64,000 bases of DNA from Meiothermus cerbereus DSM 11376 (lineage in GTDB: Bacteria; Deinococcota; Deinococci; Deinococcales; Thermaceae): contig NZ_JHVI01000001.1 in assembly GCF_000620065.1 (NCBI RefSeq), positions 1 to 64,000 of the forward strand. The letters run 5' to 3'. Shown here piece after piece: positions 1 to 64,000 of the stretch (the stretch's first letter is position 1; the number at the start of each line of letters is the position of its first letter). Made by a program: the position numbers and the translations under genes. The notes under the pieces are model-generated. The model ran no database searches and had not been told where the DNA came from. It saw only the letters and a list, made by a program, of their open reading frames with translations.

Positions 1-318
1 TCAGGCGAACTTTAGGCTGGACGGTGCAGGTCATGCAGCGACCCGATGCCAACTTTCGCGGTATCTGGTGGCCCGATGAAAAACCCATCCCTGATGACTT
101 AGCCGAGGAGCTACTCAAGAAGACCCGAGGGCATCGTGGCTTTGTGGTCATCCCCAGGAGGTGGGTAGTGGAGCGCACCTTTGCCTGGCTAAGTTTCAAT
201 CGTAGGCTCAATCGGGACTACGAGTTCCTGCCCGAAACCTCAGAAACCTTTATCTACACGGCGATGATCCGACTTATGGTCAGAAGATTGGCTTCCTAGA
301 CGGTTTTAAGACAGTCTC
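1..318 (+). mobile_element. Right end of an IS5-family insertion sequence
   Basis: The window opens inside an IS. Its transposase stops at 299, and the next 20 bases (GACGGTTTTAAGACAGTCTC) look like the right terminal inverted repeat, ending near 318. The left end lies outside the window, so the inverted repeat and target duplication cannot be confirmed. Confidence 0.7.
3..299 (+). CDS. IS5-family DDE transposase, C-terminal part
   Basis: The frame is open from the left edge, so the true start lies upstream of the window. The visible 98 residues hold [11 protein letters not shown], then [13 protein letters not shown] and NRRLNRDYE. This is the pattern around the last catalytic glutamate (in VERTFAW) of IS5/IS427-type DDE transposases. 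The two aspartates of the triad would lie upstream. The C-terminus looks intact, so the copy may be complete. It could equally be a fragment of a two-ORF transposase, which this window cannot decide. Confidence 0.8.
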
Positions 319-354
319 TTAGTTGCGCCTCACCCAAACGCGCTACCGCAAGAG

Positions 355-390
355 ATGCCTTTGATTTTTTCTGGGGCCCCCACCTGAAGC
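355..390. repeat. Dispersed repeat, copy 1 (inverse of 62370-62411)
   Basis: The stretch reading TTTTCTGGGGCCCCCACCTG and its flanks is, on the other strand, nearly the same as 62370-62411 (both contain GGGGGCCCCAGAAAAA followed by AATCAAAG). It lies between the IS end and the 3' end of the metacaspase gene, in a gap with no gene. Its function is unknown. Confidence 0.6.
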
Positions 391-463
391 TGCGCCAAGA
401 GCTGCCCCTGCATCCGGTTGGTTTTAACCTGCCCTAAACAGAAAGCTTCGGGTGGGGTTCATA

Positions 464-1708
464 TTACCGCGGCACCCCCTGAATCGCCCCCGCGCGCAAG
501 CGTTGCAAAAACCTCACCTCCGGCAAACGCCCAGCCAGATACTCGCTCAGGTCGGGGGCTGCTTTGCCGGTTTGAATCATGCGGAAGAGCACCCAAAGCT
601 GCTCCAGGCGAATCTTGCCTTCGCGCCGGAGCTTCCCTATTTTTTGCAGGCGCGCATCCACCGGCCCCAGGGGCGGAACGCCAGGAATGGCCCCCGCCTG
701 TACCAGGCTCACAAACTGACCGCTGGTCAGGTTACCCGAGAGGTACAGCAGCAAATCCTCGGGCTGAACCCTGCCCTCCACCCGCTCTACCAGTGCATCG
801 AACTGCTCGCCAGAGATGTGGCCGGCCAGTTTGAGGCCTGCCAGTCGGCTTTTGGCTACTGCAAGGGGGTTGAGTGCCAGGGTGTAATCGTCGGGGCCGT
901 AGAGCTGGGGGGTTTGCGGCGTGCCCTTGCGCTGGCTGAAGGCCTCGACCTGCACGGCTGCATAGCGATACGCCTCGCCAATGGTTACGTAGCCGTCTCC
1001 ATTTGCATCGGCCTTACCCGAAATGGCCTCGAGCAAATAAGCGGTAAAGATACCGCCACCCACCTCGGCATCTTCCCAGCTGGGCTGGGTGTCGGCGGAA
1101 GAGGCCAGCAGCACATTGGCCCCGTTCAGGTCTGGTTTTTGCGGCTTGGGAAAACTTTTGCGACCCGGCATGGCGAAGCTGCGCGAGCCAGCAAGGGATT
1201 GTCCGCTAAAGCACGCATCCACAATCAGGATCAGGCGGCCTTTACCCTGGCTGGCCTTCCGCACAAGCTCCTGCAGCCAATCCAGGGGTAGCCAGGTTTC
1301 CTCGTCGTTGATTTTGGCGTCGCTGGGCATCAGGGCGGCCTGCCCCAGCCGGCTCGGCATCCCGTGGCCGGAGTAGTAGACGATGAGCGTATCGCTTATC
1401 CCCATGCGGCGGGCCAGGCCTCGGAGCTCGGCCTCGATAGCAGTCTTGCTGGCCTCGGTGTCCAGCAGTACCCGTACCTTGCTGAGCTGCCCCTTGTTGG
1501 GGTCTCGCAGGGCCTGGGCCATTTTGCGAGCGTCACTCTCGGCATAGCTAAGGGGAGGCAGGCTGGGGGTATCGGGGTAGGGCCGGTAGTTGTTAATTCC
1601 GATGACCAGGGCGTAGGTTTCTGGTTTGGGCATAGGCTGGGCGACACCCAGAGCCAGCATCCCCAGCCCTACCAGCCAGGTTACAAACAGGCTCGAGTTA
1701 TGCGGCAT
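464..1708 (-). CDS. Secreted caspase-like (metacaspase, peptidase C14) protein
   Basis: Predicted 414 aa. A signal peptide (residues 1-24) is followed by a caspase p20-like fold: ALVIGINNY near 33, catalytic His in YYSGHG (H115), catalytic Cys in VDACFSG (C166). A calcium-loop-like stretch, DANGDGYVTIGEA (234-246), comes next, then a C-terminal region with a recurring AGAIxGVP motif. The start at 1708 is preferred over 1738 because GGAGGG lies 9 nt upstream and the signal peptide begins there. Caspase-like enzymes with this dyad usually cleave after Arg or Lys. Export implies an envelope target. It is divergent from the CHASE2/FecR pair and probably belongs with it. The substrate is unknown. 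Confidence 0.85.
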   Translation of the reverse strand: MPHNSSLFVTWLVGLGMLALGVAQPMPKPETYALVIGINNYRPYPDTPSLPPLSYAESDARKMAQALRDPNKGQLSKVRVLLDTEASKTAIEAELRGLARRMGISDTLIVYYSGHGMPSRLGQAALMPSDAKINDEETWLPLDWLQELVRKASQGKGRLILIVDACFSGQSLAGSRSFAMPGRKSFPKPQKPDLNGANVLLASSADTQPSWEDAEVGGGIFTAYLLEAISGKADANGDGYVTIGEAYRYAAVQVEAFSQRKGTPQTPQLYGPDDYTLALNPLAVAKSRLAGLKLAGHISGEQFDALVERVEGRVQPEDLLLYLSGNLTSGQFVSLVQAGAIPGVPPLGPVDARLQKIGKLRREGKIRLEQLWVLFRMIQTGKAAPDLSEYLAGRLPEVRFLQRLRAGAIQGVPR

Positions 1709-1940
1709 AAGCGCAACCCTCCAAATATGGGCCTTCACCCCTCATTCCTTCGGGTTAGAGAGAGATGAAAGCAAGCTAAGCAATGCGCGAGACGGTGTTA
1801 ATCCAGCGAAAAGGGCGGATTTGTAGTATATCATGGTACAAACCCTTTCTTCACTGGCTTTTTGCTGTCCCAAAGGGCACTACTCTTAGTGCATGGCTTT
1901 TGTTTTCATACTAGATGTTGCGTAATTGGGCTGTTTCCGT

Positions 1941-3314
1941 ATGAACCATTCGGGGCCTGGCATCCCAGCAGGAGCAGGCAGGGACAATGTGGATAAACCA
2001 ATACCCACCCCCCCACCACGCCGCACCATGTCGCCATACGTTGGCAAAGCCCTCTGGCGCACCGGCCTGGTGGTGCTGGTGATGCTGATTTCTTCTTACA
2101 TTCTGAACAATAACCTGTTGGGGCCCTTTAGCGCGTTTATAAAGGGGCCGCAGGGGGCCTCGCTCGACCGGCTGGCGCGGGTGGTGCACCGCTGGGGCTC
2201 GCCAGTTCCGGTACGGGATTTTCCACTGGTGGTTCTGCTGGAGCTCGAGCAGCAAAGCATTACCCAGCTTAGCCCCGGCAGCAATGTCTTCCACCGGGGC
2301 CAACTGGCCCGCATCACCCGAAAAATTCTGGGCTACCAGCCCAAGGGCATCTTCCTCGACTTTGACCTGCGCTACCCCAGCAACGAAGGAGGGGTACGCT
2401 CGGCAGGCGACCAACAGCTCCTGGCGCTATTCAGGGAGGTGCGAACACCCCTACTGCTGCCCGACCCGGTGGCGCTGGGCCAACCCCTGAGCCGTCTAAA
2501 CCCCTTCCTGCACACGGTGCAGGCCCAGGTTTTCTACGATAGCGACGGGCAAACCCGCAAAATCCCCCGCCCCCGTCCGGGCCAGCCGCTCGCGGCCTCG
2601 CTGGGCCTGTACTGCCTGGGCCTGGGCATAGATCTGCGCGACGGCCATCGCTGTCAGCAGTCGGTGGCGCCGGGAAACCCCCGCTCGGATGGCAAACGCA
2701 TCGTCTACCGCGAGATTCGGCGCTTTGCGGCCAACGCCACTGGAAGCCAGCTCTGGCCCAACCTGGTGGTGATAAGCGGGCTGGATTTCCTTAACGACGG
2801 GCTGGTGCAGTCCGAGGCAACCCAGGGGGCTTTGTTCCTGGTGGGGCGCACCTACCCCCAGGCCGACGACGTACACTTCACGGCAATGGGGCCGGTGCAG
2901 GGTATAGACATTCACGCCAATGCCCTCCTGACCCTGGCTACCTACCGCAGTTTTTCCGAAACCCTGGGCTGGGGGCCGGTGCTGTTGGTGGTGCCGCTGG
3001 TGGTGTTTGTGGCCCTGTGGCTCACCTACAGCATCACCGATGGCTGGCTTCGGGCCAGCCGCTTCCAGGGCTTTGTGCAGGCCCTCATCGAAACCGCTGT
3101 GGCGGCCTGGTTCTTGTTTTTTGCCGGGGTGCTGATCTTGCAGTACACCGGCCACTTTCTGGATTACCTGTATCCCATTGTGGCTTTTCAGATGGGGGCC
3201 TTGCTCCTCAAGCTATTTGCCGGAGGGAAAAAAGATGAAAACAAAGCCAGCGATAAAGGCCAGGAAGTGGCCGACAAGCTCAAGGAGGTTGTCCAGGGTA
3301 CCGGCGATGGTTAG
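1941..3314 (+). CDS. CHASE2-domain membrane sensor without an output domain
   Basis: About 457 aa. A short proline-rich N-terminus and one membrane helix (near residues 40-58) lead into an extracytoplasmic CHASE2 domain (about 70-330; YQPKGIFLDFDLRYP and the late VQGIDIHANALLTL segment are typical). Three C-terminal helices end in GGKKDENKASDKGQ and a short charged tail. CHASE2 normally senses external signals for an attached kinase, cyclase or protease; here no catalytic domain follows. ATG 1941 was chosen; TTG 1926 and ATG 2028 are alternatives. It overlaps the next gene by 8 nt, so the two are probably translated together. Confidence 0.8.
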   Translation: MNHSGPGIPAGAGRDNVDKPIPTPPPRRTMSPYVGKALWRTGLVVLVMLISSYILNNNLLGPFSAFIKGPQGASLDRLARVVHRWGSPVPVRDFPLVVLLELEQQSITQLSPGSNVFHRGQLARITRKILGYQPKGIFLDFDLRYPSNEGGVRSAGDQQLLALFREVRTPLLLPDPVALGQPLSRLNPFLHTVQAQVFYDSDGQTRKIPRPRPGQPLAASLGLYCLGLGIDLRDGHRCQQSVAPGNPRSDGKRIVYREIRRFAANATGSQLWPNLVVISGLDFLNDGLVQSEATQGALFLVGRTYPQADDVHFTAMGPVQGIDIHANALLTLATYRSFSETLGWGPVLLVVPLVVFVALWLTYSITDGWLRASRFQGFVQALIETAVAAWFLFFAGVLILQYTGHFLDYLYPIVAFQMGALLLKLFAGGKKDENKASDKGQEVADKLKEVVQGTGDG

Positions 3315-4089
3315 ATTCCTGCTTGCCCTAGTAGGTTTGGGCGCAGTGGGTCTGGCCGAACCGGCCCGCTTAGAACTCAGCGGCAAGGCCCGCCTCGAGC
3401 GCCCCGACCAGACGGTACAGACCTATACCCGCAGCAGTGGCCCAGCGCTGGTGCTCAACCTCGAGGTCGGCGACCGTCTGTGCGTCACCCAAGGCAAGGG
3501 CCGCCTCCAGTATGGGGTGCGGGCTTTTACCCTGGAAGCCAGGGGAGCTGCATGCTTCGAGGTAGCCCGGCCCCGGTCGCTCTGGCAGAGCCTGGTGGCC
3601 AGTTGCCAGGACCTTGGGGTCTGCAAAAAGCAGGCCGAAGCCGCCTTCGTCAAGGAGGCCAGAAGCCGGGGCCTGGAGGAAAACATCCCGGTGCTGTACC
3701 TGCCCACCGACTACCGGCTGGAAACGCTGTATCTGGTTGTGGCCGCCGGACAAACCCTGCGCCTACTCGAAAACCAGAAGGAACTCGCCCGAATTGACGC
3801 CAGCAGCGAGGAGTTTGCAATTCCCAGTATCGTGCTGCGCAAAGCCACACACCTCGAGGTCAGCAGTCGCTCGGGGGTGGTGGTGTACCGGGCCCCCGTG
3901 CGCTGGGTACACCTTTTTGCCCAGGTGGAAGCCGAAACACCCCGCGAGGCCGCGCTGGCCCTCTGGCTTACCAGCCATATCGGCTATGCCCCCGCTGCCT
4001 ACAGTTACCTACTGGCTGCGGGCGAGAGCGAGCTGGCCCGTATCCTGGCAGCCCAGATTCGCCAGGAGTTCCGGGGAAGTTACCGCTAA
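3307..4089 (+). CDS. Exported FecR-like protein coupled to the CHASE2 gene
   Basis: 260 aa with a signal peptide (MVRFLLALVGLGAVGLAEPA). Residues about 20-85 (SGKARLERPDQTVQTYT, then VLNLEVGDRLCVTQGKGRLQY and FTLEARGAACFEV) resemble the FecR beta domain that reads periplasmic signals. The rest is not recognised. Its start overlaps the end of the CHASE2 gene. FecR and CHASE2 proteins often occur with caspase-like or CHAT proteases in other bacteria, which supports a link with the divergent metacaspase. The FecR call rests on pattern only and is moderate; the gene itself is secure. Confidence 0.7.
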   Translation: MVRFLLALVGLGAVGLAEPARLELSGKARLERPDQTVQTYTRSSGPALVLNLEVGDRLCVTQGKGRLQYGVRAFTLEARGAACFEVARPRSLWQSLVASCQDLGVCKKQAEAAFVKEARSRGLEENIPVLYLPTDYRLETLYLVVAAGQTLRLLENQKELARIDASSEEFAIPSIVLRKATHLEVSSRSGVVVYRAPVRWVHLFAQVEAETPREAALALWLTSHIGYAPAAYSYLLAAGESELARILAAQIRQEFRGSYR

Positions 4090-4172
4090 ACCCTTTTGAA
4101 GGCGGTTCCAGGGCAGCCCCAGGAGGCCTTGCGGCCGGCAAAAACCCCCTGCAAACCCCCTAGCGTTTCTGA

Positions 4173-4178
4173 TACCAT
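4173..4178 (+). promoter_or_regulatory. Leaderless -10 box (TACCAT)
   Basis: TACCAT fits TANNNT and ends 7 nt before the ATG at 4186. There is no Shine-Dalgarno sequence. Confidence 0.5.
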
Positions 4179-4185
4179 ACTCGGC

Positions 4186-5163
4186 ATGGAGCTTGTGTTC
4201 AATCTGCTGCTGATTGCAGGCGGTATCGTTCTTTTGTACTTTGGGGGCGAGGCCCTGGTAAAAAACGCAGTGGTGTTGGCCCGCACCTGGGGCATCAGCA
4301 GCATGGTGGTGGGCCTGACGGTGGTGGCCTATGGCACCAGCAGCCCCGAGCTGGCCGCCAGCCTGGCCGCCGCACTTACGGGTAGCCCGGACGTTGCCAT
4401 CGGGAATGTGGTGGGTTCCAACATCCTGAACATCCTGCTCATCCTGGGGGTCACGGCCCTGCTAGCACCCATCCGGGCCCAGGCCCAGTTCATCAAGCGC
4501 GAGGTGCCCATCATGATTGGCGCATCATTGTTGCTGTTCGTGTTTATGTACACGGGTGAGCAGGTGGGCCGTTGGGAAGGGCTGGCATCGGTGGTGCTGC
4601 TGGGTCTGTACATCTGGTTTTTGTACCGCAGCAGCGCAGACGAGAACCCTGAGGTGCTTGATGAGTTCGACCAGGAGTATGGCCAACCCGTCCAAACAGG
4701 CTGGCGAACCTACGCGGGGTTAGTGCTGGGACTGGTGCTGCTGGGGGTAGGGGCCCGCCTCCTGACTATTGGGGCGGTGGAGCTGGCCCGGGCCTTCGGG
4801 GTTCCTGAGCTGGTGATCGGCCTGACCATCGTGGCGCTGGGCACCAGCCTACCAGAGGTGGCCGCCTCCATCACTGCGGCCCTGCGGCGCGAGCCGGACA
4901 TCGCCCTGGGCAACATCGTGGGCTCAAACGTGTTTAACATCCTGGGCATTCTGGGCCTTACCGCCCTGGTACAGCCCGTGGGCCTGCCCTGGGAGAGCAT
5001 CCAGCGCGATATGTGGACGATGCTGGCAGCCAGCGTGCTGCTATGGCCGTTTCTGGCTACCGGATACCGGCTGGGGCGCCGGGAGGGCGGCGTTTTTCTA
5101 GGGCTGTATGTGGCCTATGTGGCTTTTCTCATCAACAGCGCCTCTCAACACGGCGCGGGTTGA
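4186..5163 (+). CDS. Calcium/sodium (CaCA-family, YrbG-like) antiporter
   Basis: 325 aa, the usual size for prokaryotic CaCA exchangers. The two inverted alpha repeats are clear: GTSSPELAASLAAAL then GNVVGSNILNILLILG (N-half), and GTSLPEVAASITAAL then GNIVGSNVFNILGILG (C-half), with the conserved Glu and Asn residues that bind the cation. About ten membrane segments. A charged loop (SSADENPEVLDEFDQEYG) separates the halves. ATG 4186 sits 7 nt after a -10 box, so the message is probably leaderless. The last 19 nt overlap the convergent holA gene. Confidence 0.9.
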   Translation: MELVFNLLLIAGGIVLLYFGGEALVKNAVVLARTWGISSMVVGLTVVAYGTSSPELAASLAAALTGSPDVAIGNVVGSNILNILLILGVTALLAPIRAQAQFIKREVPIMIGASLLLFVFMYTGEQVGRWEGLASVVLLGLYIWFLYRSSADENPEVLDEFDQEYGQPVQTGWRTYAGLVLGLVLLGVGARLLTIGAVELARAFGVPELVIGLTIVALGTSLPEVAASITAALRREPDIALGNIVGSNVFNILGILGLTALVQPVGLPWESIQRDMWTMLAASVLLWPFLATGYRLGRREGGVFLGLYVAYVAFLINSASQHGAG

Positions 5164-6083
5164 TGCGCCTGGGCCAGCATGACGATGGCCCGCTCCAAAG
5201 CCAGGCGCATGTCCTTGCCGGTTTTAGCGGCTTCCTCGGCCTCTATCAGGATTTCCAGGGCTCGCGTAATGGCCTCGCCGGACATTCTCTTGGCCAGCAG
5301 CAGGGTTTGTTTGGCCGCGTAGGGGTGCATGCTCAGGGCGCTGGCGGCCATCCCCTCCCCCATCATGGGATCGTCTTGTAGCAAGGCCCAGGCTTTGGCG
5401 ACCCGCACATACTGCCAGGAAAGCGCGCCCAGTATGCGCAAGGGGTCTTCGCCCCGCTCCAGGAGATCGCGGGCGTACTTGAAGGCCTGGGTGGGTTTGC
5501 CCTCGGTGGTCGAACGCACCAGGTCAAAACCAGAGATGGGGGTATCCAACGCTGCCAGCGCTTGCACTTTCTCGAGGGTAATGGGGGGTGATACAAGACA
5601 CAGCTTCCTGAGTTCCTGGTCGAGGGCTTCCAACCCCATAGCGGGGTTCTCGGCGCTGCCTTTCCCCCCCACCAGACCCGCCAGGTACGAAGCAATGGCC
5701 CCCGGTAGCTTCAGGTCGTAGTAGCGGGCCCGGTTCACCACCCAGTTGGTCATTTCCTTGGGGCCCGGGGTGGGGTGGTCACGCCGGGTGGCCTTTTCGG
5801 CGTACCACTTGCTGCGAGCCGCCGTAGGCCGGGGGTCGAGCAGCAGCACCACCGCATCGGGCGGCACGCTCTCCAGCACTTCCTTGAGGGGCTTCCATTC
5901 GGCCTCGGTAAGGTCGCGCAGATCCACCAGAGCCCCGCCAGGGCCAAACAGCCCGCCGCTGGCCTCCTGAGCTATCAGGGCTGGCTCAGGGGGCATCAGG
6001 CGTGGGGGTAGGCCCTGCAAACCTGCCTCTTGCAGCAGGGCTTCCCTGGCCAGAAAGCTGTCTCCGGTAAAGACCTGAATCAT
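5145..6083 (-). CDS. holA: DNA polymerase III delta subunit
   Basis: 312 aa, matching Thermus-type delta subunits of the clamp loader. Delta opens the beta sliding clamp within the DnaX-delta-delta' complex. The N-terminal part (MIQVFTGDSFLAREALLQEA) has the divergent AAA+ fold without a working Walker A, as expected for delta. The middle contains LEALDQELRKLCL and ISGFDLVRSTTEGK, and the C-terminal collar domain carries LERGEDPLRILGALSWQYV. It is a single gene, convergent with the antiporter. The fold is divergent across bacteria, but this pattern is characteristic. Confidence 0.88.
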   Translation of the reverse strand: MIQVFTGDSFLAREALLQEAGLQGLPPRLMPPEPALIAQEASGGLFGPGGALVDLRDLTEAEWKPLKEVLESVPPDAVVLLLDPRPTAARSKWYAEKATRRDHPTPGPKEMTNWVVNRARYYDLKLPGAIASYLAGLVGGKGSAENPAMGLEALDQELRKLCLVSPPITLEKVQALAALDTPISGFDLVRSTTEGKPTQAFKYARDLLERGEDPLRILGALSWQYVRVAKAWALLQDDPMMGEGMAASALSMHPYAAKQTLLLAKRMSGEAITRALEILIEAEEAAKTGKDMRLALERAIVMLAQAHQPAPC

Positions 6084-6221
6084 CTACCAGGGCAGAATAC
6101 CAGAACCACTCCTGGCAATAAAATACGCTGCACGACCTGCAGCGTATTGGTGCGAACCGCGACGGTAGCGTACTCTGCGCCATCATACGCAGATGAGGGT
6201 ATACGCTGGATGCGTCGAACG

Positions 6222-6905
6222 CTACTTGGTACAGTCCAGCTTGAAGCGTAAGCTGGGCGCGGGGGTAGAGTAGCTAACCCCCAGGTCGCGCTGTAACCTG
6301 CTGGGGTCAATTTCCAGCAGCAGCTTGGTGGGGGCTTCGGCTTTCGCAGTGTCGAACTTGATTTGATAGATTACGGCTGCGCCTTGGGCAATTTGCTTGT
6401 AGCGCAGCTCGCCCTCGTACTCGCGGCTGAGTGCGCTGGCATTGATGTTGGTAGTGCTACCATCAGCAAAAACCAGGCTCAGGCCCGACGAATCGCGCAC
6501 CCCGGTCTGGCCCGGCTCGAGCGTCCGATTTGTGCCGTTGCGCATCTCGAGGGTTACTCCCCAGCCCTTTAGCCCGAAGACTTCGATGGCCTCAACTTTG
6601 GTGACCCGGGCCCGCCAGATGCCGTTGAACAGCCACTCGTTCAGGCAGCCCTCGAGGCTGGCCCGCTGGTTGGCCCCTCCGGCAGCCTGGTTGCTCAGAT
6701 TGAGGGTACTCCCAGATAGGCTGGTGGTGATACCCAGTGCCTGTAAGGCGCTCACCGGCACGTAGCTTTGCCCATTCACCACGATGGCTTTGGCGTTGCT
6801 GGCCTGACCGTTGATGACCAGGTTGAGCTGCCGCTGTACGGCCTGGGCCAAAACCAGACCCAGTACCGCTACCATCAACCACGCAAGTAGTTTTTTCGCA
6901 TTCAT
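6222..6905 (-). CDS. Secreted protein with copper-amine-oxidase-N-like domain
   Basis: 227 aa with a signal peptide (to about LAQAVQ). Residues 30-75 (LVINGQASNAKAIVVNGQSYVPVSALQALGI in pattern) match the small stalk-like domain seen at the N-terminus of copper amine oxidases and of many thermophile envelope proteins. The C-terminal 140 residues form a predicted beta-rich domain with one Cys pair (C88, C225 approximately). It is the last gene of the SARP-led minus-strand run, 7 nt after the preceding gene. Substrate or partner unknown. Confidence 0.65.
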   Translation of the reverse strand: MNAKKLLAWLMVAVLGLVLAQAVQRQLNLVINGQASNAKAIVVNGQSYVPVSALQALGITTSLSGSTLNLSNQAAGGANQRASLEGCLNEWLFNGIWRARVTKVEAIEVFGLKGWGVTLEMRNGTNRTLEPGQTGVRDSSGLSLVFADGSTTNINASALSREYEGELRYKQIAQGAAVIYQIKFDTAKAEAPTKLLLEIDPSRLQRDLGVSYSTPAPSLRFKLDCTK

Positions 6906-6912
6906 ACAACAC

Positions 6913-7488
6913 CTATGGGTTTTGCACTTCCCCCATTGCCGTCAGGTAGGTCGCACTGAGGGTGCGTTTGGAAACTGTGCCTTGCACACCGCTATTCTCC
7001 TCGGCGATCAGGTAAAAGGTTTTGGGGCCAGCGCTGTCTACAGGAAACACCCGCTCGCTGCTAACGATGTAGCTGTAGTTCCACGCGGGCAACCCTGCGG
7101 GCAGCGAGATGCGCTTGTCCTGGTCGGGGCGGATGGTGTCGGGGGCATTGGTCACAGCCACTGTGAAGGTCGCGCTGCTGAGGCCGCTGTATTCAATGTT
7201 GAGTTGGGCGCTGGCGCTGACCTTGACGAACCCTGGCCCCGGTACGTTGATGCTCACGCTGGCCACGGCGGGGGTGGCGGCAGTTATGGCAACGGCCTCG
7301 GCAGCGGCGGTCTGGGCCACGCCGGGCAAAGCGTTGTTGAGCGCAGCAAAGTTGGCGTTAACCTCGGCAGCCCGGATGGGGCTGCCGGCGCTGAAGGTGT
7401 GCGGCAGGCTGATACCCGCCAGCGCACCCGCGCCAAGCAGCCCCAGGGCCAGGGCAAAAACAAGGTTACGAAGTTCTTTGGGGTTCAT
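6913..7488 (-). CDS. Secreted protein sharing the SPIRAAEVNANF motif
   Basis: 191 aa. A signal peptide is followed at about residues 32-48 by FSAGSPIRAAEVNANF, then an alanine-rich stretch and a beta-rich C-terminal domain. The next gene upstream has FTAGSPIRASEVNSNF at the same place after its own signal peptide, so the two share an N-terminal module. The ATG overlaps the stop of that gene (ATGA), so the pair is translationally coupled. No enzymatic motif is seen; a surface structural role is inferred. Confidence 0.65.
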   Translation of the reverse strand: MNPKELRNLVFALALGLLGAGALAGISLPHTFSAGSPIRAAEVNANFAALNNALPGVAQTAAAEAVAITAATPAVASVSINVPGPGFVKVSASAQLNIEYSGLSSATFTVAVTNAPDTIRPDQDKRISLPAGLPAWNYSYIVSSERVFPVDSAGPKTFYLIAEENSGVQGTVSKRTLSATYLTAMGEVQNP

Positions 7489-8480
7489 GGTACCTTCTTA
7501 ATCACCAAGACATTGAACTTGGCCCCAAAGGGCATATTGTTCCCATCGGCGCGGAAGATGAGCCAGCGCCCGGAGCCACTATCGTAGTAGACGCCAATGG
7601 GCGCGGTGATAAGGGGGTCAGTTGCGCTGATGACGTAGGTAACGACGAGCATGGCGTTGGGGTCGCCGTTGGTCATGGGGTTATCTATGATGGTACGGCT
7701 GGCGTCGACGTTGGTGGGAGTGGCGGTGTGGAGGAAGGCCGGTGCGTTGCCTCTTACCCCGATGCTGCCATCAATTAGTAAAGCGGTGCCCGCAAGAGAA
7801 GCCTTGGCCGAAACCCCAGCTCCAGGTCCAGCTTGGGACTCCCCTTCAACGCCTATGCCACTGTTACTGGAGATCCCCCGCACCCCCCAGCCCGTTCCTG
7901 GTACTCTTCCCAGCACCCCTGCTCCGAAATTGCCCTGCGCTTCGCCAGCGACCCCAACACCACTCCCGTCGGAGACTCCCCTCACCCCGTAGCCGGTCCC
8001 TGGGGTCTGCCCCAACACCCCCACACCCCCGCTGGTCTGCGTTTCTCCAAAAACCCCCACACCGGCTCCGATGGCGACGCCCCTTACCCCATAGCCCGTA
8101 GTGGCGACCTCGCCCTGGATGCCGGTGCTGTTGGTGGCTTCGTTGCGAACCTTGAAACCCGGTGCGGCGGCGTTGTTACCCGTAAGGTTGGCCCCAAAGG
8201 CCGCCCCGCCCGTCGCATCGCCCCAGACCAGGTTACCGCCCTGGGCCGTGAGCACCTTGCCATCCCCGATGGTTCCCCCAATCGCCAGGCGGCTGACCCC
8301 TACCGGCTGCTCGAGGGCCTGGATGGCGGTACGCAGAGTGGTGAAGTTGCTATTCACCTCGCTGGCCCTAATCGGCGAACCCGCCGTGAAGTCGGTCAGA
8401 GCCCCTACGCTGAGGCCCCACAGCCCCGCTGCCACACAACCTGCGCCCAGGGTAAAAAAGAAGAGGTTTTTTCCACGCAT
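7485..8480 (-). CDS. Secreted glycine-rich repeat protein
   Basis: 331 aa from ATG 8480, chosen because AAGGAG lies just upstream and a signal peptide begins there; the frame also runs open to 8609. After FTAGSPIRASEVNSNF (near 32-47) the centre (about 135-235) holds three repeats of about 33 residues, each with GYGVRGV or GWGVRGI, then GVGVxGE and GAGVLG-like steps. Such runs form regular beta structures in phage tail and surface proteins. It overlaps the next gene by 4 nt. Probably a surface-exposed structural protein; no homologue is named. Confidence 0.7.
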   Translation of the reverse strand: MRGKNLFFFTLGAGCVAAGLWGLSVGALTDFTAGSPIRASEVNSNFTTLRTAIQALEQPVGVSRLAIGGTIGDGKVLTAQGGNLVWGDATGGAAFGANLTGNNAAAPGFKVRNEATNSTGIQGEVATTGYGVRGVAIGAGVGVFGETQTSGGVGVLGQTPGTGYGVRGVSDGSGVGVAGEAQGNFGAGVLGRVPGTGWGVRGISSNSGIGVEGESQAGPGAGVSAKASLAGTALLIDGSIGVRGNAPAFLHTATPTNVDASRTIIDNPMTNGDPNAMLVVTYVISATDPLITAPIGVYYDSGSGRWLIFRADGNNMPFGAKFNVLVIKKVP

Positions 8481-8490
8481 AATTGCTCCT

Positions 8491-8622
8491 TTATTGCCAA
8501 GTGGCCGAGTCCCAATTGCTTCGATCCCACACCCCAGCGCTGCTGCTACCGCCACCACCCCCACAGGCGGCCAGCAATACCAGTAGTAGAGCCAGGGCCA
8601 GCTTCCCAAGGTTTCTTCTCAT
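8491..8622 (-). CDS. Small lipoprotein (43 aa)
   Basis: The frame is open from 8727, but ATG 8622 is supported by AAGGAG at the right spacing. It gives MRRNLGKLALALLLVLLAAC followed by GGGGGSSSAG: a textbook signal peptide with lipobox LAAC and a short glycine/serine linker. The mature part is only about 24 residues and ends DRSNWDSATWQ. It sits 10 nt before the repeat protein gene, in the same run. Possibly a surface anchor or small assembly factor for its neighbours. Confidence 0.6.
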   Translation of the reverse strand: MRRNLGKLALALLLVLLAACGGGGGSSSAGVWDRSNWDSATWQ

Positions 8623-8647
8623 GCTCACACTCCTTGTGGAAGAGGGG

Positions 8648-8845
8648 CTAGCGGATCCCGAATACCTGCCCGCCGGTCTCGCGGCAAAGCCGCTCGAGGT
8701 TGCGCAACAGCTCCAGAGGACTGGCACAGGGGATGCGCTGGCCGGTCTGAGGGTTTTCTAGCACTGCTGACCAGGGCCGCTCGGGGCTCGGTGGCTCGAT
8801 GTGCACCACCAGATCAAGCGGCACTGGAACACCTTCCCCTTCCAC
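8648..8845 (-). CDS. Small hypothetical protein after the SARP gene
   Basis: 65 aa from GTG 8845 (MEGEGVPVPLDLVVHIEPPS...). The frame is open further upstream (ATLHFVEGEG...), so CTG 8854 or coupling to the upstream SARP stop 25 nt away is possible. No Shine-Dalgarno is visible. The composition looks coding, and PxSPERPWSAVLENPQTGQRI resembles a small beta domain. Not recognised. Its place between the regulator and the lipoprotein suggests one transcript. Confidence 0.45.
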   Translation of the reverse strand: MEGEGVPVPLDLVVHIEPPSPERPWSAVLENPQTGQRIPCASPLELLRNLERLCRETGGQVFGIR

Positions 8846-8870
8846 AAAGTGCAGGGTAGCGGAGGGGGCG

Positions 8871-11870
8871 TCAGTGGATCGTCATTAACCGACGGGCCTC
8901 AATTTTGGCCTGGGTGACGGAGCGAAAACGGTTGATGCTCGCGCGCAAGGCCAGGGCCTGCTGCAGGTCTTCTTCAGCTTTCACCGGTTCGCCCAAAGCC
9001 AGCCAAGCCCCGCCGCGGCTGAACAGGGCGTTAATCCGGTTAACGAGGTTGCCCCTGGCATCCTGAAGGGCCTGCTCAGCCAGGCGCAGGGCGGCCTTGG
9101 GGTTGTTTTGCAGAAGCTCGAGCTCGGCGTAAAGCTGCCGCACCTCCGACCAGCCCCAGTTAAGAGCCTGGGCCAGCTCGAGGCCGCGCTCCAGATCCTG
9201 GGTGACCTGGGCGGTGTCGCCCAAACCCAACCCAGCCTCGGCCCGCACCAGCAAGGCGACCAGCTCCTGCCGCTGTACCCCACCTTGGCGCGCCTTCTCG
9301 AGCAGAGGCTCGAGCTGGGGGGCCACCTCGGCAAATCGTCCCAGGCTGTTCAAAACCCGCGCCCGCACAATGCCAATGCGCTCTTGCAACAACCAAAAAT
9401 CCGAAGGCGCGGGGCCGTGCTGCTGCATCAGGGTTTCGGCTTCCGCCAGCAAGTCCAGCGCCGCCTGGGCTTGTTGCTGCAGCATCAGGGTCAGGCTGTG
9501 GCAGACTTGGGCCTCGACGGTGTAGAAGGGCGATAGCCCCGAGGCCAACTCAAATAACTGCTGCCCATCCCGCATGGCTTCCTCAAGCAGCCCCAAATCG
9601 CGCTGATAATGGGTCACAAATACCAAGGGATAAAAGGCCTCAGCTACCGAGACTTGAAGGGCAAACGCATAGGCCCGCCAACTGGCTTCCATCGCACCCA
9701 AAAGGTCTTGCTGGTCGTCGAGCACCATCCCCCGGTAAAACCAGACGTTGGAGCGCTCTCGAGCGGTTTGGGCATTGCGCTGCAAAACATCGAGTAGCTC
9801 GAGCTGTTGCTCGAGGCAGGTCGTCCCGGTTTGTCGACCCAGATAAAAGCGCTGGTTGAGAAGCTCGAATCGCTCTGGATGCTCCGGCGGCAGGGCTTCC
9901 AGGGCCAAACCATAGTAGATATCCGCCTCACGAAAAGCCAGCACTGCGCGGGCCTGAAGGGCGGCTTTGTGCCACCAGCCGGCCGCCTGCTCGAGCTGGC
10001 CTGCAGTTTGAAAATAACCCGCTACCCTGGCCGGATGCACGGCTTGTCCGGCATAGTGCCGGGCCAGACGGGCCGAGATGAGGCGCTTGCGGTCGGGTTT
10101 GAGGGATTCGGCAATCGTACGGGCGATCAGGTCGTGACTAAAGCCATAGCCCTGTGCGGTGGCCTCGAGCAGCCGGGCTTGAGCGGCCCGCTCGAGGGCC
10201 TCGCAAACCTCCCAGTCTGAAAGGGCAGTGGCCTCGGCCAGGGTTTTTGAATCAAAACTGCTGTCGGCAATTAGTGCGGCCACCTCCAAGCAGCGCCGCA
10301 CCGCCGCCCCCTGGCGCTCGAGGCGGCCCAGGATGGTCTGGCGCACGCTGGGGGCAATCTGCAACTCGGTATAGTCGTGGGTAGCCTCGTCGTATGGGGT
10401 CTCCCAGACCCCACCCTCACCCAACCGCAACTCGCCCAATTCAAACAGGCTCTGCAGGGTCTCGAGCACGAAAAGTGGGTTGCCCGAGGTTACCTGGTAG
10501 ATCCGCCGGGGGAACAAACTAGCCGGACGTCCCGAGAGATGGGCAATTAGCTCGGCGACTGCAAGCTCGCTCAGGGGCTCGAGGTCGAACCATTGCGCCA
10601 CTCTGCTGCTGCACCAGTCTGCATAGCGCTTGGCTACCTCGGGCAGCAGCTCTTCAGGTCGAAAGGTGGCCACCAAGCGTATCGCCCCCCGCCCAGCCGC
10701 CAACACCCGCAGGCTCCAGGGGTCGCTGTAGTGTTCGTCTTCGCTCAGGAAGGTGCTACAGCCGTAGGCCTGAGTCAGCAGCTCCAACAGGGCTGAAAAG
10801 AAGCGCACCTGGGTGCTTTCTTCCAAAGGGGGCGGAAGGGTGGGCGAGAGCTCGGGCAGTAGACGGGCCGCCTCGAGACGCACCCAGGGTTTGAGCCTGA
10901 CCTTTGGGTTGGCCCGCAAAGCCTGTCGCAGCCAGCGGCTCATGGAGGCATAGGGGGTCTGGGTCTCTTCCGGCTGGCCTGAGAGCACGGTGTAGGAGCC
11001 CTGGCGGGACAAAAACGCTTCCGCAAGCCGACTCTTGCCTATGCCCGCAGGACCTGCCAGCAGCAGTGTTTTTCCGTCTTGCCAGGCTGCTTGCATTCGC
11101 TGGAGGGTGTCTTCCCGCCCCACCAGAGGCGGCTTATGGGCGAGACTGCGGTAGGATTGTGGCTTCGCAGCAGGGGCAGATGGGCGCAGGCGGATTTGCT
11201 CGGCCAGTGCCTGGATTTCGGGGAGGGGCTCCAGGGCCAACTCGCGCTCCAACACCCTTTGGAGCTGCTGATACTGGGCCAGGGCCCGCTCCGGTTGGCC
11301 CAAAGCTGCATACAATCGCATCACATCACGGTAAAGCTGCTCTTGTAGTTCATCACAGCGAAGCAGCTCGAGGTAGAGTTCCAGGGCCTGTTGCAGCGCT
11401 CCCTGGGCCTCGAGGTCCCTGGCTTGCGCCCGCATGGCCGCTTGCAGTTGTTCCCTCAGCCGTTCGCGCTGTTGACCCAACCACAACGTATAGGCTTCCT
11501 CCTCCAGCTCCCAGCCTTGCAAAAACTCCCCCCGGTACAGCCGCCGGGCCTCTGCCCAGTGGCCCGCCTCCACCTGCTGCCGAAACTCAATCACATCCAG
11601 CGCAAAGCCAGCATGGAGCTCGAGCCAGCTACGACAGATATGCAGTTGGCTGTGCAGTGGGGTTTTGGTCAGTTGGTAGAGGGTCTGCCGCAGGCTATGC
11701 TGTCCTTTGGCCTCCGGCAGACTTCCCCACAGCAGCTCCACCAGTCGGCCGCGTTCGCTGCGACCCTCGAGGGCCAGGTAGGCCACCAGCGCCACCGCCT
11801 TGCGGGGCAGCACCAGCTCGTGTTCTATATGCACAACCTGTGGAGGCCCTAGCAATTCCAGCCGCAACAT
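8871..11870 (-). CDS. SARP/AfsR-like regulator (BTAD-AAA-TPR)
   Basis: 999 aa. Residues 1-95 form a winged-helix DNA-binding domain (LPRKAVALVAYLALEG, then LVELLWGSLPEAKGQHSLRQ). A bacterial transcriptional activation (BTAD) domain spans about 96-230. A P-loop NTPase follows, with Walker A GPAGIGKS at 273-280 and a Walker B-like stretch near FLSEDEHYSDPWSLRVL. The last 400 residues are TPR-like helical repeats. This is the layout of SARP/AfsR and related activators. GGAGG lies 6 nt before ATG 11870. It heads a tight same-strand series of secreted-protein genes down to 6222, its most likely targets by position. Confidence 0.85.
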   Translation of the reverse strand: MLRLELLGPPQVVHIEHELVLPRKAVALVAYLALEGRSERGRLVELLWGSLPEAKGQHSLRQTLYQLTKTPLHSQLHICRSWLELHAGFALDVIEFRQQVEAGHWAEARRLYRGEFLQGWELEEEAYTLWLGQQRERLREQLQAAMRAQARDLEAQGALQQALELYLELLRCDELQEQLYRDVMRLYAALGQPERALAQYQQLQRVLERELALEPLPEIQALAEQIRLRPSAPAAKPQSYRSLAHKPPLVGREDTLQRMQAAWQDGKTLLLAGPAGIGKSRLAEAFLSRQGSYTVLSGQPEETQTPYASMSRWLRQALRANPKVRLKPWVRLEAARLLPELSPTLPPPLEESTQVRFFSALLELLTQAYGCSTFLSEDEHYSDPWSLRVLAAGRGAIRLVATFRPEELLPEVAKRYADWCSSRVAQWFDLEPLSELAVAELIAHLSGRPASLFPRRIYQVTSGNPLFVLETLQSLFELGELRLGEGGVWETPYDEATHDYTELQIAPSVRQTILGRLERQGAAVRRCLEVAALIADSSFDSKTLAEATALSDWEVCEALERAAQARLLEATAQGYGFSHDLIARTIAESLKPDRKRLISARLARHYAGQAVHPARVAGYFQTAGQLEQAAGWWHKAALQARAVLAFREADIYYGLALEALPPEHPERFELLNQRFYLGRQTGTTCLEQQLELLDVLQRNAQTARERSNVWFYRGMVLDDQQDLLGAMEASWRAYAFALQVSVAEAFYPLVFVTHYQRDLGLLEEAMRDGQQLFELASGLSPFYTVEAQVCHSLTLMLQQQAQAALDLLAEAETLMQQHGPAPSDFWLLQERIGIVRARVLNSLGRFAEVAPQLEPLLEKARQGGVQRQELVALLVRAEAGLGLGDTAQVTQDLERGLELAQALNWGWSEVRQLYAELELLQNNPKAALRLAEQALQDARGNLVNRINALFSRGGAWLALGEPVKAEEDLQQALALRASINRFRSVTQAKIEARRLMTIH

Positions 11871-11943
11871 AGGCTGCCTCCATTGTGCTCAATTTCGCCT
11901 GCAACTGCCAGGATAGACAGCACCCATGCGACCACGTGCGCGA

Positions 11944-12303
11944 TTAAACAGGCTCTAGCGAGCCCACTTCGGCTGTCTGCTCGACCGGTGTTAAAGGTGT
12001 TTCGACGGACGCGTCAGGCTTATGTCCATGTTTGGCGTCTTTCTCAGGCTCGGGCTTGACCCCCTGGGTAACAGCATATTCCCACCAGAGCTGTAAAAGC
12101 TGGGGCTCGAGGTCGGCCACCATTCCTTGTAGGCGAACCAGCTCGTTGCGGGCCAGGCCGTTGTTGATGACCACACCCACCGGTTTCAGGGTGAACTTGG
12201 CCCATGCCTCCCCGTCGCGGGTCACAAAAATATGCGGTTTTTCCTGGGCGCTGCCCGACTTGACATAAAAGCGAAAACCACCCCGTCGCATCAGCGTCAA
12301 CAT
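11944..12303 (-). CDS. DUF4160-family protein
   Basis: 119 aa. The first 80 residues (GGFRFYVKSGSAQEKPHIFV, then AWAKFTLKPVGVVINNGLARNEL and LLQLWWEYAV) match the DUF4160 pattern. Members usually occur as small genes beside DUF2442 partners, sometimes in toxin-antitoxin-like settings. No DUF2442 gene is present here. The tail (about 85-119) is charged and low in complexity. TAAACT ends 6 nt before the ATG, so it is probably leaderless. Function unknown. Confidence 0.75.
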   Translation of the reverse strand: MLTLMRRGGFRFYVKSGSAQEKPHIFVTRDGEAWAKFTLKPVGVVINNGLARNELVRLQGMVADLEPQLLQLWWEYAVTQGVKPEPEKDAKHGHKPDASVETPLTPVEQTAEVGSLEPV

Positions 12304-12309
12304 GGTTCA

Positions 12310-12315
12310 AGTTTA
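12310..12315 (-). promoter_or_regulatory. Leaderless -10 box (TAAACT, minus strand)
   Basis: On the minus strand TAAACT is followed by TGAACC and then the ATG of the DUF4160 gene: a 6-nt gap and no Shine-Dalgarno. Confidence 0.5.
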
Positions 12316-12371
12316 TCCATTCCGGGGCTGGCCTTCGGTGCTTCTGACCAACCAGGACGTTAAGCCAACCT

Positions 12372-12433
12372 ATCGCACCCTGCACAGCTATCAAGTTGGT
12401 GTGTGGCGCAATAATCCTTCAAGGGCACTCTAG
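12372..12433. repeat. Stop-codon repeat (TATCGC...CTAG family), short copy
   Basis: 62 bp starting TATCGCACCCTGCACAG and ending AAGGGCACTCTAG. It shares both ends with the 106-bp copies at 21275 and 33671 but lacks their middle hairpin. The final CTAG supplies the TAG stop of the TRAP permease gene on the minus strand. Confidence 0.6.
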
Positions 12434-14793
12434 TCGGCTGACTGGGGCCGGGGGGTTGCCTTCTGCTCGCCCCGCAAAAAGAACAGCAGCCCCAGCGCAA
12501 AGGGAACAAAGGCCATCCAAAGGTTGGGATAAGGATAGAACAGGGCCAGGGCCAAGAGGCCCATCACCCAGCTTTCCCAGCGCCGCAACGGGTGACGGGT
12601 ATAACCCACCGTGGCCGCAGCCAGGAAAATAATGGCGACCGCCGTAAAGAAGAAGCGCTCGAGGATAATCAACCACCCCTCTATTCCCGGCACATTCTGC
12701 AGCACCGGCAGAATGAGCAGGCCGGTGCCGGTAAAGGAGAGCAGGAAGAAGAAGCCGATGATGTACTTGGCCAGCGCCACCCGTGCCGCATACACCCCGG
12801 TCAGGATGGGGTTGGTTTTGAACACCGAGGCCGCCGCATAGCCGGAGAGCGCTACCGGTGGGGTGACGTCGGCCAGCACCGCATAGTAGAAGAGGAACAT
12901 GTGGGTGGCCAGGGTCGCGGCCAGCACAGCCTGCTGGGGCTCGAGGCCATAGCCTTGGAAATTGGCCGCGGCAATTTTGATGATGGCCGGCGCCGTGAGC
13001 GAGGCAGTGAGCACGTAGGTGGCCGTTGGGGGTACGCCCATCCCCAGAACCAGGCTAAAAACCGCCGTGACCAGCGTAGCCAGCAGCAGGCTTTCCCCCG
13101 AGACCTGCCCCAGAAAAATCGAGAATTTGGAGGGTAGCCCGGTGATCACCATCATGCCGAAAATAAGGTTGGCCGCCACAATGGCCGAGCCGATGGGAAT
13201 CAGTTGGCGAAAACCCTCCACCAAACCCTGGGCAATGGGTTCGATGGCCGCGCGCAACTTGCCTGTGACCGCAGCAGGGTACACAAACGTACCCAACAGC
13301 AGTCCCAACACCGCCAGCGTAATGGGCAGCACCGGGATGTTGCCCAGGTTCCACCCCGCCAGCAATGGGGTCAAACTACCCACGATGCCCAGAACAATGC
13401 CCAGGGGCAGCCCAATCTTGTAGGCCGATCCCTGCATGGCCTCGTTCAGCGGGGCAGGCCGCAGGGTAGGGTCGAGGTAGGTGATCAACACAAAGGCCAG
13501 CGCCGCCAGATAGACTGCAGTGGCCACTTCAGTGCCCAGGTATAGCAAAGTCACGATTAAAACAATCGGGATAAAGATGGTGCTGTAGCGCAGGGCGTAG
13601 CGTCGTCCCAGAGGAATATCCGCTCCCACCGGGGGTAGCTTGGCCTTGCGGGCATAGAACTCGTTGAAGGTGAGAATCCCCAACAGATACAGCAGCATGG
13701 GCCCCAGGGCCATAATCACCACCCAGAGGTAGCTGATCTGCAGGATTTCCACCATCACAAAGGCGATGGAGCCTAGAACTGGCGGCGTAATCAGGGCAAT
13801 GGTGCCGGCGGTGGCCACCAGGCCAGCGGCGATCATCTTGTCGTAGTTGGCTCTTTCGTAAAGGGGCTTGGTCAGGGTAGCCACGAACTGGGTATCGGCA
13901 GCCCCAGAGCCGCTAAACATACCCATAAACACCGAGGCGATGCCGGTTACCCGGCCAGGGGTCTGGGGGGTGCGGCCCACCATGGCCAGGGCCATATTGG
14001 CCACCACCTTACCCAGCCCCAGGGCTCCAATGAGTCCCGAGAGAATGGTGAAGTAGACGATATATTTGGCCGAAACCCCAGTGATAAGGCCATAGATGCC
14101 GGCCTCGGTTTCGTTGAAGGTTTTGCCCAGGATCAGGTCGATGCCGTTTTTGGCCCCCCGGAAGGTACCGGGCACATACTGGCCGTACATGTTGTAGGTC
14201 AGGAAAATAAGCACCAGCGAGGGCATGATGGGGCCCAGCAGCCTGCTCACCAGCCCCAGCACCAGAATGATGATGGTGAAGGACATGGCCATGTCCCAGC
14301 CTGCGGGAATTACCGCCCGGTTGACCAGTTCTTCGTAGTAGCGCACCTGGTAGGCCCAGGGCGCAATGGCCAGTAAAGCTGCGGCTATATCGGCGTAGCG
14401 CCGCAACCGCGGCAGCAGGTTGGGGCCTACCGCAAGGGCCCAGGCCAGGGTGCCCATTAGCTTGCCGAGCAGGGGAATATCCACCCCAGGCACGTTAGGC
14501 ACCCAGAAGGTGTACAAGAACGGTAGCGACAAAAGCGCAAAAACCCAGGAGCCCATGGTGGGCTTTGCGGCATGCAGTTGCGAGGTAATCAGGTAGCCAG
14601 CCACCAGCAGCAGCAGCACGTGGGTGGCCCGTCGTAGCTGCACCTGATCCAGAATGCTGATATTCTCCCGACTCAACGGCGTGAAAGGATGAAGCACCAG
14701 GTACAGGCTGAACAAAGCCGCCACCAGGAGGATGAACCAGATGATGCGTCCCAGCGGGGTGGTTCTACCTGCGCTGTCCTTGGGTATCTCCAT
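12430..14793 (-). CDS. TRAP transporter fused permease (DctQ-DctM, TAXI type)
   Basis: 787 aa, about 17-19 membrane segments, the length of fused small-plus-large TRAP permeases that work with TAXI binding proteins. Typical large-subunit segments are seen: GGVANMALAMVGRTPQTPG-like, FSGSGAADTQFVATLTKPLY, and GMGVPPTATYVLTASLTAPA. These transporters use the sodium or proton gradient to import an organic acid caught by the periplasmic protein encoded just upstream. GGAGG stands 8 nt before the ATG. The last codon lies in the short repeat at 12372-12433. Confidence 0.9.
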   Translation of the reverse strand: MEIPKDSAGRTTPLGRIIWFILLVAALFSLYLVLHPFTPLSRENISILDQVQLRRATHVLLLLVAGYLITSQLHAAKPTMGSWVFALLSLPFLYTFWVPNVPGVDIPLLGKLMGTLAWALAVGPNLLPRLRRYADIAAALLAIAPWAYQVRYYEELVNRAVIPAGWDMAMSFTIIILVLGLVSRLLGPIMPSLVLIFLTYNMYGQYVPGTFRGAKNGIDLILGKTFNETEAGIYGLITGVSAKYIVYFTILSGLIGALGLGKVVANMALAMVGRTPQTPGRVTGIASVFMGMFSGSGAADTQFVATLTKPLYERANYDKMIAAGLVATAGTIALITPPVLGSIAFVMVEILQISYLWVVIMALGPMLLYLLGILTFNEFYARKAKLPPVGADIPLGRRYALRYSTIFIPIVLIVTLLYLGTEVATAVYLAALAFVLITYLDPTLRPAPLNEAMQGSAYKIGLPLGIVLGIVGSLTPLLAGWNLGNIPVLPITLAVLGLLLGTFVYPAAVTGKLRAAIEPIAQGLVEGFRQLIPIGSAIVAANLIFGMMVITGLPSKFSIFLGQVSGESLLLATLVTAVFSLVLGMGVPPTATYVLTASLTAPAIIKIAAANFQGYGLEPQQAVLAATLATHMFLFYYAVLADVTPPVALSGYAAASVFKTNPILTGVYAARVALAKYIIGFFFLLSFTGTGLLILPVLQNVPGIEGWLIILERFFFTAVAIIFLAAATVGYTRHPLRRWESWVMGLLALALFYPYPNLWMAFVPFALGLLFFLRGEQKATPRPQSAD

Positions 14794-14883
14794 AAGCCGA
14801 CCTCCAAAAACCTGCTATGTGCGTGATTATAACGGGCCTTTAGCTTCTGCCGGGATTGCTTAAAGCCCCGGCTGCTGTGAAAA

Positions 14884-14909
14884 AGCTCCCCCAGGCTCGA
14901 GGGAGCTTA
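14884..14909 (-). terminator. Terminator/attenuator between TAXI protein and permease
   Basis: On the minus strand AAGCTCCC and GGGAGCTT form an 8-bp stem with a 10-nt loop, followed by TTTTTC. It lies 16 bases past the binding-protein stop and before the permease, so it would leave the binding protein in excess. Confidence 0.75.
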
Positions 14910-14925
14910 CAAAAACTGGCCCAGT

Positions 14926-15927
14926 TTAGCGAATGGCGCCAACTTCACGCAGGTAGCGCACGGCGCCAGGGTGGAAGGGAACCACCATTTTCTGGTTGTA
15001 CAGGTCTACGGTGTTCTTGATGGTGGTGTCCCGTGCGGCAGCGGTGGTGGTCACCAGGGTCTGCAGGTTGCTGAACACCGCTTTCATGATGGCGGCGGCC
15101 AGGTCGTCGGGCATGGAGGCCGGACACAGAAAGACGTTGCCCGTGTAGAGTGCAAATACGTCGTCTTTAGTGCCGTAGGCACTCTTTGGCAGCTTACCGG
15201 TGGTGATAATACCGGGGAACTCCTTGAGCAAAAGTTGCGCGGTGGGGCCTGTGCGGGGCGAGTCCACCAACTTAATCTGGTCGCCTTTACGGGCCAGACT
15301 CTGGGCCAGCTCGACTACGCTCGAGGTGGGCACACCCCCCACCCAGAAGTAGGCGTCGATGGTGCCTTCGGAAAGGGCCTTGGCCGACTCGGCAGCGGGC
15401 AGGCGCTCGCGCTTGGCAAACTCACGCACATCCACCCCGGCGCCTTTGAGCACCAGCAGGGCCAGGTTTTCCGTGGAGGAGCCGGGCTGCCCGGTCGATA
15501 CCCTTTTACCGCGCAGATCACCCACATACTTGATGCCCGACTTTTCGGTGGTCACGATATGAATCAGGCTGGGGTACATGTAGAACATGATGCGCTGCAT
15601 ATCGGCCTTGCGCTGGGCAAAGCGGGGTTCCTCACCGGTGTAGGTAACCAGGGCCGAGTCGGTGGTGGCAAGGGCGCAGTAGTAGGTGTTGGAGCGGGGG
15701 TCGGTGCGGTCGCGCAAGAGCAGCAGGTTGTCGTAGGAGCCGCCCGTCTGCTGGGCTGTGGCGTCGGCAACGCCCGCCTCGCTCAAAATCTTGGCGATAG
15801 CCTGCCCGTAAAAGAAAAATACCCCACCGGTGCTGCCTGTAGGGATAACCACCCTGGGACGCTGCTGAGCAAACGCCGTGCCTACCAGCAGCATCAAAAC
15901 AACCATCGCAAGTTTCCACAATTTCAT
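14926..15927 (-). CDS. TAXI-family TRAP transporter solute-binding protein
   Basis: 333 aa with a signal peptide (MKLWKLAMVVLMLLVGTAFA). The mature protein begins PRVVIPTGSTGGVFFFYGQAIAKIL in pattern, the hallmark of TAXI (TRAP-associated extracytoplasmic immunogenic) proteins, with YPSLIHIVT and GKRVSTGQPGSSTEN later. It binds the substrate in the periplasm and hands it to the fused permease. ATG 15927 is preferred over TTG 15933 because AGGAGG lies 7 nt before it. The ligand is not known; glutamate or other small acids are known for relatives. Confidence 0.9.
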   Translation of the reverse strand: MKLWKLAMVVLMLLVGTAFAQQRPRVVIPTGSTGGVFFFYGQAIAKILSEAGVADATAQQTGGSYDNLLLLRDRTDPRSNTYYCALATTDSALVTYTGEEPRFAQRKADMQRIMFYMYPSLIHIVTTEKSGIKYVGDLRGKRVSTGQPGSSTENLALLVLKGAGVDVREFAKRERLPAAESAKALSEGTIDAYFWVGGVPTSSVVELAQSLARKGDQIKLVDSPRTGPTAQLLLKEFPGIITTGKLPKSAYGTKDDVFALYTGNVFLCPASMPDDLAAAIMKAVFSNLQTLVTTTAAARDTTIKNTVDLYNQKMVVPFHPGAVRYLREVGAIR

Positions 15928-16038
15928 TAGCAAACCTCCTGAAACCGGCTTGGGAGCAAACGTTTGGCCACATCAAAAAAAGCCACGAACTGATGCGGCC
16001 ACGGGTTAAGCTTCCGGCTTTCGACAGTTTACATTTTG

Positions 16039-16049
16039 CATGTAACATG
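16039..16049. promoter_or_regulatory. Candidate GntR operator
   Basis: CATGTAACATG is an 11-bp perfect palindrome around a central A. It sits 28 bp before the GntR start and in the divergent region with the TAXI gene, a natural place for self-control and control of the transporter. Short palindromes occur by chance, so this is tentative. Confidence 0.35.
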
Positions 16050-16076
16050 TCAAGGGACGAGAGGGAAAGCACTCAG

Positions 16077-16772
16077 ATGAAAGCTGATTCGGCCCCCAGG
16101 CAAAAAGTTTTACCAAAAGCCAGGCTGCAGTCCCAACGCCTGGCCGATCAGGCCTACGCCTTGCTTCGTGCCCAAATTCTAAATGGCGAGCTGCCTCCAG
16201 GGCATGCCCTGAGCGTTCCCAAGCTCTCCCGTCTGCTGGGGGTTTCACGCAGTCCGGTGCGCGAGGCGGTCTTGCAGCTCGTAGCCGATGGCCTGGCCCA
16301 GGAAGAGGCCCACAAGGGAGCTGTGGTAGCCCATTTTGGCCTCGAGGACGCCCTGCAAATACTCGAGGCCCGGGAAGCGCTGGAGCTGGCCTCGGTGCAG
16401 CTGGGCGTCCGCCGCGCTACCACGCGCGACCTGGAGGAGCTCCAGCGTATCTTGCAAGCACAGGCCGAAACTGTTCAAAACGGCGACCTCGAGGGCTATC
16501 AGGCCACCGACCTGCAGTTTCACAAAATGCTGGGCAGCCTGAGCTATAACCCCGTACTGGAGCGCATGGTGGGGCTACTCAAGGATCAGTTCCACCTGGC
16601 CTTAGAACCCGCAGCCCGCAGCCTGGGTCAGCTCGAGCGGGGGTTCCAGGAACATCAGGAGGTGCTAAAGGCCCTCGAGGCCCGCAGTGCCCCGCAAGCC
16701 GCCAGAGCCCTGCAAAAACACTTCGAGCGCATCCGCGAAAGCCTGGAAAGTTGGCTGGCTGCAAGAGGCTAG
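16077..16772 (+). CDS. GntR/FadR-family (FCD) transcriptional regulator
   Basis: 231 aa. An N-terminal winged helix (about 20-85: QAYALLRAQILNGELPPG, then LSRLLGVSRSPVREAVLQL) is followed by an all-helical FCD ligand domain. Metal-binding residues are suggested by D-x-x-FHKML and by H at EHQEVL and KHF. FCD regulators usually sense an organic acid. It is divergent from the TAXI-TRAP genes and probably controls their use. ATG 16077 follows GAGAGGG; an in-frame ATG at 16047 is possible. Confidence 0.88.
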   Translation: MKADSAPRQKVLPKARLQSQRLADQAYALLRAQILNGELPPGHALSVPKLSRLLGVSRSPVREAVLQLVADGLAQEEAHKGAVVAHFGLEDALQILEAREALELASVQLGVRRATTRDLEELQRILQAQAETVQNGDLEGYQATDLQFHKMLGSLSYNPVLERMVGLLKDQFHLALEPAARSLGQLERGFQEHQEVLKALEARSAPQAARALQKHFERIRESLESWLAARG

Positions 16773-16793
16773 CGCCCTTTGCAAAAGCCAGCC

Positions 16794-16817
16794 TAAACTG
16801 ACCCAGCGGTCAGTTTA
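16794..16817. promoter_or_regulatory. TetR-type operator palindrome
   Basis: TAAACTGACC-CAGC-GGTCAGTTTA is a perfect inverted repeat with 10-bp arms and a 4-bp centre, typical of TetR-family sites. It covers the -35 region of the MFS promoter, so binding should block transcription. No TetR gene lies in the window. Confidence 0.75.
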
Positions 16818-16821
16818 GGGG

Positions 16822-16827
16822 TATGAT
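16822..16827 (+). promoter_or_regulatory. Leaderless -10 box (TATGAT)
   Basis: TATGAT ends 6 nt before the GTG start at 16834, just after the TetR-type palindrome. Confidence 0.6.
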
Positions 16828-16833
16828 GGACAG

Positions 16834-18081
16834 GTGCTGGCGTTGGCCTTATTGCGCGACCCCAAATACCGCACTTACTGGATTGCGCTGTTTCTTTCCC
16901 AGATGGGCACCTGGATGCAGGCGGCCACCCAGGGCTGGCTGGTGCTCGAGCTCACTGGCAGTGCCGAGCGGCTGGGTCTGGTGGTAGCGCTACAGTTTTT
17001 GCCCTCTTTGCTTTTCTCGATACCCGCAGGGGTGCTCTCCGATCGCTATAGCCGCCGCAACCTGCTTTTCATAACCCAGGGCGGCATGGCCATGCTGGCT
17101 TTTGGCATGTTTGCACTCATTGCCAGTGGGCTGGTGCGCTACGAGCACGTGCTGGTGTTTGCTTTTCTATACGGCATCTTCAATGCCGCCGACCTGCCGG
17201 TGCGGCAAGCTTTCACCGTGGAGCTAGCGGGCAAAGAACGCTACCCGGGTGCCATCGCGCTTAACTCCTTTGGCTTCAATACCTCGAGGTTGGTAGGGCC
17301 CGCTTTAGCCGGGTTGCTGATTGCAGGTTTGGGCCTTTCCTGGAGCTACCTGGCCAACGCACTCTCCTTTTTTCCATTAATTCTGGTGTTGTTTAGTGTG
17401 CCCAACTCGAGGCTCGAGGCCCGGCGCGACGGGGTCATAAAGGAAGCCCTCGAGGGCATGCGCTTTGTATGGGGGCATCCGCTGGTGCGGCAGGTGGTGG
17501 TGCTGGTGGGCCTCACCAGCCTGCTGGGCATGAACTTTCAAACCATCGTGCCGGCCTACGCAAGGCTCGAGCTAAAACTCGACGCCCAGGGCTTTGGCTT
17601 CTTGATGTCAGCGGTAGGACTGGGCTCCATCGTGGCGGCCCTGATGCAGGCCCTTGCTTCCCGGGCCCGGCCCTTGCGGGCTGTGCTGGGCAGTGCTTTG
17701 CTGGGTTTGGCGCTTATCGCCCTGGCCCTACCTCTGCCCACCGGCTGGGTGGCCTTCACTTTTGGCCTAGCTGGGCTGGGCATGATTACCACCCTGATAA
17801 ACTCCAACACCACCGTGCAACTGCTGGCCCCCGACCGCATCCGAGGCCGGGTGATGTCGGTTTATTCTATGGTTTTATTGGGCTCCGGCCCGCTGGGGGC
17901 CTATATTTCTGGTTGGCTGATAGACACCCTGGGGGCCCGCTTCGGTGTGGCCACCATGGGCCTGCTCACCCTTTTGGCCGCCCTCTGGATGATCCGGCTT
18001 CCCTGGCCCAAAGTACTAACCCCTGCGCCAGCCCCTAAAGTTGAGCCGCCCATACCACCTCCCCAGGTTGCCTCAGACTGA
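16834..18081 (+). CDS. MFS exporter (MFS_3/EntS-like)
   Basis: 415 aa with about 12 membrane segments. The N-terminus (LRDPKYRTYWIALFLSQMGTWMQ) and the loop PAGVLSDRYSRRNLL are typical of MFS_3 efflux carriers; a second conserved loop is LAPDRIRGRVMSVYSM. The C-terminal tail is proline-rich (APAPKVEPPIPPPQ). Such proteins export drugs, siderophores or metabolites. The GTG start is fixed by the leaderless promoter. The palindrome upstream implies induction by a small molecule through a TetR repressor encoded elsewhere. Confidence 0.88.
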   Translation: MLALALLRDPKYRTYWIALFLSQMGTWMQAATQGWLVLELTGSAERLGLVVALQFLPSLLFSIPAGVLSDRYSRRNLLFITQGGMAMLAFGMFALIASGLVRYEHVLVFAFLYGIFNAADLPVRQAFTVELAGKERYPGAIALNSFGFNTSRLVGPALAGLLIAGLGLSWSYLANALSFFPLILVLFSVPNSRLEARRDGVIKEALEGMRFVWGHPLVRQVVVLVGLTSLLGMNFQTIVPAYARLELKLDAQGFGFLMSAVGLGSIVAALMQALASRARPLRAVLGSALLGLALIALALPLPTGWVAFTFGLAGLGMITTLINSNTTVQLLAPDRIRGRVMSVYSMVLLGSGPLGAYISGWLIDTLGARFGVATMGLLTLLAALWMIRLPWPKVLTPAPAPKVEPPIPPPQVASD

Positions 18082-18092
18082 CCTGGCCCGAG

Positions 18093-18098
18093 TATTCT
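18093..18098 (+). promoter_or_regulatory. Leaderless -10 box (TATTCT)
   Basis: TATTCT ends 7 nt before the ATG at 18106. There is no Shine-Dalgarno. Confidence 0.5.
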
Positions 18099-18105
18099 GT
18101 GCAAG

Positions 18106-18954
18106 ATGGAGATTGTTCCGGCCCTCGAGGCCCGCTATCGGATGCGACTTACTCCGCTGGTGGGCGGCGCTGAAGCCCGTACCTTTGCGGGGGATGGGCT
18201 GGTTTTCAAGGTTTATCCGCCCCAAGCTTCTCAGCCCGGTGGCATTTATGCCGCGCGGCTCGAGGCCCTCAACATGACCAAAGCCGGGCTGGGCGAGTGG
18301 GTGGTGGAAGCCTACAGCCTGGAGCAATACGGCATCCTGGTCACCCGGCGTTACCCTGGGGCAAACTTCACCCCCGAGCGCTTTAGCCAGGCTGCCCTGG
18401 ACGAACTGGCACAGTTTTTTGTCCGCCTTCATGCCATCCAGGAGCCTGGGGTGGTCAGTCGCTCGCGCCTACAAGACCGCCTGCGCCAGTTTGGCAGCAC
18501 CCTGCACGACCTGCCCCAGGCCCAGCAGCTGGTCGGCTGGCTCTGGCAACACCTCGAGGAGATCGCCGGAACGCCCCAGGCTTTCTGCCACCGCGACCCT
18601 CATGCCGGCAACATTCTTCTGAAGCACCCAGAAGCCCACGGGGTACCAGAGGCCTTGGTCGTGGATTGGATTCGCGCCCAGGCCGACGACCCTGCTCGCG
18701 ACCTGGCTATCCTGACCACCGGAACCCTGGCCATGCTGGGGGAAGAGCAGGCTTTGGCGTCTCTGCAGCACATTGTGGCCCACTACCCTGAGCCCAACGC
18801 CCTTTGGCGCCGATTACGCTTCTGGATACCCCTCACCTACCTGCACGATATGCACTGGTTCCGCACCAAAGAACCATCGGGTTTCGAGGCTGCAGTAGCC
18901 GAAAAAATGCCCAAAGCGCTGAGGTTTTATCAAAAAAAGCTCGAGCTGGCCTGA
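18106..18954 (+). CDS. APH-like phosphotransferase (choline/aminoglycoside kinase fold)
   Basis: 282 aa. The catalytic loop FCHRDPHAGNILL (about 163-175) and the metal-binding segment VVDWIRAQADDPARDLA (about 184-200) identify the APH/choline-kinase superfamily. The N-terminal lobe has GGAEARTFAGDGLVFKVY, with the ATP-binding Lys in VFKVY. The usual HGD motif reads HRD here, as in some sugar and homoserine kinases of the fold. No thrB gene is in the window although hom and thrC are; a ThrB2-like role is conceivable but unsupported. The substrate cannot be told. Confidence 0.75.
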   Translation: MEIVPALEARYRMRLTPLVGGAEARTFAGDGLVFKVYPPQASQPGGIYAARLEALNMTKAGLGEWVVEAYSLEQYGILVTRRYPGANFTPERFSQAALDELAQFFVRLHAIQEPGVVSRSRLQDRLRQFGSTLHDLPQAQQLVGWLWQHLEEIAGTPQAFCHRDPHAGNILLKHPEAHGVPEALVVDWIRAQADDPARDLAILTTGTLAMLGEEQALASLQHIVAHYPEPNALWRRLRFWIPLTYLHDMHWFRTKEPSGFEAAVAEKMPKALRFYQKKLELA

Positions 18955-19010
18955 ACAGCAGGTTGTGGGTGGTATTCAAATCACATTCACGTTTGCCCGC
19001 TAACAAGTAG

Positions 19011-19658
<648 letters not shown>

Positions 19659-19704
19659 GGCTATCCCATTCCTCACCCAAACACTCTAAGCTAGGGGAAT
19701 TGGG

Positions 19705-20829
19705 ATGAGCGAGTTTCTGAAGTCGATCGGCATAGCCAACCCAAGCGGCTCGGGCTGGCTCATTGTGGTATTTACGTTTATAGTGGCCTGGGTAGTAACC
19801 TGGCGGTTTATGCCCCGGGTACGGCAGTTTGCCCTCAAGGTTGGCTGGGCAGACCAGCCCAACGCCCGCCGTCTGAACAAGGAGCCCTTGCCCAACGCCG
19901 GGGGATTGGCGATTTTTGCCGGGGTGGTTGCCGCCCTGATTGTAGCCACTACCCTTCGCCCAATCCTGATCCAGGAAGTGCAGGTACAGGTACTGGCCAT
20001 CTTATTGGGCGGGGCTATTTTGGTGTTGGTTGGCTTTGTTGACGATCAGTTTGGTCTACCACCGCTATTTAGGCTTTTGGTGCAATTGCTCGCAGCCTTG
20101 TTGCTGGTGGCTGTAGACATTCGTTTCCATGCTGCTTTCGGCACCGCACTGGATCCTTTTTGGGGTATGGTCCTGACCATAGTATGGGTCATTGGCGTTA
20201 CCAACGCGGTCAATCTGATGGACGGCATAGACGGGCTAGCCGGCGGCATCGCTTTTATTACTGCCATGAGCCTGCTGGCTGTCTCGGCCCAGAATCCGCA
20301 CTGGGCCGCTGCCACCCTGGTGCTGGCCGCACTCGGGGGAGCTGCTCTGGGATTTTTGCGGCACAACTTTTACCCTTCGCGCATCATCATGGGCGATGCT
20401 GGAGCCTACTTTTTTGGCTATGTTCTGGCCGCAACAGCCCTGCTGGGCAGCCTGAAAGTTGCTACGGTATTTTCGCTTGTTCCCATAGCGCTGTTTCTGC
20501 TGTTGCCCATTCTGGATACCACCCAGGTTTTCATCCGTCGTCTTTTTAGAAAGCAAAACCCCCTGTCTACACCCGGTAAAGACCACATCCATCACCAGCT
20601 TTTAGCCCGAGGCTTCTCTCAGCGTCGCACCACCGTCATACTTTGGATAGCGACCCTGGTATTGAACCTGGTAGCCATGTGGGTTCAAGGGGTGAACCCG
20701 CTGGTCATAGGGGTTACCGCCACTGGGATTGCATCCCTGCTTGGGTTTACTGTATGGCGCAGGCTTCGGGCAGTCTGGAAGGAAGCCGCGCAAGTCAAGG
20801 TCAACCCCAGCCAGATACCCCCGGTGTAA
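19705..20829 (+). CDS. WecA/TagO-type undecaprenyl-phosphate sugar-1-phosphate transferase
   Basis: 374 aa with about 10-11 membrane helices. It joins a UDP-HexNAc sugar phosphate to the lipid carrier, the first step of envelope polysaccharide synthesis. Signatures: [18 protein letters not shown] near the N-terminus, [32 protein letters not shown], and KDHIHHQLL. The HIHH motif separates WecA/TagO from MraY. The exact sugar is not readable. AGGGGA lies upstream of the ATG. The DegT aminotransferase and C-methyltransferase elsewhere in the window could serve the same polysaccharide. Confidence 0.9.
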
Positions 20830-20921
20830 ACCCTCTCCCATACCGGGCCAAAGCGATTACAGGCTCGAGCCATGCCTTCCAACAGGGAAGCGTCAACTTA
20901 TACATGTAGATGCCAGCCTTG

Positions 20922-21052
20922 TCATACCGGATTCAAAAAGATACTCTTCAAACAAAAAACATCAAGGGGCTATCTTTTTGAATCCTAGAGCACTCCCTTC
21001 GGTCGGGTTAGTTCGTCACCGTTCGGCGACGAACTAACCGAATCTGGTATCA
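20922..21052. repeat. Hairpin repeat (TGATRCCRGATT family), long copy
   Basis: It begins TCATACCGGATTCAAAAAG and ends AATCTGGTATCA, so the ends are inverted repeats. Inside are a 15-bp perfect inverted repeat (GGATTCAAAAAGATA at 20929-20943 with TATCTTTTTGAATCC at 20971-20985) and a hairpin (21006-21039) with loop GTTC. A related copy lies at 52989-53073. Confidence 0.75.
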
Positions 21053-21129
21053 TAAGGCTGGGGCCCCACCCGAAATGTTGGCAGGGGGTTTTCGTGCAGC
21101 GGCAAAAACAGCGAAGACCGCAATAACAT

Positions 21130-21270
21130 TCCCCCATCCATCGTGTCCCTAGGGTGGAGCAGATTGCCTTTGGAAAAGGTAAAATCCCCCTTAGCAGGAG
21201 GATCGTTCCCACGGTTACGCCTTAGGCCTTGGCCAGCGCGTTTCTGGCCCGGTCGGCCATCTGGTAGCGC
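21130..21270 (-). pseudogene. Decayed duplicate of the 22991-23133 junction
   Basis: This stretch aligns with 22991-23133. It holds the first codons of the transporter (ATGGATGGGGGAATG on the minus strand), the spacer with a degenerate terminator, and the last 14 codons of the small conserved gene (YQMADRARNALAKA then TAA). Both gene bodies are missing. It is best read as the remains of a tandem duplication. Confidence 0.65.
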
Positions 21271-21274
21271 CCTT

Positions 21275-21380
21275 TATCGCGCTCTTCACAGCCGTTGCCT
21301 CCCATCCGGGAGGCAACTGTGCTGTTCTGGACTCAGCAATTGGGTTTCGGGTGGCTCAGTAGATGTGAAGAGCACTCTAG
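21275..21380. repeat. Stop-codon repeat (TATCGC...CTAG family), full copy 1
   Basis: 106 bp, the same length as the copy at 33671-33776 and similar throughout. The ends GCTCTTCACA and TGTGAAGAGC are inverted repeats. The middle hairpin GTTGCCTCCC-ATCC-GGGAGGCAAC (21294-21317) has a perfect 10-bp stem. The last four bases, CTAG, carry the TAG stop of the AspT-like gene. Confidence 0.8.
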
Positions 21381-22984
21381 CCACCCAGCAGCAACAACTG
21401 CACCAGCAGTATCTTGAGCAGCATCGCGAAGGGGTAGACGGTGGCATAGCCGAGGTTGGGCCGGTCGTTGGCAGTTTTTTCCAAGGCAAAAGCCAGCACC
21501 GCCGGCTGGGTCTGAAGCCCTGCCAACACGCCCCCTAACACATCCAGTGGAATCTTGAGCCAGCGGTAGCCAATCCATAGAGTTAGCAGGGCCGCCCCCA
21601 GCGTAATCGCGGCCCCGATAAAAAAGAGCTTCAGGCCTTCGCCCTGGGTCAGGGTCTGCACAAAGGCATAGCCCGAGCGGGTGCCAATCCCGGCCAGGAA
21701 CAAGATGAGTCCGAGCTGGCGCAGAGTTAGGTTGGCGCTAAAGGGAATCTGCCACAGGATGGGGCCGGTGCGCCCCAGGGCACCCAGCAGAAGGCCCACC
21801 ACCAGCGGCCCGCCGGCAAAACCCAGCTCAAAGGTCTGGCCCCCTGGCAAAGGAATAGGGAGGCTGCCCAGCAGCAAGCCTAGTGCAATCCCTAGACTGA
21901 AGCTGACCACATCTACCTCGGCCAGGGCCCGATATGAATCGCCCAGGTAGCGGCTCACCGCCCAAATACGGTCCTTGGGGCCCACCACCCGCACCCGGTC
22001 GCCAAGCTCGAGGACGGTCTCCTTGTCGGGCAAAAACTCTACCTCACCCCGGCGCACCCGGGTAATCACCACGCCAAAGCGTTGGGGTAGCTCGAGCTCG
22101 GCCAGGCTGCGCCCCGCAACCTCCCGGCTGCTCACAAAGACCCTGCGGAAATCTAAAGCGTGCCGGTCTTCTTCCAGCCGCTCCGGCACCACGACCCCCA
22201 GGGTTTCCACTACGCGCTTCAGTTCGCCGGCAGTGCCCACCACGCTCAGGCGATCACCCAGTTGCAACTCGGTATCGGAGGTGATGACCTGCTGTTTTCC
22301 ATCCCGTTGCAGACGTCCAAACACCACCCGCCACCGGTGCGCACGGGTCAGTTGTTCAACCGTCCAACCCACCACCTTGGCCTGGGTGACCTCTACAGTC
22401 TGGGAAACCAGGCCCTCTGCCTCGGCTGCTTGGGTTTTCTCCCGACGACCCCACCTGCGCCAGGCCAGGTGAAAAGCCAGCAGCATCCCGATGACACCCA
22501 TGGGATAGGCCACCGCATAGGCCGCCACCGGCAAGCCCTGCACTGCCTCGGCGGTCCCCCTTCCCTTCAGGGCTTCCAGGGCCGCTGCTAGGGCCGGGGT
22601 ATTGGTGAGTGCACCTGCAAATAAACCGGCCTTTAGGGCGCCATTCAGGCCAAATAGCGAACCAACCGCTGCTACCGCAATGGCCGCTACCCCTATCACC
22701 CCTACCACCAGCAGGTTATAACGCAGCCCGCGTTTGCCAAACGAAGCAAAAAACCCCGGCCCACTGGCCAGCGCAATGGTATAGACAAACAGCACCAGGC
22801 CGAACAGGTAGACAAAATCCGGCAGCTTGAGTTCAGGCGAGAGCGCCCCAAAAGCCAACCCCACAAACAGCACTGCCGAAACCCCTAGGCTGAAGCTCCC
22901 GATGCGAATTTGGCCCAGCAGATAGCCAACCGCAGCCACCAAAAACAGCAGCAACAAAGAGTTTTCCCTCAGCAGCTCGAGCAT
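21377..22984 (-). CDS. AspT/YidE-family transporter with two RCK-C domains
   Basis: 535 aa from ATG 22984 (GGAGG just upstream); ATG 23005 would add MMDGGGG. Two homologous membrane halves, about five helices each (ALTNTPALAAALEAL in the first, GGVLAGLQTQPAVLAFALEK in the second), flank two soluble TrkA-C/RCK-C domains (about 190-355, each with a LGDRLSVVG or LGDRVRVVG step). This is the plan of aspartate:alanine exchangers and YidE/YbjL proteins. The substrate is unknown. Its TAG stop lies in a dispersed repeat, and its 5' junction is duplicated at 21130-21270. Confidence 0.85.
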   Translation of the reverse strand: MLELLRENSLLLLFLVAAVGYLLGQIRIGSFSLGVSAVLFVGLAFGALSPELKLPDFVYLFGLVLFVYTIALASGPGFFASFGKRGLRYNLLVVGVIGVAAIAVAAVGSLFGLNGALKAGLFAGALTNTPALAAALEALKGRGTAEAVQGLPVAAYAVAYPMGVIGMLLAFHLAWRRWGRREKTQAAEAEGLVSQTVEVTQAKVVGWTVEQLTRAHRWRVVFGRLQRDGKQQVITSDTELQLGDRLSVVGTAGELKRVVETLGVVVPERLEEDRHALDFRRVFVSSREVAGRSLAELELPQRFGVVITRVRRGEVEFLPDKETVLELGDRVRVVGPKDRIWAVSRYLGDSYRALAEVDVVSFSLGIALGLLLGSLPIPLPGGQTFELGFAGGPLVVGLLLGALGRTGPILWQIPFSANLTLRQLGLILFLAGIGTRSGYAFVQTLTQGEGLKLFFIGAAITLGAALLTLWIGYRWLKIPLDVLGGVLAGLQTQPAVLAFALEKTANDRPNLGYATVYPFAMLLKILLVQLLLLGG

Positions 22985-23043
22985 CCCGCCTCCCCCATCC
23001 ATCATGCCCCTATGAAGCGGGACAGATTGCCCTTTGGGGAAAG

Positions 23044-23068
23044 GAAAATCCCCCTTGGCTGGGGGGAT
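23044..23068 (-). terminator. Terminator of the 134-aa gene
   Basis: On the minus strand AATCCCCC and GGGGGATT pair around a 7-nt loop and are followed by TTTCC. It lies about 20 bases past the stop at 23087. Confidence 0.7.
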
Positions 23069-23086
23069 TGTGCCAAAAATAGCACT

Positions 23087-23491
23087 TTATGCCTTGGCCA
23101 GTGCGGTTTTGGCCCGGTCGGCCATCTGGTATAGCTTTTCTTTGGTAACGGGGAACTTGCCCTCGAGAACCAGCCCTTTGCCATCCTCCCAGTGGGCGTG
23201 GTAGTGGATATGCCCACCCGGAACCCGGAAAGCCACATGCTTGAGCTTGGCATGGCGGGGCGAGACCGAGGCAAAGAAGAACGGTTCTCCCCGCTCGTCC
23301 GAAAGCGAAACCGCCATCATGGTGGTGGGCAGTTCGTAAGGGCGCTCCATGCGGTAGATGAAGTCGGGGAAATCGGATTCCTTGGAAAACTGCACGCCTT
23401 TCTCGGTGGCGTACTCCTTCATCCACTCGATAACCTGCACCCAGGCCTGGTAAAGCATCTCGTCATGGTGATGGTCGTGAGCAGCGCTCAT
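23087..23491 (-). CDS. Conserved hypothetical protein, His-rich N-terminus
   Basis: 134 aa. It begins MSAAHDHHHDEMLYQAW and has a compact alpha/beta body with PGGHIHYHAHWEDGKG (about 95-110), so it carries two His clusters that could bind a metal. I do not recognise the family. TAAACT ends 7 nt before the ATG, so it is probably leaderless. A fragment of a second copy of its 3' end survives at 21234-21270. Confidence 0.7.
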   Translation of the reverse strand: MSAAHDHHHDEMLYQAWVQVIEWMKEYATEKGVQFSKESDFPDFIYRMERPYELPTTMMAVSLSDERGEPFFFASVSPRHAKLKHVAFRVPGGHIHYHAHWEDGKGLVLEGKFPVTKEKLYQMADRAKTALAKA

Positions 23492-23498
23492 GGCTTTT

Positions 23499-23504
23499 AG
23501 TTTA
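23499..23504 (-). promoter_or_regulatory. Leaderless -10 box (TAAACT, minus strand)
   Basis: TAAACT on the minus strand ends 7 nt before the ATG at 23491. Confidence 0.5.
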
Positions 23505-23663
23505 TCGGTTTGGGGTGATAAAGTCTAAAGAACGCCCAAAACCCCCCAAAATGTCTTAGACGGAGTTGGCTTTTTAACCGACAGATACTGAGGGGCGGGC
23601 CCCCAGCCAGGATTGGCACCAGGTCACACTGGCTGCATGAGGGTGTACTAGGATAGGGTTCAG

Positions 23664-25463
23664 ATGCGGCTGGAAGACTTGCCCCCGCTACCCGAAACAC
23701 CGGGGGTCTACTTGTGGAAAACCGGCGAGGCTATCATCTACGTGGGCAAGGCCAAAAACCTCAAAGCCCGCGTAACCAGCTATTTTCATGGCGAGGGCAA
23801 GAGCCTGCGCATCTGCCAGGAAGCCACCCACCTCGACTTTATCGTGGTGCGCGACGAGGTAGAAGCCCTGCTCTTGGAAGCCAACCTGATCAAGCACCAC
23901 CGCCCTCACTACAACGTCCTGATGAAGGACGATAAGCACTACCCCTTCCTGAAGCTCACCCGCGAGGAGTGGCCCATGCTGATGGTGGTGCGGCGGGTGG
24001 AGGACGATGGGGCCCGCTACTGGGGGCCATTTCCCGAGGCTTCGGCAGTGCGGCGCATCAAGCGCCTGGTGGATCGCTTTTTCCCTTTGCGCCAGAACTC
24101 AGGCTACCCCTTCAAAAAAAGGCGCTACCCCTGCCTTAACTACTCGATGGGGCGCTGTCTGGCCCCCTGCGTGGGCAAAGCTGACCCAGAGCAGTACCGC
24201 ATAGCCGTGCAGCAGGTAGAAAATCTGCTGGATGGCAAGATGGAGGCCCTATACGAAAGCCTGGAAAAGCAGATGCGGGCCGCGGCTCAAAACCAGGATT
24301 TCGAGCGGGCGGCTGAAATACGCGATCAGATAAGCGCTGTACAGAGTTTTTTTGGTACTGCTCAGCAGGCCTACGACCCCGATCTGGGCGACCTGGACTT
24401 TCTGGGCTTTGCCCGGGCGGGCGATTATGCCCTCTTGCAGCACTACCAGGTGCGCGGGGGCCAGATCTTGGGGCGCATCAGCCGCTTCGTGGAGGGGGTA
24501 AAGGAGGCCAGCGATGCGGAGTTGCTGGAAGCCTTCCTGCGCGACTACTACCTCGAGGCCACCCCGCTGCCCCCGCTGGTGCTCTTGCCCTTCGAACTGG
24601 AAGCCCAGGAAGCTTTCTCGGCCTTCTTGAGTTCCAAAGGGCGCAAGGTGGAGGTGCGCATCCCCCAGCGCGGCGACAAGACCCGGCTGATCGAGCTAGC
24701 CCAGCACAACGCCCAGACCGCCTTGCAAACCGAACTCAAGCTTCTGGAGCGCAAAGGCGACCACCCCGGCCTCAAGGGGCTGATGGAGGTGCTGGGGCTT
24801 TCCCGCCGCCCTTATCGCATCGAGGGCTACGACATCTCGAACCTGCTGGGCGATAGCGTGGTGGGCTCCATCACGGTCTTCGAGGGGGGTCGGCCCAAAA
24901 AAGCCGAGTACCGCCGCATCAAAATCAGGGGCCTGCAGCAGCCCGACGACTTTTTCTCGATGGAACAAACCATCCTCCGGCGCTTCACCGGCAGCCTGGC
25001 CCAGCAGATGCCCATCCCCGATCTGATCCTGGTGGACGGGGGCCTAGGCCAGGTGCGGGCCGCGCAGAAAGCACTCAAGCAGGCCGGACTGGAGATCCCG
25101 CTGGTGGGGCTGGCCAAGCGCGAGGAGACCCTGGTGCTGCCCGACGGCAAGACCATCGCCCTTCCCCAGAGCCATCCAGCCTTGCAGCTCCTGATTTACC
25201 AGCGCGATGAAACCCACCGCAATGGCCTCGAGTTCCACCGCAAGCTACGCAACCAAAAAGCCCTCAAAAGCATCTTCGACGACATCAAGGGCATTGGCCC
25301 GGCCCGCAAGCTGGCCCTGATGAACCATTTCTCCACCCTGGAGGAACTGAAGGCCATGAGCGTGGAGGAGCTGGCCCGGCTGCCGGGCCTCGACAAGCGC
25401 AGCGCACAGGCGGTTCTGAAGGCGCTGGGCGTAGCCACCGCTTCTCAGGGGTCATCTGTTTGA
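23664..25463 (+). CDS. uvrC: Excinuclease ABC subunit C
   Basis: 599 aa, full length. UvrC makes both cuts beside a DNA lesion after UvrA and UvrB load. The GIY-YIG nuclease domain starts PGVYLWKTGEAIIYVGKAKNLKARV (about 13-40 in pattern). The UvrB-binding UVR motif reads LEKQMRAAAQNQDFERAAEIRDQI. The RNase H-like 5' nuclease domain has YDISNLLGD and DLILVDGGLGQV, and two helix-hairpin-helix motifs end the protein (GIGPARKLALMNHF, LPGLDKRSAQAVL). A TAGGAT box lies 9 nt before the ATG. Confidence 0.97.
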   Translation: MRLEDLPPLPETPGVYLWKTGEAIIYVGKAKNLKARVTSYFHGEGKSLRICQEATHLDFIVVRDEVEALLLEANLIKHHRPHYNVLMKDDKHYPFLKLTREEWPMLMVVRRVEDDGARYWGPFPEASAVRRIKRLVDRFFPLRQNSGYPFKKRRYPCLNYSMGRCLAPCVGKADPEQYRIAVQQVENLLDGKMEALYESLEKQMRAAAQNQDFERAAEIRDQISAVQSFFGTAQQAYDPDLGDLDFLGFARAGDYALLQHYQVRGGQILGRISRFVEGVKEASDAELLEAFLRDYYLEATPLPPLVLLPFELEAQEAFSAFLSSKGRKVEVRIPQRGDKTRLIELAQHNAQTALQTELKLLERKGDHPGLKGLMEVLGLSRRPYRIEGYDISNLLGDSVVGSITVFEGGRPKKAEYRRIKIRGLQQPDDFFSMEQTILRRFTGSLAQQMPIPDLILVDGGLGQVRAAQKALKQAGLEIPLVGLAKREETLVLPDGKTIALPQSHPALQLLIYQRDETHRNGLEFHRKLRNQKALKSIFDDIKGIGPARKLALMNHFSTLEELKAMSVEELARLPGLDKRSAQAVLKALGVATASQGSSV

Positions 25464-25525
25464 GTCAGCTCGAGTCCTGACGGCTCCCTCCGCTAAGCAG
25501 ACTGGCATTCCCCTTTTCAACACGG

Positions 25526-25531
25526 TAGGCT
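25526..25531 (+). promoter_or_regulatory. Leaderless -10 box (TAGGCT)
   Basis: TAGGCT ends 7 nt before the ATG of hom at 25539. Confidence 0.5.
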
Positions 25532-25538
25532 TACGCCT

Positions 25539-26555
25539 ATGGAAACCGTGCGTGTGGCCCTGATGGGGGGCGGAACTGTCGGGAGCGCTTTTGCCCAGCT
25601 TTTACCTGCTCATCGGTCGCGCTTCAGGGCGCTGGACGTCGAGGTAGAGCTAACCCGGGTGCTGGTGCGCGACACCCAGAAAAGCCGCCCGGGTATTCCC
25701 GCTAGGCTTCTGACCAACAACCCCAAAGGCTTCCTCGAGGATGTGGACGTGCTGGTAGAAGTGGCGGGCGGCACCACCCTGGCCGGGGATCTGGTCTTGC
25801 AGGCGCTGGAGATGGGCCTGCCGGTGGTAACCGCCAACAAAGCCTTGCTGGCCGAGCGCTGGGGCGAACTGCGCGAATATGCCGAGGAAGGCAGCCTCTA
25901 CTACGAGGCCAGCGTGATGGCCGGAACACCCATCCTGGGCGCTCTGCAAAGCCTGTGGGGCAACCAAACCTTGGAGGTGCACGGCATCGTGAACGGCACC
26001 TGCAGCTACCTGATCCGGCGCATGGAGGAGGGTGCTACCTACGACCAGGCCTTCCAGGAAGCGGAACAACTGGGCTACCTGGAAGCAGACCCCAACCTGG
26101 ATGTGGGCGGCATTGACTCGGCCCACAAAATTTGCGTGCTGGGACGACTCACGGTAGACCCCGGGCTTTCCTGGAACAAGGTCTTACAGCGCACCCGGGG
26201 CATCCAGCACCTCACCCCTGAGCTGCTCCAGCAGGCCAGGGCCGAAGGCCACGCCATCAAGCTGGTGGCTAGCCTCTACCCCGAACAGGGCGAATGGGTG
26301 GCGGCGGTACGTCCAGTGCGCCTGCCCGAGTCGCACCCCCTGGTCAGCATGGGCAGCGGTCGTAACGCCCTGGTCTACAGGGGCGACCCGGTGGGGCAGT
26401 TGGTCTTCGCCGGGGCCGGGGCCGGTGGGGATGTAACGGCCAGTGCGGTGCTGGGCGATTTGTACCGGCTGCTGCTGGGCGCACCCGGCCACCTGCCCAT
26501 TCCGGACTCGGTTCCCACACCCCAGCAGCCGCTGGAGCAGCTCGAGGAGGTCTGA
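25539..26555 (+). CDS. hom: Homoserine dehydrogenase
   Basis: 338 aa. It reduces aspartate semialdehyde to homoserine for threonine and methionine. The NAD(P)-binding GGGTVGSAF motif stands at about 10-18. The catalytic domain has VVTANKALLAE, YYEASVMAGTPIL, NGTCSYLI and LGYLEADPNLDVGGIDSAHKICVL, with the catalytic Lys in HKI. It ends after the catalytic domain and lacks the ACT domain found in many longer enzymes, so feedback by threonine may be lost or exerted elsewhere. thrC follows 75 bp later. Confidence 0.95.
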   Translation: METVRVALMGGGTVGSAFAQLLPAHRSRFRALDVEVELTRVLVRDTQKSRPGIPARLLTNNPKGFLEDVDVLVEVAGGTTLAGDLVLQALEMGLPVVTANKALLAERWGELREYAEEGSLYYEASVMAGTPILGALQSLWGNQTLEVHGIVNGTCSYLIRRMEEGATYDQAFQEAEQLGYLEADPNLDVGGIDSAHKICVLGRLTVDPGLSWNKVLQRTRGIQHLTPELLQQARAEGHAIKLVASLYPEQGEWVAAVRPVRLPESHPLVSMGSGRNALVYRGDPVGQLVFAGAGAGGDVTASAVLGDLYRLLLGAPGHLPIPDSVPTPQQPLEQLEEV

Positions 26556-26630
26556 TGTAGAGCTCCCCCGAGTGCCATGTAGAAGCCCACAGTGCGAAAT
26601 GAGCACGCAGAGATGGTATAAGTACCCACT

Positions 26631-27935
26631 ATGATCCGCTACTACAGCACCCGCGACCCCCACAAGAACCTGGTGCGCTTCGAGGAGGCCCTGCTCAAAG
26701 GCCTGGCCCCGGATGGGGGCCTGTACATCCCCAACCGCATTCCAAAGATTGAGCCGGAAGCCTGGCTCGAGGCCCGCTCCATCGCCGAGGTGGGAATAGC
26801 GGTACTGGGCACCTGGCTCAAGGACGAGATTCCCGCCACCGACCTGGAAGCCATCGTCCGCGATGCCCTGAACTTCCCCTGCCCGCTGGTGCCGCTCTCG
26901 GACGACCTGTTCGTGCTCGAGCTCTTCCACGGCCCCACCCTTTCCTTCAAGGACTTTGGGGCCCGCACTATGGCCCGCCTGATGCAGTATTTCCTGCGCC
27001 AGCGGGGCGAACGCCGCATCATATTGGTAGCCACCTCCGGCGATACCGGCAGCGCCGTGGCCGATGGCTTCGCCGGGCAGGACAATATCGAGGTGGTCTT
27101 GCTCTACCCCAAAGGCATGGTGAGCGAGGTGCAGGAGCGCCAGCTCATCACAGAGCGCCCCGGCGTACGCAGTTTTGCGGTGGAGGGCACCTTCGACGAC
27201 TGCCAGCGCATGGTCAAGGAAGCCTTCGTAGACCCCGAGCTGGCCCACCTGCCTTTAAGCAGCGCCAATTCCATCAACATTGGGCGCCTGCTCCCCCAGG
27301 CTTTGTACTACCTGTGGGCCGCCCGTCAGGTCAACTCGCTCGGGGAAAGGGTGGGGGCGGAAATCAATTTTTGCGTTCCCAGCGGCAACCTGGGCAACCT
27401 TACCGCTGGCATCCTGGCCGCGCTGATGGGACAGCCAGTGCATAAGTTCATTGCTGCCCACAACGACAACCACTTTTTCCCCGACTTCTTGCAGGGCAAG
27501 GCGGAGGCCTATCAGTTTCACCCCACCATCGCCACCCTTTCCAACGCCATGGACGTGGGTTCGCCCAGCAACTTCGAGCGCCTGTACACCCTGCTGGGGC
27601 CGGAAAAGCTGCGCGCGTGGGTCTGGGGCACCACGGTTTCGAACGAGGCCACCCTGGCACGCATGAAAAAAACCCACCAGACCTGCGGCTATATGGCCTG
27701 TCCCCACACGGCGGTGGGCCTGGAAGCCCAGGCCCGCTACCGGGCGCAAACCGCCGACCCCACCCCCACGATCAGCCTGGCCTGCGCCCATCCAGCCAAG
27801 TTTCCCGAGGTGGTCTTTAGCGCCCTGGGCCAGGAGCCCCCTCCAGAGCAAGCCCTGCAGGTACTCTACAACCGCCCAACCCGCGTGCAGACCATTGGCC
27901 CAACCCTACAGGCCCTCAAGGCGTTCTTGCTTTAA
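26631..27935 (+). CDS. thrC: Threonine synthase
   Basis: 434 aa, the long form. It turns phosphohomoserine into threonine with pyridoxal phosphate. The N-terminus (MIRYYSTRDPHKNLVRFEEA) matches the yeast/E. coli-type subgroup. The PLP lysine is in GPTLSFKDFGARTMA (about 100-115), and ATSGDTGSAVADGF follows. TATAAG ends 8 nt before the ATG, so it is probably a leaderless message separate from hom. Homoserine kinase (thrB) is not beside it. Confidence 0.95.
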   Translation: MIRYYSTRDPHKNLVRFEEALLKGLAPDGGLYIPNRIPKIEPEAWLEARSIAEVGIAVLGTWLKDEIPATDLEAIVRDALNFPCPLVPLSDDLFVLELFHGPTLSFKDFGARTMARLMQYFLRQRGERRIILVATSGDTGSAVADGFAGQDNIEVVLLYPKGMVSEVQERQLITERPGVRSFAVEGTFDDCQRMVKEAFVDPELAHLPLSSANSINIGRLLPQALYYLWAARQVNSLGERVGAEINFCVPSGNLGNLTAGILAALMGQPVHKFIAAHNDNHFFPDFLQGKAEAYQFHPTIATLSNAMDVGSPSNFERLYTLLGPEKLRAWVWGTTVSNEATLARMKKTHQTCGYMACPHTAVGLEAQARYRAQTADPTPTISLACAHPAKFPEVVFSALGQEPPPEQALQVLYNRPTRVQTIGPTLQALKAFLL

Positions 27936-28170
27936 CGGCCTGCGCCAGGCTCGACGCTGGGAAACCGCCAAGATTCGGATAGCCTGTACCCTTAGAGCCA
28001 TCTCGTTAATTGTTGCGTTACGGGTACGTTTTATTTATCAAAGCACCCGCAATTCCGCTTAACGAATCGCCGCAACCCGCAATCAAAGCAAGCAAAATCC
28101 GATAACGGTACGATTACGGCCGAGTTTGTACCTTCTTGCAATAAAGCCGCGCATGTGGCCAGGGGATTAA

Positions 28171-29376
28171 ATGAAAAAGCGCAAGACCTGTCGCTCGTGT
28201 GGTTCGGGGGAGCTAATGCTCTTTCTGAGCCTGGGAAGGATTCCCCTCGTTAGCATCCTGAGCAGTGATCAACTGGCCACCCCCGAAGAGCGACGCAGCC
28301 TCGAGGTCGCTTTTTGTAAGCGTTGCGGGCTGGTTCAGCTCACTGGCGACCCAGTAGGCAGTACCCCGACACCCCCGGCATTTCCAGTAGAAGACTTACT
28401 CGAGGGGCTTCCAGGTAGCCACCAGCTCGGCCCAGGTTCTGTGGTTCTGGCCCTGGAAGGCAGTAGCCCGGCGCAGCTGCACGAGTTCGGGCAAGCAGGG
28501 GCTAAAGTGGTTTACCTCGAGCCCCATTCAGAGCGGGTTAAAGCGGTTTCTGGCAAGAATCTCCTTATCCGAAATGAGCGTTTTGAGCGCAGCTATGCCG
28601 CCACACTGCACAACGAGGGGCTACAGGCCGAGGTGATACTGGCCAATCAACTACCTTCCTATCACACCGACCTCAATGGGCTGTTCGAAGGCCTGGCCAT
28701 GCTTCTGAGCGATAACGGCGTGGTCGTAATGGAGCTGCTTTATGTGCTGGAGCTGCTCGAGGCCCGGCAGTTCGAGCATTTTTGCCACCAGCAGCCGCAC
28801 TACTTCTCGGTTCGGGCCATACACGAGCTTGCACGCCGTCATGGCCTCTGGATTCAACAGGTTGAACCTTTGGCGGAGGGCTATCTGCGCTATTTTCTGA
28901 GCAAAAGCCGCCAGGTCGAAACTCCGGCTGGCCGCTATATGGAGCAAGAGCAAAAGCTGGGTCTGAGCGATACTGCCTACTACCTCGAGTTTGCCTCACG
29001 CACAGCAGCAGTGCGTGAAGCCCTGGTGGCTTTGCTTACCGAGCTGCGCGCGCGCGGACGAAGGGCAGCGGCCTACGGAGCCAGCACCCAGGGTATGGTT
29101 TTGCTCAACTATGCGGGTTTGGGGCGCGAAGTAATTGAATTTGTGGTTGACCCTGATGCAGGCAAGCAGGGGCGCTTTTTAGCTGGGGTGCATATCCCCA
29201 TATACGGAGTAAAAAAGCTGCTCGATGAACAACCCGACTACCTGCTTCTGCTTAACCCCCCCACACATGAAATGAAAGCGCCGCTCGAGGCATACTTGCA
29301 CGGGGGCGGCAAGTTTATCGTTGCCTTACCCCACCCCGACATTCTGAAACCCACCCAGAAAACGCCGTTCATATGA
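28171..29376 (+). CDS. Sugar C-methyltransferase-like protein with a degenerate active site
   Basis: 401 aa. The three-part plan of NovU/TylCIII/TcaB9-type NDP-sugar C-3 methyltransferases is seen: a zinc finger (CRSCGSG near 8 and FCKRCGLVQL near 50), a Rossmann-like centre, and a C-terminal domain with AAYGASTQGMVLLNY and LLLNPPTHEM. The centre is odd. The SAM loop reads VLALEGSSPAQL instead of an E-x-G-x-N-x-G pattern, and the catalytic YHEHxSYF stretch reads CHQQPHYF. It may have lost methyl transfer. A long AT-richer upstream region (27936-28170) precedes it. Confidence 0.75.
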   Translation: MKKRKTCRSCGSGELMLFLSLGRIPLVSILSSDQLATPEERRSLEVAFCKRCGLVQLTGDPVGSTPTPPAFPVEDLLEGLPGSHQLGPGSVVLALEGSSPAQLHEFGQAGAKVVYLEPHSERVKAVSGKNLLIRNERFERSYAATLHNEGLQAEVILANQLPSYHTDLNGLFEGLAMLLSDNGVVVMELLYVLELLEARQFEHFCHQQPHYFSVRAIHELARRHGLWIQQVEPLAEGYLRYFLSKSRQVETPAGRYMEQEQKLGLSDTAYYLEFASRTAAVREALVALLTELRARGRRAAAYGASTQGMVLLNYAGLGREVIEFVVDPDAGKQGRFLAGVHIPIYGVKKLLDEQPDYLLLLNPPTHEMKAPLEAYLHGGGKFIVALPHPDILKPTQKTPFI

Positions 29377-29409
29377 AATCTCGCTGGATTGTTCCCTTAA
29401 TAGGGAGGA

Positions 29410-29430
29410 CCCCCGGCTGGCGACCGGGGG
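29410..29430. terminator. Terminator-like hairpin between convergent genes
   Basis: CCCCCGG-CTGGCGA-CCGGGGG is a perfect 7-bp stem with a 7-nt loop, 34 bp after the methyltransferase-like gene. There is no clear T-run, so this may be an mRNA 3' end rather than a strong intrinsic terminator. Confidence 0.45.
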
Positions 29431-29532
29431 CACATGAAGCGTCTGGCAAGAAAAACATAACATATGACTTGTTTTTTGTCAACACTTTACACGGTATTGC
29501 GTATTTATTGCATAACGTACATGTAAATATAG

Positions 29533-29919
29533 CTACTTTGCACCTTTTTCTTTGACATCTGGCACATCAGGCCTGGTTTGAGACCAGCCCGCAAAAGCCT
29601 CATAAAAGCGGGCCTCGAGCATCTCTTGCGTACCCAGGACGAACCAGCGGTATCGCTCCACCAGTTCCAGGGCCTCTGCCGTCAGGGAGCTGCCGCCACC
29701 CCCTTCGCCGCCCGAGAAGCGCTCGAGCAAAGCAAACCCCAGGCCCTCCTCGGCTTTTTTGAGCCGATCCCATGCCGTTCGGTAGCCAAGCCCAACTGCC
29801 CTGGCCCCCGCCTTGAGGCTGCCCTGCTCGGCAACAGCCAGCAACAGGCGCAAGGTGCCAGGGCCCAACATATAATCGCCCGATTCAGACTCGAGCCAGA
29901 ATTTCATCCTGAGGCGCAT
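29533..29919 (-). CDS. ModE N-terminal-type DNA-binding protein without TOBE domains
   Basis: 128 aa. Residues 15-110 form a LysR/ModE-like winged helix (LGPGTLRLLLAVAEQGSLKAGARAVGLGYRTAWDRLKKAE), the DNA-binding part of the molybdate regulator ModE. The molybdate-binding TOBE domains are absent; instead there is a short charged tail. Stand-alone forms are known in other bacteria. TACCCT ends 6 nt before the ATG at 29919, inside a 13-bp palindrome, which suggests self-repression. No molybdate transport gene is in the window. Confidence 0.75.
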   Translation of the reverse strand: MRLRMKFWLESESGDYMLGPGTLRLLLAVAEQGSLKAGARAVGLGYRTAWDRLKKAEEGLGFALLERFSGGEGGGGSSLTAEALELVERYRWFVLGTQEMLEARFYEAFAGWSQTRPDVPDVKEKGAK

Positions 29920-29931
29920 ACCCTAAGGGTA
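29919..29931. promoter_or_regulatory. Palindrome over the modE-like promoter
   Basis: TACCCT-A-AGGGTA is a perfect 13-bp palindrome that contains both the -10 box (TACCCT on the minus strand, 29926-29931) and the 6-nt gap to the start codon. A protein bound here would stop both transcription and start of translation. Confidence 0.45.
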
Positions 29932-30133
29932 CATGGAGGACTCCAAATGCCCAAAGGTTTTTGTCGAGGTGCAGCGGGCCGTTATCTGAGGGCGTTATGG
30001 ACTCGTTTCGCTTTCAGCCACCGCGCAAATACCTGTAACGGTTTAAGACACAGGTTGTTAAGCATAGCGCTATTCGCGTTTCACGTTGCCGTTATGCGTG
30101 GTTTCATAAATTTGAAAATCACAGAGCGATTCA

Positions 30134-31966
30134 ATGAAAAGCCTCAAGCCCTCCCTCGACGAAATTCTCGATCGCTTTACACAGGAAGTGTTGTATGGCG
30201 AGGTGGTTGGTAGCACCAGCGATTGTGGCGTTGTACGCCTGGGGGTAGATGCGGAGGCCAAAATCTCGGTCGAGGCAGGAGGGGTGCGCTTTGCGCCGCT
30301 GGATACCCCAGGCTGGGGTCGCCAGGGAATTGCCTACGGGCCTTTTGCCCACAAAGCGGGTCTGGCCTTTGGGGTCTTCATGCTCAATGGGCACAACAAT
30401 TCGCAAACCCTAAGCGAAAGCCCCTTGCAGCTGCGCAGCGCCAAGCCTGAAATACAACTCCCATTCAAGGCGCACTTTTCGTCCACTCCGCTGCGTGAAA
30501 ATCTGGCCGTGGGCTGGTTTAATCATCCTGCACCCTCCAATCCCCTCGAGGCCGGTCAGGCTTTTGTGATGCAAGGACATCGCAGCGTCAATGGCAGGTT
30601 ATGTGCAACCAAGGTACAGGGTTTGCACCATTTGTTACTGGACATTCCGAACAACCCCATCTACTTCCTCACGGTGCTGCGCAAAAAGGGGGTGGCCTTT
30701 TACGCCGGTTCGCTCGAGGGCAGTCGGCACTTACCGGCGCTGCCCAGGGTGCGACCCGTAGCCATAGACCCCTACGACCTCGGCGCTGCGGCTTTATATG
30801 CTGGGGTTTACCAGTCCATCCTGGGCGAGAATGGACACCGGGCAGACACCCGCATCTACGGGGTACGGGTGGCGGTTATCCCAGAGTGGCAAGGGCATGG
30901 TACAGCCCTAGTGGCGGACCCACAACCACAGCTCGGGCGCAAGGCCGCTCTGGGTGGAGTATGGCAGCTAAACGATCCAGGTATGCTGCTGCAGACCAAA
31001 GAGCCGGGCGGGCTGTTCCATGTGCGGCTTACGGCGCCTGCCAGTCTGATCTGGCGCTACCGCGACCCCAGGCATTACCTGGCGCTTCAGCTCACCCCCC
31101 GGGAAGTCCGGCTGTGCCTGCGGTTTGGTGCAGGGCAGTATGTGCTGGCCAGCGAGCGCCACACCGAGACCAACCAGCAACCCCACTGGGTGCAGGTGCT
31201 CGACGATGGGCAGGCCCTCAACATCAGTCTGGATGGCCGAGCCCTTTTCTCCGAACTCCCCCTGCTCGAGCCCCGTCTAAGCAGCGAAACCGGCGTTGGG
31301 TTGATAGGCCAGGCCGCCGACCTCGAGGTGCACCCACGCGAAATAGTGTTGCCAGCTACCCTGGAGCTGGGCCAGCCCTGGCAAGCCAGGGGACAAAAAA
31401 TAGCTTTTGCGCCCTACCTGAACCAGCCTGCCGAAAGCTTGCTGGTCTCGTGGGAACCCACTTTAGGCCCGGGGGCTCTGGTGCCTGAAGAGGGCGGCCT
31501 CGCCATCGAAGCAGCAGGAACCGAGCGCACCCTGTACACCATCCCCTGGGATAAACCCAACTTTGCCGACCTGGAAAGCGAGATTCTTCCATCCGGGCAG
31601 CAAAGCCGGGCCGGGGTCTGTTTCTGGCAGGACGCCCAGCATCATCTGGTGGTGGCCCTCTCCCTCGACCACACCGAGCGTGCCGTGGTGGGCATGCTGC
31701 GCTTTGCTGGCTACGAAGACCCTTACGGCAAGGTGTGGACCCGTGTGCCCGATCGGCTCTACCACGGTGTGCCCGTGCGGCTCCGGGTGGTCTGCGACGG
31801 CGAGCAGTTTCAAGCCTACCTCGACGACGAACCTGTGCTGTACCGAGCCTTTCGCGATATATACCCAGGTGCCGACCGCCTGCAAATCCGCCGGGTGGGG
31901 CTGGCTCTGAGCGGCCAGGCTGAAGATAGCGGCAGCGTCTTTCGTAGCTGGATTGCGCGAAAATAG
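30134..31966 (+). CDS. Hypothetical protein with two jelly-roll-like halves
   Basis: 610 aa, no signal peptide and no membrane segment. I do not recognise the family. The first 200 residues are a mixed domain (GRQGIAYGPFAHKAGLAFGVFMLNGHN). Residues about 225-400 and 420-610 each look like a concanavalin/LamG-type beta sandwich: ALYAGVYQSILGENG, LALQLTPREVRLCLRFGAGQYVLA, then LYTIPWDKPNFADLESEIL, VALSLDHTERAVVGMLRF and VPVRLRVVCDGEQFQAYLDDEPV. Such modules bind sugars. It ends just before a strong terminator and follows the degenerate sugar methyltransferase, so a link to polysaccharide work is possible but unproven. Confidence 0.75.
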   Translation: MKSLKPSLDEILDRFTQEVLYGEVVGSTSDCGVVRLGVDAEAKISVEAGGVRFAPLDTPGWGRQGIAYGPFAHKAGLAFGVFMLNGHNNSQTLSESPLQLRSAKPEIQLPFKAHFSSTPLRENLAVGWFNHPAPSNPLEAGQAFVMQGHRSVNGRLCATKVQGLHHLLLDIPNNPIYFLTVLRKKGVAFYAGSLEGSRHLPALPRVRPVAIDPYDLGAAALYAGVYQSILGENGHRADTRIYGVRVAVIPEWQGHGTALVADPQPQLGRKAALGGVWQLNDPGMLLQTKEPGGLFHVRLTAPASLIWRYRDPRHYLALQLTPREVRLCLRFGAGQYVLASERHTETNQQPHWVQVLDDGQALNISLDGRALFSELPLLEPRLSSETGVGLIGQAADLEVHPREIVLPATLELGQPWQARGQKIAFAPYLNQPAESLLVSWEPTLGPGALVPEEGGLAIEAAGTERTLYTIPWDKPNFADLESEILPSGQQSRAGVCFWQDAQHHLVVALSLDHTERAVVGMLRFAGYEDPYGKVWTRVPDRLYHGVPVRLRVVCDGEQFQAYLDDEPVLYRAFRDIYPGADRLQIRRVGLALSGQAEDSGSVFRSWIARK

Positions 31967-31976
31967 GGATGCCAAA

Positions 31977-32008
31977 GGGGAGCGCCAAACGCGCTCCCCA
32001 GGGTTTTT
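31977..32008. terminator. Bidirectional terminator
   Basis: GGGGAGCGC-CAAAC-GCGCTCCCC is a perfect 9-bp stem, followed by AGGGTTTTT on the plus strand. It separates the 610-aa gene from the convergent protease gene and should serve the plus strand best. Confidence 0.8.
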
Positions 32009-32014
32009 CGAGTA

Positions 32015-33061
32015 TCAACCAATGCCTTCGGCCACTTCTATACGCAGCAGTGAGCGCACATGCTCAAAGTGGTTGACGATGGTGGCCACCGGGGAGCCAG
32101 CAAACAACAACCCAAGGGCCAAATTGCCCCGCTCGCTCAGCACCAGCGAGCCCGAATCCCCCGGCGCCGAGATGTTGGTGGTCACAATCTGGTCAATGAA
32201 GCGTGCAATTCGCCCACCGCCATAGTTAACGTCTACCGTAGCCCCCAGCACCGTAATGCGTCCCGTGGTCATGTTGGTGGTGCGGCCGGTTTTCTTGACC
32301 CGCTGCCCCACCAGGGTCTTGGAGCGGGGCTGCCAGCCCTGCACATAGCCGTTCCAGTAAATCTCCCGGTCGAGGTCGTGGAACTGCCCCTCGGCTATGG
32401 CGGCATCCACCAGGTTGCGGTGGTTAGACCTTGGCACCGGGGGTTCGAAGGTGATGGGAACAAAGCGGCTCAGCCGGGCAATGAGGTCTGCCGGTAGGGT
32501 GCCCCCATCGAAGACCCCCGGTTGCAGAATGGGGTCGCCAAGGCTGGCGCCATTGGAATTAGCCAAAACGTGGTTGTTGCTGAGGATGTAAAAGCGGGGC
32601 GGAATACCCAGACCATGGGCCGGAGGGCTCACGGTAGCCCCCGGCAAAAAGTCGTAGACCGCTGTGGCCATTGTGCCAGCAGTAATTTTGAAGTGGCCTA
32701 CACTGTAGCCCCCCTCGGCAGGCCTGACCCTTCTGGTGAGGGTCTGCACCCCAGGCTCCCCAGCATTTCCGGCAAAAACCTCCCCAATGGCCAGCACGTC
32801 GGTCTGCATATCCCCCAGCTTGGCCGGAATCAGGTCGGCCCGGCTGAGCTGGTTGCGTTCCAGCTTCTGGCTGACCAGCACCACCAGGGCCGGCTCACCG
32901 GTCGGCTCACCGTTCTTCCACTTGACCCCCACACCCATTCCACGCACATTGGCGCGCATGGCCTCGGGTGTCAGAAAGTCGTCCTGCGTAGCCTGTTTGG
33001 CCTTTTCGGCCTCGGCCTGGGCACTGGCCGAAAGCATGGCTTTGGCTTCATTTATAGGCAT
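32015..33061 (-). CDS. Trypsin-like serine protease
   Basis: 348 aa from ATG 33061 (GGGGGTAGGT upstream). Residues about 35-100 form an N-terminal domain (MRANVRGMGVGVKWKNG, ALVVLVSQKLERNQL, IPAKLGDMQTDVLAIGEV). The catalytic domain carries His in YILSNNHVLANSN, Asp in LVDAAIAEG, and Ser in SAPGDSGSLVL, the order of chymotrypsin-fold (S1-like) enzymes. No signal peptide is seen, so it may act in the cytosol or leave by another route. A free-standing copy of its N-terminal domain is encoded upstream at 33162-33404. Confidence 0.85.
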   Translation of the reverse strand: MPINEAKAMLSASAQAEAEKAKQATQDDFLTPEAMRANVRGMGVGVKWKNGEPTGEPALVVLVSQKLERNQLSRADLIPAKLGDMQTDVLAIGEVFAGNAGEPGVQTLTRRVRPAEGGYSVGHFKITAGTMATAVYDFLPGATVSPPAHGLGIPPRFYILSNNHVLANSNGASLGDPILQPGVFDGGTLPADLIARLSRFVPITFEPPVPRSNHRNLVDAAIAEGQFHDLDREIYWNGYVQGWQPRSKTLVGQRVKKTGRTTNMTTGRITVLGATVDVNYGGGRIARFIDQIVTTNISAPGDSGSLVLSERGNLALGLLFAGSPVATIVNHFEHVRSLLRIEVAEGIG

Positions 33062-33161
33062 ACCTACCCCCTGCGGTTGGGTAATACTCCCCTCAATTCG
33101 ACGGAATACAAAAAGAGGCACCTAAAACCGATGGCCTCGACACCGCACCTACCAGAAAACC

Positions 33162-33404
33162 CTACTTGTGGTTTTTTTGAGCCTCAACCGCGCCTATCTC
33201 GCGCACCCGCACCCGCACCCCCTCGAGGTTCCTGGGCACCCGCTCGTGGGGCTGCAAAGCCTCTGGTGGCAGCTTGCGGCTTACCAGCACCACCACCACC
33301 TCGCGGCCCTGCTCTTCCCCCCACCCCACCCCCACCACATTGGGTAGGGCCATCAGGCTGGGGGTGTGCTGTTCGATCAGCGCTTGCAGGGTTTTCTGGG
33401 ACAT
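33162..33404 (-). CDS. Free-standing homologue of the protease N-terminal domain
   Basis: 80 aa from ATG 33404, which follows GGAGGGGG; the frame runs open to 33512. LPNVVGVGWGEEQGREVVVVLVSRKL and VPRNLEGVRVRVREIG parallel ANVRGMGVGVKWKNG, ALVVLVSQKL and IPAKLGDMQTDVLAIGEV of the protease encoded about 100 bp downstream. So this is the pro-domain-like module alone. It could act as an inhibitor or folding helper in trans, as known for some subtilase pro-domains. That role is inference; the similarity is visible. Confidence 0.7.
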   Translation of the reverse strand: MSQKTLQALIEQHTPSLMALPNVVGVGWGEEQGREVVVVLVSRKLPPEALQPHERVPRNLEGVRVRVREIGAVEAQKNHK

Positions 33405-33670
33405 ACCCCCTCCGTTTCTCCCAGTGTACTTCTGCGCACAAAGCACCGGGACGCAATTCGGTGTAGCTGGCTCACACCGTGGGCCGATGATAAACGGCAA
33501 GGCGTTACGCAAGCGTTACGAAAGGCTTTTTGGTCTTAATATTCGGCCAGTTTGGGTTTTTAGAGCCTGTGCAGTCAACTTTACTTCCTGCTCACCCCAC
33601 ATAAACCAGGGCGCCGTGCAAGCAGAATCAGCAGCCGCCAGCCTCTGGCCTGGCAGCGTGCAATCGCTTC
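33405..33670. other. Gap with no gene seen
   Basis: Together with the repeat at 33671-33776 this forms a gene-free stretch of about 370 bp. The promoter of the small pro-domain gene should lie at its left edge; no clear box was found. Nothing else is supported. Confidence 0.5.
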
Positions 33671-33776
33671 TATCGCACTCTTCACAGACGTTGCCTCCCA
33701 TCTGGGAGGCAACTGTGCTGTGCAGGATTAAGCAATCGAGCTGTGAGCAGTTCAATATTTGTGAAGAGTGCTCTAG
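33671..33776. repeat. Stop-codon repeat (TATCGC...CTAG family), full copy 2
   Basis: 106 bp: ends CACTCTTCACA and TGTGAAGAGTG as inverted repeats, and the middle hairpin GTTGCCTCCC-ATCT-GGGAGGCAAC, which differs from copy 1 only in the loop. The terminal CTAG supplies the TAG stop of aspC on the minus strand. Confidence 0.8.
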
Positions 33777-34924
33777 AGAATCGAGGCGATGCGTTCCAGG
33801 GCCTGGCGGATATTGGCCTCGCTGGTGGCATAGCTAAAGCGCACGTGGTGGGGCGCTGCAAAATCGGTTCCGGGCACCACGGCTACCCGGGCTTCGTTGA
33901 GCAGTTTGAGGGCCGCCTTGTTCTCGTCGGGGTCAATTTTGGAAACATCCGATAGGACGTAAAAAGCCCCGTTGACTCTGGGGGTAGGGAGCCCCAGCGC
34001 GTTCAAGCCGTCCACAATAATGCTGCGCCGCGCCCGGTAGGCTTCGCGGGCCATGGAAATAAACTTTTGCGCTTCCTCCACATTATTAAGGGCTTCCACC
34101 ATGGCCCACTGGGCGATGGTATCGGGGCTGGTGGTGGACTGGCTGGAGACGTCGATAATGCCCTTGATCACATCCTTGGGGCCACCGGCGTAGCCAATGC
34201 GCCAGCCGGTCATGGCGTAGGCTTTGGCCGCACCGTTGATGGTGATGGTGCGGTCGGGGGCCACATGGGCCGGCGAGAAGTGTTCGCCCTCGTAGATGAG
34301 GTGCTCATAAATTTCGTCGGAAACAATGTAAAGGTCGTGCTTGTTGGCCAGTTCGGCAATGGCCACCAGCACTTCTTTGGGATAAACCGCCCCCGTGGGG
34401 TTGCCCGGCGAGTTGAGCACGATGGCCTTGGTGCGGGGGGTAATCTTGCGCTCGACCTCCTGTGGGTCGGGGATAAAGCCCGACTCGGGGCCGGTGTTGA
34501 CCTCTACCGGCACGCCTTCAGCAAAGCGGGCCATCTCTGGATAGCTGACCCAGTAGGGGCCAATCACAATCACCTCGTCACCGGGGTCGAGGATGGCCTG
34601 GAACAGGTTGAACAGGGCCTGCTTGCCGCCTACCGTCACCACGATCTGATCGGGGGGAATCTCGAGGCCGTTTTCCCGCTTGAACTTGGCGCTGATGGCC
34701 TCGCGCAGCTCGGGAATGCCTGCCGGCGGGGCATATTTGGTTTTGCCGGCGGCCATAGCCCGGGCTGCCGCATCCTTGACGAACTGCGGGGTATCGAAGT
34801 CGGGCTCGCCTGCCGTCATGGCGATCAGGTCTACCCCCTGACGACGCAGCTCGAGGGCTTTAGCATTAACCGCTACCGTGGAGGAGGGCTTCATGGTTTT
34901 GACGCGCTTGGACAGGCCTCGCAT
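33773..34924 (-). CDS. aspC: Aspartate aminotransferase (class I, Thermus type)
   Basis: 383 aa, matching the Thermus enzyme in length and pattern. It exchanges the amino group between aspartate and 2-oxoglutarate. Motifs: AGEPDFDTPQFVKDAA, KYAPPAGIPELREAI, NSPGNPTGAVY, and the PLP lysine in INGAAKAYAMTGWRIGY. The C-terminal Arg that holds the substrate carboxylate is in HHVRFSYATS. The stop codon comes from the repeat at 33671-33776. Upstream of the start, CAATCT ends 6 nt before the ATG, a weak leaderless box. Confidence 0.93.
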   Translation of the reverse strand: MRGLSKRVKTMKPSSTVAVNAKALELRRQGVDLIAMTAGEPDFDTPQFVKDAAARAMAAGKTKYAPPAGIPELREAISAKFKRENGLEIPPDQIVVTVGGKQALFNLFQAILDPGDEVIVIGPYWVSYPEMARFAEGVPVEVNTGPESGFIPDPQEVERKITPRTKAIVLNSPGNPTGAVYPKEVLVAIAELANKHDLYIVSDEIYEHLIYEGEHFSPAHVAPDRTITINGAAKAYAMTGWRIGYAGGPKDVIKGIIDVSSQSTTSPDTIAQWAMVEALNNVEEAQKFISMAREAYRARRSIIVDGLNALGLPTPRVNGAFYVLSDVSKIDPDENKAALKLLNEARVAVVPGTDFAAPHHVRFSYATSEANIRQALERIASIL

Positions 34925-34974
34925 ATTTGTAGATTGTCTGGGGTTGAGGGTCGGGGGTCAAGACCTGCAACGGG

Positions 34975-35496
34975 CTAGAGCCGCTCGAGCCAGGCTCTGC
35001 CCTGCCCCGGCGGCAAAACCGGCCACGCTTTTAGGCGCATGTGCCGCTCAATCTGCTGCACGGCCCGGCTGGCCTGCTCCACCCATTCGGCAGGATAGAG
35101 CGGGGCTTTGGCGGCGAACTCCTCGAGGTCGAAGGTCTGGCAGCGGTGGTCGGCCCTGCACTTCACGTCAATTTCCAGGTCGTATTGCCAGATGCAATCT
35201 GGCTCAAAGCGGGGTGGGGTCTGGATGTTCCAGTAGTATTCCAATACCCTTCCTGAAGCATCCAAATCCGGCCCACCCGAGTACCAGCGCCCCAGAAAAA
35301 AAGCTACATACGCCTGGTGGTCTACCCGCAGCACCCGGTTTTTGCTGACATGATGAAATTCAAAACCCAGGGGCATATGAACCAGCACTGCCTCCGGGCG
35401 AATCTCGCACACCCGAGCCTCCCACCAGTAGTGCACCTTATCGGCAGGATACTTCCAGAACTCGACGCGCAGGGTCTGGCCTGTCTGGTAGTTCAC
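34975..35496 (-). CDS. DUF402-family protein
   Basis: 173 aa from GTG 35496, chosen because TAGGAG lies just upstream; the frame is open to 35550. The body (YWWEARVCEIRPEAVLVHMPLG, WNIQTPPRFEPDCIWQYDLEIDVKC, FDLEEFAAKAPLYP) fits DUF402, a beta fold found in FomD-like nucleoside-phosphate hydrolases and RNA-linked proteins. Key acidic residues D-x-E-x-D (DLEIDV) are present. It starts 7 nt after the Uma2 stop, so the two form an operon. The substrate is unknown. Confidence 0.75.
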   Translation of the reverse strand: MNYQTGQTLRVEFWKYPADKVHYWWEARVCEIRPEAVLVHMPLGFEFHHVSKNRVLRVDHQAYVAFFLGRWYSGGPDLDASGRVLEYYWNIQTPPRFEPDCIWQYDLEIDVKCRADHRCQTFDLEEFAAKAPLYPAEWVEQASRAVQQIERHMRLKAWPVLPPGQGRAWLERL

Positions 35497-35503
35497 ATAA
35501 CTC

Positions 35504-36028
35504 CTACACCCACCACTCGAGCCCATCCTCCCCAAACGCCAGCGGCGCAACCCGTGTGCCCTTATCGAAGTAGATGGGCTGGTAGTCTGGGGCGCGGTAA
35601 ACTTCCAGCTTCTCTTCCAGCAGGTTCACAAGCCATACCTCTGGAATTCCCGCCTGGGCGTACAACGGCACCTTCAGGCTACGGTCTTGGGCCAGGGTGG
35701 TGTCGCTTACCTCGATCAGCAGTAGCACGTCCTGGGGATTGGGGTCGCGATCTTTGTAGGTAGAGAGGGGCGGTTTCAAGAGCATCAGGTCGGGCTCGGG
35801 CTCGGAGTCGGGCGCAACCATCAGTGAGCACTGCGGCATCACCACGGCACGTTCGGAAAAGGTTTTGACCAGCATCTCGGTGAGTGCCGTGACGAAATAG
35901 CGATGACGATAACCCATCGGCGACATGTGATAGACCTCACCATTCAACAGCTCCACCCGGCCCTGCCCCAAGGCCCCGGCGGCGTAGGCTTTGTGGTAGT
36001 CCTCGACGGTGAAACGGTGCTTCACCAT
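35504..36028 (-). CDS. Uma2-family (DUF820) putative endonuclease
   Basis: 174 aa with the PD-(D/E)xK-type core of Uma2 proteins: VELLNGEVYHMSPMGYRHR, EPEPDLMLLKPPL (catalytic PD), and LLLIEVSDTTLAQDRSLKVPLYAQAGIPEVWLV (E-x-x with the following Lys). The family is very common in cyanobacteria and Thermaceae, usually as many scattered copies of unknown function. TATACT ends 6 nt before the ATG, so it is leaderless and first in an operon with the DUF402 gene. Confidence 0.85.
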   Translation of the reverse strand: MVKHRFTVEDYHKAYAAGALGQGRVELLNGEVYHMSPMGYRHRYFVTALTEMLVKTFSERAVVMPQCSLMVAPDSEPEPDLMLLKPPLSTYKDRDPNPQDVLLLIEVSDTTLAQDRSLKVPLYAQAGIPEVWLVNLLEEKLEVYRAPDYQPIYFDKGTRVAPLAFGEDGLEWWV

Positions 36029-36034
36029 GGCTTT

Positions 36035-36040
36035 AGTATA
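36035..36040 (-). promoter_or_regulatory. Leaderless -10 box (TATACT, minus strand)
   Basis: TATACT on the minus strand is followed by AAAGCC and then the ATG at 36028. Confidence 0.6.
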
Positions 36041-36095
36041 GCAAGCTGGGTCGGGCCACTTTGAAATTTGGGGGAACTCGAGCTAAACTAGCGAA

Positions 36096-36115
36096 AACTA
36101 ACAAGCGTTAGTTTG
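36096..36115. promoter_or_regulatory. PaaR-like TetR operator upstream of paaA
   Basis: AAACTAAC-AAGC-GTTAGTTT is a perfect inverted repeat with 8-bp arms. The Thermus PaaR site is remembered as CNAACGNNCGTTNG; the core here, CTAACAAGCGTTAG, fits all but one fixed base. PaaR is a TetR-family repressor released by phenylacetyl-CoA. No paaR gene is in the window. Confidence 0.7.
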
Positions 36116-36131
36116 GCAAGTGGGAGGAAAG

Positions 36132-37097
36132 ATGCCAGTAAAGTACGGAGTACCCAGCGACCCCGATTACCCCGAGCGCCTGGCCGAGTTCGAAGCCCGC
36201 ATAAAGCGGGGCGAAAAGATCGAGCCCGGCGACTGGATGCCCGAAGAGTACCGCCGCCAGCTCATCCGCATGATTTCGCAGCACGCCCACTCCGAGGTGG
36301 TGGGAATGCTGCCGGAAGGGGCCTGGATTACCCGCGCCCCCACCCTCAAGCGCAAGATGATTCTGGTGGCCAAAGTGCAGGACGAAGCGGGCCACGGTCA
36401 GTACCTCTACCATGCCGCCGAGACCCTGGGCATCAGCCGTGAAGCTATGCTCGAGGCCCTTCTGTCGGGCAAGGCCAAATACTCCTCCATCTTCAACTAC
36501 CCCACCCTCACCTGGGCCGACATCGGCACCATCGGCTGGCTGGTAGACGGGGCAGCCATCAAGAACCAGACCATGCTGGCCCAGTGCTCCTACGGCCCCT
36601 ACAGCCGGGCCATGGTGCGCATCTGCGCCGAGGAGACCTTCCACCACAAACAGGGCAAGGAGATGGTGCTGCTGTACGCCAAAGGTACCCCCAAGCAGCG
36701 CCAGATGGCCCAGGACGCCATCAACCGCTGGTGGTGGCCCGCCCTGATGATGATGGGCCCCCACGATAAAGACAGCCCCAACACCGAAGTTTTGGTGCGC
36801 TGGGGCATCAAGACCAAGACCAACGACCAGGTACGCCAGGAGTTCATCAACGAGCACGCGCCCGAGATCCTCGAGGCCGGCCTCACCCTCCCCGACCCCG
36901 ACCTGCGCTACGACGAGGCCACGGGCAACTGGCTGCACGGCCCCATCAATTGGGACGAGTTCTGGCAAGTTGTGAAGGGCAACGGGCCCATGAACAAAGA
37001 GCGCTTAGAAGCCCGCCGGCGCGCCCATGCCGAGGGGGCCTGGGTGCGTGAAGCGTTAGAAGCATACGCCACACGGCAGACGGCCGTGGCCGTCTAA
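36132..37097 (+). CDS. paaA: Phenylacetyl-CoA epoxidase subunit PaaA
   Basis: 321 aa. It is the catalytic di-iron subunit that adds one oxygen atom to the ring of phenylacetyl-CoA. The two iron-binding sets are visible: E near [16 protein letters not shown]-x-x-H in [14 protein letters not shown], and E-x-x-H in [21 protein letters not shown] lies just before ATG 36132. It opens the paaABCD run and has a PaaR-like operator upstream. A 12-bp inverted repeat separates it from paaB. Confidence 0.95.
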
Positions 37098-37101
37098 CAG
37101 C

Positions 37102-37165
37102 GAGGAAAGAGAATGGTGGAAAGCGGAAAGCAAAGTTAATCTCTTGGGTTTCTCTTTCCTCTTTT
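37102..37165 (+). terminator. Stem-loop between paaA and paaB
   Basis: GAGGAAAGAGAA (37102-37113) pairs perfectly with TTCTCTTTCCTC (37150-37161), which is followed by TTTT. The 36-nt loop is long. It may act as a partial terminator or as an mRNA end that protects the paaA message. Confidence 0.55.
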
Positions 37166-37182
37166 CCCGCATTTGAGGTTTT

Positions 37183-37764
37183 ATGGACACACAGTGGCCC
37201 CGCTGGGAAGTCTTCAAGCAGGACACCCCCCACAAGCCCCATCAGGCGGTGGGTTCGGTGCATGCTGCCGACCCCGAACATGCCCTCCTAACTGCCCGCA
37301 ACGTCTTCGCCCGGCGGCCCCAGGCCGTGAGCATGTGGGTGGCGCGGGCAGAAGATATCTACGCCTGGACCAAAGAAGAAATTGCCCAAAGCCAGCTCCT
37401 GCAAGCAGAACACGACAGGGCCTATAGCCCTCCTTCCTCGCCGCGCAAATATCTGGTTTTCCGCAAAACCAGCCACAAACGCTCCATGACCTTTGTAGAC
37501 CATGTGGGCGAGGTGGAGGCCCGCACACCCGAAGAGGCCCTGGCGCAGGCCCAGACTACTTTTACCGATGCAGAAGCATTGGCCTGGTGGGTTGTGCCCG
37601 CCGACAAGGTTTACCAGACCGACCCCAGCCCGGACACCATCGAAAGCTGGTTTGCCCCAGCCAAAGACAAAACCTACAAACAGCAACAGTTCTACGCCAC
37701 AGTGGGCTCACATATCAGCAAGCACAAGCTGGGGCGGGGGGTGGAAGATGACGAGTGCTGTTAA
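37183..37764 (+). CDS. paaB: Phenylacetyl-CoA epoxidase subunit PaaB (double-length)
   Basis: 193 aa, about twice the 95-aa E. coli PaaB. It contains two copies of the PaaB fold: [35 protein letters not shown] near the start, and [24 protein letters not shown] with [10 protein letters not shown] later. PaaB bridges the PaaA-PaaC core. Two-repeat versions occur in Thermaceae relatives. Its last codons overlap the start of paaC by 17 nt. GAGG lies before the ATG. Confidence 0.88.
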
Positions 37765-38506
37765 AGAGGCCCTGATCGCCAAACTGACCGCCCTGGCCGA
37801 CGACGAGGTGATTCTGGCCCACCGCAACAGCGAGTGGACCGGCCACGGGCCCATTCTGGAAGAGGACATTGCCCTGGCCAACATCGTGCAGGACGAGCTG
37901 GGCCACGCCACCTTGTGGTTTGGCCTGCGCCAGCAGCTCGATGGCTCCGACCCCGACCGGCTGGCCTTCTTCCGCGACGCCAACGAGTACCGTTGCTGCG
38001 AGCTGGTCGAGCTACCTAAAGGCGACTGGGCCTTCACCATGCTGCGCCAGTACCTCTTCGACCTGTACGAAGCGCTCTGGCTCGAGGCCGCCCGGCACAG
38101 CAGCTATCCACCCTTAGCCGACGCCGTGCAAAAGATCATCCGCGAGGAGCGCTTCCACCTCCAGCATACCCAAGCCTGGGTGGAACGGCTGGGCCAGGGC
38201 ACCGAAGAATCCAACCGGCGCTTGCAACAGGCCCTGGATATGCAGTGGGGCTATGCCCAGCAGCTTTTTGTGCCCATCCCCGGCGAAGAGCTGCTGGTGG
38301 CCGAGGGCATCGTACCCGACCTGGCCCTGGTAAAAGAAGGTTGGCTCGAGCACAGCACCCGCCACCTGCAAAACGCTGGCCTCAAGCTGCCCATCAACCC
38401 CGGCTATCAACCCACCTCCCGCACCTACCACACCGAGCATCTGTGGAGCATCCTGGCCGAGATGCAGTCCACCGCCCGCTGGGATGCCGAAGCCAAGGTT
38501 TGGTAA
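37748..38506 (+). CDS. paaC: Phenylacetyl-CoA epoxidase subunit PaaC
   Basis: 252 aa from ATG 37748, inside the end of paaB. PaaC is the structural, ferritin-like partner of PaaA. Characteristic stretches: [45 protein letters not shown], and [20 protein letters not shown]. The longer open frame starting at 37502 is a shadow over paaB. It is followed by paaD after one base. Confidence 0.93.
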
Positions 38507-38507
38507 C

Positions 38508-39002
38508 ATGACCACCCTGCCCGATACCAAGCAAGTCTGGAAGGCTTTAGCCCAGATTCCCGACCCCGAGATTCCGGTAATCAACGTGGTCGAGATGGGC
38601 ATCGTGCGGGACGTGGTGATCGAGGGCCGCAAAGCCGTCATCACCATGACCCCCACCTTCTCGGGCTGCCCGGCCCTGCACCTGATCCGAGCACAACTGG
38701 AGCAAACCGCCCGCTCGCTGGGCTTCCAGGAAGTCGAGGTGCAGACCGTGCTCTCACCGCCCTGGAGCACCGACTGGATTACCCCCGAAGCCAAGGAACG
38801 CCTGCGCCAGTACGGCATTGCACCCCCCAAGCCCAGCAGCGAGCAGGACTTTTTGATAGAGCTCGAGCCCTCCCCCACCCCCTGCCCCCGTTGCGGCTCC
38901 CTTAACACATCGGTAAAGAACACCTTTGGCCCTACCTTGTGCAAAGCCATTTACGTCTGCAACAATTGCAAGGAGCCCTTCGAAAGCTTTAAGACCGTGT
39001 AG
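38508..39002 (+). CDS. paaD: Phenylacetate pathway iron-sulfur maturation protein PaaD
   Basis: 164 aa. The N-terminal MIP18 (DUF59) domain reads LAQIPDPEIPVINVVEMGIVRDV, then TPTFSGCPALHLI. The C-terminal zinc-ribbon-like part has CPRCGSLNTSVKNTFGPTLCKAIYVCNNC, with the four Cys expected in PaaD. PaaD helps to insert the Fe-S cluster of the PaaE reductase. No paaE gene follows here; the run ends and an unrelated lipoprotein gene comes next. Confidence 0.92.
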   Translation: MTTLPDTKQVWKALAQIPDPEIPVINVVEMGIVRDVVIEGRKAVITMTPTFSGCPALHLIRAQLEQTARSLGFQEVEVQTVLSPPWSTDWITPEAKERLRQYGIAPPKPSSEQDFLIELEPSPTPCPRCGSLNTSVKNTFGPTLCKAIYVCNNCKEPFESFKTV

Positions 39003-39118
39003 GCCGCAAGGACGTTATGCAACGCCCCTGCAAACCCATGTTGGGTCAAATGTAACTGAGTACCCCTCTGGCATGGGTGTACAATTTCATTGCTTCAAAA
39101 AGCGAGCAGGAGGAATTT

Positions 39119-39724
39119 ATGAAACGTAACTTGGCCTTGGGCGGTTTTCTGGTGTTAGCATTTGTGGGTTGTGGCCTGATTCCTCCCATTGATGTGGGGG
39201 ATGTGCTGGCGCTCAACGGAAAAACCACAGACATTACGCTGACAGGGACGGGTTCCGCATCCATCCAATCAACGGGCACAATCGGGGGCGCAAGCGCCAC
39301 TTTTACCTTTGATGACAACCTAAACCTCAACATTCCCCTCACGCCGAACAGCTTCAGCTACACGGTCGCCATAAGCAACGTGAACTTTGGTAGTGGCTGC
39401 ACCCTCACCGGCAACACCACCGTGCAAATCCAGAACTTCAAAGTGGTGCTATCCGACCCTGCCTTTACCGATCCCTCCAAGCAACCCAGCGCAACCGCAA
39501 GCAATTTGAGCTTTTCTGTCACGCTCAGTGGGGGCGCTTTCATCGTGAGCAACCTCTCGGGCAATGAGCTGGTATTCAACAACCTAGGCAATGTGGGCAC
39601 CATCCTCAAAGGAGGCGGCACCAACACCCTCACCCTCAGCGGAACCGTGAGCACGCACCCCAGTGTGGGGAGCTGCACGCTCACCATCACTTGGGGTGCT
39701 GGCAAAGGTACCATCAAGCTATAA
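39119..39724 (+). CDS. Putative lipoprotein, beta-rich
   Basis: 201 aa. AGGAGG stands 6 nt before ATG 39119. The signal peptide MKRNLALGGFLVLAFVGC ends in a lipobox-like FVGC. The mature protein is rich in Thr, Ser, Asn and Gly with alternating hydrophobic residues, consistent with a beta fold; two Cys (in FGSGCTLTG and VGSCTLTI) could form a disulfide. I do not recognise a family. It is a single gene between paaD and a convergent membrane protein. Confidence 0.7.
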   Translation: MKRNLALGGFLVLAFVGCGLIPPIDVGDVLALNGKTTDITLTGTGSASIQSTGTIGGASATFTFDDNLNLNIPLTPNSFSYTVAISNVNFGSGCTLTGNTTVQIQNFKVVLSDPAFTDPSKQPSATASNLSFSVTLSGGAFIVSNLSGNELVFNNLGNVGTILKGGGTNTLTLSGTVSTHPSVGSCTLTITWGAGKGTIKL

Positions 39725-39867
39725 ACAGGAGGCCCGTACCGATGGGGATCGTCCCACTGTCGAACAGCCGCGCAGCGGCCTATCCTAACAAAGTGCAGAG
39801 CGCTTGTTCCAGCACAACAAAAGCTGTCGCTGGGTAGTCGCGAGAGCTGTTCCCAATCGTGTGTTTT

Positions 39868-41139
39868 TCACCGCTGCGGCAGCTCGAAGTAGCGCCGCAA
39901 AAGGTCGCGCACCTCGGGGGGGAGGGGCTCGGACTCGAGGTACTTCTCGGCCTGGCGCTGCACGTTTTGCGGGGGCTGGCCCGAGGGCCAGGGGCTGGGC
40001 AGGGGCTGGGGTCTTCCCTGCCGGTTTTCCCCCCGGCCAAGCGGGGCCTCTCCTGCCGGGCGCTGTGCGTTGGTCGGAGGGCGCAAGGGAGGATTGGTTA
40101 CCTGGCCGCTCCCTTGCTCACCTCGAGGCTGGCTCTGGTCCGAAGCCTGCCCCTGACCCGGCTGCGGCCCAGGTTGCTGGGGCTGCGCCTGTCCAGGCTG
40201 GGCGGGCTGGGTTTGTCCAGGTTGAGGGGCAGTCTCTGAAGCCCGCGGCCCAGGTGCAGGGGGCGCCTGCTCCCCCTGCGAGCCCGTCTGAGGCGGCTGG
40301 GTTTGTCCAGGTTGTTGTGGCCTTGCCTGTCCAGGTTGTTGTGGCTGCACTTGTCCAGGTTGGGCAGGCTGCGCTTGTCCAGGTTGCCGGGGCTGTGCCT
40401 GACCGGGTTGGGATGTGGGCGGGCTCTGCTCCGCGGGGTTGGTCTCTGGCCCGGTCTGGTTGGGCTGGGGTTGGCCCGTGGGGGTATTTTGCGGCGATTG
40501 AACGGTGTTGGGTGCGGGCTGCTCACGGTTCTGCGAGCTTTGAGCGGTTTGCTCGGTACGGGCTGCGTCCTGAGCGGCGGGATTCTGGGTCTGATTCTGA
40601 TCTGCTGCCCCTTGCACACGCTCCTTTTCCGCAGGAGGGGCTTCCTCTGGGCCTTGCTCAGTTTGCAGGCCGGGGTTGGGTGGGGGTGGGCTCGAGGCAG
40701 AACCCCCATTTTGCGGCAGGGCATCGCCTGGGCCAGAAGGACTGTCAGCAACCACCGGCGGCGCTGCCGATGGCCAGTGCAGCGGGGGCAAAACCCAGGC
40801 CATTCCTACCAGGGCCAGGTAAGCCAGCGCCAGCACCCAGGGCCAGTTTGGCGGGCGCGCCTCGCGCAGGCTGGCTTCTGCTTCCGCTTGTAGCTGGCTC
40901 CGCCAGGGATGATGAAGCGGGGCTTCCAGCGCACTGCGGTAGGCCAGGCCATAGCGTCGGTCAAGCTCGGCCAGCGCACGCGGTTCTTCCCAGCGCGTGG
41001 GGTAGAGCAAGCCCAGCAAAGAGGCCAGCACCCAGGCCGGGTGTACCAGCAGGGCCAAAGGCAACAGCAAAAGGGCCAGTCCTGCGGCCAGCCAGAGCCG
41101 CACACGCCAAGCCCGCCTGATAGCCCACACGCGGTGCAT
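39868..41139 (-). CDS. Membrane protein with a long Pro/Gln/Gly-rich segment
   Basis: 423 aa from ATG 41139; ATG 41157 is the other choice. Three membrane helices lie in the first 130 residues. Then comes about 250 residues of low-complexity sequence in which PGQxQPxQ units repeat many times (nucleotides 40140-40420), and a short conserved-looking end, YLESEPLPPEVRDLLRRYFELPQR. The repetitive part is probably disordered and may span the periplasm. TACCCT ends 6 nt before ATG 41139. No family is recognised. Confidence 0.65.
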   Translation of the reverse strand: MHRVWAIRRAWRVRLWLAAGLALLLLPLALLVHPAWVLASLLGLLYPTRWEEPRALAELDRRYGLAYRSALEAPLHHPWRSQLQAEAEASLREARPPNWPWVLALAYLALVGMAWVLPPLHWPSAAPPVVADSPSGPGDALPQNGGSASSPPPPNPGLQTEQGPEEAPPAEKERVQGAADQNQTQNPAAQDAARTEQTAQSSQNREQPAPNTVQSPQNTPTGQPQPNQTGPETNPAEQSPPTSQPGQAQPRQPGQAQPAQPGQVQPQQPGQARPQQPGQTQPPQTGSQGEQAPPAPGPRASETAPQPGQTQPAQPGQAQPQQPGPQPGQGQASDQSQPRGEQGSGQVTNPPLRPPTNAQRPAGEAPLGRGENRQGRPQPLPSPWPSGQPPQNVQRQAEKYLESEPLPPEVRDLLRRYFELPQR

Positions 41140-41145
41140 ACCGCC

Positions 41146-41151
41146 AGGGTA
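41146..41151 (-). promoter_or_regulatory. Leaderless -10 box (TACCCT, minus strand)
   Basis: On the minus strand TACCCT is followed by GGCGGT and ATG (41139). Confidence 0.4.
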
Positions 41152-41203
41152 GGCCATACCGCCACAAAGTTATAGGGTGCAGTGCACCTTACGGCCCAAC
41201 CCG

Positions 41204-41449
41204 CTAGAGTTGTCGCAAAACCTCTTCTGCTTGCTGGAAGTAGGTGTCTTTGGGAATGAAGACATAACCCCCCAGGCTTTGGGCAGGGTAGTAGGCCACC
41301 TCGAGCGAGAGCTCTCGCCTTATCCCTTCAAAGCGGCGAAGCTGGGCCGGGTTAAAGGCAGGCCGGGGCCGAAGCTGCACCGCCTGGGACACACGCTCGA
41401 TAAGAAGGGCCAGATAGGCCGCGATTCCCCAGCTTTGAGCTGCTTTCAC
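41204..41449 (-). CDS. Small conserved-looking hypothetical protein (81 aa)
   Basis: It begins MKAAQSWGIAAYLALLIERV from a GTG codon and continues with charged amphipathic segments (FEGIRRELSLEVAYYPAQSLGGYVFIPKDTY) to EEVLRQL. TAGACT ends 7 nt before the GTG, a good leaderless promoter, which supports the start. No family is recognised. It lies between the Pro/Gln-rich membrane protein and the VWA gene, all on the minus strand. Confidence 0.6.
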   Translation of the reverse strand: MKAAQSWGIAAYLALLIERVSQAVQLRPRPAFNPAQLRRFEGIRRELSLEVAYYPAQSLGGYVFIPKDTYFQQAEEVLRQL

Positions 41450-41456
41450 AAGAGGT

Positions 41457-41462
41457 AGTCTA
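41457..41462 (-). promoter_or_regulatory. Leaderless -10 box (TAGACT, minus strand)
   Basis: TAGACT on the minus strand ends 7 nt before the GTG at 41449. Confidence 0.5.
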
Positions 41463-41510
41463 GTCGGAAACGGAAGGCAAAGGATGAGTTAGAGCAAATC
41501 TGCTGTCGCT

Positions 41511-42731
41511 CTAGTTCCGGCTAACCTTGCGGTTCAAAAAGTCCATCAGCACATACCGCCCGATGTTGCCGGGGGTGGTGAGGTAGGCCTTGCCCTTGGT
41601 GATCTGGGTGAGCTTCTTGACGAAGGCCAGCAACTCGGGCTCCCTTGCCAGCATAAAGGTGTGGATGGGAATGCCCTCCTTGCGGGCCAGGGTGGCCTCT
41701 TTTAGGGTCTCGGCCAGGATCACGGGATCGAGGCCCCAGGCGTTCTTGTAAATCTGGCCCGAAGGCAGGGTGAGCGCTGAGGGCTTGCCATCGGTGATCA
41801 TGATGATCTGCTTCATCTCGCCGCTCATCTTCTTGAGCATCTTGCGGGCCAGCTTGAGGCCCTCGGCGGTGTTGGTGTGGTAGGGCCCCACCTGCACGGT
41901 GGGGAGCCTGCCCAGCGGTACTTCCTCGGCGCTGTCGTGGAAGACCCCAAAGCGCACCTGGTCGCCGGGGTACTGGGTGCGGATCAGGTGGGCCAGGCCC
42001 AACGCCACGCGCTTGGCGGGGGTGAAGCGGTCTTCGCCGTAGAGAATCATGGAGTGCGAGCAGTCCAGCAGCACCACCGTGTTCATGGCGGCGGTGTACT
42101 CGGATAGCTCGATGGTCAGGTCGCGCTCCTCGATATTTTCCAGCCCCTTCATCACCACCTGCTTGAGCGTCTCGCCGATGTTGATGTTGGGTTGGTCGCC
42201 AAACTCGTAGGGCTTGGTCTCGCCGCTCGATTCCACCCCCGAGGCAAAGTGCCGCGTGACGTGCGCCCCTGGGGCGTTTTTGCCCAACGAACCCAGCAGG
42301 GTACGCAGGCTTTTGAGGCCCAGAAAGTCCACCGATTTGTTGGTGAGCTCGAGGCGGGTGTCCTGGGCCTCACCCCGCATACCTTGGCCCTGGGGGGCGG
42401 TGGGGTCGTTGCCGGGCAGCCGGATGAAGCCCTCGTCCTGTAGGCGTTGCATCAGGCGCTGCAGCTCCTGGCCCAGCCGGGTTTCCTGAAAGTTCTGGGC
42501 ATTGCGGGCCTCTTGCAGCCACTCCTCGGGAATGCGGTCTTGTTCCAGCAGGGCTTGCAGCAGCGCGTCCATCAGGTCTTCGGCGGTGGGGCCGCGGTTG
42601 GGGTCGGGCTGGTAGCGGTTGTAGGGGTCGGAAAAGCCCGAGTCCATCAGGAAGTCCTGGATCATGTCCATCAGGTCGGCGCCGGTGAGGTCGTCGAAGC
42701 CGGGTTCGTATTTGGAGTATCGGACGCGCAT
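41511..42731 (-). CDS. VWA-domain protein (chelatase D/CoxE-like)
   Basis: 406 aa. A helical N-terminal half (about 1-210) is followed by a von Willebrand A domain. Its metal-site motif D-x-S-x-S is intact as LLDCSHSM (D223, S225, S227), with Thr in NTAEGLKLA and Asp in MITDGKPSA completing the site. Proteins of this kind pair with MoxR/BchI-like AAA ATPases to insert metals or remodel proteins. It starts 17 bp after the AAA gene, with AAGGAG upstream, so the two form an operon. Confidence 0.85.
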
Positions 42732-42748
42732 GGGTGGCTCCTTTGGGT

Positions 42749-44170
42749 TCAGTTGCCGCTTCCCCAGCGTTCGCGCTCCCGTTCGATGGGGGCGCTGTAG
42801 CTTTCTTCACCCCTGGCGATTTTTCTGCGGCCCGCCAGACCTTCGAGGATAAACTCCCCCGCCGCCACCAGGGCTTCGGGGGTGGACTGGGGTTCCAGTT
42901 TTTGGGCGGCAGCAATCAGCCCCGGCACTTTTTCCATTTCCTTCAGCACCGCTTTAGAGCTGCCCTCGGGCAGGGTGAGGAGGTTGCCCTCGGCGAAGTA
43001 CTGCACGATTTCATCCACCGGCAAGCCCCGGGCCCGTTCGCCATACGACAGGCCAAAGGCTTTGAGGAGCAAGTCCTTAGCCACCCGTTCGGCTCCCTGC
43101 AGCTCGCCCTCGTACTCCAGCTCGATTTTGCCGGTAATGGCCGGCAGCGCCGCATAGAGGTCTAAGGGCCGGGCCACCGGGCGCTCGCCCACCTGCAGCG
43201 CGCGGCGCTCGGCGTTGGAAGCCACCAGCTCGAGCAGGCTGATGGAGAGGCGCTGCGAGACCCCCGAGGTCTTGTCCACCCGCTTGTCCTCGCGGGCCAC
43301 AAAAGCCACCGCTTCCGAGGCCTCGGCCACGTAAGCGGGTATGTACATGCCTTCCTCTCGAGCCACCCAGGCTTCCTGAAGGGTGATGGAAAGGCCTTCC
43401 TCGAGGGTGCGGGGGTAGTGGGTGCGGATTTCCGAGCCGATGCGGTCTTTGAGGGGCGTGACGATCTTGCCCCGGGCGGTGTAGTCCTGGGGGTTGGCGG
43501 TGAAGGCAATCCACACATCGAGCATCAGCCGCACCGGGTAGCCCCGGATCTGCACATCGCCCTCCTGCAGGATGTTGAAGAGGGCCACCTGTACCTTGGG
43601 GGCCAGGTCGGCTACCTCGTTGATGCCAAAGATACCCCGGTTGGCCCGGGGCAGAAGGCCGTAGTGGACGGCTTCCAGATCACCCAGGCCGGTACCCCGC
43701 TTGGCCGCCTTGATGGGGTCGATGTCGCCCAGGATGTCGGCCACGGTGGTGTCGGGGGTGGCCAGCTTCTCTACATACCGCTCCGAGCGGGGAATCCAGA
43801 CGATGGGGGCCTCGTCGCCGGCTTCTTCCAGCAGGCGTTTGGCCTCTGCCGAGAGCGGAAAGAGGGGGTTATCGCGGATCTCGGTGGGCAGGGCGGGTAT
43901 CTCGTCGTCCAGGAGTTCGGTAAGCTGGCGCAGGATACGGCTTTTGGCCTGACCGCGCAACCCCAGCAGAATAAAGTTGTGGCGGGCCAGGATGGCATTG
44001 ACCAGGTTGGGAATTACCGAGTCGTCGTAGCTTTGAATACCAGGAAATAGTCGCTCACCTACACGAAGTTTGGCAATCAAGTTTTCCCGCGCCTCGTCCT
44101 TTACGCTACGGCGGAGTTTCTCCAGGGGGTAGGTGCGCTTGAGTTCTCCGAGGGTTCGGGCTTTGGTCAT
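42749..44170 (-). CDS. MoxR/Mg-chelatase-like AAA+ ATPase with unusual P-loop
   Basis: 473 aa. The P-loop reads GLRGQAKS (70-77): the usual Gly before Lys is Ala. The Walker B region reads [11 protein letters not shown], with Asn where Asp-Glu is usual. Other chelatase-type features are kept: [33 protein letters not shown], and a sensor-like [22 protein letters not shown]. It is followed by its VWA partner. TAGACT ends 6 nt before the ATG. The target (metal insertion or protein remodelling) is not known; no porphyrin gene is adjacent. Confidence 0.85.
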
Positions 44171-44176
44171 GGCTCA

Positions 44177-44182
44177 AGTCTA
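44177..44182 (-). promoter_or_regulatory. Leaderless -10 box (TAGACT, minus strand)
   Basis: TAGACT is followed by TGAGCC and the ATG at 44170. Confidence 0.6.
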
Positions 44183-44279
44183 GACCGGCTGGCCCCAAGA
44201 CTGTGTAAATCAGATTGGTATTGCGAAAAACGCACGTGGTAGAGCTGAACCAATGAACCAATACCAGCATCGGCAGTCT

Positions 44280-44855
44280 TCATTCGCTAAGCAGCAGGGC
44301 CACCACCAGCCGCCCCGGCCCATGCACCCCCTTGACCATAATCTGGCCGATGTCGGCAGACTTGCTGGGGCCCGAGTGCAGCCCCAGGGCCGCAGGCAGC
44401 TCGGCTTTTAGCACATCCAGGGCCTCCCCAAGGCTTACGTAGAACCTGCTCGCGGGCACAAACACCAGGTGGGACGGCGGCAAAAGCTGGGTACGGCGGC
44501 CTTCCCGGCTGCTCAGGATGACCGTGCCGGTCTCGGCCACCGCGCCAAGGGCCCAGGAGATGCCCAGGGGAGCTTCTTCGGGGGGCAGAACCGGCAACCT
44601 GGGGTGCAGTTCCGGCGGAACGGTGCGGCCCACCGCCACCCCGGCAAAGGTCTGGGCAAAGCGAGCCAGCCATTCCTGGGCGGCCTCGAGGTGCTCTAGC
44701 CGCACCACCTCTCCCCCGTTCCCCGTCAGGCGCTCGCTGAAGAGGGCCAGGGCCTCCGCTTGTGGCAGTCCTGGCTGCACTAAAGGCTCAGGCAGTGCGG
44801 GCTGAGGACGGTGCTCGAGGCTCCGCCTTATACGGGCCAGGATGCGGTCGCGCAT
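44280..44855 (-). CDS. LUD-domain protein (LutC/YkgG-like)
   Basis: 191 aa. The LUD fold is shown by LGISWALGAVAETGTVILSSREG and by PPSHLVFVPASRFYVSLGEAL, with GPSKSADIGQIMVKGVHGPGRL near the end. LutC works with LutA and LutB in lactate oxidation, but neither is adjacent, so its electron path is uncertain. TATACT ends 6 nt before the ATG, which makes it a leaderless single gene. Confidence 0.85.
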   Translation of the reverse strand: MRDRILARIRRSLEHRPQPALPEPLVQPGLPQAEALALFSERLTGNGGEVVRLEHLEAAQEWLARFAQTFAGVAVGRTVPPELHPRLPVLPPEEAPLGISWALGAVAETGTVILSSREGRRTQLLPPSHLVFVPASRFYVSLGEALDVLKAELPAALGLHSGPSKSADIGQIMVKGVHGPGRLVVALLLSE

Positions 44856-44861
44856 ACCGGG

Positions 44862-44867
44862 AGTATA
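44862..44867 (-). promoter_or_regulatory. Leaderless -10 box (TATACT, minus strand)
   Basis: TATACT is followed by CCCGGT and the ATG at 44855. Confidence 0.6.
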
Positions 44868-44951
44868 GCAGTAATCCTGTCGTTAACGCGATTCCAACAA
44901 AGCCCCCCTGGGCAAGGGAGAGTGGCTTGGCAGAGGCCAGGAACCTTTTGA

Positions 44952-44981
44952 TTGCTTATAGAGACGATGTTCCCTTAGCAT
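44952..44981 (+). promoter_or_regulatory. aroQ promoter, leaderless
   Basis: TTGCTT (44952-44957) and TAGCAT (44976-44981) are 18 bp apart. The -10 box ends 8 nt before the ATG at 44990. Confidence 0.6.
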
Positions 44982-44989
44982 AGGGTCAA

Positions 44990-45430
44990 ATGATCCTGAT
45001 CCTCAACGGCCCCAACCTGAACCTTCTGGGTAGGCGTGAGCCTGAAATTTACGGCCACACCACCCTCGAGGAGCTCGAGGAACTCTGCGAAGCCTGGGGC
45101 GCCGAGCTGGGCCTGGGGGTGGCCTGCCGCCAGTCTAACTTCGAAGGGCAGCTCGTGGAATGGATTCAGCAAGCCGCAGACGAGGGCTTCCGGGCCATTG
45201 TGCTAAACCCCGGAGCCTTCACCCACTACTCGCTGGCCCTGCTGGACGCCATCCGGGGGCAGCGCCTGCCCGTAGTGGAGGTGCACCTGTCCAACCTTCA
45301 CGCCCGCGAAGAGTACCGCCGCCACTCGGTTACGGCCATGGCTACTAAAGGCATCATCTCGGGCTTCGGGCCGATGTCCTACAAGATGGCGCTGGTCTAT
45401 CTGGCCGATCTGTTAGAGGCCCAGCCATGA
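44990..45430 (+). CDS. aroQ: 3-dehydroquinate dehydratase, type II
   Basis: 146 aa, the standard length for the dodecameric type II enzyme. It converts 3-dehydroquinate to 3-dehydroshikimate in the shikimate pathway. Signatures: ILILNGPNLNLLGRREPEIYG at the N-terminus in pattern (catalytic Tyr on the lid), CRQSNFEGQLVEWI, LNPGAFTHYSLAL, and VEVHLSNLHAREEYRRHS (catalytic His). Its stop overlaps the next ATG (ATGA). Confidence 0.95.
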   Translation: MILILNGPNLNLLGRREPEIYGHTTLEELEELCEAWGAELGLGVACRQSNFEGQLVEWIQQAADEGFRAIVLNPGAFTHYSLALLDAIRGQRLPVVEVHLSNLHAREEYRRHSVTAMATKGIISGFGPMSYKMALVYLADLLEAQP

Positions 45431-45645
45431 GGGTGCATTGGCAGGAAGTGGCAATGGTCTTCGCCATTGTCTGGATTTTTAGCATCGTCGCGCAGATCCA
45501 GCAGATGGGCTTTTGGGCTTCGCTGCTGGCGGGCCTGCCGCTGGGCCTGCTGGCGGGGGCTCTTTACTGGCTTCTGATGCCCTGGGTTATCCGCTGGGCC
45601 GCCAAGCAAAAACAGAACGTGCAGGACAACGAAACCAAACAATAA
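45427..45645 (+). CDS. Small two-helix membrane protein coupled to aroQ
   Basis: 72 aa with two hydrophobic helices (VAMVFAIVWIFSIVAQI and LLAGLPLGLLAGALYWLLMPWV) and a charged tail (AKQKQNVQDNETKQ). The 4-nt overlap with aroQ indicates joint translation. No family is recognised, and a role in the shikimate pathway should not be assumed from position alone. Confidence 0.65.
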   Translation: MRVHWQEVAMVFAIVWIFSIVAQIQQMGFWASLLAGLPLGLLAGALYWLLMPWVIRWAAKQKQNVQDNETKQ

Positions 45646-45708
45646 ATGGCAAGGGTCTATCTCGGGTTAGGCAAGCTACCAACCCAAACCGCAAGGGCCC
45701 TTTTGCGG

Positions 45709-45714
45709 TAGCAT
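45709..45714 (+). promoter_or_regulatory. Leaderless -10 box (TAGCAT)
   Basis: TAGCAT ends 6 nt before the ATG at 45721. Confidence 0.5.
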
Positions 45715-45720
45715 GGGGCC

Positions 45721-45948
45721 ATGTCCCTCGAGTGGGCCTTAGGGGTTCTGATTTTGCTGCTGCTGGTGGCGCTGGTCTCCTTTCAGCTTGGACGCCTGAG
45801 CCGACCGACTGGCCCTGCGGGCAGACCTCACCAAAAACCCAGCCATCCCTCAGTGTTTGTAGATATGGATGACAAGCCCCCCCCCGGAGATCGACTTCGA
45901 AGCAGGCATCCGCGCCAATCAGCGCCGCAAAAACCCCAGCCGGGATGA
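45721..45948 (+). CDS. Small single-helix membrane protein
   Basis: 75 aa. It has one N-terminal membrane helix (WALGVLILLLLVALVSFQLG) and a basic, proline-rich cytoplasmic tail (RLRSRHPRQSAPQKPQPG). The leaderless promoter supports expression. Not recognised. Confidence 0.5.
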   Translation: MSLEWALGVLILLLLVALVSFQLGRLSRPTGPAGRPHQKPSHPSVFVDMDDKPPPGDRLRSRHPRQSAPQKPQPG

Positions 45949-45995
45949 AGCCTCTGGCTGATACCGGGCTGACCAGCGCGGCTCATCATTAAAGC

Positions 45996-46106
45996 GTGGA
46001 AGGCTTGCTTGCGTTATTGCTGCTGCTGGTGGTGGCCCTACCGGTTATTGCCCTCTTATGGCAGGGCCTCCTGGAGAACAGCCCTGCAGAAGAAGTACCG
46101 GACTGA
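45996..46106 (+). CDS. Possible 36-aa single-helix protein
   Basis: GTG start, MEGLLALLLLLVVALPVIAL then LWQGLLENSPAEEVPD and TGA. It has one strong hydrophobic helix and an acidic tail. No Shine-Dalgarno is visible. Hydrophobic short frames arise by chance in GC-rich DNA, so this is a weak call; its place after two other small membrane-protein genes is the main support. Confidence 0.35.
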   Translation: MEGLLALLLLLVVALPVIALLWQGLLENSPAEEVPD

Positions 46107-46435
46107 TCAGCCTTTCCAGGCTGCGGCAATGGCATTCCCAACTGAGCGGCGCAGTTCTTGGTGCCGGCTGGGGTGTACGCGGTTGGTCAGCAAAGCCCAG
46201 GCGTACCCCCGCTCAAAATCCAGCCACACGCCGGTTCCGGTAAACCCGGTGTGGCCCAGGGTCTGACGGCTGCACAGGCTGCCACCACTAAAAGCAGGCT
46301 GGGGGATTTGCCAGCCCAAAGCGGCGGCGCATTTCTGCCAGGGCCGCCGGGGAAAGCACCCCACCTTGCACCAGGCGCTGAGCATAGTTTAGAACCTGTG
46401 CAGACCGCTCTAAATCATCCCTGGTTGGGCTACAG
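46107..46435 (-). pseudogene. Remnant of a beta-lactamase-fold serine hydrolase
   Basis: Only the C-terminal region remains, split over two frames. The first part reads DDLERSAQVLNYAQRLVQGG then VLSPAALAEMRRRFGL. The frame shifts near 46310, at AAATCCCCCAG. The second part continues FSGGSLCSRQTLGHTGFTGTG then VWLDFERGYAWALLTNRVHP. These match the end of class C beta-lactamase/CubicO-type hydrolases. The catalytic SxxK and YxN motifs are missing. Confidence 0.75.
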
Positions 46436-46463
46436 CGCGGTTTGATTGAACCCTCGCAAGTGC

Positions 46464-46469
46464 CATAAT
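46464..46469 (+). promoter_or_regulatory. Leaderless -10 box (CATAAT)
   Basis: CATAAT ends 6 nt before the ATG at 46476. TTGATT (46442-46447) lies 16 bp upstream as a -35. Confidence 0.5.
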
Positions 46470-46475
46470 GAGCCC

Positions 46476-47243
46476 ATGGCAGAGCTCTATCACATCGGCT
46501 TTGGGCCCCAAGACCTAGGCGACAATCCCCCCACCCTGGCCATTCTGAGCGGCGACCCCAACCGCGCCACCCGGATTGCCCACACCAAGCTAAGCCAGGT
46601 CAAAACCCTCTCGGAGAACCGTGGCCTGAATAGTTACCTGGGCCGTCTGCCCAACGGACGCCCGGTTATATCGGCCACCAGCGGCATGGGCGCCCCCAGC
46701 CTGAGCATTGTGGTCAACGAGCTGGTGCAGGTAGGTATCCGCACCATCATTCGGGTAGGCACCAGCGGCTCCATCCAGGAGGAGGTACGGCCCGGAAGCG
46801 TGGTGATTTCCAAAGCCGCCCTGTGCCGCCAGGGAGCCGCCAACGACATTGCCCCACCCGAGTACCCCGCCAGCGCCGACCCTTTCCTCACCGTAGCCCT
46901 GGTGGAGGCCGCCAAGCGGATGGGCATCGAGTACGCCCTGGGCATCACTGCTTCGGTGGATACCTTCTATGAGGGCCAGGAGCGCACCGGGTCGGCCAAC
47001 CCGCATCTGTTGCGCTCCTTGCAAGGCATCACCGAAGAGTACCGCAACCTGCGGGTACTCAACTACGAGATGGAGGCCGGAACCCTATTCAAGATGGGCA
47101 ACGTCTATGGGTTTGCCGCAGCCTGCATCTGCGGCATCATCGCGCAGCGCACCAAGGCCGAGCAGCCCATCCTGGAAGCCAAGGATTTGGCCGTGCAGAG
47201 GGCCATAGATGTGGCCATGGAGGTTGCGGCGCAGTTCGCGTAG
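46476..47243 (+). CDS. udp: Uridine phosphorylase (NP-I family)
   Basis: 255 aa, the family length. It splits uridine into uracil and ribose-1-phosphate. Motifs: LSGDPNRATRIA (phosphate site), ATSGMGAPSLSIVVNEL, IIRVGTSGSIQEEV, ITASVDTFYEGQERTG (base site, uridine-phosphorylase-like), and VLNYEMEAGTLFKM (ribose site). ATG 46476 is set by the leaderless -10 box; the frame is open from 46446. With upp it forms a pyrimidine salvage route. Purine nucleoside activity cannot be excluded from sequence. Confidence 0.85.
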   Translation: MAELYHIGFGPQDLGDNPPTLAILSGDPNRATRIAHTKLSQVKTLSENRGLNSYLGRLPNGRPVISATSGMGAPSLSIVVNELVQVGIRTIIRVGTSGSIQEEVRPGSVVISKAALCRQGAANDIAPPEYPASADPFLTVALVEAAKRMGIEYALGITASVDTFYEGQERTGSANPHLLRSLQGITEEYRNLRVLNYEMEAGTLFKMGNVYGFAAACICGIIAQRTKAEQPILEAKDLAVQRAIDVAMEVAAQFA

Positions 47244-47437
47244 CGCACGAGCGGCCAAAAGCCCCGGCTCCGCCAGATTGTAATACAGGCTACGGAGCAA
47301 GCTTTTCATGTAACACCCGCATACCCTAAAGAAACTCTCATACCAGCGACCCTGCCCCCAGGGCAATTTGGGGCTTGATAAAAGCAAAAACCCGGCAACC
47401 CTGCATGAAAACATTAATGAAACCAGCTAAATTGCCC

Positions 47438-47467
47438 TTGACTTTAATCACAGGCTGGCGTTACTTA
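47438..47467 (+). promoter_or_regulatory. Promoter of the first M23 gene
   Basis: TTGACT (47438-47443) and TACTTA (47462-47467) are 18 bp apart. The -10 box ends 9 nt before the ATG at 47477. Confidence 0.5.
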
Positions 47468-47476
47468 TAGCACCTG

Positions 47477-48379
47477 ATGCCACCCCGCCGACACCCAGTG
47501 CGTTACACCCTGTGGCTGGCCCGAACCGGAGCCGCCCCTAAAACGCTCTCGCTCCCGGTGTGGGTTCCAGTGGTACTGGTGCTGGGGCTGCTCGGTTGGA
47601 GCGGCCTGAACCTCTGGCTCTGGCAGCGCACCGCCGAGATGCGCAGTCTTCAAATTCAGCTGGTGAGCCTTTCGGATCAGGCCCGCAAGCTCAACAACCA
47701 GTTGGCGGCCGAGCGCACCCGTAACAACGCCCTGAGCCAGGACGCGCAAAACATTCTTAAGCAGCTTCGGGTGCTCGAGGACGAGATCAACACCTTACGC
47801 GAGCGGGCCGGAATGCCCAAAATCAAGCTCACCCCAAGCCGTAACGAAGGCGGGGGACGTGGGGGTGCTGCGGCTCCGGCGGCGCTGGAGGATGTGCTGC
47901 GGTATGCCGACCAGCAAACCGCGGCCCTTGCCGATAAGCTTGGCGAGGTATCCCCAGCCCTGAACGAGGCCCTAAGGCGCGAGGCGGCCATGCCCTATGG
48001 CTACCCCATCCGCGGGCAGACCCGCATCACCTCGTATTTCGGCTATCGCCGTAACCCTTTTGGCTGGGGTTTTGAGTTCCACAACGGGGTCGACTTCTCG
48101 GCCTCCTACGGCACCCCCGTACAGGCCACTGGCGCTGGTGTGGTGGTCGAGGCCGGCTGGAAGGGCCCGTTTGGCCTGGCGGTGGTGTTGGATCATGGCT
48201 ACGGCTACCGCACCTTATACGGGCATTTATCTTCCATCTCGGTACGGGTTGGGCAGCGCCTCGAGCGCGGTGAGCGGGTGGGCCTGGTGGGTTCCACAGG
48301 CCGCTCCACCGGGCCGCACCTGCACTACACCGTCTTCCGCAACGGGGGCGAGGTTAATCCAAACCGCTACCTCGACTAG
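47477..48379 (+). CDS. M23-family peptidoglycan endopeptidase 1
   Basis: 300 aa. One N-terminal membrane helix (about 27-48) is followed by a coiled coil (about 50-115) and a LytM/M23 domain. Zinc ligands are H and D in EFHNGVDFS and H in GPHLHYTVF; GHLSSISVRVGQRLERGERVG is typical. The domain lies outside the membrane and should cut peptide cross-links of the wall. It lacks none of the zinc ligands, so it should be active. A bactofilin gene follows. Confidence 0.9.
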   Translation: MPPRRHPVRYTLWLARTGAAPKTLSLPVWVPVVLVLGLLGWSGLNLWLWQRTAEMRSLQIQLVSLSDQARKLNNQLAAERTRNNALSQDAQNILKQLRVLEDEINTLRERAGMPKIKLTPSRNEGGGRGGAAAPAALEDVLRYADQQTAALADKLGEVSPALNEALRREAAMPYGYPIRGQTRITSYFGYRRNPFGWGFEFHNGVDFSASYGTPVQATGAGVVVEAGWKGPFGLAVVLDHGYGYRTLYGHLSSISVRVGQRLERGERVGLVGSTGRSTGPHLHYTVFRNGGEVNPNRYLD

Positions 48380-48461
48380 CATCAGGCATCGGCCCAGACA
48401 CAAAAGGGTATGATCCGGGGGTTGGTTTGCAGGAAGTTCTACCAGAGCGGGGGTGTAAACT

Positions 48462-48857
48462 ATGGCGGTGTTAGGCGCAGGACGTAAATCCAACCCAGCT
48501 ACGCTCACCTACCTGAGCGAAGGCAGCGAGATCGAAGGCAACCTGAAGACCCCCGGCAACACGCGTATTGACGGCAGGGTCAAGGGTTCGGTAGTGGTCG
48601 AGGGCGACCTCGAGGTCGGCAGCAACGCCCACATAGAAGGCGATCAAGTCAAGGCCAATAACATTATTGTGCATGGGCAGATTCACGCCCAGATTATCGC
48701 CAGCGGCAAGCTGCACATCACCAAGAGCGCCAGGGTAGAAGGGGACGTGCGGGCGATGTCGCTGGATGTGGAGGCTGGCGCGGTTTTTGTCGGGCGCAGC
48801 CAGACCGGCGAGCCCCGTGCCCTCCCCCAGAACACCCGGACAGGCAACAGCCCGTAA
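48462..48857 (+). CDS. Bactofilin (polymer-forming cytoskeletal protein)
   Basis: 131 aa. A short N-terminal tail precedes a right-handed beta helix built of repeated short strands: IEGNLKTPGNTRIDGRVKGSVVV, LEVGSNAHIEGDQVKANNIIVHGQ, KLHITKSARVEGDVRAM. The tail after 115 is disordered. Bactofilins polymerise without nucleotides and often place M23 peptidases at sites of curvature or stalk growth. Here genes for two M23 peptidases flank it. GGGGGTG lies 6 nt before the ATG. Confidence 0.93.
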   Translation: MAVLGAGRKSNPATLTYLSEGSEIEGNLKTPGNTRIDGRVKGSVVVEGDLEVGSNAHIEGDQVKANNIIVHGQIHAQIIASGKLHITKSARVEGDVRAMSLDVEAGAVFVGRSQTGEPRALPQNTRTGNSP

Positions 48858-48919
48858 CCCAAGCCAGCCTGAGCCATTGAGCCTGGCAGCCTACAGCGTT
48901 GGCTTGTCGGACTGGAGTC

Positions 48920-48947
48920 CAGCGGAAGTGCTTTGCCCCTTCCGCTG
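48920..48947. terminator. Terminator-like hairpin after the bactofilin gene
   Basis: CAGCGGAAG and CTTCCGCTG form a 9-bp perfect stem with a 10-nt loop, 63 bp after the bactofilin stop. There is no T-run. Confidence 0.45.
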
Positions 48948-49012
48948 AGCACCTGGGGCGCGGGTCAGTAATCACTCGACCCAAAGTCGGTCCCGTGTAG
49001 GCTGGTAAGGTT

Positions 49013-49987
49013 ATGGCCAGAGCGCCCCACCCCCTCGCCTCGAGCGTTACCCTAACGGTGCCGCTCTGGCTGGTGGCTGTTTTGCCGATTTTGCTGGTAG
49101 CGGTGGTGCTGCTGGGATGGGTCAAAAGCTCGAGCCAACGTGAGCAGTTGGCCCAGCTTGAGGCCCAGGCCCGCAAGCTTAGCCTGGAGCTCGAGGCCGA
49201 AAAAAGCCGCAACGAAGCCTACAGCATCGAAGCTGTCCAGCTCCAGCAAAGCCTTACCGTGCTGGAGGCCGAAATTAACCGGCTGCGGGTCAAGGCCGGT
49301 CTGCCCAGGATTCGCCTGGTACCCGAGCCATCCCAGTCCAACCCGGTACCCAAACCGATCGGCGCCCCCAGAGGGGCTGGTGAGCCCATCGACCCGGGCA
49401 GCCTGCTGCTCAGCCTGCGCTCACAGGTTGGGAATTTTGCTGCCGAGCTCGAGGCCACCGCCCTCGCCCTAAACAACCCACCTCCACCCGACCCCCAACC
49501 GGGACGCATCTTGCGGCGTCCTCCGCCCCCCACCCTGGCCCGCACACCCCAAAACCGCTCCCCCGACCCGGCGCAATTCATCCCCACCGGCCTGCCCTTG
49601 CTGGTCGAAGCCAGCCTTACCTCGGCCTTTGGCTACCGCACCAACCCTTTTGGCGGCGGAGCCTACGAATTCCACAACGGGGTAGATTTTGCTGCCCCCG
49701 AAGGCACCCCGGTATATGCCACCGCCACCGGCACGGTAAGCGAGATGGGCTGGAACCCCATTTTTGGGCTAATGGTGCTGCTAGACCACGGCAATGGCCT
49801 GCACACCCTGTATGGCCACCTCGCCTCCTCATATGTTGAAAAAGGCCAGCAGGTCGGGCAGAGCCACCTGATTGGCGCAGTGGGTTCTACCGGACGCTCC
49901 ACCGGGCCGCACCTGCACTACACCGTCTATCGCTACGGGAAAGCTGTTGACCCTTTGCCCTTTATATCCGGAAAAAGCATTCGTTGA
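49013..49987 (+). CDS. M23-family peptidoglycan endopeptidase 2
   Basis: 324 aa, same plan as the first: membrane helix (about 15-40), coiled coil (about 42-95), a proline-rich linker (about 100-190, PPPPDPQPGRILRRPPPP), and a complete M23 domain (EFHNGVDFAAPEGTPV, YGHLASSYVEKGQQVG, GPHLHYTVYRYG). The longer linker would let the enzyme reach further from the membrane. TAGGCT lies 9 nt before the ATG. Confidence 0.9.
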   Translation: MARAPHPLASSVTLTVPLWLVAVLPILLVAVVLLGWVKSSSQREQLAQLEAQARKLSLELEAEKSRNEAYSIEAVQLQQSLTVLEAEINRLRVKAGLPRIRLVPEPSQSNPVPKPIGAPRGAGEPIDPGSLLLSLRSQVGNFAAELEATALALNNPPPPDPQPGRILRRPPPPTLARTPQNRSPDPAQFIPTGLPLLVEASLTSAFGYRTNPFGGGAYEFHNGVDFAAPEGTPVYATATGTVSEMGWNPIFGLMVLLDHGNGLHTLYGHLASSYVEKGQQVGQSHLIGAVGSTGRSTGPHLHYTVYRYGKAVDPLPFISGKSIR

Positions 49988-50032
49988 GAGATCGGGCTTT
50001 TGCACCCGGGCCTTGTAAACAACGATCTAAAG

Positions 50033-50061
50033 TTACACAAGAATCATACACACCTTATACA
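50033..50061 (+). promoter_or_regulatory. Possible rhodopsin promoter with TACA repeats
   Basis: TTACAC and TTATAC are 16 bp apart and may be the -35 and -10. The same stretch holds TACA three times (50034, 50047, 50058), 13 and 11 bp apart. This recalls the spaced TACA sites of B12-dependent light regulators (CarH/LitR). Tentative. Confidence 0.35.
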
Positions 50062-50145
50062 AAAGTTGCTTAGCCTACGGTAGTTGGCGATGGCCAGCCA
50101 AATACTGTTCATGGTTTAAAAAAACCAAACGTGGAGGCAACAGCT

Positions 50146-50955
50146 ATGATCGGAGCAGACACACCCATCACCACAGGTCAGTATCTTTTGGTATACAACA
50201 TGCTCTCCCTAACCATCGCAGGTATGGCTGCGGGGGGACTGTTTTTTCTCTTTGCCCGCAGCTTCATCTCCCCTAAGTACCACCTGGCCATGTACCTCTC
50301 CACTCTGGTTTGCTGGATTGCCGCTTACCACTACTACCGTATCTTCCAAAGCTGGCAGGACGCGTACGTTGTTGGCACAGGCAGCAACGCTGGCTTATAC
50401 CTGCCCAGCGGCACCCTGTTCAACGACGCGTACCGCTACGCAGACTGGTTGCTTACCGTTCCTCTTCTCTTAGCTGAACTGATACTTGTGCTGGCACTTC
50501 CAAGGGCAACCACAAACAACCTCCTTTTCAAGCTAATTACTGCTGCAGTCCTGATGCTTGTACTCGGGTATCCAGGCGAAGTTTCAACCGATAACGGCAC
50601 ACGCTGGCTTTGGGGAACCCTTTCCAGCATACCTTTTGTCTACATCCTGTACGTGCTTTGGGTTGAACTGACAAAGGCGCTGGATAAGCAGCCAGAGCGG
50701 GTCAAGCTCCTTACCAGAAACATGCGCCTTTTGCTGCTCGCCTCCTGGGGCTTTTACCCAATCGCTTACCTGATTCCTACCCTGGGTGTGGGCGATGCAG
50801 TGGGTATTGTGGGTTTACAAGTGGGTTACAGCCTGGCCGATCTGCTCGCTAAGCCGGTCTTTGGCTTCCTGCTGTACGCCATTGCACGCGAGAAAACACT
50901 GGCAGACAACCCGAAGTTTGACGAAGAGCGCGTCGCCGCCATAAGCCGCTCCTAA
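50146..50955 (+). CDS. Proton-pumping rhodopsin, xanthorhodopsin-like
   Basis: 269 aa, seven helices. GGAGG lies 8 nt before ATG 50146. The retinal lysine is K236 (LADLLAKPVFG). The pump triad is D100, T104, E111 (YADWLLTVPLLLAEL), the DTE form of outward proton pumps. D232 is the second counterion, and H62 (AAYHYYR) matches the His that tunes the pK of the acceptor in proteorhodopsin. L108, at the spectral tuning site, predicts green absorption. G157 (WLWGTLS) leaves the gap that lets xanthorhodopsins hold a carotenoid antenna. It works in the inner membrane to make a proton gradient from light. Confidence 0.93.
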   Translation: MIGADTPITTGQYLLVYNMLSLTIAGMAAGGLFFLFARSFISPKYHLAMYLSTLVCWIAAYHYYRIFQSWQDAYVVGTGSNAGLYLPSGTLFNDAYRYADWLLTVPLLLAELILVLALPRATTNNLLFKLITAAVLMLVLGYPGEVSTDNGTRWLWGTLSSIPFVYILYVLWVELTKALDKQPERVKLLTRNMRLLLLASWGFYPIAYLIPTLGVGDAVGIVGLQVGYSLADLLAKPVFGFLLYAIAREKTLADNPKFDEERVAAISRS

Positions 50956-50969
50956 AAATTCTTGCCATG

Positions 50970-50999
50970 AAAAACCCGCTTCCCAGGGGGTTTTTAGTT
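50970..50999 (+). terminator. Rhodopsin terminator
   Basis: AAAAACCC and GGGTTTTT pair around a 10-nt loop, and T-rich sequence follows (TTTTTAGTTTT). It starts 15 bp after the rhodopsin stop. Confidence 0.8.
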
Positions 51000-51070
51000 T
51001 TGCAGTATTCGGATGTTGTTTGTACCTTGTTCAAACAAAGGGGGTTTCGCCCGATTCTCATTCTGCGGTA

Positions 51071-51076
51071 TAAGAT
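51071..51076 (+). promoter_or_regulatory. Leaderless -10 box (TAAGAT)
   Basis: TAAGAT ends 8 nt before the ATG of accD at 51085. Confidence 0.5.
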
Positions 51077-51084
51077 AGGGCGTT

Positions 51085-51939
51085 ATGGCCTTAGAGCGGC
51101 TTTTCCGCCGTCGCCGGGCACAGGGCGAGGCAAGGGATATTCCCGAGCTGTGGGTCAAGTGCCCCAAGTGCGACGCGCAGATATACAAGAAGGACCTCGA
51201 GACCAACCTGCACGTATGCCCCAAATGCGAGCATCACCTGCGTATGTCTGCCGATAAGCGCATCGAGATGCTGGCCGATGCAGGTAGCTTTGAGCAGATT
51301 ACCGGCCTCAAACCCACCGACCCCCTGGGCTTCGTGGACACCGAACCCTACCCCAAGCGGCTCGAGCGCTACCAGAAAGAAGCCGGGCGGCCCGACGCCA
51401 TAGTGGGCGGGAGGTGCACCATTGGCGGTGTGGAGAGCGTGCTGTTGGTGATGGACTATGCCTTTGCGGGCGGTTCGATGGGCAGCGTGGTGGGCGAAGA
51501 AATTACCCGTGGCATCGAGCTGGCGGCCCAGGAAAACCGGGCGGTGGTGATCGTCTCGGTCTCGGGTGGGGCCAGAATGCAGGAAGCAGCCCTCTCGCTC
51601 ATGCAGATGGCAAAAACCACCCTGGCCTTAGACCGGCTTTGGGCTAAAAAACTGCCCTATATCTCGATCCTCACCGACCCCACCACCGGGGGGGTAACGG
51701 CCAGCTTCGCCGCTATTGCCGATGTGATTTTGGCCGAGCCAGGCGCCCTGATTGGTTTTGCCGGGCCGCGGGTCATTAAGCAGACCATCCGCCAGGATTT
51801 GCCCGAGGGCTTCCAGCGTTCGGAATTTTTGCTCAAGCACGGCATGGTGGATCAGGTCGTAGACCGTCGCAAGCTCAAGGAAACTGTGGCAAAAATACTG
51901 AAGCTACTGCACCCCAGGACGGTGAACCATGCTGAATAG
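51085..51939 (+). CDS. accD: Acetyl-CoA carboxylase carboxyltransferase subunit beta
   Basis: 284 aa. With AccA it moves the carboxyl group from biotin to acetyl-CoA, giving malonyl-CoA for lipid synthesis. The N-terminal zinc finger is complete ([11 protein letters not shown] then [11 protein letters not shown], about 25-47). The crotonase-like core has [19 protein letters not shown] and [19 protein letters not shown], with the oxyanion-hole Gly pairs. accA follows after 59 bp. Confidence 0.96.
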
Positions 51940-51998
51940 GGGTCGGGTCAGGCCTGGACTGGCGTGGGCAACCCCAGCGGGCCTTAAAGGGGGTACCC

Positions 51999-52946
51999 AT
52001 GCCGCTTGAGTTCGAGAAGCCCATTGAAGAGCTCGAGGCCAAAATAGCCGAGCTCGAGGGGTTTGCCGCCAGCAGCGGGGTAGACCTCTCGGGAGAGATT
52101 CAGGTTCTGCGGGAGCGCTTAGCCCAGCTCAAGTCCGAAACCTTCGAGAACCTGTCGCGCTGGGAACGGGTACAACTGGCCCGCGCCCCTGGCCGACCCA
52201 CCACTCTCGAGGTCATCGGGGGCATCATGACGGAGTTTGTGGAGCTCTACGGAGATCGCACCTATGGTGAGGACCCCGCTGTGGTGGGGGGGCTGGCCCG
52301 CTTCGAGGGTACCTCGGTGGTGGTGGCAGGCCACCAGAAAGGCCGCGATACCAAGGAAAACATCCGGCGCAACTTTGCCATGCCCCACCCCGAGGGCTAC
52401 CGCAAGGCCATGCGCCTGATGGATCTGGCCGACCGGTTCGGACGGCCCTTTATCGCCTTCATCGACACCCCAGGAGCCTACCCTGGCATCTCTGCCGAAG
52501 AGCGCGGCCAGGCCTGGGTGATTGCCCAGAGCATCCAGCGCATGGCCCGCCTGCGGGTACCGGCCATTGCCATCATTCTGGGCGAGGGGGGTTCAGGAGG
52601 GGCCCTGGCCATTGGCGTGGGCAACCGCGTGCTGATTCTGGAAAACGCTTGGTACTCGGTCATCTCGCCCGAGTCCTGCGCGGCCATCTTGTGGCGCGAC
52701 GCCAAGGAAGCGGCCAAAGCCGCCGAGGCCCTCAAGCTCTCGGCCCCCGACCTCCTGAGCCTGGGGATCGTGGATCAGATCATCCCCGAACCAAGCGGCG
52801 GCGCCCACCGCGACCCTGCTGCCACCCTGGTCAATATCAAGCAAGCCCTGGCAGCCACGCTCAAAGAACTCTCGAGCCTGGGTCCCGAGGAGCTCTTTGA
52901 GGATCGCTACCAGCGCTTCAGGGGCTTGGGACGCTATCAGACCTGA
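51999..52946 (+). CDS. accA: Acetyl-CoA carboxylase carboxyltransferase subunit alpha
   Basis: 315 aa. Typical stretches: FEKPIEELEAKIAELEG at the start, LARAPGRPTTLEVIGGI, FGRPFIAFIDTPGAYPGISAEERGQ, AIILGEGGSGGALAIGVGNRVLILENAWYSVISPE in pattern, and SLGIVDQIIPEPSGGAHRDP. AAGGGGGT stands before the ATG. The accD-accA order gives a transcription unit that ends before the repeat at 52989-53073. Confidence 0.96.
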   Translation: MPLEFEKPIEELEAKIAELEGFAASSGVDLSGEIQVLRERLAQLKSETFENLSRWERVQLARAPGRPTTLEVIGGIMTEFVELYGDRTYGEDPAVVGGLARFEGTSVVVAGHQKGRDTKENIRRNFAMPHPEGYRKAMRLMDLADRFGRPFIAFIDTPGAYPGISAEERGQAWVIAQSIQRMARLRVPAIAIILGEGGSGGALAIGVGNRVLILENAWYSVISPESCAAILWRDAKEAAKAAEALKLSAPDLLSLGIVDQIIPEPSGGAHRDPAATLVNIKQALAATLKELSSLGPEELFEDRYQRFRGLGRYQT

Positions 52947-52988
52947 CTGGATTGTTCCCTTGGTGTGGTGAGCCTGAGCAATGGCAGG

Positions 52989-53073
52989 TGATGCCGGATT
53001 CAAAAAGATAGTCTTCAAACAAAATAAGTTGGTTCGCCACCATTCGGTGACGAACCAACCAAATCTGGTATCA
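52989..53073. repeat. Hairpin repeat (TGATRCCRGATT family), short copy
   Basis: Ends TGATGCCGGATT and AATCTGGTATCA are inverted repeats. The hairpin (about 53028-53059, loop ATTC) matches the one at 21006-21039, and one stem pair changes on both sides (A-T there, G-C here). The last three bases, TCA, are the TGA stop of phnE on the minus strand. Confidence 0.75.
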
Positions 53074-54702
53074 GACAAGTCGGCTGCGCAGCCACGAAGA
53101 GGCAAAGTCGATGATGTTGACCACAATCACAATCGCAATAACCCCCACAATCATCTGGTCGTACTGCCCCGAGGCCATCTTCTCGTTGATGAAGTAGCCG
53201 ATGCCACCTGCGCCCACCAGGCCCAGCACCAGCGAGGAGCGGAAGTTAATCTCGAAGTTGTAGACCGTGTACGACACAAACAGCGGCAACACCTGGGGCA
53301 GAATGGCCCAGCGCACCACATTTACTCCCGAAGCACCGGTGGACTCGAGGGCCTCCACCGGCCCTTTATCGGCGTTTTCGATAGCCTCGGAGTAGAGTTT
53401 GCCCAGCTCGGTCAGGGAGTGAATGGCAATGGCCATCACCCCCGCAAAAGGCCCCAGTCCTACCGCCGCCACTAAAATCAGGGCAATAATCAGGGTAGGC
53501 ACCCCCCGCAGCACATTCAAAAACAGGCGGGTCAGGTAAAACACCGTACGCATCAAGGGCGTACCCGCGGTTACGTTGCGGGCCGCCAGAAACGAGATGG
53601 GCATGGCAAAAATCGCGGCCAGAAAGGTGCCCACCAGGGCCATCTGCACCGTTACGGCGATCTGGCTCAACACCTCCTGGAGGGGGTAGCGCTCTGCAGC
53701 AACATCGGCCAGCATGGGCGGCCAGGCTTTGTCGGCGAACTGCTGCAGGAAGGGCCAGCCCTCCACCAGTTTGTTGAGGTCGAACTCGGTGGCATCGAAC
53801 GCCGGTATTAAGAAACTCACCACCAGGGCAATCAGGATGCCTGCGCGGAAATCGTCGGGCTCTTGCAGGGCCGGGTTTCGCAGCAGCACCAGCCCTGCCC
53901 CCAGCATTAGCCCCGCTAAAAAGAAAACCCCAAAAGCCCCGTACTGGGTGGTGGCCGGTTGCACCAGACGGAAGCCCTGGCTCGAGGCCTGCTGGGGTAT
54001 GGCCCCTTGCAGGTCGGAGAGGCCCTGAATGGGCTTTAGTTCGTCCTGGCCCAGTTCCTTGCGTATTGCGTTGAGCTCGGGCAGGGCCCGGTTATAGGAT
54101 TCAACCATCTCCTGCTGGCTCTGGGGAGATGTAGAGAAAAACAGCTTGTAGTAGCCCAGGCTTTTGGGAAGGTAAGCCCCACCCCCTTGAGGCGTGTGAA
54201 ACCAGAAGAAGGCCAGAACCCCTGCCAAAGCCGCCAGCAGCAGAATGGGAATGCGTAGCTGGGGTCGGCTAAAGGAAAGCAGGGCAATCGAGCCTGCTAC
54301 CAAAGCCGCCACGAGCAGTTCCATCAGACCATTAACGGGCTGCAAGCGAACCAGCTGGGCTGGCTGCAAATACCAGCTCCCGGCGGCCACCACCACCGCT
54401 ACTCCCCCCAGCACCCCACCCCATCCAGCAGCTTTTCCACCTCGAGGGGCCAGCACCAGGGCTACAAGCACACCCAAAGGAATCAGCAGCAGCAGGGGAT
54501 AAAATGGCGTTAAACCTAGCAGCGTGGGATCGATGGTGTCGCGGCTCAGGAAGCCCCTGGCCCGGCTAAAAGGGAAGGCCGCAAACACCACCAGCAGGGC
54601 CATCCCCGCCCCTACAATCCAGCGTCGCATGGAACCCCTGGCCACGCCCATCAGCACCGCCAGCGCCAGCCCGAACAGGGTGTAAAGCAGCAGTCCGGTC
54701 AT
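53071..54702 (-). CDS. phnE: Phosphonate/phosphite ABC permease with a large N-terminal membrane extension
   Basis: 543 aa, twice the usual 260-290. The C-terminal 255 residues are a normal PhnE permease: LSQIAVTVQMALVGTFLAAIFAMPISFLAARN in pattern, and the EAA loop ALESTGASGVNVVRWAILPQVLPLF. The first 280 residues carry about six or seven extra membrane helices and a soluble loop (YYKLFFSTSPQSQQEMVESYNRALPELNAI). The start overlaps phnC by 4 nt. The stop codon comes from a dispersed repeat. The role of the extension is unknown. Confidence 0.88.
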   Translation of the reverse strand: MTGLLLYTLFGLALAVLMGVARGSMRRWIVGAGMALLVVFAAFPFSRARGFLSRDTIDPTLLGLTPFYPLLLLIPLGVLVALVLAPRGGKAAGWGGVLGGVAVVVAAGSWYLQPAQLVRLQPVNGLMELLVAALVAGSIALLSFSRPQLRIPILLLAALAGVLAFFWFHTPQGGGAYLPKSLGYYKLFFSTSPQSQQEMVESYNRALPELNAIRKELGQDELKPIQGLSDLQGAIPQQASSQGFRLVQPATTQYGAFGVFFLAGLMLGAGLVLLRNPALQEPDDFRAGILIALVVSFLIPAFDATEFDLNKLVEGWPFLQQFADKAWPPMLADVAAERYPLQEVLSQIAVTVQMALVGTFLAAIFAMPISFLAARNVTAGTPLMRTVFYLTRLFLNVLRGVPTLIIALILVAAVGLGPFAGVMAIAIHSLTELGKLYSEAIENADKGPVEALESTGASGVNVVRWAILPQVLPLFVSYTVYNFEINFRSSLVLGLVGAGGIGYFINEKMASGQYDQMIVGVIAIVIVVNIIDFASSWLRSRLV

Positions 54703-55457
54703 GCCAGCATCTCCTTGCGTTCGTAGAGGTCGTCCACCATCGCCTCGGAAAGCTGCGCGGGCGGGCCATCAAACACCAGTCGCCCCCGTTTGAAGGCGAC
54801 GATGCGCTTGGCGTACTTCAAGGCCAGGTCGAGGGCATGGATGTTGATGACCACCGTAACCCCGTCCTGTTCGTTGAAGCGCTTGAGGGTGCGCATCACC
54901 TCCTCCGACAAAACCGGGTCGAGGTTGGCGGCAGGCTCGTCGGCCAGCATCAGGGTGGGTTGCTGGGCCATGGCCCGGGCAACGGCCACCCGCTGTTGCT
55001 GCCCGCCCGAGAGCGAGTCCACTCGAGCGTTCTCCTTGGCCGCCAGATCCACCCGCTCGAGCTGCTGCCGAGCAATGCGGTAGTCGGCCTCACTGTACAA
55101 ACCCAGCAAACCACGCCAGGTCGGAAGGTAGCCCAGGCGGCCATGCAAAACGTTATCGAGGGCGCTCAAACGGTTGACCAGATTGAACTGCTGAAAAATA
55201 AACCCCACGGTGCGGCGGTACTTTTGCAGTTCGCGCTTGGGCAGCTTGGTAATGTCGGTGCCATTCACCACCACCGAGCCCGAGGTAGGAATCAAGAGCC
55301 CATTCAGGGTACGCAAAAAGGTGCTCTTGCCAGCACCCGAACGTCCAATTACGGCGACAAAATCACCTGGGGCAATCTCGAGGTTCACATCCATCAAAAC
55401 CTTGAGGGGCCCCTTGGCGGTTTGGAAGGTCTGGTTAAGGTTTCGGACTTCAATCAT
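54699..55457 (-). CDS. phnC: Phosphonate/phosphite ABC transporter ATP-binding protein
   Basis: 252 aa from ATG 55457 (GGAGG upstream; the frame is open to 55535). Walker A GRSGAGKST, Q-loop FIFQQFNLVNRLSALDNVLHGRLGYLPTWRG in pattern (typical PhnC), signature LSGGQQQRVAVARAM, Walker B LMLADEPAANLDP, and the His switch NIHALDLALKY. It energises import by PhnE. It lies after a terminator-like hairpin that follows phnD. Confidence 0.95.
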   Translation of the reverse strand: MIEVRNLNQTFQTAKGPLKVLMDVNLEIAPGDFVAVIGRSGAGKSTFLRTLNGLLIPTSGSVVVNGTDITKLPKRELQKYRRTVGFIFQQFNLVNRLSALDNVLHGRLGYLPTWRGLLGLYSEADYRIARQQLERVDLAAKENARVDSLSGGQQQRVAVARAMAQQPTLMLADEPAANLDPVLSEEVMRTLKRFNEQDGVTVVINIHALDLALKYAKRIVAFKRGRLVFDGPPAQLSEAMVDDLYERKEMLA

Positions 55458-55616
55458 GTGTCCTCCAGGGCGCATAGCTTTGCATTGGCTTGCCTTTTTG
55501 CCACCAGTCCTGTCGGCAAAACACACGTCCAGCACAGTTTTTTTGCTTTCGGATGTGGCAAAGCTCTTCGTATCCGGTTTCGTCCTCTTTCGCCCGGCTT
55601 TTTCATCAAATCATAA

Positions 55617-55639
55617 GCCCCCAGCCAGCACCGGGGGCA
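55617..55639 (-). terminator. Attenuator hairpin between phnD and phnC
   Basis: GCCCCC and GGGGGC pair around CAGCCAGCAC-like loop sequence and are followed on the minus strand by TTATGATTT. It lies about 27 bp past the phnD stop and would give more binding protein than transporter. Confidence 0.6.
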
Positions 55640-55665
55640 AAAGAGCGCCAGAGGTCTATTTGGTC

Positions 55666-56541
55666 TTATTGACCGGCCACTTTGCGGGCCTGGCGCACCA
55701 CATCGTAGTCGGAGTCCTGGGCAGGAATCATGTAGTCGATGCGGTAAAGGTTGAACAGAAGCTTATTTTCCGGAGTTTTGATGCCCTGCAAAGCAGCGGC
55801 AATGCCCCGCGAAAGGGTGGGGTACTTGGTAATGAATTGCTTAGAAACCGAGAAGGTATCGCCAGGGATAGGCCTGGAGTAGAAAATTGCTGTGAGCTGG
55901 GCGGCTTCCTCGGGTTTGAGGAACTGCGTCCAGGCCCCGCTTTTGTTGCGGGTATCGTTGGCAAAAGTAGCGCAGGCATCCACCGACTTGTTAAGCACAG
56001 CCAGCACGCAGGCATCGTGCCGGCCCGCAAAGGTCTGCTTGGCGAACAGCTTGTCGGGGTCGAAGCCGGCCCCTACCACCGCTGCACGGGGGAAAACGTA
56101 CCCGGCGGCCGAGTTCTTATCAACCCAGGCGATGCTCTTACCATCAAGCCCCTGGAGGTTCTTAATGCCTGAGTCTTTACGCACGATAATGGCGCTCCAG
56201 TAGAAGGGGCTGGAGCCGCGCACGCTCTTGAGGAGCACCTGAGCCCCCACATCCTGGTTGGCAATCACGTAGCCATCGGGGGGGAAGAAGGCAAAGTCGA
56301 GGTTGCCCCCGCGCATGGCCTCAATCAGGCCCCGGTACTCGGTAGGGATGAAGATTTCCACCTCGATGGCCCCCTGGAAGCGGCGCTCGAGATAGTCTGC
56401 GATGGCCTGAGCCGCCGGACGAAGCTGGTCAGAGTTCTGGGTGGGGTTGAAGCCAATGCGCACCTTGATTGGGTTCTGAGCCAGACCCATCGACAGCGCA
56501 AAAGCCAGCAAAGCCAAAATGAGAAACAGGCTGCGTTTCAT
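55666..56541 (-). CDS. phnD: Phosphonate/phosphite-binding protein
   Basis: 291 aa with a signal peptide (MKRSLFLILALLAFALSMGLA). The PhnD fold shows as IRIGFNPTQNSDQLRPAAQ-like start, EIFIPTEYRGLIEAMRGGNLDFAFFPPDGYVIA, and GLDGKSIAWVDKNSAAGYVFPRAAV. It captures the ligand outside the membrane. No C-P lyase or phosphite dehydrogenase gene is near, so the ligand (phosphonate, phosphite or another oxyanion) is open. Confidence 0.9.
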   Translation of the reverse strand: MKRSLFLILALLAFALSMGLAQNPIKVRIGFNPTQNSDQLRPAAQAIADYLERRFQGAIEVEIFIPTEYRGLIEAMRGGNLDFAFFPPDGYVIANQDVGAQVLLKSVRGSSPFYWSAIIVRKDSGIKNLQGLDGKSIAWVDKNSAAGYVFPRAAVVGAGFDPDKLFAKQTFAGRHDACVLAVLNKSVDACATFANDTRNKSGAWTQFLKPEEAAQLTAIFYSRPIPGDTFSVSKQFITKYPTLSRGIAAALQGIKTPENKLLFNLYRIDYMIPAQDSDYDVVRQARKVAGQ

Positions 56542-56712
56542 ACGCCGAATAGCCTACACCAGCTTGTGTCAGAATTGAATCAGGTCAACATTTTAAGCGA
56601 CCAGGATGTTGTTTATATCGCCATCTACAAAAGTTTGGTGCTTGCTTAGCACAGTATTCCTGTAATCTCCTGCGGACTCCTCAAAGCGGGCATGATTTAC
56701 AATGCACAGCAT

Positions 56713-57399
56713 ATGCAAGCACTCATCTTCGATTTCGACGGCACCATTCTGGATACCGAAAGCAGCGAGTTCCAGGCCTGGCAGGAGGTGTATCGGCAGT
56801 ACGACCTCGAGCTCCCGCTGGATTACTGGCTCCCCTTCATCGGCAATAACTCGATTTCTTTCGACCCTGCCGACAACCTGGAAAAGCTTTTGGGCAAACC
56901 CCTGGACAAAAAAGGCCTCGAGCGATGGGTGGAAGCCCGCAAGCAAACCCTCAATCAGTCTTTACAGCCCCTGCCGGGGGTGCTGGACTACCTCGAGGCC
57001 GCCCAGGCTATGGGCCTCAAACTAGGGGTCGCCAGCAGTTCCAGACGGGCCTGGGTGGAAGGTCACCTGGAGCGCTTGGGGTTGTTGGGGTATTTCCAGG
57101 TCATCCGCACCAAGGAGGACGTGGCCCTTACCAAACCCGACCCAGCCCTTTTTCTGCGGGCTGCCGAAGGGCTGGGGGTTTCTCCCGCTCAGACCATCGT
57201 GCTCGAGGACTCGCTTAACGGGGTGCTGGCGGCCAGGTCGGCGGGGGCTTTTACGGTGGCTATTCCCAACGCCCTTACCCAACACCTTGACCTGAGCCAG
57301 GCCGACCTGCTGCTCAGCTGTCTATGCGACCTTGCGCTGTGGGACTTACTGCGCATCGCCCAGCAGAAACGACCTACCCACCTATTCCCCATTGCTTAG
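56713..57399 (+). CDS. HAD-superfamily hydrolase, beta-phosphoglucomutase-like
   Basis: 228 aa from ATG 56713; ATG 56692 is possible. Motif I DFDGT (nucleophile Asp in IFDFDGTILDTE), cap domain about 15-80, motif II ASSSRRAW, motif III Lys in LTKPDPALFLRAAE, motif IV IVLEDSLNGVLAARSAG. It most resembles sugar-phosphate phosphatases and beta-phosphoglucomutases; the substrate cannot be read. A TACAAT box ends 9 nt before the ATG. Confidence 0.85.
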   Translation: MQALIFDFDGTILDTESSEFQAWQEVYRQYDLELPLDYWLPFIGNNSISFDPADNLEKLLGKPLDKKGLERWVEARKQTLNQSLQPLPGVLDYLEAAQAMGLKLGVASSSRRAWVEGHLERLGLLGYFQVIRTKEDVALTKPDPALFLRAAEGLGVSPAQTIVLEDSLNGVLAARSAGAFTVAIPNALTQHLDLSQADLLLSCLCDLALWDLLRIAQQKRPTHLFPIA

Positions 57400-58464
57400 A
57401 AAGCGCAAAATGCCACGGGCCAGGGCCTGAGCCAGGGTCTGGCGGTACGCCTCGGTCTGGAGGCGGCGGCCTTCTTCGGGGTGGTTGGCAAAGCCCACCT
57501 CAACCAGAATGGCGGGTATGCGGGCGTTGCGAATCACATAAAACGGCGCCTGACGCACCCCCCGATCCACCGCCCCGGTAGCCTGTACCAGCGCACCCTG
57601 CACGTAGTGCGCCAGCTGGCGGGAAAACTTCAGGTTGGACTGGGCAATCAGGTCGCGCACCAGCCGCTCCCCTACGCTCTGGGCCTCCTGGGTCAGGCGG
57701 CGTCCCAGCTCCCCACCACCGTTTTCGCGGATAACCTGGGCCAGCAAACTGGGGTCCAGGACACTGCCAAAGTAGTAGGTCTCGATGCCCTGGGCCACGT
57801 TGGGCGCACTGTTGACGTGAATTGAGACAAACAGGTTGCGCTTGGAGTTGGCCATCTCGGCCCGCAAGCCCAGGTCGGTGGCCTTGTCGGGTGAAAGGTG
57901 GGTGTCGCTGCTGCGGGTGAGCACCACCTCAATGCCCTCTTTTTGCAAGAGCTGCCTGAGGCGCAGGGCCAGGTCGAGGGTTACCTCTTTTTCCACCACA
58001 AAACCCACCGCGCCGGAGTCCACACCGCCGTGGCCGGGGTCAATTACCACCACCTTGGGCTGGGTGCGGGGTCTGGGGGGCTCGAGGCCCTTTGGTGGGG
58101 GGTTCGGTTTTGCGGGGGCCTGCGCCGAGGCCAGCACGTCCACCACCAGGCGGCGCCGGTTTCCATCCTCCAGAACCACACTCTTAATCTCGACACTGGG
58201 CTTCAGGCGCACGAACACTGTAACGCTGTTGCTGGCAACGACCACCTGGTACGAGGCCACCTGGGGCGAACTTACGTCCACATCGGCGGCCCCCACCTTG
58301 ATACCCTGGAAGCGGATGGTCAGGGTATCGGGCGATTGTGCAATCTGGTACTGTGTTTTGGCCTCGAGGTCGAATACCAGTCGGGTATAGCCTTCGTGCA
58401 GGCCCAAGCGTGGAAAAGCCAGGGCTGAGGCCAGAACTACCCCCAGAAAAGCCAGCAAGCGCAT
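57382..58464 (-). CDS. N-acetylmuramoyl-L-alanine amidase with AMIN domain
   Basis: 360 aa from ATG 58464, where the signal peptide (MRLLAFLGVVLASALA) begins and TATACT ends 8 nt upstream. The frame is open to 58626 but that part is not coding-like. An AMIN domain (about 20-115) targets the protein to septum or outer-membrane structures. The Amidase_3 domain carries zinc ligands in VVIDPGHGGVDSGAVG (His), E in VVEKEVTLDLA, and H in LFVSIHVNSAPN; the last catalytic Glu is in PAILVEVGFANHPEEG. It splits the glycan-peptide bond in cell separation. Its 3' end overlaps the HAD gene by 18 nt. Confidence 0.92.
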   Translation of the reverse strand: MRLLAFLGVVLASALAFPRLGLHEGYTRLVFDLEAKTQYQIAQSPDTLTIRFQGIKVGAADVDVSSPQVASYQVVVASNSVTVFVRLKPSVEIKSVVLEDGNRRRLVVDVLASAQAPAKPNPPPKGLEPPRPRTQPKVVVIDPGHGGVDSGAVGFVVEKEVTLDLALRLRQLLQKEGIEVVLTRSSDTHLSPDKATDLGLRAEMANSKRNLFVSIHVNSAPNVAQGIETYYFGSVLDPSLLAQVIRENGGGELGRRLTQEAQSVGERLVRDLIAQSNLKFSRQLAHYVQGALVQATGAVDRGVRQAPFYVIRNARIPAILVEVGFANHPEEGRRLQTEAYRQTLAQALARGILRFLSNGE

Positions 58465-58472
58465 CTCCTCGG

Positions 58473-58478
58473 AGTATA
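58473..58478 (-). promoter_or_regulatory. Leaderless -10 box (TATACT, minus strand)
   Basis: TATACT ends 8 nt before the ATG of the amidase gene at 58464. Confidence 0.55.
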
Positions 58479-58637
58479 GCCAAAAAACCCCAACCGTTCT
58501 GGGGATTCGACCATACCTGCCCGGCCAAAGCCCATGATCCAGATGCCGGGGCCAAAGCAAACCTGGCCTCAAACGTAGCGCCATAACCAAACCGGGCAGG
58601 GTTGAAGATTTGCTCATTCGATTCATGCGGGAGGCTC

Positions 58638-58643
58638 TAAGAT
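58638..58643 (+). promoter_or_regulatory. Leaderless -10 box (TAAGAT)
   Basis: TAAGAT ends 7 nt before the ATG at 58651. Confidence 0.5.
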
Positions 58644-58650
58644 TTTGGGG

Positions 58651-59274
58651 ATGAAGCGCTGGTTGATTTTGCTCACCCTTTTATCGGTGGTGGCGTCTGC
58701 CTCGAGGTTTGCCGGCTTCGAGGTCAGGCCTAAGGGCAACTCCGAACTCGACGTGGGCACCGGCATCTACACCCTGCCCACCGGTGGCACCATCACCGAT
58801 AACAAGAGCGGGCTGGTGCTGGAAGCCCGTTATATCCAGTACAAGGACGGCGAGTTTATCCGGGCCCAGGGAGCCACCCTCAAGGCCAGGGAGGGCGAGT
58901 TTAGCGCCAATAGCCTCGAGTACCTGCAAAAGCCCGATACCCTGCGGATGAGCGGTGTGCGCTTTAGCTCCAAAGAGTTCAAAGCCCTCTCGGCCCAGCA
59001 GGGGCTTTTGCTCAAGGAAGAGGTGCTGGTACTGAAGGGCGAGGTGCGCTCGAGCGACCCGGCCCTCGAGGCCAGCACCCTGATTGTGGACACCAGCAAA
59101 GACCAGGCCCTGGTGCTGGGGGCCTTCACCTTCCGCGATGGGGCCACCACCCTGCGCGGCAACCGGCCCGACAGCACCCTGCTGCTGACCTTTGGCAGCG
59201 GTAAAGTGCGGGCCAACACCCGTGTTCCTGCCGAGGTCTTGAACCGCCTGCGCCCTTATGCCGATAAACTGTAG
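58651..59274 (+). CDS. LptA/LptC-like (OstA-family) exported protein
   Basis: 207 aa with a signal peptide (MKRWLILLTLLSVVASA). The body is built of repeated short beta strands typical of the LptA/OstA jelly roll: LVLEARYIQYKDGEFIRAQGATLKAREGEFSANSLEYLQ in pattern, then LLLKEEVLVLKGEVRSSDPALEA. Such proteins bridge inner and outer membranes for lipid transport. It is followed by an LptD-like and an LptF-like gene. Members of this phylum lack classic lipid A, so the cargo is probably another glycolipid. Confidence 0.75.
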   Translation: MKRWLILLTLLSVVASASRFAGFEVRPKGNSELDVGTGIYTLPTGGTITDNKSGLVLEARYIQYKDGEFIRAQGATLKAREGEFSANSLEYLQKPDTLRMSGVRFSSKEFKALSAQQGLLLKEEVLVLKGEVRSSDPALEASTLIVDTSKDQALVLGAFTFRDGATTLRGNRPDSTLLLTFGSGKVRANTRVPAEVLNRLRPYADKL

Positions 59275-59481
59275 GGCGTGCGCATGGAGAGCATCGGGTG
59301 GAAGAGCCCAGGTCTGGCCGCATTTAAAGCTGTTTTCCACAGTAACCCCGCCCCAACCGAACACAAAAAAGCTGTGCTGAGCTCGTTTTTTGCTGAGCAT
59401 CCGAGCAAGTGCAGCAAACCCACTGAACCCGCCGCGGCTGCAAAGGCTTTCGCGGGTTGCCAGGGCAGCCTGGCGGTTCAG

Positions 59482-61107
59482 ATGCCCATCGGCAACAAAC
59501 AGCCGCTGCTTTCCCTTCCCTCTGGTTGTCCTGTGCGCCTGCTTTTTGTGGTGGTTCTGCTATCCGGCCTGGCCTGGGCCAGCCCCGGCACGCCCTGCTC
59601 CGAACAACCCTACACCCTGGAGACGCCTGAAGGGCTGGCAGGTGGGGGCAACCTCGAGTTCGACGGCGACGTGGCTATCTTTACCGATGGGGCCTGCCTG
59701 GAAACCAAAGGCCTGCGGCTGCAAGCCCCTAGCCTGCGCTACGACCAGGCCGAAGGCCTGCTGACCGCCCAGCAAATTGAGGTAGAAACCCCTCGCTACC
59801 GCTTCTGGGCCGAAGAAAGTCAGATCAAAAACCAGGTCTTGCAAGCCCACGGAATTCGTGTAACCACCTGCCGGTGCGGCGACGACCTGCGAATGCTGTC
59901 GCAAAGCCTGCGCTTTGACACCAAGAGCGGCGAGGTAGTACTGGAAGACAGCCGGCTCGAGGCCTATCGGCTGGGCCTGGCCCGCTTCGACGCGCTGCGC
60001 CTGGATGTAAACCAGCCCCTGAGCGAAAACCTGGGCCTGCACAGCACAGAGGCCAGCACTTTGATTTTCCCCCTGCGGCTAGACTTCGACCAGGGCTTAA
60101 ACCTGGGCCTGAGCGAGTTTCCCCTGTCGAACACCTTTAGCGGTAGGTTCAGCACCCGCATCACCCTGCTGGGCCTGCGCTTAGGTAGCCCCGACCCGGT
60201 GCTCAGGCTGGGGTTTTCAGGGCAGGAGGAAGGCAGGCGGGCTCGGCTCGAGCTCGACCTTAAGTCCAGCGGCCCGGCCAGCCGGGGCGAGGTGGTAGAT
60301 GGTCCGGTGTTTTTTACGCACGATAGCGAAAAAGGACGCTTTGCCTTTGGCCTCAAACAGTCTTTTGCGCTGGATGGCTTTACCCTGATTCCTTACGCCT
60401 GGTTTGCGCAGGACTGGCGGGACGGAACCCCGGCCACCCAGGAGCAGGGCCTGGCCGCTGGCGCCGAGCTGCGCTACCGCTTCGAGTTGCAGGAGGGGCC
60501 TTTTCGCTTTCGCCTCGAGCCTTTTGGGGTGCTGGGCTTTTACAACCAGCCCCAGCAGTACCTGGCCTACGGCGGGCAGGTCGAAGGCCACTACCGGGCC
60601 GATTTTAGCGTACGCCTGGGCTATGCCTGGGCCATCGAGTCTACCCCCGGACGCTTCTGGCTCGAGCGCCGCGAGACCACACAAAAGCTCTCGGGCAGCC
60701 TGCAGTACCAGCAAATTCAGCTTCAGACCGAACACGACTTCCTCAAAAACCAGACCCAGGCTAGCCTGCGCATCGGCTATGCGCAAAGCTATGGCGAGGT
60801 CTGGGCCCAACTTAATAGCTGCTGGAATTGCGTAGGCAAAACTCTCAGCAACGGGCGGGACGACTGGGAGCGCCGGGAGCTGGTGGTGGGCTTTACCCCC
60901 GTTCCTCTAACTTGCACCTACGACCTCAACCTGAGCCCCCTGCTCGGGTATGATTTCCTGCGCCAGGGGGTGAGCCGCTGGGGGCTGGAGCTGCGCTATG
61001 CCGACTGCTGCTTGATCTGGCGGCTGGGCTACCAGGAAGTCCGCATCGCCCAGGACCCCAGCGAAGTACCCAATGGCAAACTAGTGTTTGGACTGGAAAT
61101 TCGATGA
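59482..61107 (+). CDS. LptD-like outer-membrane protein
   Basis: About 541 aa from ATG 59482; the signal peptide core is VRLLFVVVLLSGLAWA, so GTG 59533 is also possible. The frame is open from 59278. An N-terminal OstA-like part (LEFDGDVAIFTDGACLETKG, YDQAEGLLTAQQIEVETPRYRF) is followed by about 350 residues of alternating amphipathic strands ending ...KLVFGLEIR, with a terminal hydrophobic pattern like that of outer-membrane barrels. Cys pairs (TTCRCGDD, NSCWNCVGK, YADCCLIW) may form disulfides, as in LptD. It overlaps the next gene by 4 nt. Confidence 0.7.
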   Translation: MPIGNKQPLLSLPSGCPVRLLFVVVLLSGLAWASPGTPCSEQPYTLETPEGLAGGGNLEFDGDVAIFTDGACLETKGLRLQAPSLRYDQAEGLLTAQQIEVETPRYRFWAEESQIKNQVLQAHGIRVTTCRCGDDLRMLSQSLRFDTKSGEVVLEDSRLEAYRLGLARFDALRLDVNQPLSENLGLHSTEASTLIFPLRLDFDQGLNLGLSEFPLSNTFSGRFSTRITLLGLRLGSPDPVLRLGFSGQEEGRRARLELDLKSSGPASRGEVVDGPVFFTHDSEKGRFAFGLKQSFALDGFTLIPYAWFAQDWRDGTPATQEQGLAAGAELRYRFELQEGPFRFRLEPFGVLGFYNQPQQYLAYGGQVEGHYRADFSVRLGYAWAIESTPGRFWLERRETTQKLSGSLQYQQIQLQTEHDFLKNQTQASLRIGYAQSYGEVWAQLNSCWNCVGKTLSNGRDDWERRELVVGFTPVPLTCTYDLNLSPLLGYDFLRQGVSRWGLELRYADCCLIWRLGYQEVRIAQDPSEVPNGKLVFGLEIR

Positions 61108-62237
61108 CCCGCCTGGACCGTTACATTCTGCGCGAAGCCCTGCCCGTCTTTTTGTTCGGGCTGGTGCTTTATGTGAGCTTTGGGCTCATCAGCAATATCC
61201 TGCCCAGGGCCCAGTGGATGACCACCGCCGAGCTCGGCAGCATCCTGAAGTGGCTGGCCCTGCAGGTGCCTTATGCCAGCGTGCAGGCTTTACCCATCGC
61301 CGGGCTTCTGGCGGTCATGCTGGCCTTCGGGCGGCTGGCCCGGGAAAACGAACTGCTGGTGATGCAGGCCGGCGGCATCTCGCTGCTGCGCACAGCCCGG
61401 CTGTTTTTGCTGGGTGGCTTGCTCTTGAGCGGCCTTTCCCTGGCCCTTTCGGAGTGGGTGGTGCCCTGGGCCAACCGGGCCACCGCGGTGGTGTACTGGA
61501 ACGAGCTCATCCCCGAGCGCACCCCCCAGTTCAACCTGGTTGGGCGCGAGCTTGCGGTGGGCGAGTACACCCTGCGCTACGATGGCTTCGACCCCGCCAA
61601 AGACGAGTTTCAGCAGGTGCGCCTCGAGCGCTGGCAGGGCCAGAACATGACCGTAATCCTGGCGCAGACTGCCCGCCTGCAGGATCGGATAATCGTGCTT
61701 CGGAATTACAAGGTGTTCACCCTGGACTTTGCCCAGCTTCCCCTGCCCGAGTTTGCCAGCCTGGAAGCAGCCCAGGAAGGCTTGCAGGCGGTTTTTAAGG
61801 CCCAGAACATCGGCCAGCCCGGAGCAGAACTCTCAGTAAAGCTCTCCCGTAGCCGCCAAGACCTGGAAGCCCAGTACGCCGGGGGCGGCTTCGAGGTACC
61901 GGTTTCACTTTCGGAGTGGTGGCGCAAGCTCCAAGACCCCCGCACCCCACCCCGCGAGCTGCGCGAAGCCAAAGCCCAGTGGCATTCCGCCATCGCCCTG
62001 GCCCTGGCCAACCTGATGGTGATGGTGCTGGCCCTGCCTGTTGCGGTACGCCGGGCCACCAGTCCAGGCACCGCGCTGGCCCTAGCCCTGGTGCTCACCA
62101 TCGCCTATTACGTGGCCTTTAGCACCGGCAAGGTACTGGCCCTCTCTGGCCCGGTTCCCCCCGAGGTCGGGGCCTGGGGCGCAAACCTGCTGGGCCTGGG
62201 GGTGGGTTTGTGGATGGGGAAAGGCATCTACCGTTGA
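61104..62237 (+). CDS. LptF/LptG-family permease
   Basis: 377 aa. Three N-terminal helices (PVFLFGLVLYVSFGLISNIL; ALPIAGLLAVMLAFGRLARENELLVMQAGGIS in pattern), a beta-rich periplasmic domain (about 135-270), and three C-terminal helices (ALALANLMVMVLALPVAV). The RENELLVMQAGGIS coupling helix is a hallmark of the family; it contacts the LptB ATPase. Only one such gene is present here, so it may pair with itself or with a partner encoded elsewhere. The start overlaps the LptD-like gene. Confidence 0.9.
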   Translation: MTRLDRYILREALPVFLFGLVLYVSFGLISNILPRAQWMTTAELGSILKWLALQVPYASVQALPIAGLLAVMLAFGRLARENELLVMQAGGISLLRTARLFLLGGLLLSGLSLALSEWVVPWANRATAVVYWNELIPERTPQFNLVGRELAVGEYTLRYDGFDPAKDEFQQVRLERWQGQNMTVILAQTARLQDRIIVLRNYKVFTLDFAQLPLPEFASLEAAQEGLQAVFKAQNIGQPGAELSVKLSRSRQDLEAQYAGGGFEVPVSLSEWWRKLQDPRTPPRELREAKAQWHSAIALALANLMVMVLALPVAVRRATSPGTALALALVLTIAYYVAFSTGKVLALSGPVPPEVGAWGANLLGLGVGLWMGKGIYR

Positions 62238-62346
62238 CGGTGACCCGGTTCATTGCAGCCTTAGGCTTCACCTCTGCTGGGGATCAGGGTCATGTGATAT
62301 GAACCCCGCCTGAATCGTTCCGTTGGGGATTGTTGGAGCGCCATCG

Positions 62347-62463
62347 TTTTTCAGGCTGTTGCTACCCGCGCTTCAGGCGGGGGCCCCAGAAAAAGAACAA
62401 ATCAAAGACATTTCTTGTGAACCCCTAAAAGCCGTCGAAACGCGCTGATTTTTCAGGCTGTTG
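62347..62463. repeat. 15-bp direct repeat pair
   Basis: TTTTTCAGGCTGTTG occurs at 62347-62361 and 62449-62463. The segment between them includes the dispersed repeat. The arrangement could come from an insertion with target duplication, or from slippage. Confidence 0.6.
62370..62411. repeat. Dispersed repeat, copy 2 (inverse of 355-390)
   Basis: It shares GCTTCAGG, GGGGGCCCCAGAAAAA and AATCAAAG with the reverse strand of 355-390. Confidence 0.6.
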
Positions 62464-62483
62464 GGCCCCAGCGAAAAACCACC

Positions 62484-62540
62484 GCACCCTTCACAAACGT
62501 TGCCATCAGGCTTAGAGGCTCGATGATTATGAAGGGTGCA
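62484..62540. repeat. Relative of the stop-codon repeat, short copy 3
   Basis: Ends GCACCCTTCACA and ATGAAGGGTGC are inverted repeats. Compared with the copies at 21275 and 33671, the same position is changed in both arms (CTC to CCC), so pairing is kept. The middle starts ACGTTGCC as in the others but the hairpin is lost. It is not at a stop codon. Confidence 0.55.
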
Positions 62541-62567
62541 TTATGCTAATCCAAGGGTGTTTTTTCT

Positions 62568-63683
62568 ATGATTTCGATTCTGGATCTCAAGCGGGAGTAC
62601 CTCGAGCTCAAAGGGGAAATTGATGCTGCCATAGAACGGGTTCTAACCTCTGGCGGGTTCATCGGGGGGCCCGAAGTCGCTGCCCTGGAAGACGATCTGG
62701 CCGCCTATTTGGGCGTTCCTTACGTGGTCTCTTGCGGTTCCGGCACCGATGCCCTGGCCATTGCCTTACGGGCTATGGGAATTGGGCCAGGGGATGAAGT
62801 CATTACCACGCCTTTTACCTTCGTTGCCACCATCGAGGCCATCCAGCACGCTGGGGCCAGGCCGGTGCTGGTAGACATCGACCCTCAGACCTATAACCTT
62901 AATCCCGACCTCCTCGAGCCAGTCCTCTCGCCGCGCAGCAAGGCCATACTGCCCGTGCACCTGTACGGCCAGGTCGCGCCCATGCAAGCAATTCTGGCCT
63001 TCGCCCAAAAGCACGGGCTACAGGTGCTGGAAGACGCTGCCCAGGCCATCGGCGCGCGATATTACCCAGACCAGCCAGCAGCCCAGCCCCACGCCCACGC
63101 CGGCACCCTGGGCCACGCCGCCGGATTTAGCCTGTATCCCAGCAAGAACCTCGGTGCCTATGGCGATGGGGGCTTTATTACCACGCATAGTGAGGCCATC
63201 GCTCAGGAGTCGCGCCTGCTGGCCAACCACGGCTCCAGGGAGCGCTATCACCACCTGCGTGCGGCTGGTTACACCTCGAGGCTCGACGCCATGCAGGCTG
63301 CCATCCTGCGGGTCAAGCTGCCCCATCTGGAGGCCTGGAACGCACGCCGCCGCCAGATTGCCGCACGCTACACCCAGGCCCTGAAGGGCTACGTGCAAAC
63401 CCCCTGCGAGATGCCCTACGCGCTGCACGTCTATCACCAGTACACCATCCGCCACCCCGAGCGCGACCGGCTGGCTGCCCACCTTAGACAACAGGGCATC
63501 GGTAGCAGCATCCATTACCCGGTACCGGTACACCTGCAACCCGCCTACCGCGGGCTAGCCCCTGCAGGCTCCCTTCCCGCCGCGGAGGCAGCCGCCCGCG
63601 AGGTGCTGAGCCTGCCCATGCACCCTTTCCTGGAAGAGGCCGAGGTAGAAGCAGTGGTGCGGGCGGTGCAAAGCTACGCCTGA
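62568..63683 (+). CDS. DegT/DnrJ/EryC1/StrS-family aminotransferase
   Basis: 371 aa. It places an amino group on a keto sugar nucleotide, a step in envelope polysaccharide or glycan synthesis. The PLP lysine is in GFSLYPSKNLGAYGDGG (about 187-203). Other marks: SGGFIGGPEVAALEDDLAAYLG, SCGSGTDALAIALRAMGIGPGDEVI, PVHLYGQVA, and GSSIHYPVPVHLQPAY. AAGGG lies 12 nt before the ATG, and a TATGCT box lies further upstream. It may act with the WecA-type enzyme encoded at 19.7 kb. Confidence 0.93.
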   Translation: MISILDLKREYLELKGEIDAAIERVLTSGGFIGGPEVAALEDDLAAYLGVPYVVSCGSGTDALAIALRAMGIGPGDEVITTPFTFVATIEAIQHAGARPVLVDIDPQTYNLNPDLLEPVLSPRSKAILPVHLYGQVAPMQAILAFAQKHGLQVLEDAAQAIGARYYPDQPAAQPHAHAGTLGHAAGFSLYPSKNLGAYGDGGFITTHSEAIAQESRLLANHGSRERYHHLRAAGYTSRLDAMQAAILRVKLPHLEAWNARRRQIAARYTQALKGYVQTPCEMPYALHVYHQYTIRHPERDRLAAHLRQQGIGSSIHYPVPVHLQPAYRGLAPAGSLPAAEAAAREVLSLPMHPFLEEAEVEAVVRAVQSYA

Positions 63684-63714
63684 ATACTGCACATTCTATA
63701 GACCCAGACCCCTT

Positions 63715-63720
63715 TATACT
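63715..63720 (+). promoter_or_regulatory. Leaderless -10 box (TATACT)
   Basis: TATACT ends 8 nt before the ATG at 63729. Confidence 0.55.
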
Positions 63721-63728
63721 GAGTTGCT

Positions 63729-64000
63729 ATGCCGGAAAACCCCTTACTGCAAATCCGCTACGATATTCCTTTTAGCCAGATCCGCCCTGAGCACATCGAG
63801 CCCGCCATCCAGAGCCTGCTGGCCCAGGCCGAAGCCGAATTTCAGGCCATTTTGCAGGTAGATGGCCCGCGCACCTTCGAAAACACCCTGCTGCCCCTGG
63901 ATCGGCTGGGCGAGGGGCTGGGCTACGCCTTTGGGCTGGTGGCCCACCTCGAGAGCGTGGTCTCGAGCCCCGAGCTACGGGCCGCCTACAACGCCGTCAT
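63729..64000 (+). CDS. M3-family oligopeptidase, N-terminal part
   Basis: 90 residues are visible and the frame runs off the window. MPENPLLQIRYDIPFSQIRPEHIEPAI, then FENTLLPLDRLGEGLGYAFGLVAHLESV, is the N-terminal pattern of oligopeptidase A/Dcp-type M3 peptidases. The HExxH zinc site lies beyond the edge. These cytosolic enzymes degrade short peptides. Confidence 0.85.
   Translation, partial: MPENPLLQIRYDIPFSQIRPEHIEPAIQSLLAQAEAEFQAILQVDGPRTFENTLLPLDRLGEGLGYAFGLVAHLESVVSSPELRAAYNAV

Follow-up and report, generated by a model that had tools for sequence, protein, structure and literature searches.

The window analysed here is a stretch of 64,000 nucleotides from Meiothermus cerbereus DSM 11376, in which the following features were annotated at the locus under study:

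464..1738, minus strand: exported C14 caspase (orthocaspase), annotated from Pfam C14, the His/Cys dyad, Foldseek and hydropathy; export is predicted.
1777..1836, no strand: conserved block between the divergent genes, a probable shared control region, annotated from conservation.
1989..3314, plus strand: CHASE2 membrane protein without an output domain, annotated from Pfam, the pattern of transmembrane segments and the conserved start region.
3307..4089, plus strand: exported CHASE2 partner of 260 amino acids, annotated from the overlap with the CHASE2 stop, the signal peptide and conserved cysteines; export is predicted.

The caspase is 424 amino acids long when read from GTG 1738, or 414 when read from ATG 1708, and consists of a signal peptide, a caspase domain (residues 42-279) and a duplicated helical region at the C-terminus (residues about 290-424). 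The Pfam C14 family was matched over its cut-off (E=1.1e-19), the dyad His125 and Cys176 was found to be invariant in 9 of 9 aligned orthologues and the N-terminus carries a signal-peptide-like segment by hydropathy; the caspase fold, dyad and signal peptide reported in the earlier note were thereby confirmed, and the protein is predicted to be located outside the cytoplasm. Foldseek matches to the caspase model, which like that of the partner is of modest confidence (pLDDT 63.6), were MALT1, caspases and metacaspases. An EF-hand-like loop, D244-E255 (D244, N/D246, D248, G249, E255), is invariant in the nine orthologues, as are several acidic residues, and these features only suggest an involvement of calcium and Arg/Lys cleavage. 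The C-terminal 135 residues consist of a helical unit of ~65 residues present in duplicate, with none of 2000 shuffles scoring as well, and this repeat had no match in Pfam. Against the EACC-associated caspase model of NCBIfam (NF047832), the caspase scored 104.8, below the cut-off of 140. In genome G000 (3.03 Mb), where the window forms the beginning of contig C1, a single C14 protein and a single CHASE2 protein were found, and the two adjoin.

The CHASE2 reading frame is open from TTG 1926 (ORF as listed), and the start is likely GTG 1989 because the relatives conserve both this codon and the sequence around it. The protein matches Pfam CHASE2 (E=1.3e-15) and no kinase, cyclase, GGDEF/EAL or other Pfam family was found in it, only a short C-terminal tail, so that the description of a CHASE2 protein lacking an output domain stands. 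One N-terminal and about three C-terminal transmembrane segments followed by a short cytoplasmic tail are predicted. Sequence searches of the PDB with CHASE2 and with the partner gave no significant match. Between the divergent genes, the 60-bp block has 40-53 of its 60 bases identical to those of seven relatives, compared with 45-68% identity at the four-fold sites in the genes on either side; such conservation would suit a control region used by both genes and is compatible with, but does not prove, their co-regulation. A sigma-70 promoter scan of the intergenic region found nothing. An imperfect inverted repeat noticed by eye in the block was rejected as an operator, its right side being unconserved in genomes G005 and G011.

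The partner gene starts at ATG 3307 within the end of the CHASE2 gene, and the overlap already noted between the two measures 8 nt (ATGGTTAG), suggesting that their translation may be coupled. The N-terminus of the partner is signal peptide-like by hydropathy, and four cysteines (C59, C83, C100 and C106) are invariant in 12 Thermaceae rows of the alignment. In its model (pLDDT 68.6) a beta domain at the N-terminus is followed by an Ig-like segment and then by three C-terminal helices. This third protein had been taken for a FecR-like protein, a label that had to be abandoned: the four members and two Deinococcus homologues tested had no Pfam match up to E=1, NCBIfam lent the label no support and comparison with FecR domains (PF04773) of the same phylum by hhalign gave a probability of 0.2. 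The earlier proposal that all three proteins act outside the cytoplasm is supported at the level of prediction: the caspase and the partner are predicted from sequence to be extracytoplasmic, and CHASE2 is without an output domain.

A survey of 50 Thermaceae genomes, searched with each of the three proteins, found all three genes in the same ten genomes, eight of genus g1 (Meiothermus) and two of g3 (Calidithermus). None of the three genes was found intact in the other 40, the sole exception being G001 with a short C-terminal fragment of the partner, without caspase or CHASE2. A CHASE2 profile search of the genome contigs likewise found relatives only in Meiothermus and Calidithermus. In Meiothermus the caspase is divergent from the CHASE2-partner pair in one block, with a contig break cutting the caspase in two of the eight genomes. 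The module genes are rearranged in Calidithermus, where the window-type caspase faces a partner gene, away from CHASE2, at one locus, and where a second locus is an operon of WD40-PEGA-caspase, caspase-DUF4384, CHASE2 and partner, to which G003 adds a DUF4384-PEGA-caspase. The earlier note had called for a synteny check, and had named a lack of co-occurrence in relatives and a cytosolic caspase as findings that would speak against it; what we observed is conserved linkage, together with a caspase whose export is predicted from its sequence. The caspase, CHASE2 and partner are a real, conserved and co-inherited module.

The position of the module was examined through its flanking genes. In G015, G016 and G018 the module sits between an Amidase_3 gene and a Na/Ca-exchanger gene, and in G009 and G013, where the module is absent, the same flanks are found about 20 and 150 bp apart as an empty site. 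The site in G008 and G017 carries a Type II DNA methyltransferase gene, and a search of this gap for module remnants gave no convincing match. AMP-binding enzyme, short-chain dehydrogenase and transposase genes were also seen at this site in some species. A proxy tree based on one neighbouring TRAP-transporter protein gave seven changes, with at least four block gains or losses forced by well-supported branches; a single gene is a rough proxy for the species tree and the count is correspondingly rough. That the three genes are present or absent together does not hinge on this tree.

Beyond the Thermaceae, tblastn searches of plasmids with the window CHASE2 gave matches on only two Deinococcus plasmids (30% identity), and with the partner none. 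Both Deinococcus CHASE2 genes are followed by a partner homologue (hhalign 97.9 and 98.8%). The gene facing the pair in D. taeanensis encodes a TPR-CHAT protein, another type of clan-CD protease, whose annotated start leaves out an upstream signal-peptide-like segment. In Deinococcus NW-56 a WD40-caspase follows the pair convergently and a caspase-DUF4384 gene lies nearby. A second locus in G011 consists of CHASE2, an exported protein weakly similar to the partner and a TPR-CHAT protein, the last two predicted to be exported. Caspase and CHAT proteases are thus exchanged for one another beside CHASE2. The output domain is absent from CHASE2 in Meiothermus, Calidithermus, Deinococcus and the second G011 locus, and every module protease examined, whether of the window type, a WD40-, PEGA- or DUF4384-caspase or a TPR-CHAT protein, has a signal-peptide-like N-terminus.

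CHASE2 genes of other families of the phylum adjoin exported FecR genes, and the complete ones encode PAS and histidine-kinase domains after CHASE2. Phyla other than Deinococcota were sampled through their plasmids only; there, in Proteobacteria, the gene ahead of CHASE2 is annotated as FecR in Paraburkholderia, Eleftheria and Methylocystis, and in Rhizobium a CHASE2-EAL gene is preceded by one for an exported protein that lacks annotation. Since CHASE2 with a cytoplasmic output occurs beside an exported protein of FecR type (unannotated in one case), the CHASE2-partner pair looks constant and the output variable.

The reading that we favour, with a probability of roughly 0.55, is that the locus encodes a CHASE2-partner sensory pair, inherited as one module with its output, and that an exported clan-CD protease has taken over this output, which now lies outside the cytoplasm. 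In the envelope, CHASE2 and the exported partner would together act as a sensor, much as pairs of CHASE2 and FecR-type proteins seem to do in other systems. The pair would work through the caspase-fold protease, located in the periplasm or on the cell surface, in place of an intracellular kinase or cyclase. Anchored in the membrane, the complex of CHASE2 and partner would recruit the caspase, keep it in check or switch it on, with calcium at the EF-hand-like loop perhaps taking part in its control, and the caspase would then cut envelope proteins to a limited extent. We infer the physical interaction, the direction of the signal, the activity and substrates of the protease and the outcome, and likewise a role in envelope surveillance or in a programmed response, as the earlier note had it. 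The analogy between the partner and the exported proteins of FecR-CHASE2 pairs is drawn from gene position, export and architecture, as the partner is not detectably FecR. Two observations count against control of the caspase by the pair: the position of the window-type caspase beside the partner and away from CHASE2 in Calidithermus, and the weak similarity of the middle protein at the second G011 locus to the partner. A wider proposal, for which we would give slightly less than even odds, is a family of sensory systems in Deinococcota whose receptor, adaptor and executioner protease would all act beyond the cytoplasm, with caspase and CHAT as interchangeable outputs of a CHASE2-adaptor pair and with proteolysis of the cell's own envelope under the control of the receptor.

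Other explanations were weighed against this reading. Envelope damage, a phage or a neighbour's signal might instead lead the exported caspase or CHAT protease to dismantle the envelope and kill the cell, in a programmed death or abortive response that would be the extracytoplasmic counterpart of the caspase conflict systems of the cytosol. The patchy distribution with repeated gain and loss of the block, the methyltransferase gene at the same site in G008 and G017, the presence of caspases among the components of bacterial conflict systems (PMC8195603) and a NACHT gene in the cluster of Deinococcus NW-56 are all in line with such a response. However, the sole PADLOC match was a part-length one to the generic caspase domain, with none for CHASE2 or the partner, the site is chromosomal with flanking genes of housekeeping type, and an exported protease fits envelope cutting better than cytosolic suicide, so we consider this explanation unlikely.

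A reversed signal, in which the exported caspase is the sensor or trigger and cuts the partner or the CHASE2 ectodomain, CHASE2 then signalling inward through its transmembrane helices or tail to an unlinked cytoplasmic protein, appears more doubtful still. CHASE2 does retain three C-terminal transmembrane segments, the Meiothermus proteins have a charged C-terminal tail of roughly 30 residues, and one Calidithermus locus without CHASE2 keeps the partner and the window-type caspase together. On the other hand, the tail is short and is different or nearly absent in Calidithermus, and no cytoplasmic output gene is common to the module neighbourhoods across the loci. The caspase and the CHASE2-partner pair might also be mere neighbours, working independently and travelling together because they share an accessory site flanked by the amidase and Na/Ca-exchanger genes. 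Genes that lie together need not work together, and in some species the site is occupied by other genes. We nevertheless consider this explanation improbable: in Calidithermus, in Deinococcus and at the second locus of G011 the association is found again with different gene orders, orientations and types of protease, every intact CHASE2 of this type in the Thermaceae genomes scanned has an exported clan-CD protease gene adjoining it, and four unrelated window-like plasmid caspases from other phyla, which were inspected, have no CHASE2 nearby.

Bacterial caspases are discussed mostly as cytosolic agents of cell suicide. If the favoured reading of an extracytoplasmic protease output holds, caspase-type execution can be sited in the envelope, where a conserved, exported protease of caspase or CHAT type is coupled to a receptor that lacks a cytoplasmic output, and CHASE2 gains a partner of a new kind. 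Such a module suggests a little-known bacterial route of acting on the cell's own envelope by controlled protein cutting, and as it is compact, dispensable and thermophilic, three genes and their stable proteins are enough to test this.

The co-occurrence of CHASE2, FecR and caspase domains elsewhere, which the earlier note had mentioned, is borne out for caspase-CHASE2 fusions and FecR-CHASE2 operons (PMC3501461, PMC8195603, PMC5192318); the third gene here is not detectably FecR. A metacaspase of Trichodesmium erythraeum is a caspase-CHASE2 fusion (PMC3501461, PMC2853523), and EACC2 systems contain a caspase with a C-terminal CHASE2 (PMC8195603). These fusions couple a C14 caspase to the CHASE2 receptor domain as the Meiothermus module does, but in a single protein with a caspase predicted to be cytoplasmic (T. 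erythraeum, PMC3501461), whereas separate genes encode an exported caspase and an exported partner in Meiothermus. The operon of Burkholderia, with LysM-FecR and a CHASE2 histidine kinase (PMC5192318), belongs to the FecR-CHASE2 type, which shares with the module an exported protein encoded beside a CHASE2 membrane protein; these operons have a cytoplasmic kinase or cyclase and a Pfam FecR domain, whereas neither was found in Meiothermus and a clan-CD protease is added. The signals of the CHASE2 receptor domain have been described as unknown (PMC5192318).

MtxA of Magnetospirillum is an exported protein encoded beside a CHASE2 adenylate cyclase gene, and in it TPR helices come after an Ig-like domain (PMC4439547). 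The model of the partner shows the domain order of MtxA, in which a beta-rich N-terminal part and an Ig-like domain precede helices at the C-terminus; the partner is likewise predicted to be exported, and its gene adjoins CHASE2. The structural match is weak (PDB 4z29, E 0.056) and comes from a low-confidence model, sequence similarity is not detectable, and the CHASE2 neighbour of MtxA has a cyclase output which that of Meiothermus lacks; the likeness is therefore a lead and not a sign of membership. The caspase/DUF4384/trypsin/serpin cluster of Rhizobium etli p42e resembles the loci described here in combining exported clan-CD proteases with DUF4384, and differs in having a serpin and a serine/threonine kinase and neither CHASE2 nor the partner.

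A survey of 2012 recorded no caspases in Deinococcus-Thermus (PMC3501461). Our search of the open literature found no paper on the trio, its split form or Meiothermus caspases, in agreement with the earlier view that a split, extracytoplasmic version is undescribed for Thermaceae. The pairing of caspase and CHASE2 domains is itself already known, and what is new is their split arrangement with all components outside the cytoplasm.

The window has some further features, one of them within the predicted exported C14 caspase of the three-gene module.

24-299, plus strand: IS transposase (DDE_Tnp_1_2), C-terminal fragment, where the contig begins
464-868, minus strand: caspase residues ~290-424, an internal duplication of ~65 residues per copy
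6222-8609, minus strand: three successive genes whose products have signal-peptide-like starts
8871-11870: gene for a large BTAD/AAA regulator

Each copy of the caspase duplication closes with AGAI-x-GVP, and no Pfam family was found for this region. The extreme C-terminus ends in GVPR, which is invariant in eight of the nine orthologues. The transposase fragment immediately follows the caspase gene on its 3' side, a place held by an Amidase_3 gene in relatives. Further along, the regulator gene adjoins the three-gene run, the last member of which carries a DUF7452 domain.

In two Thermaceae genomes lacking the module (G008 and G017), the gap between the amidase and Na/Ca-exchanger genes is occupied by an Eco57I/TaqI-type Type II DNA methyltransferase gene (L181:10578-12146; in L182 the corresponding gap spans 9786-11489). 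A third genome, G001, contains a C-terminal fragment of the CHASE2 partner standing alone, with neither caspase nor CHASE2 (L115:7779-8018, minus strand), and this is likely a remnant of a lost module. Other caspase-domain proteins of the family include a caspase-DEAD helicase fusion in genome G005 (L053:8031-11069) and a caspase-DUF7379 protein adjoined by a CHAT gene in the Calidithermus genome G003 (L054:6427-9894), both with no obvious signal peptide ahead of the caspase domain.

Outside the family, the CHAT protein of D. taeanensis, WP_225523328.1 (L101:7104-9515, minus strand), appears to be annotated with too late a start: its frame extends upstream into a clear signal-peptide-like segment. 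On Rhizobium etli p42e, a cluster encoding an exported DUF4384 protein, a caspase, a trypsin-caspase-DUF4384 protein, a serpin and a serine/threonine kinase (L194:1217-11002) looks like another exported protease cascade, possibly together with an inhibitor.
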